DNA of 44,624 nt from a virus. The first letter of the stretch is position 1. Each line of letters starts with the position of its first letter. Made by a program: the position numbers and the translations under genes. The notes under the pieces are model-generated. The model was not told where the DNA came from. It did not search any database and saw only the letters and a list, made by a program, of their open reading frames with translations. The stretch is taken from positions 1 to 44,624 of the IMG/VR virus record IMGVR_UViG_3300046167_000470; one strand, 5' to 3'. Of this stretch, positions 1 to 44,624 are shown one piece after another.

Positions 1-2
1 TG

Positions 3-38
3 GATGTTCCACTCATAATGAGCCGAATACATATATAA
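3..38 (+). CDS. C-terminal end of the preceding gene (partial)
   Basis: An open frame enters from the left edge and ends in TAA immediately before the ATG of the gp25-like gene, a stop-start abutment that fits the tight packing seen throughout the window. Only 11 codons (DVPLIMSRIHI) are visible, so no function can be given. By analogy with other contractile tails a spike, hub or PAAR gene could precede gp25, but nothing here shows it. Another frame (WMFHS, stop at 16-18) is the alternative. Confidence 0.35.
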   Translation, partial: DVPLIMSRIHI

Positions 39-395
39 ATGGATTTTTACATTAAACATATAGGTGACCCTAACTATCAAACAAGTGTTGTACAAAACAA
101 CGGTGAGATAGAGCAGTTATTGACACAGATCGAGAATACTCTTTTTACTAGAAAGAATGATGTATTAGGTGAACCTGATTTTGGATGTAATTTAGAAGAT
201 TTGGTGTATAGTTTAAACCAAAATGAATTCCAAATTAGAAACGAGATTGAAAAACAACTATCTAATTACGTACCCCTTTCTAGAAAATACGATACGTCAG
301 TAGATGTTAAGTTTTTTAAAGGTGAAGTTAGAGATATTTGTTATGTAGACATTACTGTAAATAATGAGTACACAATCCAAGTAAATTTAAGATAA
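39..395 (+). CDS. 25: Baseplate wedge protein, gp25/gpW lysozyme-like family
   Basis: The 118-residue length is normal for the gp25 family, a sheath-like wedge component found in T4 (gp25), P2 (gpW) and type VI secretion (TssE). The family's conserved core is visible at residues 43-55: a leucine-Gly-Glu-Pro-Asp-Phe-Gly segment followed by N-L-E-D-L, corresponding to the EPR-type loop and the helix that contacts gp6. A long helix follows and the protein ends in beta strands (YVDITVNNEYTIQVNLR), as in relatives. It would sit in the baseplate wedge and help start sheath assembly. The gp6-like gene follows after 7 bases, the usual order in contractile tails. The start is the only ATG that keeps the whole domain. 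Confidence 0.88.
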   Translation: MDFYIKHIGDPNYQTSVVQNNGEIEQLLTQIENTLFTRKNDVLGEPDFGCNLEDLVYSLNQNEFQIRNEIEKQLSNYVPLSRKYDTSVDVKFFKGEVRDICYVDITVNNEYTIQVNLR

Positions 396-402
396 ATAAC
401 TA

Positions 403-2232
403 ATGGCAGAATTAAAATTTTTAAGTACACTAAGAACCAGCGCTAACCAAATTAAGGTTGATGCTCGTACTTACATTGCAAGAGTGTATAATCGTGCAAA
501 CACTCTATTTACAGAGGCTTCACCATTTGCTCAGATTGTAAATGTAATGGCAGAGCTTGGTGAACTAATTATGTTCTATGTAGAAGATGCTACAGTAGAA
601 CAAAACATTTATACTGCTCAGCAACCAGAGTCTATATATGGTCTATCAAGATTAACTGGCCATGATGCAACTAGAGGTTTTGCTGCAACTGGCGAGATTG
701 AATTTAGATGGAAAGTAGGTGCAGATCTTGGTAAGATTGCAGGTACTGGTTTAAATATTGATGCTAGATCAGAACTATCATGTGAATTAAATAGTTTAAA
801 ATACACTATATTAAGTCAACAAGAAAAGTTTAGATTGGAAAAATCTAATAAACTTAAAGTTAAGTGTGCTATTATTCAAGGTCAGTTTGAACAACAAACA
901 TTTACTGGAACTGGAGAGCCAATGCAATCTTACAATATAAAAATTAATGGGTTAACAGATCATTCAAAAGTTACAGTTGCTATTAACGGAGAGCAATGGA
1001 CTAAACATGAGTCCATGTATGACTTATTAAACGAAGAAAAAGGCTATATACTTAAAACAGGTATTTCAGGCGGGTTAGATGTTTACTTTGGTACTGGTAA
1101 TTTTGGTGCAATTCCACCAGCTGGATCTGATATTCAAATTGAATATGTAAAACACAAAGGTGCTTTAGGTAATATTGACGATGGTCAAGATATTATTTTT
1201 CAATGGTTATCAGATGGTGTAGATTCTAATGGCGATGATTTTGACTTAAATGAATACCTAGAGGTTAATGTAACTTCTTCACCTAAAATGGGCGCAGACA
1301 AAGAGTCGACTGAGTTTACTAAGTTAATGGCACCTCTCGCTTCCAAATCTTACGTCTTAGCAACTCCAGACAATTACGAGTATTTCTTATCAAGATATGG
1401 TATGTTCTCGTATGTGGATGCTTACAATACCACATCGGATCAGTATTTAGATGATGATAATGTTATTTATATTTTTGCTGTACCAGATATAAAAAGAAAA
1501 CTATTAGCAAGTCAAGACTATTTCTCTATTCCACAGAATGAAATGTTCTTTGACCAAAACGAATATGACAAAATGTCACAAGTAATTCAAGATAGTGGCC
1601 AACAAATGGTTACTACTGAAGTGGTATTTGTTAAACCTCAAATTAGAAAATATAGCTTAGATATTAATATTAGATATTTTGAGGGCTATACGAAACAAGA
1701 AATCTTTAGCGAAGTTAGAGCTAGAGTAAGTGACTACTTATTGAATATTACAAGAAGAGATAAATTGCCTAAATCTGATATTGTGTATATTCTAGAAGAA
1801 ATTGATGGTATTGATGCAGTAAATGTGAGATTCATCTCGGAAACAGAAGAGACAGCTAGACGTCTAGGTTACTATGAGTCTAAAACTGTATCTGTTGTTC
1901 CACAAGAACCTGTAGTTTTAGAAGATATTGGTAACGGCAAACAAAAATATATTTTCTTTAAGCGCATTGAGGAAGTTAAGACCGTGGATGTAGATGCTAC
2001 TACCCAAATTCCTTATACAGTTGCAGGCTTAGACGAATGGGGTGACATCATCATGGAGAAAGAAGAAGTCGCTGTCTTTAGAGGCGGATGGCAAGACCGA
2101 GATGGTGACCCTATTATTGACGACGCCCGTATTAATGCTGAAGCTGCACTTAGTGTGAATTTTGATGAAACGCCGGTACCTAGAACAATATACACTAGAG
2201 TACAGGCTGGAAATAGAAAAGCCTTGAAATAA
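403..2232 (+). CDS. 6: Baseplate wedge protein, gp6/gpJ-like
   Basis: A 609-residue protein directly after the gp25-like gene, the position of gp6 in T4-like and gpJ in P2-like tails. T4 gp6 is about 660 residues. The N-terminal part is helical (residues 30-75, with ANTLFTEASPFAQIVNVMAEL resembling the J-like N-terminus). The middle is beta-rich, and the C-terminal part has the J-like pattern of beta strands and helices around residues 420-500 (YSLDINIRYFEGYTKQEIF, then DKLPKSDIVYILEEIDGID). Family proteins dimerise to close the iris-like ring of the baseplate. The stop codon overlaps the next ATG (TAATG). Assignment rests on order, length and these segments. Confidence 0.8.
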   Translation: MAELKFLSTLRTSANQIKVDARTYIARVYNRANTLFTEASPFAQIVNVMAELGELIMFYVEDATVEQNIYTAQQPESIYGLSRLTGHDATRGFAATGEIEFRWKVGADLGKIAGTGLNIDARSELSCELNSLKYTILSQQEKFRLEKSNKLKVKCAIIQGQFEQQTFTGTGEPMQSYNIKINGLTDHSKVTVAINGEQWTKHESMYDLLNEEKGYILKTGISGGLDVYFGTGNFGAIPPAGSDIQIEYVKHKGALGNIDDGQDIIFQWLSDGVDSNGDDFDLNEYLEVNVTSSPKMGADKESTEFTKLMAPLASKSYVLATPDNYEYFLSRYGMFSYVDAYNTTSDQYLDDDNVIYIFAVPDIKRKLLASQDYFSIPQNEMFFDQNEYDKMSQVIQDSGQQMVTTEVVFVKPQIRKYSLDINIRYFEGYTKQEIFSEVRARVSDYLLNITRRDKLPKSDIVYILEEIDGIDAVNVRFISETEETARRLGYYESKTVSVVPQEPVVLEDIGNGKQKYIFFKRIEEVKTVDVDATTQIPYTVAGLDEWGDIIMEKEEVAVFRGGWQDRDGDPIIDDARINAEAALSVNFDETPVPRTIYTRVQAGNRKALK

Positions 2233-2507
2233 TGTTATTTAGAGACCTATTAGTTTACAAGCGTAAAAGGCTGTATAAAGTGGCCAAGCACAGAAGAGAC
2301 GATCTTAAGAATACCAAGTACGACTATAAGTCTGGTCAAAGAGGTCTAATCGGTAGACAAGTTTCCCCTCATATTCAAAGAAACCAAACGATTAGAGAGT
2401 TTTTACTCTTTATCAACGATTATATGGTAGCTCTTTTAGATCAAGTAAGATATTTAAAGAACTATAAAAACTTTACAGTACAAAAAGACGACGAGACAAC
2501 TAGATAA
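2232..2507 (+). CDS. Small basic protein between gp6-like and gp7-like wedge genes
   Basis: A 91-residue, lysine/arginine-rich protein (YKRKRLYKVAKHRRDD near residues 9-24) with a mostly helical C-terminal half (IREFLLFINDYMVALLDQVRYL). Its ATG overlaps the stop of the gp6-like gene as TAATG, so translation is probably coupled. Its place between two wedge genes suggests a small wedge or assembly component, as gp53 is in T4, but I see no motif that proves homology. No signal peptide or membrane segment is seen. Confidence 0.65.
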   Translation: MLFRDLLVYKRKRLYKVAKHRRDDLKNTKYDYKSGQRGLIGRQVSPHIQRNQTIREFLLFINDYMVALLDQVRYLKNYKNFTVQKDDETTR

Positions 2508-2509
2508 CT

Positions 2510-3043
2510 ATGTGGAATAATTTAAGATTCTTTAATGGTACTACTTCTGAATTACAGTTGGTACAGAACGCAGCAGGTGTTTGGACTGGTAAGGTCTATC
2601 TACCTGAAGTATCTGCAAATCTGTATGAAACTGTCAATTTATTTGTATTAGAAGAGGTTTTAAAAGAAGGGCAAACTTTAATCAATAAGCCAATCTCACC
2701 AAATGGTATAATAACAAAATTTGACTTTAGCTGGAAGGCTTTAGAAAAAGATCAGTCGAAAGACGTTATTATGTATGGTATGAGAATGGATGGTGGTAAG
2801 GCCTATGTAAAGGAGCTTAAATCCCAATCATTAGACTTAGCAGACTATTCAACGATAACATCACAGGATGGTGATTATCTAAAGATCGTTCGTGACCATG
2901 AGAATATTGCACTACAGATTAATATCGCGATCTCTTCACAGAACGAAGGTATTCATAAGAGAGTATTGCAAGTTAAAGCCGGAAGGTCGTGGTTGCAAGA
3001 ATTGAATTTTATGGTGAAGTTGAAGCAGAAGATCCTAGATTAA
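2510..3043 (+). CDS. 7: N-terminal fragment of a gp7-like baseplate wedge protein (frameshifted)
   Basis: A 177-codon reading frame whose last ~20 codons look out of frame. The adjacent frame carries a continuous protein from about 2986 onward that lacks a natural start (only GTG at 2989) and is closed by a stop at 2974. Adding one base in the GGAAGG at 2981-2986 joins the two into a 925-residue protein, close to the size of T4 gp7 (about 1030). I therefore read 2510-5286 as one gene. This part is beta-rich (N-terminal WNNLRFFNGTTSELQL) and would be the outer or N-terminal domain of the wedge protein. The alternative is two genes overlapping by 55 bases. Confidence 0.6.
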   Translation: MWNNLRFFNGTTSELQLVQNAAGVWTGKVYLPEVSANLYETVNLFVLEEVLKEGQTLINKPISPNGIITKFDFSWKALEKDQSKDVIMYGMRMDGGKAYVKELKSQSLDLADYSTITSQDGDYLKIVRDHENIALQINIAISSQNEGIHKRVLQVKAGRSWLQELNFMVKLKQKILD

Positions 3044-5286
3044 AAGTATTATTAGCTAACTTAGGTGCGTCTTTAGAGGAAGAAGACTTTATGTTATTTA
3101 AGTCTCATGATATTTCAGAGATGCATCCTGATTACCAACTTCTAAATCAAAAGAGAAAAGAATTACTATTAGAGCTAAATAATATTAAGCCATTTGTTGG
3201 TACGTATAAAGCTATTCTAAATGCAATTGACTTTTTCGGTTATGATAAGATTACACTTAAAGAGTATTGGATTAATGTAGATAAAGACTCGAAGACTTTC
3301 GGTAAGTTACATGCAATTCCCGTACCTAACTCATCGGTAAGAGGAGAGAGAATAAGAAAGCGTTTGAAATTTAAGATGCCTTCTTCAACTCAAAAGAAAA
3401 CTAGTAGATTTTCTTTAGTCTATAGATTAAATGAGCCTAATGGAACTTTCGATCAATGGGATATTGCAAATGTTGATGAGGTATTTGATTATACTCCAGA
3501 TGAAGTCCTAATTAAATTATACGGTTTAAAGAATAGATTACAAAGAGATTTTTTACCCCTTGAAGCTAAAATCGTAGATATTACAGGAGAAGGCGACTAT
3601 TTCTCTCAGAAGAACTTAAATATTTGGAAGATTCAAAATCCAATTGGCTTTTTTACAGAGGGACATAGAGTAAAGTTTGATGTATTTCCAAAAGATAGAG
3701 ATCTTTTTATTGAAGATACATCGATGGTTTTAAAACCAAGCCTAGATCAAGATGATCTTACTAATAACTATAATACATTTTTAAATTTAGCTATTGGTGA
3801 AGAGTCTACCATGACTGTAGCTCAAAGAACAGAGTTAAAATCAGTCTATGAAAAATTCTACGAGACTTATCATGATAGGGAAATGAATTCATGGAACTCT
3901 AATTTTTCTTCAACTAAAATTCCAATAGGCTGTCCAGTTATTTTAGATTCTATGGAGTCTTGGGATGATGTTTGGGACGAGGCTAATTTTGTTTGGGATG
4001 ATGCAGTTGATGCAAATGAAAATCTAAAAGTAACATGGAACGATTGGTGGAAAAGATGGGTATATGAAGTTGAATGGATTATTGATGGACCACAGGGATG
4101 GCACCAAGAATATAGAGGTCCAGTTGATGACTATAAAAGATTACCTGTTAATTTACCTTATGTCGGAGCTTATACTATAGAATTAAGAATTTATGATCTA
4201 TTTGGCCACATGTCTTACTATAAGAAAGACGATCTATTTGAGGTTAAATTAAAAGAGTTAGAATTATATGGTATCTATAAATGGTTAGAGGTAGATAGTA
4301 AAGATAGAATTGCAACATGGGATTCTAAATCTTTAGACTGGGATAAATCAGGTGGATATTGGAATTTTGCACAAGATAACACTGCAAAGATTGATGATAA
4401 CATTGCAACATTCTATCAAACTTTAGATAGAGCAAATTATTTACATAGAGAAGAAGACCAAGGTGTAAGATTCTCAATGGTAAGAAGGTTTGTCGATCCA
4501 TTCTCAGATACTGGATATTCAGAAACTACTGGACCATACCAATGGGATGAATGTGAATTTAGATGGAAAGATACAGTTCATAACTGGTGGGATAACATGA
4601 GAGTTGGCCCAGATTTAACAGCATCTTTTAAGATTAACTGGATTGAACAGGGTGATATTCTAAAAATTACACATAGAAATCCATCAACAAAAGAAGTAAT
4701 AGTAGGGGAGCATAAGATTTTATCTGAGTCTCCTTTAAGTGCTAATGATATTACTAGATGGGAAACTATTGCAAATGAATTAGAGGCTAGTACAGATCCT
4801 ATTATCGCTAAATTTAACTATAACCCTATTTTCTTAGATGAAGATAATGATAGTGATATTGATAATTTTGATAAATTCTACTTCCTTTTATGTTCAGGTC
4901 AAGAGTATTCTAAGAACTATGATTTTGAAAAAGTAGAGATTATTAAAGACACTGCGTCTACAGTCAATGCGCCCGCAGATGGCTTTGTACACTCTGTGGC
5001 ATATAATCCTTCGTGGGATAATTTAAAAGTATTTAAAAATTGGGCAGAAGTTGAAAGATCTACCCATATCACTATATCAACTGATATTTCTAAGTTTCCA
5101 GGTGCTAGAAATCCAAAATGGACTATCACTAATATAACTAACCCAGAAATCAATGATATATACTATAATAATATGTGGCTTACATACATCTTCCAAGAGC
5201 CGGGTAACTACTCGATTGAACTGGAAGCTGAAGACACGTATGGAAATAAGAACGTTGTAAAACGCAACATGTTAAAAGTAAAATAA
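2989..5286 (+). CDS. 7: gp7-like baseplate wedge protein, main part (gpI-like and PKD-like domains)
   Basis: 765 codons in the frame after the probable break at ~2984. Residues 55-90 (KELLLELNNIKPFVGTYKAI, then LNAIDFFGYD and EYW) match the pattern of the P2 gpI-like tail-protein domain, in which a helical stretch precedes a short strand and aromatic turn. A tryptophan- and aspartate-rich middle (WDDVWDEANFVWDDAVD at about 322-338, then WNDWWKRWVYEVEW) leads into two PKD/Ig-like sandwiches: about residues 358-415, and the C-terminal 700-765 with YIFQEPGNYSIELEAEDTYG. Position third in the wedge operon after gp25 and gp6 supports a gp7-like wedge role. The PKD-like ends may be surface-exposed. 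Function is inferred from order and domain pattern. Confidence 0.68.
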   Translation: MVARIEFYGEVEAEDPRLKVLLANLGASLEEEDFMLFKSHDISEMHPDYQLLNQKRKELLLELNNIKPFVGTYKAILNAIDFFGYDKITLKEYWINVDKDSKTFGKLHAIPVPNSSVRGERIRKRLKFKMPSSTQKKTSRFSLVYRLNEPNGTFDQWDIANVDEVFDYTPDEVLIKLYGLKNRLQRDFLPLEAKIVDITGEGDYFSQKNLNIWKIQNPIGFFTEGHRVKFDVFPKDRDLFIEDTSMVLKPSLDQDDLTNNYNTFLNLAIGEESTMTVAQRTELKSVYEKFYETYHDREMNSWNSNFSSTKIPIGCPVILDSMESWDDVWDEANFVWDDAVDANENLKVTWNDWWKRWVYEVEWIIDGPQGWHQEYRGPVDDYKRLPVNLPYVGAYTIELRIYDLFGHMSYYKKDDLFEVKLKELELYGIYKWLEVDSKDRIATWDSKSLDWDKSGGYWNFAQDNTAKIDDNIATFYQTLDRANYLHREEDQGVRFSMVRRFVDPFSDTGYSETTGPYQWDECEFRWKDTVHNWWDNMRVGPDLTASFKINWIEQGDILKITHRNPSTKEVIVGEHKILSESPLSANDITRWETIANELEASTDPIIAKFNYNPIFLDEDNDSDIDNFDKFYFLLCSGQEYSKNYDFEKVEIIKDTASTVNAPADGFVHSVAYNPSWDNLKVFKNWAEVERSTHITISTDISKFPGARNPKWTITNITNPEINDIYYNNMWLTYIFQEPGNYSIELEAEDTYGNKNVVKRNMLKVK

Positions 5287-5293
5287 ATATAAA

Positions 5294-5860
5294 ATGGCAA
5301 ACATTACTGAAATTTTAGGTACAGATTCGGTATCATCATCGAGACCAGTTATCAACAGTAACTTTGAGTTATTAAACGACGAGTTAGCTTCAGTTGTAGC
5401 TTTAATAAACCCTACTACTGGTGTATTAAGTGGTTTATCTTCAGCAACAACACAACAGCTTAACGTAGTAGACGGCTCAGCTTTACTTTCTGTTAGTTCT
5501 GCAGGTGCAACATTTGGCACAGCAGCTACAATGCAGAATGTTAATTTAGGTGGTAAACTTATTAAGTCAGGTGTAGTTGGAACTGCTGCAGTAGCAACAA
5601 CCAATACAGCACCAAGTAACTTAGATAAGTCTAACTACTTTATTGACGGGGAATTTACGCTTCCAGTTGGAGATGACGGGCAAGAAGTTACTCTAATTAA
5701 TGTAGCAAATTCAGCAGTTGAAGTTAAAGCAAACACGGGACAAGGTGCTGCGCTAGCTGCTACTTCAATTAGCTTAGATGGTCTTAACTCGACGATAACA
5801 CTGAGATGTTTTAACACAGTTTGGTATGTGGTAGGTTCACATAAAGTAACTGTACAATAA
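5294..5860 (+). CDS. Small virion protein with a fibre-type N-terminal attachment module
   Basis: A 188-residue protein. Its first ~35 residues (ANITEILGTDSVSSSRPVIN, then NFELLNDEL) resemble the start of the collagen-like fibre gene at 20094 (INIQEILHPSDSSQIKWEKV, then NYNFDQIL), suggesting a shared baseplate-attachment module. The rest is a repetitive beta-rich body rich in Ala, Thr, Ser and Val, and the end resembles trimeric fibre head domains (LRCFNTVWYVVGSHKVTVQ). It lies 7 bases after the gp7-like gene. A short fibre or baseplate decoration protein is the best reading; no enzymatic motif is present. Confidence 0.6.
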   Translation: MANITEILGTDSVSSSRPVINSNFELLNDELASVVALINPTTGVLSGLSSATTQQLNVVDGSALLSVSSAGATFGTAATMQNVNLGGKLIKSGVVGTAAVATTNTAPSNLDKSNYFIDGEFTLPVGDDGQEVTLINVANSAVEVKANTGQGAALAATSISLDGLNSTITLRCFNTVWYVVGSHKVTVQ

Positions 5861-5880
5861 AAATTAAACCGAAACTGTAG

Positions 5881-7821
5881 ATGGCAACTCCATTAGTAAG
5901 AATACCACAGCCGCAAGGTGGCACAATGTATGCTTTCGCTTCTTCGGCGAGAGATATTACTAGAGCCTTTAACAGTGCTGACATCAATTTTGAATTTAGT
6001 AAATTCGCTTTACTAGATCTACCTGATTTTACGCAATCTGTTGACGGAGCTAACGCTATTGACTTTGAGGTAAACTTAAAGCAACCCTCTGGTCAAGCAT
6101 ATAATGCAACTCAGCCCAATGTGGATTTCGCTCAAACATTCCAAAATTACGCATTAAATTTAGAAGAGATACTTCTAAAGGATGATGACTATGACCCAAT
6201 TATTCTGCAATCCGATGCAGAAAAGATTTTCTTTAAGTGGTTATCAGCATTAGGTGCTGTAGATTTTAGACCAACTGATTCTAATGAGAGTTCAACAGGA
6301 GCATACGCTGAAAATAATAATTCTATTTTAGGCGGCTCGAACTACGATAAAGTAGTTAAATACTTAGGTCATATTGACGCTGAGAACGACGTAGCTTATC
6401 AAGGCAATACTTACCATGAAGTTTATATTAACGTACCGACAGCGGTAGGTAATACACCTCTAGTATTGTTTAAGCCTACAGACTATAATACATCTGCAAC
6501 TAAACTCTATCCAACTGATGTTAACGCAGTAAATGTTGAAGGTAGAGAAGGTCAAACACATCCAGATCCTAATATTAATTTAGAACCTGTAGTAGATCAA
6601 TGGACCCTAAACTCAGGACCATACTATGACATTCAAACAAATGCTACTGATTCGGTACAAATTGATTGGGAAACTGCTTCTTATGAAACAATTCAAAATA
6701 ATCCAGACGTAGAGTCTTTATTAGACTATGCAAAAACTGGACAACAGTTTAAGTTTAATGCTGTTTTAGTTTATTATGATTTATATAGCTCTTCTGTACC
6801 AGCAAATAGAGCTACAAACCTGTACGGAATTCTAATCTTAGATGATATTTTAGATGCTTACGGACCGGGTACAAAAATTCACGAGCAAATTAAATTTAAG
6901 CCTAATGAAGTTACAGGCTTAAATGGTAATGCATATTCTTTAAAATTAAATCTTAAATTTAATTCATCGCTAGATAACGTAGGTGTTGAGACAAGTATAA
7001 ATGACTTTACTACTTTCTCCATGGACCTTTTCATGGACACTACTACAGCGTTAGAGAATGCGACAGATCTATTACTACAAGCTAATAATAGATATAATAA
7101 AATTGTAGAAAGATTAGACTCTTTAGAAAACGTAATCTTAGGTACTGCTAGAGCTGCGGCACTTGAGTCTAGAATTCAAGAGTTAGAAGATGATTTTACA
7201 GCATCTTCATTACAGTTACAAGATTCAAATGCATTACTAGCATTAATTAATAATGCTCACACAAAAATTAATCAATTGGTAGATGGTACTATCCCAGTAG
7301 AATTACAATATAATACAGATGTAATCTTCTCAGGTAGAGGTACTACAGTTGATAAATCTATTGCAGGTAAAATTAAAGTTAATAATGATGTAGATGGTTA
7401 CGCTGTATCTGATGTATATCAATGGGATATTGCATCACAGATTACGACTGGCGCATTAACCCCAACTACTCCATTTGATAACTCATTAGCAAACCAATAT
7501 GGTGTTTGGGCCAAACTAAACGCATATTCAAATAGATTAAGTTTAAATAACTTGTTAAACCAAGAGGTGCTAAATAGTAACCTAAATATATACATTGATG
7601 ATTCAACAACAGGTTGGAAGAAGGGTCAAGTTTTCAAAGTAGCTATTGATACGATAGATGTAGATGGTAATAATATTAACATACTAACTAATAAGTCTGG
7701 TGGGTTTAATACTACTATTACAACTATTGCTCCATCACAGCTATTAACAAATAAACCTTACTTTGAAATCGTTTGTATCGATCCGGTCAATTATGTATTT
7801 GAAGTAGATATTTTAAGATAA
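5881..7821 (+). CDS. Large virion structural protein with a central coiled coil
   Basis: A 646-residue protein not recognised at family level. The N-terminal ~390 residues look like mixed alpha/beta structural sequence. About residues 390-480 form a likely coiled coil (RYNKIVERLDSLENVIL, then LESRIQELEDDF), and a beta-rich C-terminal domain ends IDPVNYVFEVDILR. No signal peptide or membrane segment is seen. It sits between two structural genes, and the next ATG begins one base after its stop. A baseplate or fibre-connector role is likely from context. It could correspond positionally to gp8/gp9/gp10 of T4, but the sequence does not show which. Confidence 0.6.
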   Translation: MATPLVRIPQPQGGTMYAFASSARDITRAFNSADINFEFSKFALLDLPDFTQSVDGANAIDFEVNLKQPSGQAYNATQPNVDFAQTFQNYALNLEEILLKDDDYDPIILQSDAEKIFFKWLSALGAVDFRPTDSNESSTGAYAENNNSILGGSNYDKVVKYLGHIDAENDVAYQGNTYHEVYINVPTAVGNTPLVLFKPTDYNTSATKLYPTDVNAVNVEGREGQTHPDPNINLEPVVDQWTLNSGPYYDIQTNATDSVQIDWETASYETIQNNPDVESLLDYAKTGQQFKFNAVLVYYDLYSSSVPANRATNLYGILILDDILDAYGPGTKIHEQIKFKPNEVTGLNGNAYSLKLNLKFNSSLDNVGVETSINDFTTFSMDLFMDTTTALENATDLLLQANNRYNKIVERLDSLENVILGTARAAALESRIQELEDDFTASSLQLQDSNALLALINNAHTKINQLVDGTIPVELQYNTDVIFSGRGTTVDKSIAGKIKVNNDVDGYAVSDVYQWDIASQITTGALTPTTPFDNSLANQYGVWAKLNAYSNRLSLNNLLNQEVLNSNLNIYIDDSTTGWKKGQVFKVAIDTIDVDGNNINILTNKSGGFNTTITTIAPSQLLTNKPYFEIVCIDPVNYVFEVDILR

Positions 7822-7822
7822 T

Positions 7823-10321
7823 ATGAACACGAACAACTCTATATCTAACTCTCTAAAGAAACTGCTAGAGATTAATACTAACTCGCTAAAGACGTTTGAG
7901 CGTATTAATGAAGCAGTAACTACTAATGCGAAAGACATCCCGTTAGAAATTCTAACTGACGAGGGTACTAAAATAGTATCTGTACCTGGATTCGGCTATA
8001 TGAAAAGAGAACTTGAGAGATTAGATAATAATCTAAAAGCTCTAGCAGGTTTAGGTAAAGGTTCGACTAGAGTAAAATTACCAGATGGTACTTTTCAAAG
8101 TATTATTACTACTTCATTAAAAACTCCAGCAAATGATATTACGTCTTTAGCTAGACCGACTGCTTTTATTTCAAAGCCTAATTATTTTGCAGAAGATTTC
8201 TTAAACCCAATGTTAGCCACAACGATAGATGTTAGTGGTCAAATTCCAAATGATACAGAAAGGGTTTTAGTAAAAAGAATTTTATTTGATGGTACAAATC
8301 AAGTAGCAGTAGACTTCTTTAATGAAAATTATAGAGACCAAGATAATATTGATTACTTAACTGCTATTAGAGATATTGTCAATAACAACATTGCATATAC
8401 ACTTGACGAAGAGTTAAGAGATATGCCTTATAGAACTACACAATATACTGGCAAGTTTGATGTCCTATCAATTTCAAATTCTCAAAGAGAAGTTTTAGAA
8501 GATGGTATTACTGTAAAACAGGCTATCAAATTATATACTTTAGATAGATTAACATACTCAGATAATGATAAAGATCTAGATGAGACTGAATTATTACGCG
8601 TAGGCGATCAATTGATGGTCACTGGTGGTTCTAAAAACACAAGATATAGAATCACAAAGCTGGACGCTTCAACTCGTCAGGCTGAGCTTACGTTGATAGA
8701 GGGCTATGAGGCTATTAAGATTGGTGCAGGTACTTTATCAATCTATAAGGTAGAAGATAATAATTTAGATCTAGAAATACCTGTAGGATTTGATGAAAGA
8801 GTTTTATGTTTTGTAAAAGCATTAGATCCTGAATCTAAAATCTTAGCTGAATCATGGTCTCCAGGTATTGGATTCTATTCAAATGATTTAGAGATATTAG
8901 AGGAAGATGGTAGTATCACATTACTTTCTGATTATTACAAAGCAAATGTGGCTGACTTTGGTAAACTTATTATGTCTATTAAAGAGGATAATATACCACC
9001 TGCAACGGTTGGTGTAACTCCAGATGCTCCTACATTAAATGCTAGTAACTTTAAAGTTGTTCAGATTAATAAACATTTAACTGATAATGATTCAGCGGAT
9101 AAAATTAAGAAATTATCTGCAGATAAAGCCAAAGTACTTGAAGCTGTTAAAAAATTAGATGACACAATTTCTAAAAAGAGATCTGAGATTGCTACTAAGA
9201 AATATGAATCTAAAATACAGAAAGATAAAGATAAAAACGAATTAAATGCATTAATTGAAGAAAGAGTATCAGAATCTAAACTTTACAACTCAATCGTAAC
9301 ACAGATTCAGGCATTATCTTCTTCATCTAATGCAACTAAGATTGCACCTAAATATAGAATTAGAGGTTTCTGGGCTGTACCTTCAGCTAAACAAGTAGCA
9401 GATACTTTAGACCAGAACGTTGTGCAGTTTATTATACAATATAGATACTTATCTACTTCTGGAAAGGCGGCAGAAGCAGCTCAGCTTAAATTTACTGATG
9501 AGAGTAGAGAAAAGCAGGCAATCTTCTCAAACTGGAATGAAAAGAAATCTAAAGTTAGAAAGAGAGCAAAGTCTATTGATAATAACGGTAATATTGCTAG
9601 TAAATTTACATGGCAAGAAACTAAAATCGAAGATGGACAAGAAATTAACTTTAACCAGTTAGATATTGCTATTAACCAGGGTGAGCTAGTAGAAATTAGA
9701 ATTAAATCAGTTTCAGAAGCTGGTTATCCTGCTAACCCAATCTTATCTGATTGGTCAGAGCCAGTTACAGTATCATTCCCGGAAGAAGAGGTTGATACAA
9801 CTGATGTTGCTGCTGTAGTAGAAGTTAATACTGCTGAATTAGCAAAAGTAGAAATTGTTGAAGAGTTAACTGCACAAGGAGTTTATACTCATGTTGAAGA
9901 TGCATTTACTGCAAATGAAAACTATTATGCTCACGTTGCAACAAATATTGCATCCGGCTTTTTATCTCCGGAACAAAAACCAATATCAGTCTATGACAAG
10001 ATAGCGGAACTTGAAGCTCAGATCGCAGGTCTTAAAGGTACTGTTGAAGCTGAAGTTGGAGAATTGGTTGTTAAGATTGTTGCTGAAGATGGAACAGTTA
10101 CTAATATCGTAAAAGATACTACAACTCAATTATTTGCAGGTTATTATGTAGATGAAGTTGCTGATCTTACAATTAGAAAAGGACATATTGTAACTAAGAC
10201 ATTTAAGTTACAATTAGAAAATAGTAAAGCCACTAAATTAGAATTAGTTTCTAGGCTAGTTGGTGATAGAACTAAACCAGCATATAAGTCTGTTAAACCC
10301 TGGTTCTCCGGAACACGATAA
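7823..10321 (+). CDS. Large virion structural protein, N-terminal part (frameshifted near 10296)
   Basis: 832 codons of an apparently longer gene. Removing one A from the AAA at 10295-10297 changes the local reading to S-V-N-P-G-S-P-E-H-D and continues into the frame that ends at 11504, giving a 1226-residue protein. The N-terminus is helical, a long charged helix or coiled coil lies at about residues 425-500 (DKAKVLEAVKKLDDTISKKR), and fibronectin-III-like beta segments follow (VVQFIIQYRYLSTSG at about 533, then VEIRIKSVSEAGYPANPILS). Such helix plus FN3-like arrangements are common in baseplate and fibre proteins. The last ~8 codons before 10321 are probably out of frame. No specific family is recognised. 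Confidence 0.6.
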   Translation: MNTNNSISNSLKKLLEINTNSLKTFERINEAVTTNAKDIPLEILTDEGTKIVSVPGFGYMKRELERLDNNLKALAGLGKGSTRVKLPDGTFQSIITTSLKTPANDITSLARPTAFISKPNYFAEDFLNPMLATTIDVSGQIPNDTERVLVKRILFDGTNQVAVDFFNENYRDQDNIDYLTAIRDIVNNNIAYTLDEELRDMPYRTTQYTGKFDVLSISNSQREVLEDGITVKQAIKLYTLDRLTYSDNDKDLDETELLRVGDQLMVTGGSKNTRYRITKLDASTRQAELTLIEGYEAIKIGAGTLSIYKVEDNNLDLEIPVGFDERVLCFVKALDPESKILAESWSPGIGFYSNDLEILEEDGSITLLSDYYKANVADFGKLIMSIKEDNIPPATVGVTPDAPTLNASNFKVVQINKHLTDNDSADKIKKLSADKAKVLEAVKKLDDTISKKRSEIATKKYESKIQKDKDKNELNALIEERVSESKLYNSIVTQIQALSSSSNATKIAPKYRIRGFWAVPSAKQVADTLDQNVVQFIIQYRYLSTSGKAAEAAQLKFTDESREKQAIFSNWNEKKSKVRKRAKSIDNNGNIASKFTWQETKIEDGQEINFNQLDIAINQGELVEIRIKSVSEAGYPANPILSDWSEPVTVSFPEEEVDTTDVAAVVEVNTAELAKVEIVEELTAQGVYTHVEDAFTANENYYAHVATNIASGFLSPEQKPISVYDKIAELEAQIAGLKGTVEAEVGELVVKIVAEDGTVTNIVKDTTTQLFAGYYVDEVADLTIRKGHIVTKTFKLQLENSKATKLELVSRLVGDRTKPAYKSVKPWFSGTR

Positions 10322-11504
10322 TGGGTTTGGTATTAAAGAAAACGATCAATCTGGTGAAGCTATTGATAATAAGGTTATTAGAGATAATTACTACCAAGAA
10401 GAGGGTAATTACGACCTAGTACCAGTTCAGTATCAAAATATTCCTAATAATACTTCAAGTGGAGCAGGCGCTGGAGAAGGTACTTATGATAATACATGGG
10501 ATGCACCTTACCAGTCAATGCAAAGAAGAGGTCAGTTTATCTACAGTAGATATATGGATATTGCAAATCAAAATCCGCACTATATCGTATCTCCTCTAAA
10601 TCCAGAAGCTAATATATCGATTAAAGATTACGAGTATGATTTAAGTATTCCTGATACTAACACACCATGGACTGCAACAAATAGTGCAAATGACTTTATT
10701 TGGGCTGGAAGTTTTTCCAACTATACAGATTCATGGAATGCTGATAAAATTAATACAACTAGTACTAGTACTATTACTTTAAGTGAATATAATACAGGTT
10801 TATTTGTTCACAAAGACCACCCTCTTTTAGAGAATCTATGGGATAGTGTACAAGAGTCTGGTGCAAATAGTGTTGATCTATCAAACCTTAAGAAGTCAAT
10901 GATATTTTCTATGACAAAGACTTCTATTCAAGCAACAGGTGGTACTCTATTTAGTATATTTGGATATGACTTAAATACGACACAAGTTACTGCTAAACAA
11001 CAAACTGCATTCCACTCAGGTGATGGGTTATTTGATACTGCTTTAAATGATGCTCAAATTGCTGCAGGTAATGGTCCAATTGTAAGACCTATTAAAATGT
11101 CTTTTGACGCAAGTGACCAGTACTTATTAGGTGGTAGATCTTGTGGCGCTTACCTATTTATGTCTCCTGTTAATTTAGATAGTTTAAAAGTTAGTGGTGA
11201 AACTAAAAGGTCAGCAAAAGAAATTAGAGCAAAAAAAGATAATGAGTCGAACGCAGTTTCAGTAGATGTAGTATTCCAATATAGAATGACTGATTACTTT
11301 GGCAACAACGAATCTATTGACACTGGTAGAATTGGTGGTTTCGGAAGACTTGCGTATAATAACTTAACTTATACTAAGAAAATAGGTTTAGACATTTTTG
11401 ACAAGTACGGTGAACAATTCTCATTCGATTTAGAAGTGTTTGCAAAGTATGGTCCAAAAGGTAAGAACTTAAACTCTATCAAAGCTGCGAGATTACTTAG
11501 ATAA
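10260..11504 (+). CDS. C-terminal part of the structural protein begun at 7823
   Basis: This open frame has no convincing start of its own. Its first ~12 codons overlap the in-frame end of the upstream gene, and sequence natural to this frame begins at about 10297 (NPGSPEHDNGFGIKEN). The remaining ~400 residues are beta-rich and Asn/Thr/Ser-rich, then become charged near the end (SAKEIRAKKDN). The end is F-A-K-Y-G-P-K-G-K-N-L-N-S-I-K-A-A-R-L-L-R. It is almost certainly the C-terminal domain of the 1226-residue structural protein. If the break is real, it would be a separate gene with start unknown. Confidence 0.6.
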   Translation: MVIELNQHISLLNPGSPEHDNGFGIKENDQSGEAIDNKVIRDNYYQEEGNYDLVPVQYQNIPNNTSSGAGAGEGTYDNTWDAPYQSMQRRGQFIYSRYMDIANQNPHYIVSPLNPEANISIKDYEYDLSIPDTNTPWTATNSANDFIWAGSFSNYTDSWNADKINTTSTSTITLSEYNTGLFVHKDHPLLENLWDSVQESGANSVDLSNLKKSMIFSMTKTSIQATGGTLFSIFGYDLNTTQVTAKQQTAFHSGDGLFDTALNDAQIAAGNGPIVRPIKMSFDASDQYLLGGRSCGAYLFMSPVNLDSLKVSGETKRSAKEIRAKKDNESNAVSVDVVFQYRMTDYFGNNESIDTGRIGGFGRLAYNNLTYTKKIGLDIFDKYGEQFSFDLEVFAKYGPKGKNLNSIKAARLLR

Positions 11505-11538
11505 TGTATATGTCCCCACCAGTTGGATGGATATATAG

Positions 11539-11554
11539 TAGAGAGGATTCTCTA
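11539..11554 (+). other. Small hairpin in the gap between two structural genes
   Basis: A perfect 6-bp inverted repeat (TAGAGA, loop GGAT, TCTCTA) lies in the 68-base gap between the gene ending at 11504 and the ATG at 11573. It is followed by an A-rich rather than a T-rich run, so it is a poor terminator. It may be an RNA processing or stability structure, or chance. Confidence 0.25.
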
Positions 11555-11572
11555 TAAAAGATAAAAAGGTAA

Positions 11573-14500
11573 ATGGCAGTACAACAAATAAACTTATCGG
11601 ATGTCGGGTATTTAACGTCGGCAGGAGCGTTAGGGCATACAGGTCCATTTGATGAAATAACATGGATTGATGATGCTGTAGCTAGCACGGTGTATTTTAC
11701 AACTTTTGATAATACAGCGACGCCTCCTTCATCTGGGTTATCAAATCCGTTTGATGGTAATGTTACAGACTCTCAAGGTAATCCTACTCCTGGTTGGTAT
11801 AAAACAGATACTGGTGATGTTATTCAAATTGATAGTTCAGGACAACAAGCAGGTACATTTACTACGACGTTAGCAACTACAGAAGCAACAACAACTTTAG
11901 CAACATTTTTACCAGCAGATGCAGAACCAGTTACAGTAGCAGCTGGATTAACTGGTACTTCAATTGTTTCTCAAGATGTAACTATTGGTGGATTAGGTGC
12001 ATTTGCAAGTGCTAACCCTACTAATTATACATTAGGTATTTCTGATTACGATATTAATATTACAGTCCCAAGTGGTTTTGATAATACCGGACAAGAGGTT
12101 ACGGTAACTGTAACTGGAGTATCTGTAACAGAACTAGATTCAATAGCATGGGATAGTGGTAATACTGGTAATATATCAGTAGGATCTGCTGGCCAAGATC
12201 AAAACTCACAGCCGTCAGCTCCTTTAGAGCAATATAGTATGACTGGCGCTAATGGAAACCTAGATGGCCAAGACTTTGAGCTACAAAACGGAACACCTAA
12301 TAATGCCTGGGATAGTGGTACTCCCACAATATTTCTAACAAATTCTAGTCTTACAGGTGGTAATATTCAGATTGTTATCCCACCGAATCCTTCTAATGAT
12401 AGTAGATCTATCGAGATTAGGCTGCAACACCCTGACGATCCATCAAAGGTTTCTGCATGGAGAACTATTACACAAGCAGGTTCTAATGCAATTCCAGTAG
12501 CTTACGACTATACATTTAATATACCTGCAGATACAGACCCTCTTGAAAAAGAATTAGATTTTTCTAGTCCAACCGGTTGGACGGGTGCTGGAGTAGTAGG
12601 TGATTCTGATGATAGTTTTGGAGCTGGTGATTTACAAATAAGAATTTTAACAGCAGTCAACTGTACTGTTGAAGATGTTAATGGTAGCGGCGGTGCTTTA
12701 TCACTTCCGGCTGTTATTTCTAATGGTAGTAATGGCGCTCCGACTATAAAAATTATACCTGATACTGATGCTGCAATTACCAATCTAGTAACGTATGAAG
12801 CGTTCGATGATTCTGGAGATTCTGATGACGGGACTATTAGTTTAGTAGTACAACAGGCACAAAACCAAGCTCCAATTATTCAGGGTGGTAATGAATTTAC
12901 ACTACCGTCTGTAAATGTTGGAGATGTTTACCCATCTTTTAACCTAGGTGCTTATATTAACGCAACTGAGGAAACACCTGCAGCTGACTTAACATACTAC
13001 ATTTCTGTTAATGATAACGGTGCTGGATTAAGTGGTTCTGGTGGAACACCAATGACAGCTGGTAATTATACAGGTCAACATGGTACTTTAACAGTAACTA
13101 TACAAAATAATGTACCTCCTGCATTTTTATATACTAGTAATATTACTTTAGGTCCTAATAGTAACCCATCTTCACAAGAAGATGTCTTTTGGGTAAAGGT
13201 TAAAGATGATGGAAATCCACAGCTTGAATCTTCCGCGGCTGATTTTAAATTTACTTTAAGTGCAGCAGTTAATGCGGCTCCGGTATGGAATCAAACTGCT
13301 ACATCAGGAGAGGTACAACAGTTTAGTACATTAACTGGTAATGTAAATAATAGTGTTTTTATTAGTGATCCTGACGGAAGCCAAAATGAGATTACTTTTA
13401 CATCTACTAAAACTTCAGGACTCATTGGTTCTAGTTTTACTTTAGATGCTAATGGCTCATGGACATATAACTCTGCAACTCTAAACGTTCCTGTTAACCA
13501 ATTCATAGTAGAAACTTATGAGATTACTGCAAGAGATGCATTTAATGATGAAGCAACAGGAGGTCCATTTACACTTTCAATTAGAGTTAATGGTGTTGGT
13601 TTTATTACTGTAAATAGATCTCAGTTTACTGGAGATGGGAACACAGCATGTAACTTAAACCAAGGAATTATCGCATACTTAGATGCGGCGCAAGCAGGTT
13701 CTGTTGCTCAGTTGGCCATAGGGCATAGTATTTATACACAAATAGATTCTGGAAATAATACTCCGACATCTCCATTAATAGCTCCTTCTAATTCTAACCA
13801 ATGGGTTTCTGTACAGGATGGTAATTCAACTAAAGCATTACAAATAAATTCAGTTGGTGTAATAGAAGGTATAATTAACTGTAACGTAACAACAGGTAAT
13901 GCTTGGCAAATTTCAGTACAATTTGGAAACGATGAAAACGATATTTGTAGAGGCAACTATGAAGAGGCAGATGTTTGGCAAAATATAATAGATCCTGACG
14001 ATGTTAATAATGGACTTAACGGGGCACAACCTACTTTAAGTGATATTGTAACTGCGGGTGGGCAACTATTCTCAAACGAATACTTTGCAAACCAATATGA
14101 TGGTCAAACTGCACCTGCTGGTTTATTAGTTCCTTCTGGTTATTATTCAGATAATAGCTTACAAGATAATTACTTTAGATTAGTTGGTGGTAATTGGACT
14201 TCTCAAATAGCCACAGAATGTGCAGATCCAATCGTCTATAAAACATATTCGGTAGATATATGGTTTAATCAAAATATGCCTACATCTATTGATGCTGCAT
14301 GTACAGGCGCAGGTTCTGTAATAGCAGATACTCTTTGGTTTAGAGCAGATGAACTGGCAACATATAATGATACTGCTTTAGATAATACAGATAATATTGG
14401 TAAATTAACATATTTACTAAAAAATAATATCGTAGTATTTACGGATGAGGCTTCTGCTCAAATGTTAGATTATGATAACCTTTGGCCAAGTACTGTATTT

Positions 14501-14710
14501 TTAGCAGATCAAAACGGTGCACCCCTAGCTCAATTTGCTGTTTGGGAAAATGATAATTCAAGCGGCTATATTGGTAATTTTAGATGGAAAGGTGATAATC
14601 CAGATACAGGTGATTTAGAAGATGCATTAAGCACTACAAATCTTGCTAATTGTACACCTAGATATGAAAGACCTGTACCAAATGCTGCTATTTGTTTAGG
14701 GATTACCTAA
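11573..14710 (+). CDS. Giant adhesin-like virion protein, fragment 1 of 4 (N-terminal 1045 residues)
   Basis: First fragment of what reads as one gene from 11573 to 20089. Three one-base insertions (GGG at 14699-14701, T6 at 15461-15466, GG at 16403-16404) account exactly for the frame changes and give a 2837-residue protein. This part is built from Thr/Ser/Asn-rich beta domains: a Thr-rich linker (LATTEATTTLATF, about residues 101-113), immunoglobulin/BACON-like modules (one ending SAWRTITQAGS near residue 304), and cadherin/VCBS-like modules around residues 435-690 (NAAPVWNQ, FISDPDGSQNEITF, TLDANGSWTYNS). These are typical surface-binding domains. It is probably a tail fibre or host-contact protein; family homology is unproven. 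Confidence 0.65.
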   Translation: MAVQQINLSDVGYLTSAGALGHTGPFDEITWIDDAVASTVYFTTFDNTATPPSSGLSNPFDGNVTDSQGNPTPGWYKTDTGDVIQIDSSGQQAGTFTTTLATTEATTTLATFLPADAEPVTVAAGLTGTSIVSQDVTIGGLGAFASANPTNYTLGISDYDINITVPSGFDNTGQEVTVTVTGVSVTELDSIAWDSGNTGNISVGSAGQDQNSQPSAPLEQYSMTGANGNLDGQDFELQNGTPNNAWDSGTPTIFLTNSSLTGGNIQIVIPPNPSNDSRSIEIRLQHPDDPSKVSAWRTITQAGSNAIPVAYDYTFNIPADTDPLEKELDFSSPTGWTGAGVVGDSDDSFGAGDLQIRILTAVNCTVEDVNGSGGALSLPAVISNGSNGAPTIKIIPDTDAAITNLVTYEAFDDSGDSDDGTISLVVQQAQNQAPIIQGGNEFTLPSVNVGDVYPSFNLGAYINATEETPAADLTYYISVNDNGAGLSGSGGTPMTAGNYTGQHGTLTVTIQNNVPPAFLYTSNITLGPNSNPSSQEDVFWVKVKDDGNPQLESSAADFKFTLSAAVNAAPVWNQTATSGEVQQFSTLTGNVNNSVFISDPDGSQNEITFTSTKTSGLIGSSFTLDANGSWTYNSATLNVPVNQFIVETYEITARDAFNDEATGGPFTLSIRVNGVGFITVNRSQFTGDGNTACNLNQGIIAYLDAAQAGSVAQLAIGHSIYTQIDSGNNTPTSPLIAPSNSNQWVSVQDGNSTKALQINSVGVIEGIINCNVTTGNAWQISVQFGNDENDICRGNYEEADVWQNIIDPDDVNNGLNGAQPTLSDIVTAGGQLFSNEYFANQYDGQTAPAGLLVPSGYYSDNSLQDNYFRLVGGNWTSQIATECADPIVYKTYSVDIWFNQNMPTSIDAACTGAGSVIADTLWFRADELATYNDTALDNTDNIGKLTYLLKNNIVVFTDEASAQMLDYDNLWPSTVFLADQNGAPLAQFAVWENDNSSGYIGNFRWKGDNPDTGDLEDALSTTNLANCTPRYERPVPNAAICLGIT

Positions 14711-14816
14711 TAATGAATGTGATGTACCTTCTGGATTTTCAACATCTAGAGAAAATGTATTTTATGCTTTTTATTCATGTGAAGCAAAATTTGAAGAAGG
14801 CGTTCCTTATTGGCCA

Positions 14817-15485
14817 ATGTATATTGTAGATGGACTGCATACTATTGAACCTGGTTCTAGCTCTTATTTAGAAGATTTATGGGATCAGATTGCACCTCCT
14901 GTTATTATGAATGGCGATAATTTGATAGGTTGTATTAGTTTAGTTCATAAAATCTTTGCAGTAAACGCTGATGATGCTATTAGCATTCTTAATAGCCAAC
15001 AAGAATATCAAGGTATAAATGTAAGGCCTGTTAGAGTTTCAGGTCCGGACATAGGGTTAACAAGTGGTGCTGAAATTAATTACGGCTATGCTGACTGTAA
15101 CACATGTATATTAGATGGTAATTTTACGAACACATATACACTACAGACTGCTGATGATGCTGATATAATTAATAGATCTATTCCTAATTTTGATTTAGAA
15201 AGTAATTATCAATTAGATGATTTATCTAAACCTTTATTAAGAACAAACCCTAAACTATCAACAAATGCTAAATTAGTAGTTAACTCGAATGGTAATATGT
15301 TTATTGAGTCAATTGATGCTACAAAAGAATTAGCTTCAGTTGAATATAAAAAATTTAGTTTAAATAAAGATGGACAGTGGGCTTACGACTTACAAAAATT
15401 CTTTAAACAGTCAAAGACTCCTTCAGATCAAATTTATTTAACAAAGAAAAGCTATTCCGATTTTTTCAGTACAAGAAACTTTTGA
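14817..15485 (+). CDS. Giant adhesin-like virion protein, fragment 2 of 4
   Basis: The frame is open from about 14702, upstream of its first ATG, and reads directly on from the previous fragment (LPNNECDVPSGF after the break). It contains a segment rich in Asn and Leu (PLLRTNPKLSTNAKLVVNSN at about 138-157), which I recall as a conserved feature of large structural proteins of this phage type. The frame ends by a stop only because of an extra T in T6 at 15461-15466. Not an independent gene in my reading. Confidence 0.5.
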   Translation: MYIVDGLHTIEPGSSSYLEDLWDQIAPPVIMNGDNLIGCISLVHKIFAVNADDAISILNSQQEYQGINVRPVRVSGPDIGLTSGAEINYGYADCNTCILDGNFTNTYTLQTADDADIINRSIPNFDLESNYQLDDLSKPLLRTNPKLSTNAKLVVNSNGNMFIESIDATKELASVEYKKFSLNKDGQWAYDLQKFFKQSKTPSDQIYLTKKSYSDFFSTRNF

Positions 15486-15558
15486 TAAGCAAATAGAAGA
15501 AGATTATCATTACGGAACAGTCTATAATTATTCTAAGCTTCATACTGAAGATTTCAGA

Positions 15559-16425
15559 ATGATGGCTCCGATTTGGCTAGATAAAAATATTCCTTCTAAA
15601 TTTGTAATATTTAGAGTTAACGATCCTTCTGCATTAGATTTTGATGCAGTAAGTAACTTAGAAAATATGACAACTATTTTAAATAATAGTGAGATTATTA
15701 AAACATTTGATTTAACTAGAGATTCTGAACTTGGTACTTATATTAGAAACCACGTACAATCAGAATCATTCCCTAAAAATCCGTTAACTATTAATTTTGA
15801 TAGAAATGAAAGAAGTAGTTTCAATGGTATTGATTTATCTAAAGGTGGATTTACCAGTAAGGGTGAATACCTATATGATGATTTTGTTAAGAAAGATCAA
15901 ACTATTATAGCTGAAAATAATTTAATTACAGACGGATTCCAAAGAAATAATTTAGCATGTGCTAATTTAATTAACATGGAATTCTTATTTAACGATAACA
16001 ACGTTGAAGATTATGGTATAAATAGATATTTTGGTTTATATGTAGATAATATAGACTCAGGGTATGGTACTTTAAGCTCTGCTAATAATGGACTGCTTAA
16101 GTTTAAGCATCTAAATTCAGATATTAATGATTCCCCTAACTCTGCTATTCCTCCACATCATTTAATGGCGTCATCTCCTGTTTTAGGATATGCTAATGTT
16201 TCAGATGATTTCTATAAAATATCTCCTAGACAATTCTATAACTCTTTAAACTTAGAGGTTAGAGTAGAAGATGGTGCTAATAACATTCCTAATGAAATTA
16301 AATTAGCTGCAACTGGAAGGTCTGTAGAAATGACGACTAATAACAATGTTGGTAGTGATTTTATTAAAGTAAATGTTGTTGAAAACCCAGCAGTTAATGA
16401 TAGGATTTGCAATATTCCCATCTAA
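15559..16425 (+). CDS. Giant adhesin-like virion protein, fragment 3 of 4
   Basis: Frame open from about 15462 (FSVQETFDKQIEEDYHYG follows the break), before its first ATG at 15559. About 320 residues of mixed alpha/beta structural sequence, with no enzymatic motif seen. The stop at 16425 follows an apparent extra G at 16403-16404; removing it gives N-D-R-F-A-I-F-P-S-K-E-Q, which continues into fragment 4. The overlap with fragment 4 (16373-16425) is an artefact of that shift. Confidence 0.5.
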   Translation: MMAPIWLDKNIPSKFVIFRVNDPSALDFDAVSNLENMTTILNNSEIIKTFDLTRDSELGTYIRNHVQSESFPKNPLTINFDRNERSSFNGIDLSKGGFTSKGEYLYDDFVKKDQTIIAENNLITDGFQRNNLACANLINMEFLFNDNNVEDYGINRYFGLYVDNIDSGYGTLSSANNGLLKFKHLNSDINDSPNSAIPPHHLMASSPVLGYANVSDDFYKISPRQFYNSLNLEVRVEDGANNIPNEIKLAATGRSVEMTTNNNVGSDFIKVNVVENPAVNDRICNIPI

Positions 16426-19400
16426 AGAACAGTTATATAGAATTCAATTTAAAAGGTATACAGTAGGTAATATATTTTCATTTGGAATTACTGTAAATGG
16501 TGCTCTTCAAAACCTATTCATAACTTTAACTGAAGACTTACAAACTCTAGTCGACACTTTAAATAATACATTTAGTATTATTAGTGACAATCTAGTATTT
16601 GAAAAGGAGTCAGATGATAGTATGGTTGTTTATGAGAAGAGAGCATCGCTATCTCCGTTTGAACCTAGTATATCTTCATTGGGTAATAATATAACTATTG
16701 CTAGAATAGAAGAATTACAAGTACCTTATGATTTAGCAAATAATATGTTCTTTGGTACTGATGGTTTAGCACCTGGACATTTTAATTCAACTAGTTTTTC
16801 AAACCAGGGTACTCTTGCAGAAATCACATCTGCTATTGTAAAGTCTATTAATTCAGTTGATAATGGATTTACAGCATTAACCTATGATAAAGCTGAACAT
16901 TTTTATATTAAAACTGATGTAGTTGGCTATAGGTTATTACAGGCTGGTATTGCAATTCCAGATGATAATGCTAATAATTGGATTTCTTTAGATGATGCAA
17001 ACGAAGATGTAGATAATTTACTGAGATTAAATATTAGTGATGATTCATCTGATGTGCTTTCTAACAGTAATGTATATTTCTTTAGTGGTGGTAATTCTGC
17101 TAATAAATCTATGCTAGTAAGTTTAGACTCAGTTAATGATATTAATATTAATGATTATATTGAGACTAAATCAATTGGCATATACAATAAAGTCATTGAT
17201 ATAGTAGATGATATTGAAAGACTACCTTTACAATATAAGAAAGTTGTCTTAGAAAGAGATAATACAATTGACTCTGGTGAAATTAATATCTTTGCTGATA
17301 ATCTAGTTAGACTAGGTTTATTTTCAGCGTATGATATTCATGATATGAATTTTGACTTTTATGATACTTCTAATTCTAAACTAAAAGAATTACAGTATGA
17401 AACTGAAGATGAAATTGCATACGAACCAGAAAGAGATCAAACAAATGACATATATCCATTTGGTGATATTGAAAATACAGAATATACTATTGAACCAGAA
17501 AGATATTTTACAGGTTTAAATGATGTACTATTAGAAGAACAAGCTGATGAGTTTAAAGAGAATATTATTCAAAGCGAGTACGATAGACTACAAGAAAACT
17601 ATTTAAAAGAATTTGCTGTTGACTCTAGAGTAATACCTAATATTAATAAGTGGGTATTAAAAGATACTCTTACTGTAAGAGAACAACCATATTACTTAAA
17701 TGCTAATGAAGCATTTGGAAGATCTAACTTCTCTGCAGATTTATCTTTTGAAAATAGAAATAGATTAGGTATGACACATGAGTGGTTTTATGTTAATAAC
17801 CTACCTAAACATTTAACTAAGAATTTAGGAGAAGACGGAGCTGACCCTATTTATAGATTAAATGATTCATTTAGTTATATTAACTTTATGGAAGGGTTTG
17901 AGATTACCCCTGCTATTTTTAAAGATACAAATTATGACTACTTTGATAGATTCTTTGTAACGGAAGGGTTTGAGACCAAAGGTGATAATAACTATAAGAC
18001 TTTTGTAAAAACAAATAGACAAAAGAAATATACTAAAATTGACGGCGGTAATGATATAGCTTTTGCTGAAACTATTTTTAAAGGGCTAAAGATTAAGTTT
18101 AAAAATAGAAAAGAGTTTACATCAGATACTCCAGTTGACTTTATTAAGTCGTCAGAATTTAATGGATATAAATTCAGTATTTTGCTAAACGTAAAAACTG
18201 CACAAGAGTCAAATGATATTGAGTATGAAGTAATTCAAAACGATAAGTTTAAATATGTGGTATTCTTTATCTCACTAAGTCTAGATGATTTATGGGCAGA
18301 TCAAACGTTAACCAAAAAACTACTTTATGAATTAAAACATTCTCTTGTTTGGGATAATGAAGCCGGCACTTTTAAATATTCTGATATAAAATTAGATGGT
18401 CATTTAGATTTTAATTCTCTAAATCAAACCAACGATGCTGCTGACGATTATTTAATACTAAAAGGTTTACAGCATGCAGATGGTAGTATGCCTCAATTCT
18501 TAGAACAGATTAATAAAAACGATGATGATGCATTTGGTAATATCATAGTTAAATTAAACACTGCTTTTGGTGAAATGACATTAAGAGTAAATATAGAAGA
18601 GATTGAAGGTCAAGATAGTATTAAACTTACACAAGGTGTAAAAAATATTACCGATGGTGATTTTGGTGATGGCTTTGATCAAAACGGAGATCCATTAACT
18701 CCATTTATAGATTTGAATACATTGCCAGGTTATTTACAATGGAATGCTGAGTACATATATATTCAGGGTGGTATAAATGCCTACGAAAATATTTTAAATG
18801 CATTAGGTATACAAAACGTAGCCGAGATGCTGCTTAGAGAACCAGGTAGTGTAAAGTATACGACTGTTCAAACCGACGGTACGATTGAGCAGAATAAATT
18901 TATTATTCTAATTGAAGATGGTGTAGAAATTATTAAAGAGTCTTTTATCATAACAACAGAAGATGAAGATAAACCTGAATCATTTAAGTTATCGACGAGT
19001 AATATTGGCTATAATTTAACTAATAGTTTTACCTACTATCCGTTCTTAATTAGACATAACGGTGGATATACGATTGATACAACCCCGGTTGTAACATTCA
19101 CAGACATATATGCACACATGAAGACAAACACTTTACAAAGTACATCAAATATAAATGAGATTACTCTTGAAGAAAGAATGTACAAACACTCTCTATCAGA
19201 TCTATCTGAAATTGAATTAGCAAAAGATTACTATAGAAGATATAATAGATGTGGCGTTGCTTTTAATTTAGGATTTATTTATGATGGTGGTACACATGAT
19301 GTACAATGGGGTAAAATTAAAAATCATTTCTACAGAAAGGTAAATGAGTTTAATACAGCTGGTATTACAAAACTATCTACGTCTACAGATAAATTACCGC

Positions 19401-20089
19401 TATATCCATTAATTGGTGAAATCGCTATTGATAAAAAAGATGTTCATGTATTTAGATCTTCATGGGATAAGAACTATTATACTAGGGCTTTATCGGGTGG
19501 TTTAACAGAGCCAGTTCCTGGTACATTTGAAACTAAAGAAGAAAAGTCGTATTTAGCATCTACTATTATGAAAACTGCAGATAACTATGAATTATTACAG
19601 TTTAAAACAGAAATCGTAAATTCAGAAGAAGAGCTAGATAGTATTTTAAGAAATAATACTAATAAGACTGACGTTGTAATGTTTGAAGATAGAGAAAGAG
19701 TATTATTTGACTTTTATATTGATTTTACAATTAATAGAAGGTTAAGCGAAGAAGGGGTATTAGCTTCTATTACAAAATATGTGCTGCCAATAGACTCGGC
19801 TGAAGATAAAACAACTTTGAAAGATGATGCTAGATTATACATTAGCGATAACCTAGTAAATGCATTCGGCGTTAATCAAATTAAACTATTTACTAAAAGA
19901 GTAAAAGGTGTTGCATCAACGCTTGAAAATGCATCTACGTTAGATGCATTAGATGATGGAGGCTTTATTGCGGATCAGAACTTTAGTTTTAAAGCTCACG
20001 AACAAAAGCCCCTTAATTTTAGATTGATATATAATAAAAGATTAGGTTACTCCTATAGGATTAGACCTATGGTAAAAATAACGTCATAA
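16373..20089 (+). CDS. Giant adhesin-like virion protein, fragment 4 of 4 (C-terminal ~1225 residues)
   Basis: Longest fragment, ending at TAA 20089, four bases before the collagen-like fibre gene. The first ~12 codons are probably out of frame; natural sequence begins FAIFPSKEQLYRIQF. The rest is rich in Asp, Asn, Ile and Tyr with many short beta strands and no long coiled coil, and ends with a basic strand (NKRLGYSYRIRPMVKI). No catalytic motif is seen. It is likely the particle-anchored or receptor-facing half of a very long virion protein. As a stand-alone gene it would still be a ~1200-residue structural protein. Confidence 0.6.
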   Translation: MLLKTQQLMIGFAIFPSKEQLYRIQFKRYTVGNIFSFGITVNGALQNLFITLTEDLQTLVDTLNNTFSIISDNLVFEKESDDSMVVYEKRASLSPFEPSISSLGNNITIARIEELQVPYDLANNMFFGTDGLAPGHFNSTSFSNQGTLAEITSAIVKSINSVDNGFTALTYDKAEHFYIKTDVVGYRLLQAGIAIPDDNANNWISLDDANEDVDNLLRLNISDDSSDVLSNSNVYFFSGGNSANKSMLVSLDSVNDININDYIETKSIGIYNKVIDIVDDIERLPLQYKKVVLERDNTIDSGEINIFADNLVRLGLFSAYDIHDMNFDFYDTSNSKLKELQYETEDEIAYEPERDQTNDIYPFGDIENTEYTIEPERYFTGLNDVLLEEQADEFKENIIQSEYDRLQENYLKEFAVDSRVIPNINKWVLKDTLTVREQPYYLNANEAFGRSNFSADLSFENRNRLGMTHEWFYVNNLPKHLTKNLGEDGADPIYRLNDSFSYINFMEGFEITPAIFKDTNYDYFDRFFVTEGFETKGDNNYKTFVKTNRQKKYTKIDGGNDIAFAETIFKGLKIKFKNRKEFTSDTPVDFIKSSEFNGYKFSILLNVKTAQESNDIEYEVIQNDKFKYVVFFISLSLDDLWADQTLTKKLLYELKHSLVWDNEAGTFKYSDIKLDGHLDFNSLNQTNDAADDYLILKGLQHADGSMPQFLEQINKNDDDAFGNIIVKLNTAFGEMTLRVNIEEIEGQDSIKLTQGVKNITDGDFGDGFDQNGDPLTPFIDLNTLPGYLQWNAEYIYIQGGINAYENILNALGIQNVAEMLLREPGSVKYTTVQTDGTIEQNKFIILIEDGVEIIKESFIITTEDEDKPESFKLSTSNIGYNLTNSFTYYPFLIRHNGGYTIDTTPVVTFTDIYAHMKTNTLQSTSNINEITLEERMYKHSLSDLSEIELAKDYYRRYNRCGVAFNLGFIYDGGTHDVQWGKIKNHFYRKVNEFNTAGITKLSTSTDKLPLYPLIGEIAIDKKDVHVFRSSWDKNYYTRALSGGLTEPVPGTFETKEEKSYLASTIMKTADNYELLQFKTEIVNSEEELDSILRNNTNKTDVVMFEDRERVLFDFYIDFTINRRLSEEGVLASITKYVLPIDSAEDKTTLKDDARLYISDNLVNAFGVNQIKLFTKRVKGVASTLENASTLDALDDGGFIADQNFSFKAHEQKPLNFRLIYNKRLGYSYRIRPMVKITS

Positions 20090-20093
20090 GGAC

Positions 20094-22265
20094 ATGGCCA
20101 TTAACATTCAAGAAATACTACATCCTAGCGACTCAAGCCAGATCAAGTGGGAAAAGGTTAACTATAACTTTGACCAGATTCTTGCAAATGGAGGTGGGCC
20201 AATAGGACAAAAAGGTTTAAAAGGAAATCCCGGATCAGTTGGACAAACTGGTGCTAAAGGACAAAAAGGTGCTCAAGGTTTAAAGGGTGAAACTGGAACT
20301 ACAACTTCTAGATGGGAAACTATTGCAATTAACCCAAGTAATGATGTAAACCCAGAGTATGTAATACTTAAGCCTAAATTAGAGAACGATAATTATCACC
20401 CTATAATCTTTTTAGGAGATCAGACTTATGATAATGTAAACGGAAATAATGGTCAATTAGATTTAAGATCTACTTTAGTTATCGGTAAACATGCACAGGG
20501 TGGAAGTAATTTTTCAGATGAATTAGTTACATTTTGGCACGGTCAAGTAAGTGGTACTAATGATAACGTTGGTATTACTCTTGTATCAGAAGAAGATGTA
20601 GATAATAATGGCGATCCTTTTGTAAGATATAAACTTGCTGAAACTTTTGGACCTACTAATACAGCTCAAACCGTTGAGTTTAGTTTAGGTACTGATAAGT
20701 TTTCAATTGGTAATGACGGTTTTGGTACTGATGCTTATTTTATAGGTGCTAATTCTACATTTAAACTACCTGAAAGTATAATTGGTTCTCCTGAAGCTGG
20801 TATGATTAGATATTATGCTAATCAGTTTTGGGGAGCTGTTGCAGATGGAATCGGTAATACTACATGGACTCCATTCTGTATGTCTCCATGTGGAGGTGGC
20901 GGATTTAGTGGTACGATTACCCTTGACCCTGTAGATGATATTGTAGTAAATTACGACGGGTCTTTATATGGTAATTCAATTGAAATTACAAATGGAGAAG
21001 ATGTTGAAGTAGATGTTAATGGAGATCCTTGGACGGGTGCTGTTGCAACTACAACTAATGCAACTTCAGCTACAACAAATTCAACTGCAGCCACAACCGT
21101 TGCACAAACTATTGAGTTTGATGGATTATCATGGAATCCAAGTTCAGGTGTATCTTCGGATGCAGCTAGTGGAAGTTTCCTTTATTTAATTGACGGAGTT
21201 GCAGGTCAGCTTTTAAATTCTAGTTTAGTTTCAGCACCATCTTGGTTGACATTTAATACTTATTCTGGAGGTGCAAATAATAATAGAGCTGAATTTACAG
21301 TTTCAGAAAATACAGGTACAAATCAAAGAACTGGTACAATTACAATCACACACCCAGGTAATTCTAATGTAACTGAAAATGTTGGTATTATTCAAGTAGG
21401 TGCAAATGCTACAACGCAAGCAACTGCGGCTACAACGCAAGCAACTTCTGCTACAACGCAAGCAACTGCGGCTACAACGCAAGCAACTGCAGCTACAACG
21501 CAAGCAACTGCGGCTACAACGTTACCAGAATATACAGTGGGAATGGCTAACCTATCCGTTGCTAACGGTTTAGAAGGTACTAGTGCACAGTATACTTGGG
21601 CAGAGAATGGCCCTGGTGTAGTAACGTTTAACCCTAGCTCATTAGTAGAAGGGACACATACTTATTCTTTGGTTCTTAACATACCTAGTGGATATAGTAA
21701 TGCAGGGGAACAATTAATTGTTCAAGATACTGCAGTAGGATCGCCACAATATAAAATTAGTTATGATGCTAATGGTGGTACTGGGTCAGGAATTGGAAGT
21801 GGTAATACTGGCGGTGCAGGTTTAACAGTAGCTAATAATCCATTTACTAGAACTGGTTACACATTTGATGTATGGAATACTAGTTACATGGGAACAGGTA
21901 CATCATATAACCCAGGCGCAACGCCACCGACAAGTGCATTTACAGGCTCGGATGGTATTTATGATGAATTACAGTTATATGCTAGATGGAGTGCTAATAT
22001 GACGCCAGCTACAACCCAATCAAGTTCAGGTAGTGGTAGCGGTAGCGGAACTTTAGCTATGAACCATACTGTACAAAATTCTTCTTACATTAGTGGAAGT
22101 ATTATGTATAGAAATGGATTTGGTATTATGATGACTACAACAGTATCACCGTACCAAACTCAATATATTTGTGCAGTACCTGGAACTATTACAGGTTCTT
22201 CTGGAACCTATGTTCCACCACAATTATTGATTACAAATCTTAGTACACTGTGCTCCGGCAATTAA
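20094..22265 (+). CDS. Fibre/adhesin protein: collagen-like stalk, BACON-like and InlB-type repeat domains
   Basis: 723 residues with visible modules. Residues 1-33 resemble the N-terminal module of the protein at 5294. Residues 36-68 form a collagen-like Gly-X-Y stretch (GPIGQKGLKGNPGSVGQTG and on). A beta head region follows to about 280. Thr/Ala linkers occur at about 318-343 and in the heptad array (ATTQATA) at 439-476. A BACON-like domain lies between them at about 360-437 (SAPSWLTFNTYSGGANNN, then GTITITHPG). A Listeria-Bacteroides InlB-type repeat at about 555-643 has YKISYDANGGTG, TRTGYTFDVWN and LQLYARWSA. A Gly-Ser linker and a short C-terminal domain end the protein. BACON and InlB-type repeats point to a Bacteroidota setting. 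Likely a tail fibre that binds surface glycans. Confidence 0.78.
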   Translation: MAINIQEILHPSDSSQIKWEKVNYNFDQILANGGGPIGQKGLKGNPGSVGQTGAKGQKGAQGLKGETGTTTSRWETIAINPSNDVNPEYVILKPKLENDNYHPIIFLGDQTYDNVNGNNGQLDLRSTLVIGKHAQGGSNFSDELVTFWHGQVSGTNDNVGITLVSEEDVDNNGDPFVRYKLAETFGPTNTAQTVEFSLGTDKFSIGNDGFGTDAYFIGANSTFKLPESIIGSPEAGMIRYYANQFWGAVADGIGNTTWTPFCMSPCGGGGFSGTITLDPVDDIVVNYDGSLYGNSIEITNGEDVEVDVNGDPWTGAVATTTNATSATTNSTAATTVAQTIEFDGLSWNPSSGVSSDAASGSFLYLIDGVAGQLLNSSLVSAPSWLTFNTYSGGANNNRAEFTVSENTGTNQRTGTITITHPGNSNVTENVGIIQVGANATTQATAATTQATSATTQATAATTQATAATTQATAATTLPEYTVGMANLSVANGLEGTSAQYTWAENGPGVVTFNPSSLVEGTHTYSLVLNIPSGYSNAGEQLIVQDTAVGSPQYKISYDANGGTGSGIGSGNTGGAGLTVANNPFTRTGYTFDVWNTSYMGTGTSYNPGATPPTSAFTGSDGIYDELQLYARWSANMTPATTQSSSGSGSGSGTLAMNHTVQNSSYISGSIMYRNGFGIMMTTTVSPYQTQYICAVPGTITGSSGTYVPPQLLITNLSTLCSGN
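21408..21521 (+). repeat. In-frame 21-bp tandem repeat (ATTQAT[A/S] heptads)
   Basis: Five full 21-bp copies of GCTACAACGCAAGCAACTGCG (third-position and A/S variants in copies 2 and 4) plus a 9-base partial copy, in frame in the fibre gene. It encodes a Thr/Ala/Gln heptad linker between the BACON-like domain and the C-terminal modules. The near-identical copies suggest recent expansion, so copy number may vary. Its antisense strand gives a spurious Cys/Arg/Ser-rich frame. Confidence 0.92.
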
Positions 22266-22271
22266 TAAATT

Positions 22272-23078
22272 ATGAAAGACAAAATAAAAAATATACTCTC
22301 GAACAAGACTCTAGTGACATTTATCGCTGGAGCTCTTGTCGTTATGTTATTTCTTAGACAGTGTAATAGTATTGAGAATTTAAAACAAGATGTCAAGTTA
22401 GCACAAGAAGATGCTGGTAGACAACTTAATAATTTTAAAGCAGCTCAAGACTCTGTTACAATATTAAGGAATGATAATGGCGATCAGCTTGCTCAGATTA
22501 GATCGTATGAATTTGATTTATCAAATATGCAATCTAGTCAAGCTAAGTTAACGAAGAAGTATCAGAAAGCGTTAGCATTAAATAAAGATTTAAAAGAGGT
22601 TAACTCGTTAATCTCAGCTAACTTAGAAATTAAAGATAGTCTAAACGTAACTACTACAACTGAGACTATAGACACGACAACTACTAAAGTTACATTTTCA
22701 TCTGCTGAAGATTTTGGCAATGGTAACTCTAGAGAATTAACAGGGTTTTCTACTTTTAAATATGAATTTGAACAATTTAAAGTATTAGAAACTAAATTTG
22801 AGTTAACACAAACTCTAAGCTTAATGGCAGCAATTGAGAACGTAGATGGTGCTGATAGATTAAAATTATCTACAAGCTACCCTGGGTTAGAGATTAAAGA
22901 TATTGAAAACATAAACTTAGTTAATAGCAGATTAAATAGACAGGACCAAAAGAAATCTAGATGGTTAGTTGGCTTTGGTGTTGGATATGGTATTAACTTA
23001 AATAATAACCAAGTAATTAGTACAGGGCCTTCGATAGGTGTTGGATTATATTGGTCACCGAAATTTTTACAATTTTAA
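22272..23078 (+). CDS. Membrane-anchored coiled-coil protein with an outer-membrane-like C-terminus (spanin candidate)
   Basis: 268 residues. A short basic N-terminus is followed by one hydrophobic segment (about residues 13-30, TLVTFIAGALVVMLFLRQ), then Cys31, then a long coiled coil (about 33-120). A Thr-rich stretch (TTTTETIDTTTTK) and a beta-rich region come next, and the C-terminus has Gly/aromatic strands (WLVGFGVGYGINL, then STGPSIGVGLYW) ending in Phe, like an outer-membrane beta-signal. This one-protein bridge from inner to outer membrane would suit a unimolecular spanin used in lysis, or a virion-associated membrane protein. It lies among structural genes with no endolysin or holin visible nearby. 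Function is inference. Confidence 0.6.
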   Translation: MKDKIKNILSNKTLVTFIAGALVVMLFLRQCNSIENLKQDVKLAQEDAGRQLNNFKAAQDSVTILRNDNGDQLAQIRSYEFDLSNMQSSQAKLTKKYQKALALNKDLKEVNSLISANLEIKDSLNVTTTTETIDTTTTKVTFSSAEDFGNGNSRELTGFSTFKYEFEQFKVLETKFELTQTLSLMAAIENVDGADRLKLSTSYPGLEIKDIENINLVNSRLNRQDQKKSRWLVGFGVGYGINLNNNQVISTGPSIGVGLYWSPKFLQF

Positions 23079-23081
23079 AAC

Positions 23082-25178
23082 ATGGCACAATCATCAAGAT
23101 ATTTTAGGATAGACCAAGACATTCTACTTGAGTTTATTTACCACGACCAAAACGATCCTGAAAAGTTTCGAATAGAGGTAGATGATAATGGTAGTGAGGT
23201 TAAGTTCTTAGATGTGGAACAAGGCAACCCATTCGGTACTCGTCATTTAATTAATGAGTTAGGTAGTGATGTTGTAAACTTTGACGTCACAGAAATATCT
23301 GGTTATTTAGCAGTAGAAAATTTTGCTGCTAGAACTTTACTATTACAAAATGGTAAAACTTACAAATTTGATTTAAGTGCTCTTTCTAATCCTGCTGATT
23401 TTTCAATTAGTGGGGATTTAGGTATTTATACATATTCTGCAATAACTCAACTAGGAGAGTTTACTCCATCAATAAACGGTACTATAGAATATTCATACCC
23501 TAATTTAAAGGGTGGTAAGATTATTGTAGATACTAGAGCTAATCCGCTATTTGCTTCACCAGATGAAGCAACAGGAAATGATATTAACCAAACAATTGGT
23601 AGATACCATGCAGTCAATGTACCTGGTGATGATAAAACTAAATATGCACTATTAGGTTATGATTCAACAGGGAACTATGAGATGCATAATTTCATTAACA
23701 ATTCTATAGAGTGGACAGGTTCTAGAGAGAATGATATGTTGAATTATCAACAAGAAGCTACTGATAATATTAATTTTATTCTATATGATACAGTAAGACT
23801 TCATTTAAGATCTGGTTTTTCATTTGATGCTAGAGGTTATGAAGGTTTCCTATTTGAAGTTAGTGTTGATAGACAAACACAAGTTAAAAACTTTTTAACT
23901 CAATTAGTTTATTTGAATCAAAGTAACTATGAGTTTTCAAACCCTAGGCCTTTTATCTTAGGCGAAACTCTTTGGTCTAAATATATTAATATTAAAATTC
24001 CAGCATTAGTTGGACAGAACCAAGAGTTCTTAGATAGATTTTATGGTGATGGAACTATTAATGGAAGTGACTTAAATACTCTATCTAACTATAACATTTC
24101 ATTTAAACTTTTAGATAGATTACAGACTTTAAACGGATATGATTTTGTTTATACTGGAGAAGAGAATTCATTCACTGTTTCTAGAGAAGATGAGTTTGTT
24201 GATTTTACTGTAGCAGTAGAAGATGCAGAAGATGGAGACTACTTTAAAATTTACGGTGAGAAGGATAATTCTATTGCCGGATTTGAGGGACATATTTTAA
24301 GTAGAATTCAGTCCTCATCAGATGATATTGTTGTAATATTTGATGTTGATGTTTTTGAACAAGTTGGTACATCACAAATTAAAACTTCAAGTAATACATT
24401 TACTCAATATGAAGATTTTAGTACTCCTATTACTTTTAGGCCAGTGATTCAAAATGCAAATAATGCTGTAAACTTCTCAATTGATGTAACTATGAGAATT
24501 TACAATCAAACAGATAATACTCAAATTACAAAGAGAGCAAGTTTAACAACTTCACAAGCTTCTAGATACGGAAAGAAATTAGCTAGATTAAAGATTGATA
24601 GTCCTAATATAATGACAGAAGTCTATAATATATTACCTAGTTTAACTTCTAATAAAACAGTAGAGGGTTTTATTACTGATAATCTACCTAGACCCGTAAA
24701 ATATGTACCAGTCTTTTTAGAAAGATATAATGTAATTGCATCTAGTGCTAGAGTAGACTTACAAAGATTAAGTTCTGGTTCTGGCTCTGGTAGTGGTGTT
24801 GGTAGTGAATTATTAGCAAGCGTTGAAGAATTAGAAACTTCAGAGTTCGTAAATGAAGGAGACTTAAGTATTTCAATCCCCCCATTCGCAACTTATGTAA
24901 AATTTGTTATTGCTAAAAAGAGAGGTGATGATTTTGAATATATCTCTTTTGAAAATGCAGAGCTAGTGATATTAACCTTTAACGATGGTAATACCAAATT
25001 GAAGTTTAACCATGTCTATAATAAAGATATTGATATGGGTAAAGGTGAAGTCTTATTTAAGATTAACGAACAGAACGCTAACACAATTAGAGGTATGAAA
25101 TCTAAGACATTCTATATTAGTTTAGATAATGGCACAGATGAAACCATGGTAACAAAAGGTAAATTCACACTTAGCTAA
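23082..25178 (+). CDS. Virion structural protein, beta-rich, unrecognised
   Basis: A 698-residue protein starting three bases after the preceding stop; its own stop overlaps the next ATG (TAATG). The sequence is almost all short beta strands. A conserved-looking N-terminus (MAQSSRYFRIDQDILLEFIY) is followed by a middle rich in Phe/Tyr/Asp. A Gly-Ser linker (SSGSGSGSGVGSE, about residues 565-577) precedes a C-terminal domain of about 120 residues. The Gly-Ser linker resembles that of the neighbouring fibre protein, suggesting modular C-terminal domains. No enzymatic motif, signal peptide or membrane segment. Immediate linkage to the tail-tube-like gene suggests a tail or baseplate component. 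Confidence 0.6.
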   Translation: MAQSSRYFRIDQDILLEFIYHDQNDPEKFRIEVDDNGSEVKFLDVEQGNPFGTRHLINELGSDVVNFDVTEISGYLAVENFAARTLLLQNGKTYKFDLSALSNPADFSISGDLGIYTYSAITQLGEFTPSINGTIEYSYPNLKGGKIIVDTRANPLFASPDEATGNDINQTIGRYHAVNVPGDDKTKYALLGYDSTGNYEMHNFINNSIEWTGSRENDMLNYQQEATDNINFILYDTVRLHLRSGFSFDARGYEGFLFEVSVDRQTQVKNFLTQLVYLNQSNYEFSNPRPFILGETLWSKYINIKIPALVGQNQEFLDRFYGDGTINGSDLNTLSNYNISFKLLDRLQTLNGYDFVYTGEENSFTVSREDEFVDFTVAVEDAEDGDYFKIYGEKDNSIAGFEGHILSRIQSSSDDIVVIFDVDVFEQVGTSQIKTSSNTFTQYEDFSTPITFRPVIQNANNAVNFSIDVTMRIYNQTDNTQITKRASLTTSQASRYGKKLARLKIDSPNIMTEVYNILPSLTSNKTVEGFITDNLPRPVKYVPVFLERYNVIASSARVDLQRLSSGSGSGSGVGSELLASVEELETSEFVNEGDLSISIPPFATYVKFVIAKKRGDDFEYISFENAELVILTFNDGNTKLKFNHVYNKDIDMGKGEVLFKINEQNANTIRGMKSKTFYISLDNGTDETMVTKGKFTLS

Positions 25179-25729
25179 TGGTATTAAATAGTAGAAATAA
25201 CGCATACGATTTTAGATTCCCAAGAAACTTTATCCCTGATGAAGTGGCTGAGAAGTACAGAGCATATTTGAATAAAGTGCCAGGCGGTCTGTTAGCAGAA
25301 CCAATTGATTTTGTCAATTACTCTATTCAAGGCCTTAATATTCCTGGTATATCGTTTGACCCAATTACGCAAGCCGATAATGATGGAACAACAAGATACC
25401 ATAGAGGAGCTGTTCCAATCCAAAATACAATAACTAGAGAATTTACGGTTACGTTTCAGTTATTAGATGGGTTTATTAATTATTGGGTTATGATGGATAC
25501 GCTTCTATATTATTACGCAAGACAAACTAAAGAGCCATATATTGAACCGATGACTCTTAGAATTCTAGATGCGGAAGGTGCCTCTGTAGCTTATATGGAA
25601 TTCAATAAAATAATTATGAACTCAATTAATGAGTTAAATCTAAACATGGCTGAAAATGTAGCAGACTTTAGTACATTTGAATGTACATTCTTCTATAATA
25701 AACTCGACCTAAGATTAGAAATAGATTAA
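25178..25729 (+). CDS. Tail-tube-fold protein (gp19/gp54-like)
   Basis: A 183-residue protein, close to T4 tail-tube gp19 (163 residues) and in the range of tube-fold proteins. The pattern fits the fold: an N-terminal arm (YDFRFPRNFIPDEVAEKYRAYL), a long strand pair (TITREFTVTFQLLDGFINYWV at about 88-108), a helix-loop (MMDTLLYYYARQ), and a final strand (ADFSTFECTFFYNKLDL). Homologues polymerise as hexamer rings, or cap the baseplate as gp48 and gp54 do. Its place next to baseplate genes makes a tube-initiator or tube-like baseplate ring protein as likely as the major tube. The start overlaps the upstream stop as TAATG. Confidence 0.6.
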   Translation: MVLNSRNNAYDFRFPRNFIPDEVAEKYRAYLNKVPGGLLAEPIDFVNYSIQGLNIPGISFDPITQADNDGTTRYHRGAVPIQNTITREFTVTFQLLDGFINYWVMMDTLLYYYARQTKEPYIEPMTLRILDAEGASVAYMEFNKIIMNSINELNLNMAENVADFSTFECTFFYNKLDLRLEID

Positions 25730-25743
25730 ACGATATATACATT

Positions 25744-26115
25744 ATGAAAACATTTAATGATTACTTAGTTGAACAACAACTCACAGAAACTGATATGGCT
25801 CTATTAACAGAAGGCCTACAGTCTGAGTGGACTCCTGAATTAGAGGAAAAAGTTGACCAAGCTCTAGAAGAGTTTGTAAAACAATACTTAAATGAAGAGA
25901 CTGGTGAATTTGATTTAGACAGATTAGAAGAAGACCTAGTTGAAGAGGGTCTTTTAGGTTCTATTATCGGTGGTTTAACCGGTTTTGCCTTAGGAAAATC
26001 TATCGGTAAGATGTTAGCTAAAGTACTAGGTATTCAAAAAGGTATATTCTACGATCTATTAACCTCCAGATTAGTCGGTGCCGCTCTTGGTGCTGCGATG
26101 GGTAAAAGATTCTAA
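25744..26115 (+). CDS. Small head-core-like protein with capsid-targeting-type N-terminus and glycine-rich tail
   Basis: 123 residues. The N-terminus (MKTFNDYLVEQQLTE) closely resembles T4 capsid-targeting sequences of internal proteins, and L-T-E15, L-T-E23/G and V-E-E68/G fit the T4 gp21 prohead-protease rule (Leu/Ile-x-Glu, here widened to Val). The middle (25-68) is strongly acidic and helical, like T4 core proteins gp67/gp68. The last 55 residues are Gly/Ala-rich and amphipathic or membrane-like (GLLGSIIGGLTGFALGKSIG, then LVGAALGAAMGKRF). If cleaved at Glu68, it would release a small membrane-active-looking peptide. It is separated from the other targeting-sequence genes, being beside the tail genes. 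Processing is inference from motifs. Confidence 0.62.
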   Translation: MKTFNDYLVEQQLTETDMALLTEGLQSEWTPELEEKVDQALEEFVKQYLNEETGEFDLDRLEEDLVEEGLLGSIIGGLTGFALGKSIGKMLAKVLGIQKGIFYDLLTSRLVGAALGAAMGKRF

Positions 26116-26116
26116 T

Positions 26117-26791
26117 TTGAATTTAGTTACTGTTGACTTCTCGCTTAATTCCCCTGGTATTTGTGTCTGGCAATCTGACACGAATGAATATCAATTTATC
26201 TCATATATTAAAGCTGGCTCTGGTACAAAGGCCGAGCAAAAACGTCAAGAAGAAATAAGTACTTTCTCTGATGTGACGCTAGTTCATCAACCCGATTGGA
26301 AATCTTCAGTTGGAGATTACTCTAAGAACGAGTTCGCAAAAATCAAGAGATACATTAAGACAGCCGACGATATTATTAACCTAATCGTCAATATAACTAA
26401 GACGAAACAAGATTATCATATAGCATTCGAAGGTACATCATACGGTTCTAAAATGGGAACTAATAATATGATCGACATGGCAGCAGGAGCTGCGATCCTT
26501 AAAGAACAAATGATAAATCAACTCGAGGTCAAAAATTTACTGACTGTTGCACCTACTACAATTAAGAAACATGCTGGTAAAGGGAATATGAATAAGTTAG
26601 CTCTTTGGGTTGCCTTCTTAAATAATATAGTAGATAGTCCAGAGTTAGCTAAGACTTCTTTATTTAAGTATTGTGTAAATGATATAGGTGATGAGGTTAA
26701 GAAAGTCCCGAAACCATTTGATGATCTAGTCGATGCCTGGTTCCTTAATCATTATTTGCTTCAGCAACTTGGGGAAAATTTGCCAGACTAA
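26117..26791 (+). CDS. RuvC-like Holliday-junction resolvase
   Basis: About 224 residues with the RNase H-like fold pattern of RuvC: a first strand with the catalytic Asp (LVTVDFSLNSPG, Asp7), a second acidic strand (YHIAFEGTSYG), a helix-rich region with P-T-T-I-K-K and G-K-G-N-M-N-K, and a terminal acidic helix (FDDLVDAWFLNHYLL) giving the last catalytic Asp pair. It would cut four-way or branched DNA during recombination and packaging, replacing T4 endonuclease VII (gp49), which is unrelated. I prefer the TTG at 26117, two bases after the previous stop, because the fold's first strand begins there. A GTG at 26078 would add 13 residues overlapping the previous gene. Confidence 0.72.
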   Translation: MNLVTVDFSLNSPGICVWQSDTNEYQFISYIKAGSGTKAEQKRQEEISTFSDVTLVHQPDWKSSVGDYSKNEFAKIKRYIKTADDIINLIVNITKTKQDYHIAFEGTSYGSKMGTNNMIDMAAGAAILKEQMINQLEVKNLLTVAPTTIKKHAGKGNMNKLALWVAFLNNIVDSPELAKTSLFKYCVNDIGDEVKKVPKPFDDLVDAWFLNHYLLQQLGENLPD

Positions 26792-26832
26792 CCAAATCTG
26801 CTTCAAACCGCGGGACTCCAAAACTGTCCTAA

Positions 26833-26865
26833 TCTCTGCCTTCAGCCTAGTCTCTGCCCTCAGCC
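26833..26865. repeat. GC-rich 18-nt imperfect direct repeat in the convergent gap
   Basis: Two tandem units (CCTAATCTCTGCCTTCAG and CCTAGTCTCTGCCCTCAG, two differences) begin at 26829 and 26847. The core TCTCTGCC(T/C)TCAGCC lies at 26833-26847 and 26851-26865. The 86-base gap between the + strand resolvase gene and the - strand island is GC- and pyrimidine-rich, unlike the AT-rich surroundings. No gene or good terminator hairpin is seen. Confidence 0.6.
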
Positions 26866-26877
26866 CTGGAATGGTAC

Positions 26878-27063
26878 TTATCTTTCTTTGGCCTTAAAGA
26901 CATGCCTTATATGCGAGTTCCCAGAAAAGGTTTCAATTTTATTCAACTTTTTTTCAAGTCTTAGTTCTTCAGCTATTTCAAGCCGTTTAAACTCACGCCT
27001 TTCCCACTCCATTTCATAGCGTTGGCGTGATTGCATTTCCCAAGGTCTGTGGTCCCAAGACAT
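26878..27063 (-). CDS. Small charged helical protein, unrecognised
   Basis: 61 residues, extremely rich in Glu, Arg and Lys (REFKRLEIAEELRLEKKLNK), predicted as a single long helix after a Trp/Arg-rich start (MSWDHRPWEMQSRQRYEMEW). It has a canonical Shine-Dalgarno sequence (AGGAGG, complement of 27070-27075) six bases before the ATG, exceptional in this window, which supports it being a real gene. It is last of the three-gene minus-strand operon. No function can be given. Confidence 0.55.
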   Translation of the reverse strand: MSWDHRPWEMQSRQRYEMEWERREFKRLEIAEELRLEKKLNKIETFSGNSHIRHVFKAKER

Positions 27064-27069
27064 AGGACA

Positions 27070-27075
27070 CCTCCT
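27070..27075 (-). promoter_or_regulatory. Canonical Shine-Dalgarno site (AGGAGG)
   Basis: The minus strand reads AGGAGG, then TGTCCT, then ATG at 27063. Most other starts in the window lack any purine-rich box, so this site stands out and fixes the start of the small charged protein. Confidence 0.6.
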
Positions 27076-27096
27076 GTATTTAGTTGTTGATTATAG

Positions 27097-27243
27097 TTAA
27101 GAGTAGTAAACCATCCTGGCAGGAATTACAACCTTCCAGTTACATGAGTCACAACATTTACCCCTAGTTTTTATTGGGTCTGGATTGTTACCGTATTGGT
27201 CTTTAATAGTCTTCTCGCAAATTACACATTTAAAATCTTTCAT
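27097..27243 (-). CDS. Small zinc-ribbon protein
   Basis: A 48-residue protein with two cysteine pairs: Cys6-x-x-Cys9 near the start (MKDFKCVICEKTI) and C-C-x-x-C later (RGKCCDSCNWKVVIPAR), separated by YGNNPDPIKT. This arrangement is a typical short zinc ribbon. Similar tiny proteins with a G-N-N-P-x-P-[IV]-K core and a C-C-x-x-C pair are common in tailed phages and have no assigned role. The ATG lies one base from the stop of the upstream minus-strand gene (TAATATG), so the two are co-translated. Zinc binding is inferred from the motif. Confidence 0.7.
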   Translation of the reverse strand: MKDFKCVICEKTIKDQYGNNPDPIKTRGKCCDSCNWKVVIPARMVYYS

Positions 27244-27244
27244 A

Positions 27245-27577
27245 TTAGCAGTATGATTTAATTTTGTCCATTTCTTTTTTAATTTCGACGCATGCTTCAG
27301 AATACCTATCTACTTCAGGATATTTAAACCCTAACCAGAGCATATCAATGTTTGCTGGACCTGCGCCACCAATATGGTCGTCAATCCACGTACAGAACGA
27401 ATGGAGCGAGGCAGCCTCATCGATGTATAAACTTTCCTCTATATAATAATAACCCTCTAGAAAGCTTCCAGTGGTCTTAGCCCCCATTAAAAGAAGCGTT
27501 TTGTTTCTCGACGACAATTTAGTATGTTTCTTCATAGCGTCTAATTTTAATTGGTATTCGTAGTGTGGATTACTCAT
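27245..27577 (-). CDS. Hypothetical protein, first gene of the minus-strand island
   Basis: A 110-residue protein with a basic N-terminal helix (YEYQLKLDAMKKHTKL), an aromatic middle (FLEGYYYIEESLYIDEAASL) and an acidic C-terminal helix ending in Cys (VEIKKEMDKIKSYC). No known motif is recognised. It heads a three-gene minus-strand cluster transcribed away from the replication genes, and its leader contains TATATTAGTACTGT, shared with the operon at 42169. Accessory or early function is possible from the opposite orientation; this is inference only. Confidence 0.6.
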   Translation of the reverse strand: MSNPHYEYQLKLDAMKKHTKLSSRNKTLLLMGAKTTGSFLEGYYYIEESLYIDEAASLHSFCTWIDDHIGGAGPANIDMLWLGFKYPEVDRYSEACVEIKKEMDKIKSYC

Positions 27578-27595
27578 GTTTATTAGTTTTTAATT

Positions 27596-27609
27596 ACAGT
27601 ACTAATATA
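27596..27609 (-). promoter_or_regulatory. Promoter-like 14-mer TATATTAGTACTGT (minus-strand copy)
   Basis: The same exact 14 bases occur at 42154-42167 on the + strand, in both cases just upstream of a gene after a break in the operon structure. TATATTAG is one base off the Bacteroidota -7 consensus TAnnTTTG. Position 19-32 bases before the ATG at 27577 fits a promoter. Confidence 0.4.
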
Positions 27610-27619
27610 CGAAAAATAA

Positions 27620-27735
27620 TTGACATAAAAAAATTCTGACGCAATTATTTTGTAAAAAAGTTATTAACATATTATGAAGAAACAAATCTAAATTTAGATA
27701 TATAATATGTATAATAAACAAAAGTACTAATTGAC
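27620..27735 (+). promoter_or_regulatory. Divergent promoter region with operator-like palindrome
   Basis: Non-coding gap between the minus-strand island and the replication genes. It holds TTGACA at 27620 followed 20 bases later by TATTTTG (27646-27652), resembling the Bacteroidota TTG / TAnnTTTG layout. A perfect 14-bp palindrome ATCTAAATTTAGAT lies at 27686-27699, immediately followed by two TATAAT hexamers (27701 and 27710). The palindrome beside the TATAAT boxes looks like a repressor or activator site. Promoter use is inferred. Confidence 0.45.
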
Positions 27736-27930
27736 ATGTTGATAACAGCGGACTACTTTCGTCTCAGCGAAATCCTAAAACAAATGGTGGAAGCTAACGC
27801 AATCACTTCGAAAGAACGTGAGGACTTACTACACAAATCAGGGCTGATTAAGCAAGAGGATGGCAGATGGAAGGAATTACCTACAGACCCGAGGTCTGGG
27901 TACAATCCAGCTTATTTAACACTAGATTGA
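27736..27930 (+). CDS. Small hypothetical protein upstream of the gp32-like gene
   Basis: 64 residues (ADYFRLSEILKQMVEANAIT, then SKEREDLLHKSGLIKQEDGR), probably a small helical bundle or winged-helix-like protein with a Pro-rich tail. It is the first gene right of the divergent promoter region. It is separated by 88 AT-rich bases from the gp32-like gene. No assigned family. A regulatory role is possible given its position but has no direct support. Confidence 0.55.
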   Translation: MLITADYFRLSEILKQMVEANAITSKEREDLLHKSGLIKQEDGRWKELPTDPRSGYNPAYLTLD

Positions 27931-28018
27931 AACTATTGTATATTGTACAACTATAAGGAACTGAAAGAACATTAAAGTAATTTCAAAGTAATAAACATTT
28001 TAAACAATTTTAAGTATT

Positions 28019-28945
28019 ATGAGTGATTCATTTGACATTTTTAATCTTGGCGTAGAAGACGTAGAAACGCATCAGCCAGAAAGAACAACCGTAAACGAAG
28101 TTTACAAACCAACTGCCGATGACGGCAAAGACGGAACTTACAAAGCACTAGTGCGTTTTGTTCCAAACCCAGAGAACCCAAGAAAATCTCTGATTCAAAA
28201 GTACGTACACTGGTTAACTAACTCTAATGGAGATGGAAAACTAGTGGACTCTCCACAAACTATTGGCGAGCACTGTCCAATTGCAGATGTATTCTGGAAA
28301 TTGAGAAAGTCAGATTCAGCAGTAGACAGAAAGTCTTCTGAGAAACTAAAGAGACGCCAACAGTATTATTCTCTTATCAAAATTATTAAAGATCCACAAA
28401 ACCCAGAACTAGAGGGTACTTACAAAGTATTCAAGTTTGGTTACAAGATCAAAGAGAAAATCGACTCAGAATTGAAGCCTGATTTCGGTGAGCCAACACA
28501 AGTATTCGACCTTTTCGAAGGTAAGAACTTTGAGTTAGTTATCACAAGACAAGGTGAATATAATAACTATGATAAGTCGAAATTCTCAGCTAACAAATCA
28601 GCTATCGTAATGGGAGACACTCCAGCGGAAAGATCTCAAGATAGTATGACAGCTATTAAGGCAGAACTAGAAGGCGCTCCTTCACTTGCAGGCTATGACT
28701 ACAAAGCTTGGGATGAAGACACAAGAGCATTCGTAAATAACGTTCTAAGAATGTATCTAAATCCAGGTGATTCTATCGCAGAGGTAACTTCAACTCCGGC
28801 TACAAAAACTGCTCCAAAGGCAGAGCCACAGAGAGAAGCAACTCCAGTAGCAGCTGCAACAGCAACAGCAACTAAGACTGAAGAACCAGCGAAGGCAAAC
28901 ACGGATGATGATTTAGATTCTTTCTTGAATGACCTCAACCTCTAA
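28019..28945 (+). CDS. 32: Single-stranded DNA-binding protein, T4 gp32-like
   Basis: A 308-residue protein, near the 301 of T4 gp32. The core OB-fold region (about residues 38-230) has the gp32 pattern (GTYKALVRFVPNPENPRKSL, YVHWLTN, then YYSLIKIIKDPQNPELEGTY and VFKFGYKI). A Pro/Ala/Thr-rich linker leads to an acidic C-terminal tail (DDDLDSFLNDLNL), the element that in gp32 recruits replication partners. It would coat ssDNA and organise primase, helicase and recombination proteins. T4 gp32 has a His-Cys3 zinc site; here only H85-C86 is present in the corresponding loop, so zinc is probably absent. The primase-like gene overlaps its end by 17 bases. Confidence 0.85.
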   Translation: MSDSFDIFNLGVEDVETHQPERTTVNEVYKPTADDGKDGTYKALVRFVPNPENPRKSLIQKYVHWLTNSNGDGKLVDSPQTIGEHCPIADVFWKLRKSDSAVDRKSSEKLKRRQQYYSLIKIIKDPQNPELEGTYKVFKFGYKIKEKIDSELKPDFGEPTQVFDLFEGKNFELVITRQGEYNNYDKSKFSANKSAIVMGDTPAERSQDSMTAIKAELEGAPSLAGYDYKAWDEDTRAFVNNVLRMYLNPGDSIAEVTSTPATKTAPKAEPQREATPVAAATATATKTEEPAKANTDDDLDSFLNDLNL

Positions 28946-30005
28946 TATACAAATAACTGAGGAGCTTAAGAGTAGAATTAAAGTCGCACTAAAACAAGTT
29001 TGTGTAGAACATCATACTACTCCTAACAAGCAACTACTTAAAGACATGCCAGGGCGTATAACCCTGGCGTGTCCTTATTGTGGTGATTCCCATGAAGATG
29101 ATACCAAGAAGAGAGGTAACATGTATTGGGACACTTTACAGTATCATTGCTACAACTGTTCACACCACACCAATTTACACACGTTCTTAAAAGACCATCA
29201 AGTGAGAATGCCTAATTCAGGTGACTCATTTACTATTATTGACTATATTAAAGCCAATAAGACTCAGGTTAGCCAAGAACAAGTATTACAAAACGCCTCA
29301 CTTGCAAGCGTCCAAGAGAAGGCACTAACTGTAGCAGAGTTTAAACAGATATTTGGCGCTAAAAAAATTGAACCAGGAGACTGGATATGGTTTCAGCTTA
29401 AAGATAGGCTGTTACACAATAAAGCTGATGAGTTCTTATTTTCCCCTAAAGGTAATCGCCTTTGGATTTTAAATAAGGGAATGGAAGGTAAAATTATCGG
29501 CGCACAATCCAGACGAATGAAAGGCTATGGGTCAAGGTATTTGACTTATGATCTACCTAAACTCTATGAAGAGTGGAATAAACCACTTGAGTTACCACAA
29601 GAGGAATTAAATAAACTTGCAAAGGCATCAACACTATTTGGTATTATGCAGGTTAATTTCCAACAACCAGTAACTCTATTTGAAGGACCACTTGACGCAA
29701 AGTTTATGCACAACTCATTAGCATTGGCCACTGCCGGTCGATCGACAGAAGAATTTGATGAGATGGCAACAGTACGTTATATGTTTGATAACGATACTAC
29801 AGGTAAAAAGAAAATGGCAGAGAAGCTAAAGAAGGGTAGACCAGTATTTATGTGGTCTAAATTTCTTACTGATTTTAAGCTAGATACATATAATATCAAG
29901 GACCTAAACGACTTGGTGAAAGTATGTTACCAGCAAAAATCAGATGCATGGAAGCAAATAGAAAAGTATTTCACATCAAGCGAATTAGATCTATGGTACG
30001 TATAG
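28929..30005 (+). CDS. 61: DNA primase, DnaG-type (T4 gp61-like)
   Basis: A 358-residue protein with an N-terminal zinc-binding domain (Cys48-P-Y-Cys51 and Cys74-Y-N-Cys77) and a TOPRIM-type catalytic core: the acidic strand VTLFEGPLDAKFM (Glu, about residue 250) and the D-x-D strand RYMFDNDTTGKKK (about 284-296). T4 gp61 is 342 residues with the same layout. It would make RNA primers for lagging-strand synthesis together with the replicative helicase, which is not in this window. It overlaps the gp32-like gene by 17 bases and the next small gene by 13, so all three are probably translationally coupled. Confidence 0.85.
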   Translation: MTSTSNIQITEELKSRIKVALKQVCVEHHTTPNKQLLKDMPGRITLACPYCGDSHEDDTKKRGNMYWDTLQYHCYNCSHHTNLHTFLKDHQVRMPNSGDSFTIIDYIKANKTQVSQEQVLQNASLASVQEKALTVAEFKQIFGAKKIEPGDWIWFQLKDRLLHNKADEFLFSPKGNRLWILNKGMEGKIIGAQSRRMKGYGSRYLTYDLPKLYEEWNKPLELPQEELNKLAKASTLFGIMQVNFQQPVTLFEGPLDAKFMHNSLALATAGRSTEEFDEMATVRYMFDNDTTGKKKMAEKLKKGRPVFMWSKFLTDFKLDTYNIKDLNDLVKVCYQQKSDAWKQIEKYFTSSELDLWYV

Positions 30006-30202
30006 AAGAAATGGAAGATAAATTAGAAGACTTTTTTAAGGACTCCCAGAGATTTAAGGGCAATAAACTCATTGTGGGTTTTGATGCTGAAGAGTTTAAC
30101 GTGGAGAGCAAAGACTTTGTTGTGGAAAAACCTAAACTTAAGAAGGGCCAAAAAGCCTCTAAGTTTGTAAGGTCAAATCCAAACAAAAAGTCATTGTTCT
30201 AA
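29993..30202 (+). CDS. Small charged protein between primase and UvsY-like genes
   Basis: 69 residues from the ATG at 29993 (MVRIEEMEDKLEDFFKDSQR), overlapping the primase end by 13 bases. An upstream in-frame start would bury it deeper in the primase gene and is less likely; an ATG at 30011 is also possible. An acidic helical start is followed by a very basic C-terminus (KPKLKKGQKASKFVRSNPNK). Not recognised. The basic tail and location suggest a nucleic-acid or replisome partner, as inference. Confidence 0.55.
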   Translation: MVRIEEMEDKLEDFFKDSQRFKGNKLIVGFDAEEFNVESKDFVVEKPKLKKGQKASKFVRSNPNKKSLF

Positions 30203-30212
30203 TATAACTAAT

Positions 30213-30635
30213 ATGAGTAAAGAAAAGATTCAGGCACTGGACCAAAAGTTGAGTGCTCAAAGACAACAGTGGTCTGATACTATTAGAGGTCTTGCAAGGG
30301 GACTAAAGAAAGTAGATGGAATGGAAGAGGTGATAGCCAATGTGTTATCATCAAGACAGACCTGCGTAGATCAGATTGCATATCTAAACGTAAAGATAAG
30401 AGAACAGAAGATTGCGGTCTCTGCTAGATACAGAGAGGCGTATATCCGCTACTATAATTACGACTATAAACTAGGCGAGAAACAGAAAGAGAAGTTTCTA
30501 GAGAATGACCTAGCAGATGAGAACATGGTATTATCTCATCTTGAAAATCAACTAGAATTCTTTAGAGACTCAGTGAAGACCCTGGACAATATGGGCTTTG
30601 CAATAAGAAATAGATTGTCTCTAAACGGACTATAA
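30213..30635 (+). CDS. uvsY: Recombination mediator, UvsY-like
   Basis: A 140-residue, all-helical protein, against 137 in T4 UvsY. The C-terminal half follows the UvsY pattern: a charged helix (KIREQKIAVSARYREAYIRY), then D-x-x-x-L with a long helix, and a final segment L-x-N-M-G-F-A-I-R-N-R resembling the conserved R/M-G-F-A-I-K end of UvsY. It is immediately followed (1 base) by the UvsW-like helicase gene; uvsY and uvsW are also close in T4. UvsY loads the UvsX recombinase on gp32-coated ssDNA; a UvsX gene is not in this window. The N-terminal part is poorly conserved. Confidence 0.7.
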   Translation: MSKEKIQALDQKLSAQRQQWSDTIRGLARGLKKVDGMEEVIANVLSSRQTCVDQIAYLNVKIREQKIAVSARYREAYIRYYNYDYKLGEKQKEKFLENDLADENMVLSHLENQLEFFRDSVKTLDNMGFAIRNRLSLNGL

Positions 30636-30636
30636 A

Positions 30637-31701
30637 ATGGAACTGAGTTTAACAGATAATAAGCAGTTTCTGCGTATTGATGAGGCGAGTGAACTAGAAA
30701 TAGAACAACTCAATATTACATTTAATCGTAGAATTGAAAACTGGCGCTTTCACCCTCTTGTGAAGAAAGGGTTATGGGATGGCTATATCTCCTATATTAA
30801 GGATGATAAGTGGATTCCATCTGGACTTTGGAAAGAGGTGATGGATCTGTGTAAACAATACAAGTTCGAGTTAAAGATGAATGGTGTTACTTCACTATTC
30901 GATCCTTCGGTAAAACAAGAAGAGTTTACAAAGTGGGCAGAAGACTATTTTGATGGCCATGAATTAGACCCAAGAGATTATCAAATCGAGGCAGCATATA
31001 ATATCCTAAAATTTAGAAGATGTCTAAGTGAATTAGCAACATCAGCTGGTAAAACCTTGATAACGTATATGGCTATTGCGTATATGTTAGAGAAGGGCAA
31101 GGCTGGAAGGATATTACTTATTGTCCCAAACGTTTCGTTAGTTGTACAGGCCTCTGAGGACTTTATGGACTATAACTGGCGTAATGCAACGAATATTAAG
31201 GTACAACAGATCTATTCTGGTCAAAAGATTAGACCAGGTAGAAACATGGTAATTGGTACGTATCAATCTCTTGTTAAGAAAGATAAAGAATATTTTGAAC
31301 AGTTTGACGCTGTAATTATCGATGAGACTCACAAGGCTAAGTCTACCTCTATTAAAACAATTCTACAAAAATGTACTGCTGCAAACTATCGATTTGGACT
31401 CTCGGGGACAATTCCAAAAGCAAAGACGTTAGATAGATTAACCCTAATGGCACATACAGGCCCTGTAATTACAGAGGTCAATGCGGCATTCCTTCAAGAT
31501 GAAGGTCACATTGCAGGTTGTAATGTGAAAGTAATAAAAATGGATTATGCACCTCAGAGCACAAAGAATGCTTTTTATGAGATGTCTCAAAACAGATATG
31601 AAAGTAAAGACGTTTTCAGATTTGAAAGTAATTATGTCATCAATTCAACAGGGCGCTTTGGCTTTCATTTGCAACATTATTTCCAGAGTACGTGGGAATA
31701 G
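30637..31701 (+). CDS. uvsW: UvsW-like superfamily 2 helicase, N-terminal two thirds (frameshifted at ~31664)
   Basis: The intact N-terminal domain resembles T4 UvsW (LTDNKQFLRIDEASELEIEQ; FNRRIENWRFHPLVKKGLWD). RecA-like domain 1 follows: D-P-R-D-Y-Q at about 111-116, Walker A A-T-S-A-G-K-T at 134-140, Walker B I-I-D-E-T-H, and motif III G-L-S-G-T. UvsW is a branched-DNA and RNA-DNA helicase that drives the change from origin- to recombination-dependent replication. An extra T in the TTT at 31663-31665 shifts the frame; the last ~13 codons are out of frame. Repairing that and three further one-base errors gives 503 residues, ending at 32150, about the size of T4 UvsW. Confidence 0.85.
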   Translation: MELSLTDNKQFLRIDEASELEIEQLNITFNRRIENWRFHPLVKKGLWDGYISYIKDDKWIPSGLWKEVMDLCKQYKFELKMNGVTSLFDPSVKQEEFTKWAEDYFDGHELDPRDYQIEAAYNILKFRRCLSELATSAGKTLITYMAIAYMLEKGKAGRILLIVPNVSLVVQASEDFMDYNWRNATNIKVQQIYSGQKIRPGRNMVIGTYQSLVKKDKEYFEQFDAVIIDETHKAKSTSIKTILQKCTAANYRFGLSGTIPKAKTLDRLTLMAHTGPVITEVNAAFLQDEGHIAGCNVKVIKMDYAPQSTKNAFYEMSQNRYESKDVFRFESNYVINSTGRFGFHLQHYFQSTWE

Positions 31702-32150
31702 CCTTGTTCTTTTCCACCGAATCGAACACGGTAAAAGAATTTATGAGAAACTGCGCCAAGATAGTGACAAACCCATCTATTATGTGGACGGTAATACCGA
31801 CAAAGGACATCCGTGAAGAATACAAGAAGAAGATGGAAGCAGGTGCGCACAGGTTGTCATTGTTGCCTCTTATGGTACGTTCTCAACAGGGATCTCGATT
31901 AAGAAAATACATAATATCTTCTTTACCGAATCGTTTAAATCGGAAGTCATAATTAGACAATCAATCGGTAGAGGGACTAAGAAAACACCATACAAAATCA
32001 GAGGTAAATATTATTGATTTCGTAGATGACTTATCATCACCAGACTGGGATAACTATCTTATTAGACATTCCAAAGCGCGTCAAAAGATCTATAAGGAAC
32101 AGAAGTTCCCGTTTGAGATAAAAAATGTTACTTTTGACGGTGATATATAA
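31665..32150 (+). pseudogene. uvsW: UvsW-like helicase, C-terminal third, spread over several frames
   Basis: The sequence continues the helicase in shifted frames. ICNIISRVRGNSLVLFHRIE and YYVDGNTDK precede an extra G at 31805-31806, then DIREEYKKKMEAG. A missing base near 31844 follows, then VVIVASYGTFSTGISIKK and motif VI RQSIGRGTKK, an extra base near 32010, and finally IIDFVDDLSSPDWDNYLIRH to the stop at 32148-32150. Motifs IV-VI are all present, so the domain is complete at the protein level. Breaks in short runs with no other damage suggest sequencing errors rather than a dead gene. Confidence 0.7.
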
Positions 32151-32187
32151 TACAATAGTAAAGTATTAAAAAATAAATTTAATAAAA

Positions 32188-32253
32188 ATGGGTTCATTAA
32201 AACTACAGTCTTTTGAAGATTTTCGCTACAGCATCAAAGCTGCTGCAGACTAA
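32188..32253 (+). CDS. N-terminal fragment of the repeat-containing head protein (targeting-like segment)
   Basis: The only ATG upstream of the long frame that begins near 32250. It encodes MGSLKLQSFEDF followed by an early stop. Removing an extra C at 32224 (TTTTCG) and one base near 32248 gives a smooth read into the next frame (SFEDFATASKLLQLKELEEE), making one 549-residue gene from 32188 to 33840. The S-F-E-D-F segment resembles the capsid-targeting-like N-termini of neighbouring genes. A 37-base AT-rich leader separates it from the helicase. Confidence 0.5.
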   Translation: MGSLKLQSFEDFRYSIKAAAD

Positions 32254-32990
32254 AAGAATTAGAAGAGGAACAAAAAGCAGCTCGTACAGAGTCAGCTTAT
32301 CAATTCGAAACATTATTATCTGAGTTCGGCGTTACATCTGTAAAAGATTTAAACGAAGAAGACAGAAACAAATTTTTTGCTAAGCTAGGTGCTTCTGAAG
32401 TATCTGAGTCTTTAGCTATCATTGAAGAAGGTACCAGATCACAAGTTGGTATTATTTCTAAAAGAGGAAAAATAGAGTCAGTGTATATGCACTACGATGG
32501 TTATCCAGACCACATGTTACCTACAATTAAGAAGGGTTACATGAACTCCGGAACAGTTAAGTTTTTACTTAAGAAAGGGGGTGGCTCAGGTTTGGAAGCA
32601 GATCCAAGTAAGATTAATTTCTACGGAGATAAAACAACTCTAAAAGGTGACGCTAAGAAAATCGACGATTATATTTCTGATGCTAGCGATAGAGCAGGAG
32701 CAGAATTCGTTTACCTATTTGATGAAAGAGATGGCAAATGGTATATGGCAGATGTATATGGAGATAAAGAATTAATTCCAGCATTTGAGTCACTAATTAT
32801 TAATGAAGCATTTAAACCAAGTAAAGGTAATGCAAGAGACGCTAAGAAAGTTTCGAAGTTTTTGAACACATTCTTCATGAAGCATTCTGCAATTGCAAAC
32901 TCTGATAGCTTTTTAGGTGCTTGTAGATACTTATTAGCTGAAGCCCTAACAGACGCTAACTTCCACTCATATAGAGATCCAGGTAAGTAA
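32250..32990 (+). CDS. Repeat-containing head-type protein, N-terminal half (fragment)
   Basis: Open for 247 codons without an initial start; the first in-frame ATG is 32481. It contains a helical acidic region (LKELEEEQKAARTESAYQFE), then an alpha/beta domain around the ATG at 32481 (SVYMHYDGYPDHMLPTIKKG, then VKFLLKKGGGSGLEAD). A processing-like motif E-S-L-I-I-N-E/A-F-K (E at about 32804) is followed by a helical domain. The frame ends at 32990 because of an extra C at 32979-32980; removing it gives Y-R-D-Q-V-S-K-A-L-G-G and continues into the next fragment. No enzyme family recognised. Confidence 0.55.
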   Translation, partial: LKELEEEQKAARTESAYQFETLLSEFGVTSVKDLNEEDRNKFFAKLGASEVSESLAIIEEGTRSQVGIISKRGKIESVYMHYDGYPDHMLPTIKKGYMNSGTVKFLLKKGGGSGLEADPSKINFYGDKTTLKGDAKKIDDYISDASDRAGAEFVYLFDERDGKWYMADVYGDKELIPAFESLIINEAFKPSKGNARDAKKVSKFLNTFFMKHSAIANSDSFLGACRYLLAEALTDANFHSYRDPGK

Positions 32991-33018
32991 AGCACTTGGT
33001 GGTAAGATTATTACTATC

Positions 33019-33840
33019 ATGGTAGACATCGATAATTTAGGTGGCATGGCAATTCCTGTTGGTAAGAAAACAATTATTAACCTATTAGACGAACATTACT
33101 CTGGTCTAGCTAATGCAGCTGGATGGTCAGGTATCGGTATCGTTGAAGGTATGGCATTATTCTTAGATGGATTTGGTTACTCTCAACCAGCACAAAAAAT
33201 AGTAGATGCATTTGAATTAATCTGGGCTAACGAGTCTGTGATGAATGAAGGTAATGCGTTCTTAGCTGCAAGAGCTAAAGCTATTGAAGAAGATGCTGAA
33301 GACTTTGAGTTTAACGGTAAGAAATTTCCAGTAATTAAAGAATCAAACGAAGAAGTTGAAGAAGGAAATGCATTTGGAGCTGCAAGAGCAGAGGCAATTG
33401 CAAAAGGCGAAAAGACTTTTAAAGTTGGCGATGAAGAATATGATGTAGAATCAGTTGACGCTGATGATAAAGAAAACGCAGAAGAATTTGTTGAAGAAAC
33501 TGAAGAGGTTGAAGAAGGAAACGCATTCGGAGCTGCAAGAGCTGAAGCGATTGCAAAAGGCGAAAAGACTTTTAAAGTTGGCGATGAAGAATTTGACGTA
33601 GAAGCAGTTGATGCTGATGACAAGGAGAACGCAGAAGAATTTGTTGAAGAAGAAACAACTAACGAAGCAGAAGTAAAGTCTGATGAAGATTTTAAAGAGT
33701 ATGCATTCTCAGTTTTACAACAAGCATTCGGTGACGAATTCGATGAAGAAAAAGCTCAAGAAGTTGTAGACGGTTTATTAACTAAACACGACGGTGACTA
33801 TGGTGCAGCAGTTGGTGCATTACAATCATCGTTAGGATAA
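33019..33840 (+). CDS. Repeat-containing head-type protein, C-terminal half with GNAF repeats
   Basis: Frame open from about 32986 (QVSKALGGKIITIMVDIDN), so the ATG at 33019 is probably internal to the 549-residue gene. After an N-terminal domain, it has E-S-V-M-N-E/G followed by three copies of a G-N-A-F-x-A-A-R-A-x-A-I unit. The last two are 51-residue tandem repeats, each preceded by V-E-E/G. The unit resembles a short A-F-x-x-A-R-x-x-G-x-x-x-F-x-W/V-x-G-x-x-Y motif that I recall from many phage proteins. The end is acidic and helical, with a UBA-like look (EEKAQEVVDGLLTKHDGDYG). Likely a packaged internal protein cut into small pieces; inferred. Confidence 0.6.
   Translation: MVDIDNLGGMAIPVGKKTIINLLDEHYSGLANAAGWSGIGIVEGMALFLDGFGYSQPAQKIVDAFELIWANESVMNEGNAFLAARAKAIEEDAEDFEFNGKKFPVIKESNEEVEEGNAFGAARAEAIAKGEKTFKVGDEEYDVESVDADDKENAEEFVEETEEVEEGNAFGAARAEAIAKGEKTFKVGDEEFDVEAVDADDKENAEEFVEEETTNEAEVKSDEDFKEYAFSVLQQAFGDEFDEEKAQEVVDGLLTKHDGDYGAAVGALQSSLG
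33352..33657 (+). repeat. Two tandem 153-bp in-frame repeats (51 residues each)
   Basis: Copies at 33352-33504 and 33505-33657 encode near-identical units, E-V-E-E-G-N-A-F-G-A-A-R-A-E-A-I followed by KGEKTFKVGDEE[YF]DVE and an acidic end. Most differences are synonymous, implying selection on protein after duplication. A shorter, diverged copy precedes them (33241-33351). Confidence 0.88.
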
Positions 33841-33859
33841 AAACAATCTAAAACTTCTT

Positions 33860-34708
33860 ATGAAGAAACTATATACATTTAAAGAATTCTTAAGCGAGAA
33901 AGTCCAGGTCAATAACTTGGACAATTTCGTATTTGAAGGTGGGGCCGCTGGCCACATGAAACACCCATTCGATGACAACTCATTAACCTTTGCTGATTTT
34001 AAAACTATTGTAAGATCTGCGCTACAGGGTGGTTTAGATTTTGAACAGCAACCTGCTGAAAAGACAGATGGTCAGAATCTATTTGCATCTGTAAGGGATG
34101 GTAAAGCTATCTTCTCAAGAAACAAGGGACAACTTATTGCACCCCTAGATCTAAACGGGCTCATTAAAATGTTTGCAGACCACCAAGTACCTCTAGTTAG
34201 AGAGACCTATGTTACTGCAGCTAAAGATTTAGCAAAGGCACTTCCGAAAGTCAAAGACCAATCAGTATTTGATGGTGGCAAGAACTTTATCAACATGGAG
34301 GTTATCAATATTAAGAACCCTAATGTAATAAACTACGATAAAGGTAATCTGTTACAATTCCATAATCTAACTTATACAGATGGTAATGGTAATATAATAG
34401 GAGACGATCAGTCTGTAGGTACAGAAATATTTAAAGCTATCGAGAAGGTAAAGGCTAACGTACAAAAGAACTATACTATAATTCCCCCTCAGATTTTAAA
34501 ACTAGCTAAAGATATAAACTTCGATGAGAGAGTCGGCTATTACGAAAAGAAGATAAATAAACTAAGAGATACTTATAGTTTATCAGACCAAGATGAAGTT
34601 AAAATGTATCATGAGGCTTGGTGGAGAAACCAAATCGAAGAGAACTTTCGCAGACTTAGATCCAGCAATAAAAGAGGGACTCTTATTAAGATGGGCATAT
34701 TTAGATAA
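33860..34708 (+). CDS. Ligase-like nucleotidyltransferase with capsid-targeting-type N-terminus (main part, frameshifted)
   Basis: The N-terminus MKKLYTFKEFLSEKV fits the targeting-like motif shared by neighbours. It is followed by a conserved block F-E-G-G-A-A-G-H-M-x-H-P-F-D-D (residues 25-39) and a covalent nucleotidyltransferase motif I, E-K68-T-D-G71-Q-N, with F-S-R-N-K-G following at about 85-90. Lys68 would be the residue adenylated in ligase-type enzymes. An extra C at 34649 (TTTCG) breaks the frame, so the last ~20 codons are wrong. Repair of this and a second extra C at 34824 gives a 425-residue protein ending at 35139 with a motif IV/V-like E-G-I-V-F-R-Y-K-G. Substrate (DNA, RNA or protein) is unknown. 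Confidence 0.65.
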   Translation: MKKLYTFKEFLSEKVQVNNLDNFVFEGGAAGHMKHPFDDNSLTFADFKTIVRSALQGGLDFEQQPAEKTDGQNLFASVRDGKAIFSRNKGQLIAPLDLNGLIKMFADHQVPLVRETYVTAAKDLAKALPKVKDQSVFDGGKNFINMEVINIKNPNVINYDKGNLLQFHNLTYTDGNGNIIGDDQSVGTEIFKAIEKVKANVQKNYTIIPPQILKLAKDINFDERVGYYEKKINKLRDTYSLSDQDEVKMYHEAWWRNQIEENFRRLRSSNKRGTLIKMGIFR

Positions 34709-34874
34709 ACAAACTCTAAATATGAGAGACTTAAAGAAAGCAGTTACTCCAGAACAGGCAAAAGCTGTTAAGGATTTTGATGGTCAAAGAAACATAAAGT
34801 ATAAAGAAAACATTCTACCCTTTCGAGAACTTATTTTTAGAATTAGGTTCAGATGTTTTAAAGAATGCTTCTAA
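34593..34874 (+). CDS. Ligase-like nucleotidyltransferase, middle fragment
   Basis: Real sequence in this frame begins near 34650 (FADLDPAIKEGLLLRWAYLD) and runs to about 34823 (KYKENILPF). The ATG at 34593 lies in the out-of-frame overlap and is not a true start. It is helical and links the catalytic core to the C-terminal part. It ends where a second extra C in TTTCGAG (34824) shifts the frame. Not an independent gene. Confidence 0.45.
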   Translation: MKLKCIMRLGGETKSKRTFADLDPAIKEGLLLRWAYLDKQTLNMRDLKKAVTPEQAKAVKDFDGQRNIKYKENILPFRELIFRIRFRCFKECF

Positions 34875-35139
34875 TTTTGTCGCGGCTAGTCCAGATGAAG
34901 AGAAGGCTAGATTACAGAATCAAATTAGAACAGAGGCCGGAAAGATTAAAAAGAACGGCGACTTAAAACAAATAGAGAAAGTAGAAAAAGAATTAAAGAG
35001 ACTAGAAGGTATTGGTGGTGTCGAATCAATCATGCCAACAGAAGGAATAGTCTTTAGGTATAAAGGTAAAACATTCAAGTTAACTGGTACTTTTGCCGCT
35101 ATTAACCAGCTAATGGGTATTATTAAATACGGTAGATAA
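34825..35139 (+). pseudogene. Ligase-like nucleotidyltransferase, C-terminal fragment
   Basis: 105 codons open to TAA at 35137-35139 with no start codon of their own, directly continuing the previous fragment (ENLFLELGSDVLKNASNF). A charged coiled segment is followed by S-I-M-P-T-E-G-I-V-F-R-Y-K-G-K-T-F-K-L, matching nucleotidyltransferase motifs IV and V (E-G-x-V and K-x-K). This supports a complete ligase-type catalytic core across the three pieces. Confidence 0.6.
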
Positions 35140-35147
35140 AAACTATT

Positions 35148-35471
35148 ATGGCATTACAGAATTTAAAAACATATTTCGAAGGAGCTAATACAGTAGACGT
35201 TGACTCATTGTTAAATAATAAATGTATTATTGTAGAGAAAATAGATGCATCATCATTTCATGTAAAGAGAGATGGTTCAAATTTTTTATACTATAAGTCA
35301 GGGTCTAAGCAAGAGATGAATCTTGTAGATCGTACTATTGTAAGATATTACGAAAACGCTATTAGACATTTTAAATCTGTTTCTGAAGAAAATGTAAAAG
35401 ATATGCCATTTGATTGGAAATTTGGTTTTGATTATTTAGTGGATAATAAAACTATTGTATGTAGAATATGA
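35148..35471 (+). CDS. RNA-ligase-like domain, N-terminal part of a two-domain nucleotidyltransferase
   Basis: 107 codons. The N-terminus (MALQNLKTYFEGA) is a weaker match to the targeting-like motif. Motif I is clear: V-E-K31-I-D-A-S-S-F-H-V-K-R-D-G-S, with Lys31 the predicted nucleotide-accepting residue. A helix and F-D-W-K-F-G-F-D-Y follow, as expected before motif IIIa. The frame then breaks into a stretch with several indels (35460-35900) beyond which the same protein seems to continue into the NMN-adenylyltransferase-like part ending at 37012. Ligase superfamily membership is from motifs only; an RNA ligase or a protein AMPylase-like enzyme are both possible. Confidence 0.6.
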   Translation: MALQNLKTYFEGANTVDVDSLLNNKCIIVEKIDASSFHVKRDGSNFLYYKSGSKQEMNLVDRTIVRYYENAIRHFKSVSEENVKDMPFDWKFGFDYLVDNKTIVCRI

Positions 35472-35902
35472 CCTATTAACCAAAATCAAATTTATCCTAA
35501 CACGATATACAAGTAATGCAACCTTCTATCCTACTAAGATTAGAAAGGTAATCAGAGATACCTAAAGTCTTAGAAAAATGGGCGAATAATTAGGTGTTGC
35601 TGCGCCTCCAGTTTTTATTTGAAGGTCTTTTAGATTCAGGACAGAAAGATAGTCTAAAAAGATTATTATCCATGTCAATTAATGAGTTTGAACAAACATT
35701 TGAAGATAAAGATAAACCATCGTTTACTAGAGTAGTATATGGCATCTTTAATGAAAAATAAGAAGCAATCAGCTCTTATGAATGATTTATCTAAAGATGT
35801 CGCTGGATTTGTTTATTAATTTTCATGATGGAAAGGAATTAAAACCTTTTAAATTAGAAAAGTTTAATCAAACCACCTAAAGAAGATAGAAAGCCTTCTG
35901 AC
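35472..35902 (+). pseudogene. Indel-dense linker region of the two-domain nucleotidyltransferase
   Basis: No long frame is open, but short stretches in all three + frames read as one protein: EYDLLTKN, FILTRYTSNATFYPTKIRK, VLEKWANN, LGVAAPP, LFEGLLDSGQKDSLKRLLSM, INEFEQTFEDKDKPSFTRVV, NDLSKDVAGF, then INFHDGKELKPFKLEKFNQ. The last looks like ligase motifs IV and V. At least five one-base errors in ~400 bases would be needed to restore it. This is the densest indel cluster in the window; no other gene is seen here. Confidence 0.5.
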
Positions 35903-37012
35903 ATGTATCAAATAACAATATTAGATCTTGTTGAACATTTAATTAACTATGATTTTAGTGAAGTTCAATTAGAATCAGAGACTACAGATAGAAGATATTT
36001 AGAATTATTATCGACGGTCTTTAATAATTATATTGAAAAGAATGCTACAAAATATATTGGAGCTAAATTTGATTCAGCAGATTTTTCTGAGTCTCCAATG
36101 TTTGAACTAAACCATAAATTTATTCAAAACGAAAAGACTTTAACTTTAGTACAAGATAAGATTTTATCTGAACTATTTAAAATTACACTAGGTTCTTTTA
36201 GAAAGAAAAGAACAAAAGAGACTGATATTATTAATAAAGATTTAATGAATCAAATGAATCAAATTATTGAAAAGATTGATTCTTTAGTAATGGCTAAAAC
36301 AAATGAAGCAGACGTTATGAACTTTAAACAATATTTATTAAATCAAAATATTTCTAGCCAAGTTAGTCCAATTACTGAGGGTCTAACTGTAAAATATAAA
36401 GATCAAGGTAAGAAATTAGTTAATATGTTTGTTGGTAGATTTCAGCCATTTACATTAGGACATGCAAAGGTTATTGAAACTATCCATAAACAAAACGGTT
36501 ATCCAGTAGTTATCTTCTTAATTAAGTCTAAGACTAAGAAGGCAGAAGATGCATTTAAGAGACCTTACGATGAAGAGACACAATTAGCAATGTTAGAGAG
36601 ATTAAAGTCTTCATATCCAATTGAAGATGTAAAGATCTTACCAACTGCAGCTATTGATAAAATGTTTAATGAACTAAGACCTCAATATGAACCAGTACTT
36701 TGGGGAACTGGAACTGATAGAATGAAGGTATATGGTTATCAAGTAGATAAACAAGAATACAGAGATGATCTAGACGTTAGAGATGATTTTGGTCTATTTG
36801 AAATTCCAAGATCAGGTAAAAACATTTCAGCGACTCAAGTTAGAAATGCAATGTTAGATGATAACGAAAAACTATTTAAAAAATTAACTCCTAAAGGTGT
36901 CCACGGCATGTATGGAGAACTAAAAATGAAATTAGAAGACTCGATGGGTGTTGCTGCAGAATCTGCACAACCAGAATTCCTAACCTTCGATGATTTTTTA
37001 AAGAATATATAA
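35903..37012 (+). CDS. NMN adenylyltransferase-like nucleotidyltransferase domain protein
   Basis: 369 codons. The first ~165 residues are helical and end in a processing-like I-T-E/G. Then comes a HIGH-superfamily nucleotidyltransferase: G-R-F-Q-P-F at about 178-183, T-L-G-H at 184-187 (the T/H-x-G-H ATP-binding motif), and I-S-A-T-Q-V-R at about 307 (the I-S-x-T-x-x-R motif). G-R-F-Q-P-F with this ending is typical of NMN adenylyltransferases (NadM/NadR type), which make NAD+ from NMN and ATP. The C-terminus (FLTFDDFLKNI) mirrors the N-terminal targeting motif. The ATG at 35903 may be internal; the true start is probably 35148. Confidence 0.75.
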   Translation: MYQITILDLVEHLINYDFSEVQLESETTDRRYLELLSTVFNNYIEKNATKYIGAKFDSADFSESPMFELNHKFIQNEKTLTLVQDKILSELFKITLGSFRKKRTKETDIINKDLMNQMNQIIEKIDSLVMAKTNEADVMNFKQYLLNQNISSQVSPITEGLTVKYKDQGKKLVNMFVGRFQPFTLGHAKVIETIHKQNGYPVVIFLIKSKTKKAEDAFKRPYDEETQLAMLERLKSSYPIEDVKILPTAAIDKMFNELRPQYEPVLWGTGTDRMKVYGYQVDKQEYRDDLDVRDDFGLFEIPRSGKNISATQVRNAMLDDNEKLFKKLTPKGVHGMYGELKMKLEDSMGVAAESAQPEFLTFDDFLKNI

Positions 37013-37031
37013 ACAAATATAGCATATTAAT

Positions 37032-37442
37032 ATGAAAAATATAAAAACATTTGAAGGCTTTAGAGAAGAAGGCTATAAGCCAACAAACGAGTCTATTCAA
37101 TTCGGTTCTTATTACTATAATAGTAGAACAGCATTTGGTGAGTTTAGCGATAACCTACCAGAAAAAGGCGATACAAAGTATTTAGTATTTGCTCATAATG
37201 AAGTAGACTTCTATGGTCAGAGAATTAGATTAGAAGCAGGTCATACTTTGGGCGGTCCAAATGGAAAGCAACATATTGGTATTTTTGACGATGAGGCTAG
37301 TGCCGCAGAAGCATATAAGACTGCTATGAAAAAACCAGATGGCGTTTTACTTTCATTCTCAATGGGAACTCTTTACGCAAAATCTAAGTTCTCTTTTCAA
37401 TATGAAGAAACACAGGGTAAACTAGCAAAAATTAAAGCATAA
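37032..37442 (+). CDS. Small protein with capsid-targeting-type N-terminus
   Basis: 136 residues. It begins MKNIKTFEGFREEG, matching the F-x-x-F-x-x-E pattern of neighbouring genes. The rest is a compact alpha/beta domain (TKYLVFAHNEVDFYGQRIRL; IGIFDDEASAAEAYKTAMKK; LSFSMGTLYAKSKFSFQYEE). I do not recognise the family. A 19-base leader separates it from the NMN-adenylyltransferase-like gene, and the next gene starts two bases after its stop. Context suggests a packaged internal head protein. Confidence 0.6.
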   Translation: MKNIKTFEGFREEGYKPTNESIQFGSYYYNSRTAFGEFSDNLPEKGDTKYLVFAHNEVDFYGQRIRLEAGHTLGGPNGKQHIGIFDDEASAAEAYKTAMKKPDGVLLSFSMGTLYAKSKFSFQYEETQGKLAKIKA

Positions 37443-37444
37443 TC

Positions 37445-39823
37445 ATGATAAACTTCGAAGACTTTTTATCGGAAGGCAAGAAATTGCAAATCAAAAGAAA
37501 ATATACAGAGAACCACCCTGCTCAAACTGTAGGTAAAACTGCTAATGTAAGAAATGCAGTCCTACAAGCTATTAAAGACGGTGTAGTGACAAGAGAAGAG
37601 TTTAACAAGATTCTTTCCGAATTATCTACTAGTTCAAGCCAATGGGCTTCTAGAAATAGAAAGTACTTTAATGTTTCTGAAGAGGGTGTAAAGCTTTCAA
37701 AATGGGGTCGTAGAATTCTAGCTGAACTAGATGAAACTCCTAAAGCTGCTGAAGTATTTGAGGCTACGGTAGAAATGGACGCTTTAGATCCAGATAATAA
37801 AGATTTCTTAAAATTCTTAAAGAAGAATAGAGTTAAGATTATCAATAAAGTAATGGACGGTCCAGGTGGTGGTACTCCAGTTATCACAATGCAGGGTAAG
37901 AGAAAAGATCTTGAAAAAGTATTAGCAGATCCAGAACTTGGATGGGACGATCCAGAACTTGGAGAGTATATCGAAGAGTCAGTAGTTAATGAGAAGATCA
38001 AAGTTACAAAATCTGATTGGCCTAATGCTGTTGTTAAATATAAAGGTAAGAAATACGAAATAGAATTTGACGACTATGATGTGATTGATGACCACGGTAA
38101 TGAGGGTAAAGATCTTTATTTCATGGGAGTAGATCAAGAAGGTGGTAATTGGGAAGTTGACGTATATGCTGATTATAGAGATGAGGTAGAAGATATTCAT
38201 TGGGACACTTTAATTTACAAAGGTATTGATGAATCAGTAGTTAATGAAGCTAAATTCGTAAAAGATTTTGATAAAGCAGTTTTAGATGCTGAAACAGAAA
38301 AAGATGTTTTAAAAGTATATCCTAAAGCTGAATTTTATGTAGGTAAAATGTCACATTTCTTTGGAGAACTAGAACCAAACTTATTCTTTAAAGCTTATTA
38401 TGCTAAATACTACAAACAAGACACTGGTAAATCAATTAAAGGTGATTTTAAAATTACTACGGTTTACTCAGAAAAAGGTAGCAGATATGTAAATCTACAT
38501 GTTGAAGAATCTGCAATCACTGAAAACTATGAAGTTATTTATAGTGACGGTGTAAGTGCTATGAAAAAGTTTAGAAACGAGAAACAAGCACTAGACTTCA
38601 TGAAGAAAACTATCGCTTCTAATAAAAAACTAAGAGATATTGCAGTCTACAAACCAGGCATGCATTCAACTACTCAAACTGAATTAGTTGTTAAATTCTG
38701 GGGAGACGGCTCTTACCTAGATAACGTATCCAAAAGAGATAAAAATTTAGCTGCTAAAAAACTAGAAGAAAATACAAATATGAAAAGTGAAATAAATTTA
38801 TTCGAATCATTTAGTGACTTCGTTGGAGCTAACTTTCTTAACGAAGCAATTAAATCAGCTATATTAAGAACAGTTCTATCAAACGGTAGAGAGGGTAAAG
38901 AAGCTAAGAAAAATCTTTCTAATTTAGCTAAAGGTTTTTACAACCTATCTAAAGTAGCTCTTGATAAAATCGAAGATGAAGATTTTATTATTAGCAACGA
39001 TGTATCAAAGATATTTAAAAACTACGGCGGTTCAAGCCACGTACTTTTCTTTATCTCAGATAACGAGAAAGAAAATCCATACTATGACCATAACAACGGA
39101 TCATGGAATGACTATAAAATGGTTCCAGGTGGAGGTATTGTATTAGCAGCTATGTCTGGTGACAGACAATTCTATGCTAATGAGTGGTCAAGATGGGCAG
39201 GTGCTAGATCCTGGTCTAAACAGAAAAAAGGTGATGTAGACCAAATCGGTATTAACCACAAATATAGAGGTTGGGGCGCATCGGGTCTTAACAACGGTAA
39301 GAGAATTGCAGAGATGTCTGATAGAGTTATTGTTATCAACCTAGAACTAATTAGACAAAAGTATTCTACTCAACAGTTAAGAGATGCAAGAAAAGCAGCT
39401 AAAGCAGATGCAACAGCATTCAAATCTGATAAAGACTTTAGAGATGCTAACAGAAATAGATACCACAAGATCTTAGCTGATAAAGCGGCAAGTTTACCAC
39501 TAGATAAAATGGTATCAGATGCAATAGACAAGCTGGCTAAACAAATCTCAGACGGTTTAAAGAAAGGTGAGAAGACTAGATACCAAGAAATTAAAATTGG
39601 TGAATCTCCAAAAGGTAAAGAAGTAAAAGCAAAAGATGCATCTCAACACATGTCAAATATCTTAGATGACTATTCTAGGTATGTAGATTACATTAGACAG
39701 GCAGAAGAATCTGAGGCTAGATATGGTGAAAAAGAATCTTACTACGAAAGAGAATCTAAGAACTATGCAAAGCAAATTAAAGAAAGAATAAACAAGATTG
39801 ATAGTTTCGACTACGCTTGGTAA
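37445..39823 (+). CDS. Multidomain head-type polyprotein with repeated E-S-x-x-x-E motifs
   Basis: 792 residues starting MINFEDFLSEGKK, a good targeting-like segment. It is divided by motifs resembling prohead-protease sites: E-S-V-V-N-E183/K, E-S-V-V-N-E268/A, E-S-A-I-T-E360/N and F-L-N-E467/A. The pieces between them (about 85-107 residues) look like separate small alpha/beta domains; residues 120-175 include DGPGGGTPVITMQGKRKDLE. A second targeting-like segment lies internally (Met446: LFESFSDFVGANFLNE), followed by a 325-residue charged domain with WARWAGARSW-like tryptophans (actual SRWAGARSWSKQKKGD). This suggests two joined internal proteins. No enzyme motif recognised. Cleavage is predicted, not shown. 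Confidence 0.65.
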   Translation: MINFEDFLSEGKKLQIKRKYTENHPAQTVGKTANVRNAVLQAIKDGVVTREEFNKILSELSTSSSQWASRNRKYFNVSEEGVKLSKWGRRILAELDETPKAAEVFEATVEMDALDPDNKDFLKFLKKNRVKIINKVMDGPGGGTPVITMQGKRKDLEKVLADPELGWDDPELGEYIEESVVNEKIKVTKSDWPNAVVKYKGKKYEIEFDDYDVIDDHGNEGKDLYFMGVDQEGGNWEVDVYADYRDEVEDIHWDTLIYKGIDESVVNEAKFVKDFDKAVLDAETEKDVLKVYPKAEFYVGKMSHFFGELEPNLFFKAYYAKYYKQDTGKSIKGDFKITTVYSEKGSRYVNLHVEESAITENYEVIYSDGVSAMKKFRNEKQALDFMKKTIASNKKLRDIAVYKPGMHSTTQTELVVKFWGDGSYLDNVSKRDKNLAAKKLEENTNMKSEINLFESFSDFVGANFLNEAIKSAILRTVLSNGREGKEAKKNLSNLAKGFYNLSKVALDKIEDEDFIISNDVSKIFKNYGGSSHVLFFISDNEKENPYYDHNNGSWNDYKMVPGGGIVLAAMSGDRQFYANEWSRWAGARSWSKQKKGDVDQIGINHKYRGWGASGLNNGKRIAEMSDRVIVINLELIRQKYSTQQLRDARKAAKADATAFKSDKDFRDANRNRYHKILADKAASLPLDKMVSDAIDKLAKQISDGLKKGEKTRYQEIKIGESPKGKEVKAKDASQHMSNILDDYSRYVDYIRQAEESEARYGEKESYYERESKNYAKQIKERINKIDSFDYAW

Positions 39824-39835
39824 TATAATAGAGAT

Positions 39836-40375
39836 ATGAAAACAATCCCAACATTCGAACAATTTTTAAACGAAAAGTCATATAGAATGACAGGTATCTA
39901 CTCGGCCAAAGGTCTTGTAGGTAAAGTAATGCAAGCGTTTAGACAAGAGATTAAAACGATAAAGTACGAAGGTATTAATATAGTAACTCAAGAAGAAGTT
40001 AATAAAGAATGGGCAAAGTTTGAAGACAAAGCTAAAAAGATTATTTTAGATCAAGTAGAAAAAGGAGCAGGCGGCATGGATGGTATCTTATTTGTTACTG
40101 CTAATCTTTTTAATGGATTCGCCATAGATGAGGTTAATGGTTTAAATCGTGAAGATTCAGATACATTATATCTTTCATACGAGGTAGTAATTAATGTAGG
40201 CTTTATGGATGATGTTAACGGTAAAAAATTCGCTAGAAAAATCGATAAGACCGGAATGATGAATTCCCCGTTATCATACGAAAAGGAAGTTATTTACGGT
40301 AAATATGACGAGTCGGTTGGTAACAACAATCTAGAAATTAGAGATAGCGAATATATCCAAATAGACGGAAAATAA
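39836..40375 (+). CDS. Head-type protein with capsid-targeting-type N-terminus
   Basis: 179 residues beginning MKTIPTFEQFLNEKSYRMTG, one of the clearest matches to the shared F-x-x-F-L-x-E motif. The remainder is an alpha/beta domain (VMQAFRQEIKTIKYEGINIV; KAKKIILDQVEKGAGGMDGI; LYLSYEVVINVGFMDD). Family not recognised. It lies 12 bases after the polyprotein gene and one base before the next ATG. The role as a packaged internal protein is inferred from the N-terminus and neighbours. Confidence 0.6.
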   Translation: MKTIPTFEQFLNEKSYRMTGIYSAKGLVGKVMQAFRQEIKTIKYEGINIVTQEEVNKEWAKFEDKAKKIILDQVEKGAGGMDGILFVTANLFNGFAIDEVNGLNREDSDTLYLSYEVVINVGFMDDVNGKKFARKIDKTGMMNSPLSYEKEVIYGKYDESVGNNNLEIRDSEYIQIDGK

Positions 40376-40376
40376 T

Positions 40377-41354
40377 ATGCCATCTGTAAGTAAGTCACAA
40401 CAAAGATTAATGGGAATGGCATACGCTGTTAAATCCGGCGATATGAAAATCTCAGACATCGACCCAGCTTACAGAGACAAAGTAAAATCATTATCAGACG
40501 GAATGACAAAGAAAGACTTAAAGAAATACGCTTCAACAAAACATGATAATTTACCAGAGACGGTAGACGAAGCATTTATTGGACCGTTTGTATTTAATGA
40601 CAGTATGTCAGATGAAGAATTACTAGGAATGTATAATGGAGCATTAGATGGTTATGCTAACTATGCTAAAGGAATGCACTACTCTAAATCGGAATACAAG
40701 AAAGCTTACCAAGAAATTGAAAAGATCTTAAAAAAGCGAGGTGTTGCAGTAGATGAAGATTTTGCGCATGCAGCACAGAACATTACTCCTAGCGCAAACA
40801 TTGGAGGTATGGGTCCTGTGGTTCTACCTTCTGATGGTGGTGTAGGTTCTGGTGACGTTCCTTCAGTTGCAGATATTGATGATGACGAGGAAGAGGCTAA
40901 GAAAGATAAAACAAAAAAGAAATTAGAGATGGAAAACTTTAATCTATATACACAGTTTAATTCATTTGTAGGTGAATCATTGGTTAGCGAGGCATTTAAG
41001 TTTGGTAAGAAAAATCAATATTCAATTGATGATGTTAATGAATCCTATGGTTTTTGGGGTACATTAGATACTGCTGGTTTTAGACGTAAAGATATTGAAG
41101 ACTGTTGGCATTCTGCAATGGCATGGTTAACTGAAGCTTACAAATTCTCTGATGCCGGAGCACTTTACTACTTAAACGCAAAAGCAGGTAGATGGATTGC
41201 AGATCAAGTTATCGAACAAAAAGGTAATAAAGATGTAGTCGATGTATTAGAAGACTATGCTACTGATGCTGAATGGAAGAAGTGGTCAAAAGAGTATAAT
41301 AAGTTCGCTCAAGAAGGAAATGATGTCAGAAGCGACGGACTCCAAAATTTATGA
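40377..41354 (+). CDS. DUF3008-like N-terminus joined to an internal targeting-type segment and helical domain
   Basis: 325 residues. Residues 1-60 (PSVSKSQQRLMGMAYAVKSG, then KDLKKYASTKHDNLPE) match the short S-K-x-Q-Q-R to T-K-H-x-x-L-P-E pattern of DUF3008-like phage and bacterial proteins. A linker with GGMGPVVLPSDGGVGSGD and an acidic/lysine stretch leads to an internal Met185 with a targeting-like segment (MENFNLYTQFNSFVGESLVS, then E-A), containing E-S-L-V-S-E/A. A helical domain follows. The frame ends at 41354. The overlapping next gene starts at 41320; either they overlap or a one-base extra joins them into one longer protein. Confidence 0.6.
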   Translation: MPSVSKSQQRLMGMAYAVKSGDMKISDIDPAYRDKVKSLSDGMTKKDLKKYASTKHDNLPETVDEAFIGPFVFNDSMSDEELLGMYNGALDGYANYAKGMHYSKSEYKKAYQEIEKILKKRGVAVDEDFAHAAQNITPSANIGGMGPVVLPSDGGVGSGDVPSVADIDDDEEEAKKDKTKKKLEMENFNLYTQFNSFVGESLVSEAFKFGKKNQYSIDDVNESYGFWGTLDTAGFRRKDIEDCWHSAMAWLTEAYKFSDAGALYYLNAKAGRWIADQVIEQKGNKDVVDVLEDYATDAEWKKWSKEYNKFAQEGNDVRSDGLQNL

Positions 41355-42096
41355 AGAGGCCTTACTTGAAAACGCAGTAAGAGATTTACATTTTGAAACT
41401 GATCCAAAGAAAGCTGAAGATATGAAGATTGCAATCGGTACATCTCAGGGAGAAGTTACAAGAAGAAAGCAAATTGAAGGTGGTGAATATTCTTTAAGAA
41501 GATTTAGAAAAGAGATTAAATATGGTGACGGTAAAGACTTAGGAGTATTTCTTCCAGGTTCTTATGACGCTGCCACTTCTACATTAGGAGACGGACCACA
41601 CAAGAAAGCGGTTAAGAAAGTAAAATGGAATAGAAAGAAATACGATCAATGGATTGAAGATGTAGCTTCTAATGATGGTTGGAAGAATGCATTCGATATG
41701 GCACAAAATGCTAAACATGAACCAGGTCTATTACAATGGGCTAAGAAAGAATTTAGAGGTGAAGATGTAATGCAAAGAATTCAATGGGATATTGAAGCAT
41801 TTGCAGAATCATTGGTTACCGAAAAGAAACTGGATAGAGATGCTATGATTAAGTGGATCGAAAAGTATATGGACTTTGTAAGAACTACTGAAGAGTTTAA
41901 CGGTTCTCAAGGTGGTATCTGGGTTTCAGGTGAAAATATGGACGAGTATAAGGGTAGAGTAATTTATGACTACTACTCTGAAGACTACAAGAACAGAACG
42001 TTTGGTGTAGATAACAAGTGGGAAAAGGAACTTAATAAAAAAGGGTGGTATAGTGAATGGCATGATGCAGGCACATCCATGATTTGGCCACTATAA
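41320..42096 (+). CDS. Head-type helical protein with E-S-L-V-T-E motif
   Basis: 258 residues from ATG-ATG at 41320, preceded by AAGAAGGAA, an unusually purine-rich leader for this window. It overlaps the preceding gene by 35 bases in the +1 frame. The N-terminus (MMSEATDSKIYEEALLENAV) is acidic. The protein is charged and Trp-rich (WKNAFDMAQNAKHEPGLLQW) and contains A-E-S-L-V-T-E/K (Glu near 41821), the same motif as neighbours, splitting off a ~90-residue C-terminal domain that ends WHDAGTSMIWPL. It could also be the frameshifted C-terminus of the preceding gene. Function unknown. A terminator follows 25 bases after the stop. Confidence 0.55.
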   Translation: MMSEATDSKIYEEALLENAVRDLHFETDPKKAEDMKIAIGTSQGEVTRRKQIEGGEYSLRRFRKEIKYGDGKDLGVFLPGSYDAATSTLGDGPHKKAVKKVKWNRKKYDQWIEDVASNDGWKNAFDMAQNAKHEPGLLQWAKKEFRGEDVMQRIQWDIEAFAESLVTEKKLDRDAMIKWIEKYMDFVRTTEEFNGSQGGIWVSGENMDEYKGRVIYDYYSEDYKNRTFGVDNKWEKELNKKGWYSEWHDAGTSMIWPL

Positions 42097-42120
42097 GGAC
42101 AAACTTTTTACAAAATAATT

Positions 42121-42151
42121 AGCCTGATATTTTTTTATGTCAGGCTTTTTT
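42121..42151 (+). terminator. Rho-independent terminator
   Basis: Perfect 7-bp stem AGCCTGA (42121-42127) and TCAGGCT (42140-42146) with an AT-only loop apart from one G, followed by a run of six T. It ends the transcript of the head-protein cluster just before a promoter-like sequence and a new operon. Confidence 0.88.
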
Positions 42152-42153
42152 AT

Positions 42154-42167
42154 TATATTAGTACTGT
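42154..42167 (+). promoter_or_regulatory. Promoter-like 14-mer TATATTAGTACTGT (plus-strand copy)
   Basis: Identical to the minus-strand sequence at 27596-27609. It lies directly after the terminator and one base before the ATG at 42169. If it is a promoter -7 element, the first transcript would be nearly leaderless, a feature worth noting. Confidence 0.4.
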
Positions 42168-42168
42168 G

Positions 42169-42330
42169 ATGAACAAGAAAAAGAAACATGATGACAAATT
42201 AGACTTCAACGGAGGATGGTCTCCGGGTGAGGCTGCGCATCATATTTCTAAGAAGATGACACAACAAACAGTATCAGATAAAACTAAGTACTCAAGAAAG
42301 AAGAAACATAAAAATAAAGACGATGAGTAA
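42169..42330 (+). CDS. Small lysine-rich protein
   Basis: 53 residues, very basic at both ends (MNKKKKHDDKLDFNGGWSPG at the start, KYSRKKKHKNKDDE at the end), with SPGEAAHHISKKMTQQTV between. It begins directly downstream of the terminator and promoter-like sequence, and its stop overlaps the phosphatase start by 8 bases, so coupling is likely. It may bind nucleic acid because of its charge; nothing more can be said. Confidence 0.55.
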   Translation: MNKKKKHDDKLDFNGGWSPGEAAHHISKKMTQQTVSDKTKYSRKKKHKNKDDE

Positions 42331-43000
42331 AATAGTAGTAATAGGAGACATTCACGGACACGTGAGTTGGAAGAAGATTATCGAGCTGAATCCTGATGCT
42401 ACTGAGTTTGTATTCATTGGAGACTACTTTGATTCATTCTCAATTTCACATGTAGAACAAATCTATAATTACAAAGAGATTATTGCATGGAAGGAATCTA
42501 CTGATGTTAAGGTAACTATGCTGATCGGTAATCATGACTTTCACTATATGTCAGATTGTGGTGGAAGATATGGTGGATATAATGTATGGCACGCACCGGA
42601 AATTGGTGAACTCTTAAAAGAAACTAAAGAACATTTACAAGTAGCATATCAGGTAGATAAGTTTTTATTTACGCATGCCGGCGTTTCGAAAGAATGGTAT
42701 GAGGCCAATTTCCCAGAAGGTGGTAATATCCCAGAACAAATTAATGATCTATGGTCTTATGATAAGAGATCGTTTAATCATAGTGGTATGGAAATGTATG
42801 GTAATTATGATGGTGAAGGTCCAATGTGGATTAGACCTCAAGCCCTAAGACGTAATCCTCTTAACGATACTATTATACAAGTCGTTGGGCATACTAATAT
42901 GAAAGTGATCGACTATGATGATAATCACTATTTTGTTGACTCACTCCCGCATGAGTATCTTTGTATTGAAAATGGAGTCCCAGTTATCTACGAACTTTAG
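42323..43000 (+). CDS. Calcineurin-like metallophosphoesterase
   Basis: 225 residues with all main motifs of the family: G-D9-I-H11-G-H, G-D34-Y-F-D, G-N70-H71-D72, then F-T-H-A-G and V-V-G-H-T, which bind two metal ions. The layout resembles PPP-type serine/threonine or dinucleotide phosphatases (T4-like and lambda phages carry similar enzymes). The substrate cannot be told. It overlaps the small lysine-rich gene by 8 bases; 53 bases separate it from the next gene. Confidence 0.88.
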   Translation: MSKIVVIGDIHGHVSWKKIIELNPDATEFVFIGDYFDSFSISHVEQIYNYKEIIAWKESTDVKVTMLIGNHDFHYMSDCGGRYGGYNVWHAPEIGELLKETKEHLQVAYQVDKFLFTHAGVSKEWYEANFPEGGNIPEQINDLWSYDKRSFNHSGMEMYGNYDGEGPMWIRPQALRRNPLNDTIIQVVGHTNMKVIDYDDNHYFVDSLPHEYLCIENGVPVIYEL

Positions 43001-43053
43001 TGAAACAAACTAGCATTCTTCTCTATAATAATTAAGATTTAATTAGTTATTTT

Positions 43054-43389
43054 ATGAGCAAGAACATTCTAAAAACAGCAGACGAAATTATTAACAACAG
43101 ATCCGAAGAGAAAGAACGTATGTACGGTCCTTTCGAAGAAGGCATGAGACGTGCCGCGATGATCTGTTCAGGAATGACCGGTAAAGAATGGTCAGGTTCC
43201 GATATGTATGCAGCGCTTGTCGCACTTAAATTAAGCAGACATTCTTACAACTATAAAGAAGACAATCTTCTAGATGCTGTCGCATATATCGGCGGCCTTG
43301 ACAATTATATTAAGAAGTATGGCTATGGTGAAACTGAAAAGCCAATTAATTTAACTGACGCAGACGCTGGATATGGAGACAAACAATAA
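43054..43389 (+). CDS. Conserved small phage protein (DUF6378-like)
   Basis: 111 residues with the pattern of a helical phage domain: an acidic start (TADEIINNRSEEKERMYGPF), then a helix, then D-M-Y-A-A-L-V-A-L-K-L-S-R-x-x-x-x-x-x-x-x-D-N-L-L-D-A-V-A-Y. The K-x-x-R and D-N-x-x-D-x-x-x-Y parts are what I recall of DUF6378-type proteins, which often occur near nucleotide-metabolism genes; a MazG-like pyrophosphatase fold is possible. The name is from memory and not checked. It overlaps the next gene by 17 bases. Confidence 0.55.
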   Translation: MSKNILKTADEIINNRSEEKERMYGPFEEGMRRAAMICSGMTGKEWSGSDMYAALVALKLSRHSYNYKEDNLLDAVAYIGGLDNYIKKYGYGETEKPINLTDADAGYGDKQ

Positions 43390-43657
43390 CCTAGTCTATT
43401 TCACAGACCTAGAGAAAGACACTAATATACGTGTCGGTATTTCTGCACTAGTTGGAAAACTTAGTAGCAAACTAACTTCACATAAATCTGGATGGGCATT
43501 CCATCTAGCAAATCAATTAAAACATGCTGGTTACTCCAGTGTTTCTGTAATTACAGATAACTCAGCTTGGAAGGCAGACGATTTCGACGTGATTCTTATT
43601 GAACATGGAATGGAATTTAAAGGCAATTTTAATATCTTCGGTGGGGGCGAACGATGA
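43373..43657 (+). CDS. GDSHS-motif protein, N-terminal fragment (frameshifted in G5)
   Basis: 94 codons that end early because of a run of five G at 43643-43647. With four G the reading is F-G-G-A-N-D-D-L-Y and continues to 44450, giving one 358-residue protein. This part is a Rossmann-like alpha/beta domain (SGWAFHLANQLKHAGYSSVS, then DVILIEHGMEF). The start overlaps the previous gene by 17 bases. See the next entry for the catalytic-looking part. Confidence 0.65.
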   Translation: METNNNLVYFTDLEKDTNIRVGISALVGKLSSKLTSHKSGWAFHLANQLKHAGYSSVSVITDNSAWKADDFDVILIEHGMEFKGNFNIFGGGER

Positions 43658-44450
43658 CTTATACCATCAAATCATTAGAATGTTCGCTCCCGGTATACGT
43701 ATGTATTCGCTCCACCACGATATGCCTTGTGTAGGCACTCTAATTGAGAAACGTTTAAAGACAGGTTCAGATCTTTTTAAAACCCTTGAGGTGCAAATAG
43801 AAGACGCTAAGGTAATCTGCGCTAGTATTCCCAGAGTAGATAAAATCCAAAATACAGATAAACTCTGTTTTGGAGACTCACACAGTTTCAGTCAATATAC
43901 TCCAGGTTACATGACTGATAGACATGATGGTCTAACTCTATTCGGTACTCTACGAAGAGGTATTCGCTCTTATGTACCTGAAAGCATCAAGTCACTGCGT
44001 ATCTATCTAGGGAATATAGATATAAGACACCATCTTATGAGACAGGATAATCCTGCTAAATCTCTAAAAGAAATGGTATCTAATTATGAACAACAATTAA
44101 TCGATTTAGAAATTGATGATATTGAAGTTATTCAGGCTCTTCCAATTGAGAATGAGTCTAGACCACTACCAAAGACTGGTTACTATAAAGATACTCCTTT
44201 TATGGGTAGTTGGGCTGAAAGAACTGAACTTGTAAAAGAGTTCAATAGATTGATAAGAGAAATGTGTACTAGAAATGAGTGGAAAACTTGGAAACATCCA
44301 GAAGTATTCTATAATTCATTTGGTGAATTAACATTTGATGTAATGGAAAAACCAAAATCAGTTCACATTGCTAGAGAGTACTATCGTTGGGATTTAGTCA
44401 ATGATGAACCTAACAAAAAATTAATAAAAGTAACACAAGCATTATTTTAA
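43599..44450 (+). CDS. GDSHS-motif (SGNH-like) protein, main part
   Basis: Natural sequence begins near 43648 (ANDDLYHQIIRMFAPGIRMY). A strand plus turn L-C-F-G-D-S-H-S-F-S-Q-Y resembles block I of SGNH/GDSL hydrolases, in which the Ser of G-D-S is the nucleophile. Candidate later residues include N-I-D-I-R-H-H (about 44017-44037), where SGNH enzymes often have Asp/His in other blocks, and the C-terminal helix-rich region (NRLIREMCTRNEWKTW). The first ~16 codons from the ATG at 43599 are out of frame. Esterase activity is speculative. Its stop overlaps the next start as TAATG. Confidence 0.6.
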   Translation: MNMEWNLKAILISSVGANDDLYHQIIRMFAPGIRMYSLHHDMPCVGTLIEKRLKTGSDLFKTLEVQIEDAKVICASIPRVDKIQNTDKLCFGDSHSFSQYTPGYMTDRHDGLTLFGTLRRGIRSYVPESIKSLRIYLGNIDIRHHLMRQDNPAKSLKEMVSNYEQQLIDLEIDDIEVIQALPIENESRPLPKTGYYKDTPFMGSWAERTELVKEFNRLIREMCTRNEWKTWKHPEVFYNSFGELTFDVMEKPKSVHIAREYYRWDLVNDEPNKKLIKVTQALF

Positions 44451-44611
44451 TGAAAAGATATAAAATATTAATAACACCATTAACAAAAACCGGAGGGAGA
44501 GGAGATGCTCCATATACCATTGAATTAGAAACCGATCGACTAGAGTGGTCGATAGAGCAGTACCAAAGAAATAGAGCTGCCTTTTCATGGGAAGTTGTAG
44601 ATGAAAATTAA
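44450..44611 (+). CDS. Small hypothetical protein
   Basis: 53 residues starting in the TAATG overlap with the preceding stop (MKRYKILITPLTKTGGRGDA, then PYTIELETDRLEWSIEQYQR). It looks like a single small alpha/beta domain with a WSIEQYQRNR helix. The ATG-stop coupling supports a real gene of this operon. Not recognised. Confidence 0.55.
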   Translation: MKRYKILITPLTKTGGRGDAPYTIELETDRLEWSIEQYQRNRAAFSWEVVDEN

Positions 44612-44624
44612 AACCACAAAATAT
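44601..44624 (+). CDS. Possible start of the next gene (partial)
   Basis: An ATG overlapping the end of the preceding gene in the +1 frame opens MKIKTTKY and runs off the right edge. Overlapping starts are the rule in this operon, but eight codons cannot prove a gene. Confidence 0.25.

Follow-up and report, generated by a model that had tools for sequence, protein, structure and literature searches.

A ligase-like and NadM-like fusion gene in the capsid-targeting cluster of T4-like marine phages, and the plausible packaging of its product

The stretch of DNA analyzed here (the window) is a 44.6-kb IMG/VR fragment. It carries genes for a gp32-type SSB, a primase, a UvsW-type helicase, a baseplate wedge and a tail tube, indicating a T4-like myovirus. 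No tRNA or Rfam matches were found in the window. We focused on a gene of 619 codons, read in one frame in its intact copies, that joins a ligase-like half to a NadM-like half (Table 1). The gene belongs to a T4-like marine phage family, and the family is common, since a single pattern set matched 284 stretches in IMG/VR. Bacterial and archaeal genomes searched with this query yielded no relative. Elsewhere in the window, a NinI-like/metallophosphoesterase gene was observed at 42323-43000 (PHROG 246, E 5.5e-8).

In the window, the gene is split into two frames, 35148-35471 (107 aa) and 35903-37012 (369 aa). Two other fragments, L005 and L006, match the window at 99.6% identity, and in both (L005:7251-9110) the gene runs as one open 619-aa frame between the same two ends. 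Aligned to L005, positions 35250-36000 of the window contain 8 extra and 3 missing bases (about 11 indels) and only one substitution. So many indels with a single substitution indicate that the break arose in assembly or sequencing and is not a sign of decay. The gene was full length in 86 of 87 relatives examined, the last being cut by a contig end, and 63 distinct full-length proteins from these relatives were aligned. An earlier note, made from the window alone, had proposed that the two frames form one gene; the uninterrupted copies and the full-length relatives bear this out, and the motifs EKIDASSF, GRFQPFTLGH and ISATQVR lie where that note had placed them. The architecture, a ligase-like and NadM-like fusion in one gene, is thus nearly certain. 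Further indel patches at 31.5-32.9 kb and 34.5-34.9 kb break the UvsW-like helicase gene and its neighbors, which are intact in L005.

Table 1. Features of the fusion gene and its neighbors, in window coordinates.
Feature	Position	Strand	Evidence or remark
Upstream partner, N-terminus MKKLYTFKEFLSEK	33860..35139	+	indel-broken in window; L005:5965-7242, 425 aa
Whole gene: Rnl2-like domain, helical domain, linker, NadM-like nucleotidylyltransferase	35148..37012	+	L005, L006, 63 distinct relatives
Ligase motif I-like EKIDASSF	35235..35258	+	Lys31 invariant, D33 and A34 variable; 63-sequence alignment
Indel-dense stretch	35250..35999	+	frame broken in this assembly only; alignment vs L005
Motif III-like DWKFGF(D/E)Y	35412..35435	+	assigned by sequence pattern
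Motif IV/V-like region, degenerate	35796..35868	+	frame disturbed in window; alignment
Helical domain, counterpart of Rnl2 C-terminal domain	35890..36292	+	AlphaFold2 model; Foldseek 2hvr over full-length Rnl2
CTS-like element MNFKQYLLNQ in disordered linker (residues 389-398)	36317..36346	+	top-scoring PSSM window
NadM/cytidyltransferase-like domain	36416..36943	+	PF01467 E 4e-10; PHROG 3041/395/3462; Foldseek NadM 2qjo
GRFQPFTLGH ([H/T]xGH motif)	36434..36463	+	invariant 63/63
ISATQVR (ISSTxIR-type motif)	36824..36844	+	S559, A560, T561, V563, R564 63/63
C-terminal CTS-like tail LTFDDFLKNI (residues 610-619)	36980..37009	+	F..F pattern in about 58/63
Neighbor, CTS-like N-terminus MKNIKTFEGF	37032..37442	+	
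Neighbor, CTS-like N-terminus MINFEDFLSEG	37445..39823	+	
Neighbor, CTS-like N-terminus MKTIPTFEQFLNEK	39836..40375	+	

An AlphaFold2 model built from 17 family sequences reached a pLDDT of 77.5, with residues 382-413 (pLDDT below 50) and 600-610 disordered. Searching the PDB with Foldseek, we found full-length T4 RNA ligase 2 as the top match (2hvr, E 2.5e-7, probability 1.0), and the C-terminal part matched NadM (2qjo, E 9.8e-5, probability 1.0) and PPAT (1.0e-4). The TM-score of the 2hvr match was low (0.38); with such scores the placement of the domains is uncertain and the assignment of the folds is reasonable. A BFVD match spans the full length of the protein (E 2.7e-45). By computation, the protein thus combines an Rnl2-type fold, including the helical C-terminal domain, with a NadM-type nucleotidylyltransferase, and a disordered linker joins the two. 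Both folds expected for the joined protein were thus recovered, while the alignment revealed an eroded ligase active site. Mean identity among the 63 distinct sequences is 79% in the nucleotidylyltransferase half versus 60% in the ligase half.

In the ligase half, the motif I lysine (K31) is present in 63/63 sequences, with mostly Q at position 33 and mostly A at position 34. The motif IV glutamate (position 218) is replaced by D, A or S across the 63 distinct sequences, and the K-x-K of motif V has become K-x-E, the second lysine (position 236) being mostly E. Since motifs IV and V are eroded, the ligase half is probably not a working ligase, as judged from the alignment. The PF09414 RNA_ligase family matched weakly and under the gathering score (4 of 20 members, best E 0.0057), and hhalign of this half against single sequences of T4 Rnl2, CP220, X1, Ps15 and the upstream gene gave no significant alignment, so that the ligase homology rests on Foldseek and the weak PF09414 matches. 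Of the ligase-type domain proposed before, the Rnl2 fold, the motif I lysine and the location of motifs IV and V held up, but these two motifs proved degenerate. A ligase that depends on NAD and is resupplied in cis by the NMNAT half was also considered; we rejected this as the main explanation in view of the eroded motifs IV and V and of the fold match, which points to the ATP-type Rnl2. Ligase-only relatives were observed in the huge phages LR756504 (L002) and LR756501 (L003); they are likely pseudo-ligases, since their motif I lysine is replaced (ENIQG, EDIQG).

The C-terminal half scored 40.4 bits against PF01467 (gathering score 21 bits), which places it in the HIGH/CTP_transf_like superfamily. 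In GRFQPFTLGH, T replaces the first H of GRFQPxHxGH, as in [H/T]xGH enzymes. GTG[ST]DR is essentially invariant among the 63 distinct sequences, I558 of ISATxVR is kept in 62 of 63, and the wider phage nucleotidylyltransferase family has G(S/T/G)DR and S[AS][ST]xxR in common. The invariant NadM-like motifs, the eroded ligase motifs and the gap in conservation together point to an active C-terminal enzyme carrying a ligase-derived binding domain. We consider it likely that the C-terminal half is an active nucleotidylyltransferase. With somewhat less assurance, the ligase half appears to have lost ligase chemistry and to act in binding or regulation, with RNA, a nucleotide or its neighbor as possible partners. 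That both enzyme folds are kept for binding only, in a structural protein of the head or core, would agree with the eroded ligase site and the location of the gene but is highly improbable, given the strict conservation (63/63) of the nucleotidylyltransferase motif residues.

The best sequence matches among solved structures were NadM-type proteins. However, the NCBIfam NadM equivalog cut-offs were missed widely (28.6 vs 409 bits; 25.8 vs 181 bits), and the arginine of the NadM motif NPFxxxER, aligned to the Arg of MJ0541, is Gln477 in 63/63 sequences; other phage relatives have Gln, Lys or Arg at this position. NMN is therefore the foremost candidate substrate, and we judge its conversion to NAD+ an evenly balanced question. 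The earlier description as NMN-adenylyltransferase-like thus holds for fold and motifs, while Gln477 and the equivalog scores weaken the case for NMN specificity. PF04095 (NadV/Namat type) was found in 2 of 10 long relatives, all of them possibly fragments; phage NadM is reportedly always accompanied by NadV (PMC9503650). A NadM/Nudix arrangement was ruled out, a Nudix partner being present in 1 of 10 long relatives.

The gene lies in a cluster of genes with N-termini resembling the capsid-targeting sequence (CTS). In a 212-kb relative, 8 of 219 ORFs have an N-terminus with the pattern [FY]..[FY][LIVM].E, which is matched by 0.4% of internal windows. The gene directly upstream (-1) has a CTS-like N-terminus in 54 of 56 relatives, and downstream genes have one in 15/52 (+1), 22/47 (+2) and 16/42 (+3); the count for gene -3 is 0/55. 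The targeting-motif cluster that had been suspected is thus real. With a 10-residue PSSM, built from the CTS-like N-termini of other genes in uncultured marine phages, T4 IPII and IPIII scored higher than every one of 50,600 background windows, and IPI ranked at 8e-4. This ranking identifies the cluster motif as the T4 CTS. A gp21-type prohead protease (PF03420) was present in 10 of 10 long relatives. A second set of five CTS-like N-termini was observed in the 212-kb relative, away from the cluster (G001:41838-61117; L134, L135).

The upstream partner of 425 aa directly precedes the fusion gene in 79 of 80 loci, usually with a gap of 3-17 nt. It has well-kept nucleotidyltransferase-type or ligase-like motifs (KTDGQN, RNK, ME, TEGIVF, FKLTG) and matched no Pfam family; the fold search with its model (pLDDT 63) gave a best E of about 1, with RNA ligases recurring below significance. 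An acidic repeat protein was also observed (window 32487-33840; L005:4296-5945), with two direct repeats of ~154 bp at 33345-33651 and orthologues of about 207 to 902 aa that share a C-terminus like DYGAAVGALQSSLG.

The N-terminus of the fusion protein itself, MALQNLKTYFEG, has no CTS score with the PSSM. The linker element has a percentile of 1.4e-4, and 2e-5 in L011/L012. Taken alone this hit is modest, since 1.4e-4 over about 600 windows gives about 0.1 expected by chance. The aromatic residues are kept in every sequence (F/Y391 63/63, Y/F394 63/63) within an otherwise poorly conserved linker, and the strength of the element therefore lies in its conservation across relatives. On alignment with IPIII, F391, Y394 and L395 fall at positions 4, 7 and 8, and position 10, a Glu in IPIII, is occupied mostly by Asn, so the processing glutamate is mostly absent. 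The C-terminal tail, likewise mostly lacking this glutamate, has a PSSM percentile of 1e-3, and 2e-5 in L032. To our knowledge, no internal or C-terminal CTS has been demonstrated in T4. Targeting by the CTS depends mainly on positions 4 and 7, and processing on positions 8 and 10 (PMC9026906); T4 Alt has a processed C-terminal propeptide (PMC5694885). The PHROG 3041 alignment begins at residue 392 of the fusion protein, which would fit descent from a CTS-tagged nucleotidylyltransferase to whose front the ligase half was added. Packaging of the protein in the head is plausible.

Tagged relatives are found in cyanophages. The cytidyltransferases of P-SSM2, S-RIM2, S-H34 and ACG-2014f have an N-terminal CTS, the cyanophage N-termini being MKSFSQFLTET, MKKFSAFLTEA, MKGFSNFLIEA and RSFLTFLTEA; the nucleotidylyltransferase relatives of P-HM2, S-CAM4, 121Q and HTVC008M have none. 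Mass spectrometry of S-CREM2 virions detected the cytidylyltransferase ORF154, and its authors noted that cytidylyltransferase is frequently detected in cyanophage virions and that co-purification may explain this instead of true packaging (PMC10665884). A packaged NMNAT-like enzyme is thus not a new idea. Cyanophage cytidyltransferases (PHROG 395/3041) share the homologous domain with GR[FL][QN]PxxxGH, GxDR and S[AS][ST]xxR; unlike the fusion protein, several of them carry a T4-type CTS at the N-terminus, and the sequences read contain no ligase-like domain. A literature search, with subscription papers outside its coverage, found no published ligase-NMNAT fusion, and none of the annotated relatives examined is described as one. 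What is new here, within the literature searched, is the fusion to a ligase-like half and the presence of CTS-like elements inside the protein.

The fusion protein could instead be an ordinary enzyme of NAD salvage or nucleotide metabolism, made in the infected cell and left unpackaged, with its place in the cluster reflecting shared late expression. This explanation is consistent with the absence of an N-terminal CTS, with the stand-alone phage NMNAT-like genes without a CTS, and with the well-documented phage NAD salvage by NadM, NadR and NadV (PMC9503650). However, every relative examined has the gene within the CTS cluster, and the CTS-like elements are kept in an otherwise poorly conserved linker and tail. 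The tagging of cyanophage relatives, one of them detected in virions, lends packaging indirect support, and the usual absence of PF04095 from the matches also speaks against an unpackaged salvage enzyme. An unpackaged enzyme is credible but unlikely.

Several other phages bring similar domains together. In LR756500, a ligase-like part and a nucleotidylyltransferase are also fused (37.6% identity over the C-terminal 369 aa). Campylobacter phage CP220 gp26 (PHROG 27149; PF09414 0.029, PF01467 1.9e-4), annotated as hypothetical and located a few genes from the portal gene, likewise has a ligase-like half (EKYDG, PEGYV) followed by a nucleotidylyltransferase half; its nucleotidylyltransferase signature is degenerate (GKFRILTKAH) and its ligase motifs are better kept, unlike in our family. 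In Xanthomonas X1 and Stenotrophomonas Ps15, a ligase-like gene, assigned by motifs and with no Pfam hit, lies next to an NMNAT-like gene. In these two phages we observed a four-gene run (L128:128-3477 and L131:393-3510) of Pol-beta-like (by eye), unknown, ligase-like and NMNAT-like genes, the first with MGGNxV...GDIDI/GDVDI and the ligase-like one with KxDG and EGVxI.

This recurrent fusion or adjacency supports a functional link and keeps alive a role in RNA repair or end modification, in which the ligase fold would hold RNA and the other half would use the end of an RNA, or some other phosphorylated substrate, rather than free NMN. The two parts look like a working pair, the gene immediately upstream also carries ligase-like motifs, and the GxDR pattern and the R-to-Q change distinguish the family from cellular NadM. 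Against this role, motifs IV and V are eroded in the fusion family, the X1 and Ps15 ligase assignments are by motif, and NadM is the best sequence match of known structure. We regard it as quite unlikely.

Compared with known systems, the fusion protein shares the fold of both Rnl2 domains and the motif I lysine with T4 RNA ligase 2 (gp24.1), whose gene rnlB likewise lies near head genes and uvsW. T4 Rnl2 has EKIHG, EGYV and KCK and stands unfused, whereas the fusion protein has lost the motif IV Glu and the second motif V Lys and continues into a nucleotidylyltransferase. With phage and bacterial NadM (bifunctional NMNAT/Nudix; 2qjo, Cronobacter phage Dev_CS701), it shares the fold, GRFQPF and the ISSTxIR-type motif; unlike them, it has no Nudix domain and has Gln for the NPFxxxER Arg, and a PF04095 gene is usually not found. 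Like NARP1 and NARP2, it would produce NAD+, provided that its substrate is NMN, but a NadV/Namat-type partner is mostly not found here and packaging is proposed. Like T4 Alt and IPI-IPIII, it is a candidate head-packaged and ejected protein using the CTS; it differs from them in being another enzyme and in carrying CTS-like elements away from the N-terminus.

Taken together, our preferred explanation is that this gene of the CTS cluster encodes a packaged and injected NadM-type enzyme with a non-ligating ligase half; as a whole, we give this explanation an even chance. The protein would enter the prohead by its own linker and C-tail elements or with its CTS-tagged operon partner, the elements would stay largely uncleaved, and the protein would leave the head with the DNA, a route that we find reasonably probable. 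Once in the cell, the protein would make NAD(H) or a related dinucleotide available as infection begins, ahead of phage gene expression. Such an early supply could blunt NAD-depleting defenses, an anti-defense role that we suggest tentatively. More doubtful is the fullest version, in which the CTS moved from the N-terminus to the linker and C-tail with the targeting residues kept and the processing glutamate mostly lost, and the whole two-domain enzyme is packaged and injected, with the dead ligase half used for binding while the NMNAT half restores NAD+ before phage gene expression.

Rebuilding of NAD+ by phages is known as a response after infection starts. If our explanation is true, an injected enzyme that makes NAD+ would be at work from time zero, like Alt in T4. 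Since the CTS PSSM ranks T4 IPII and IPIII above all background, it also offers a simple way of listing candidate injected proteins in uncultured T4-like phages.
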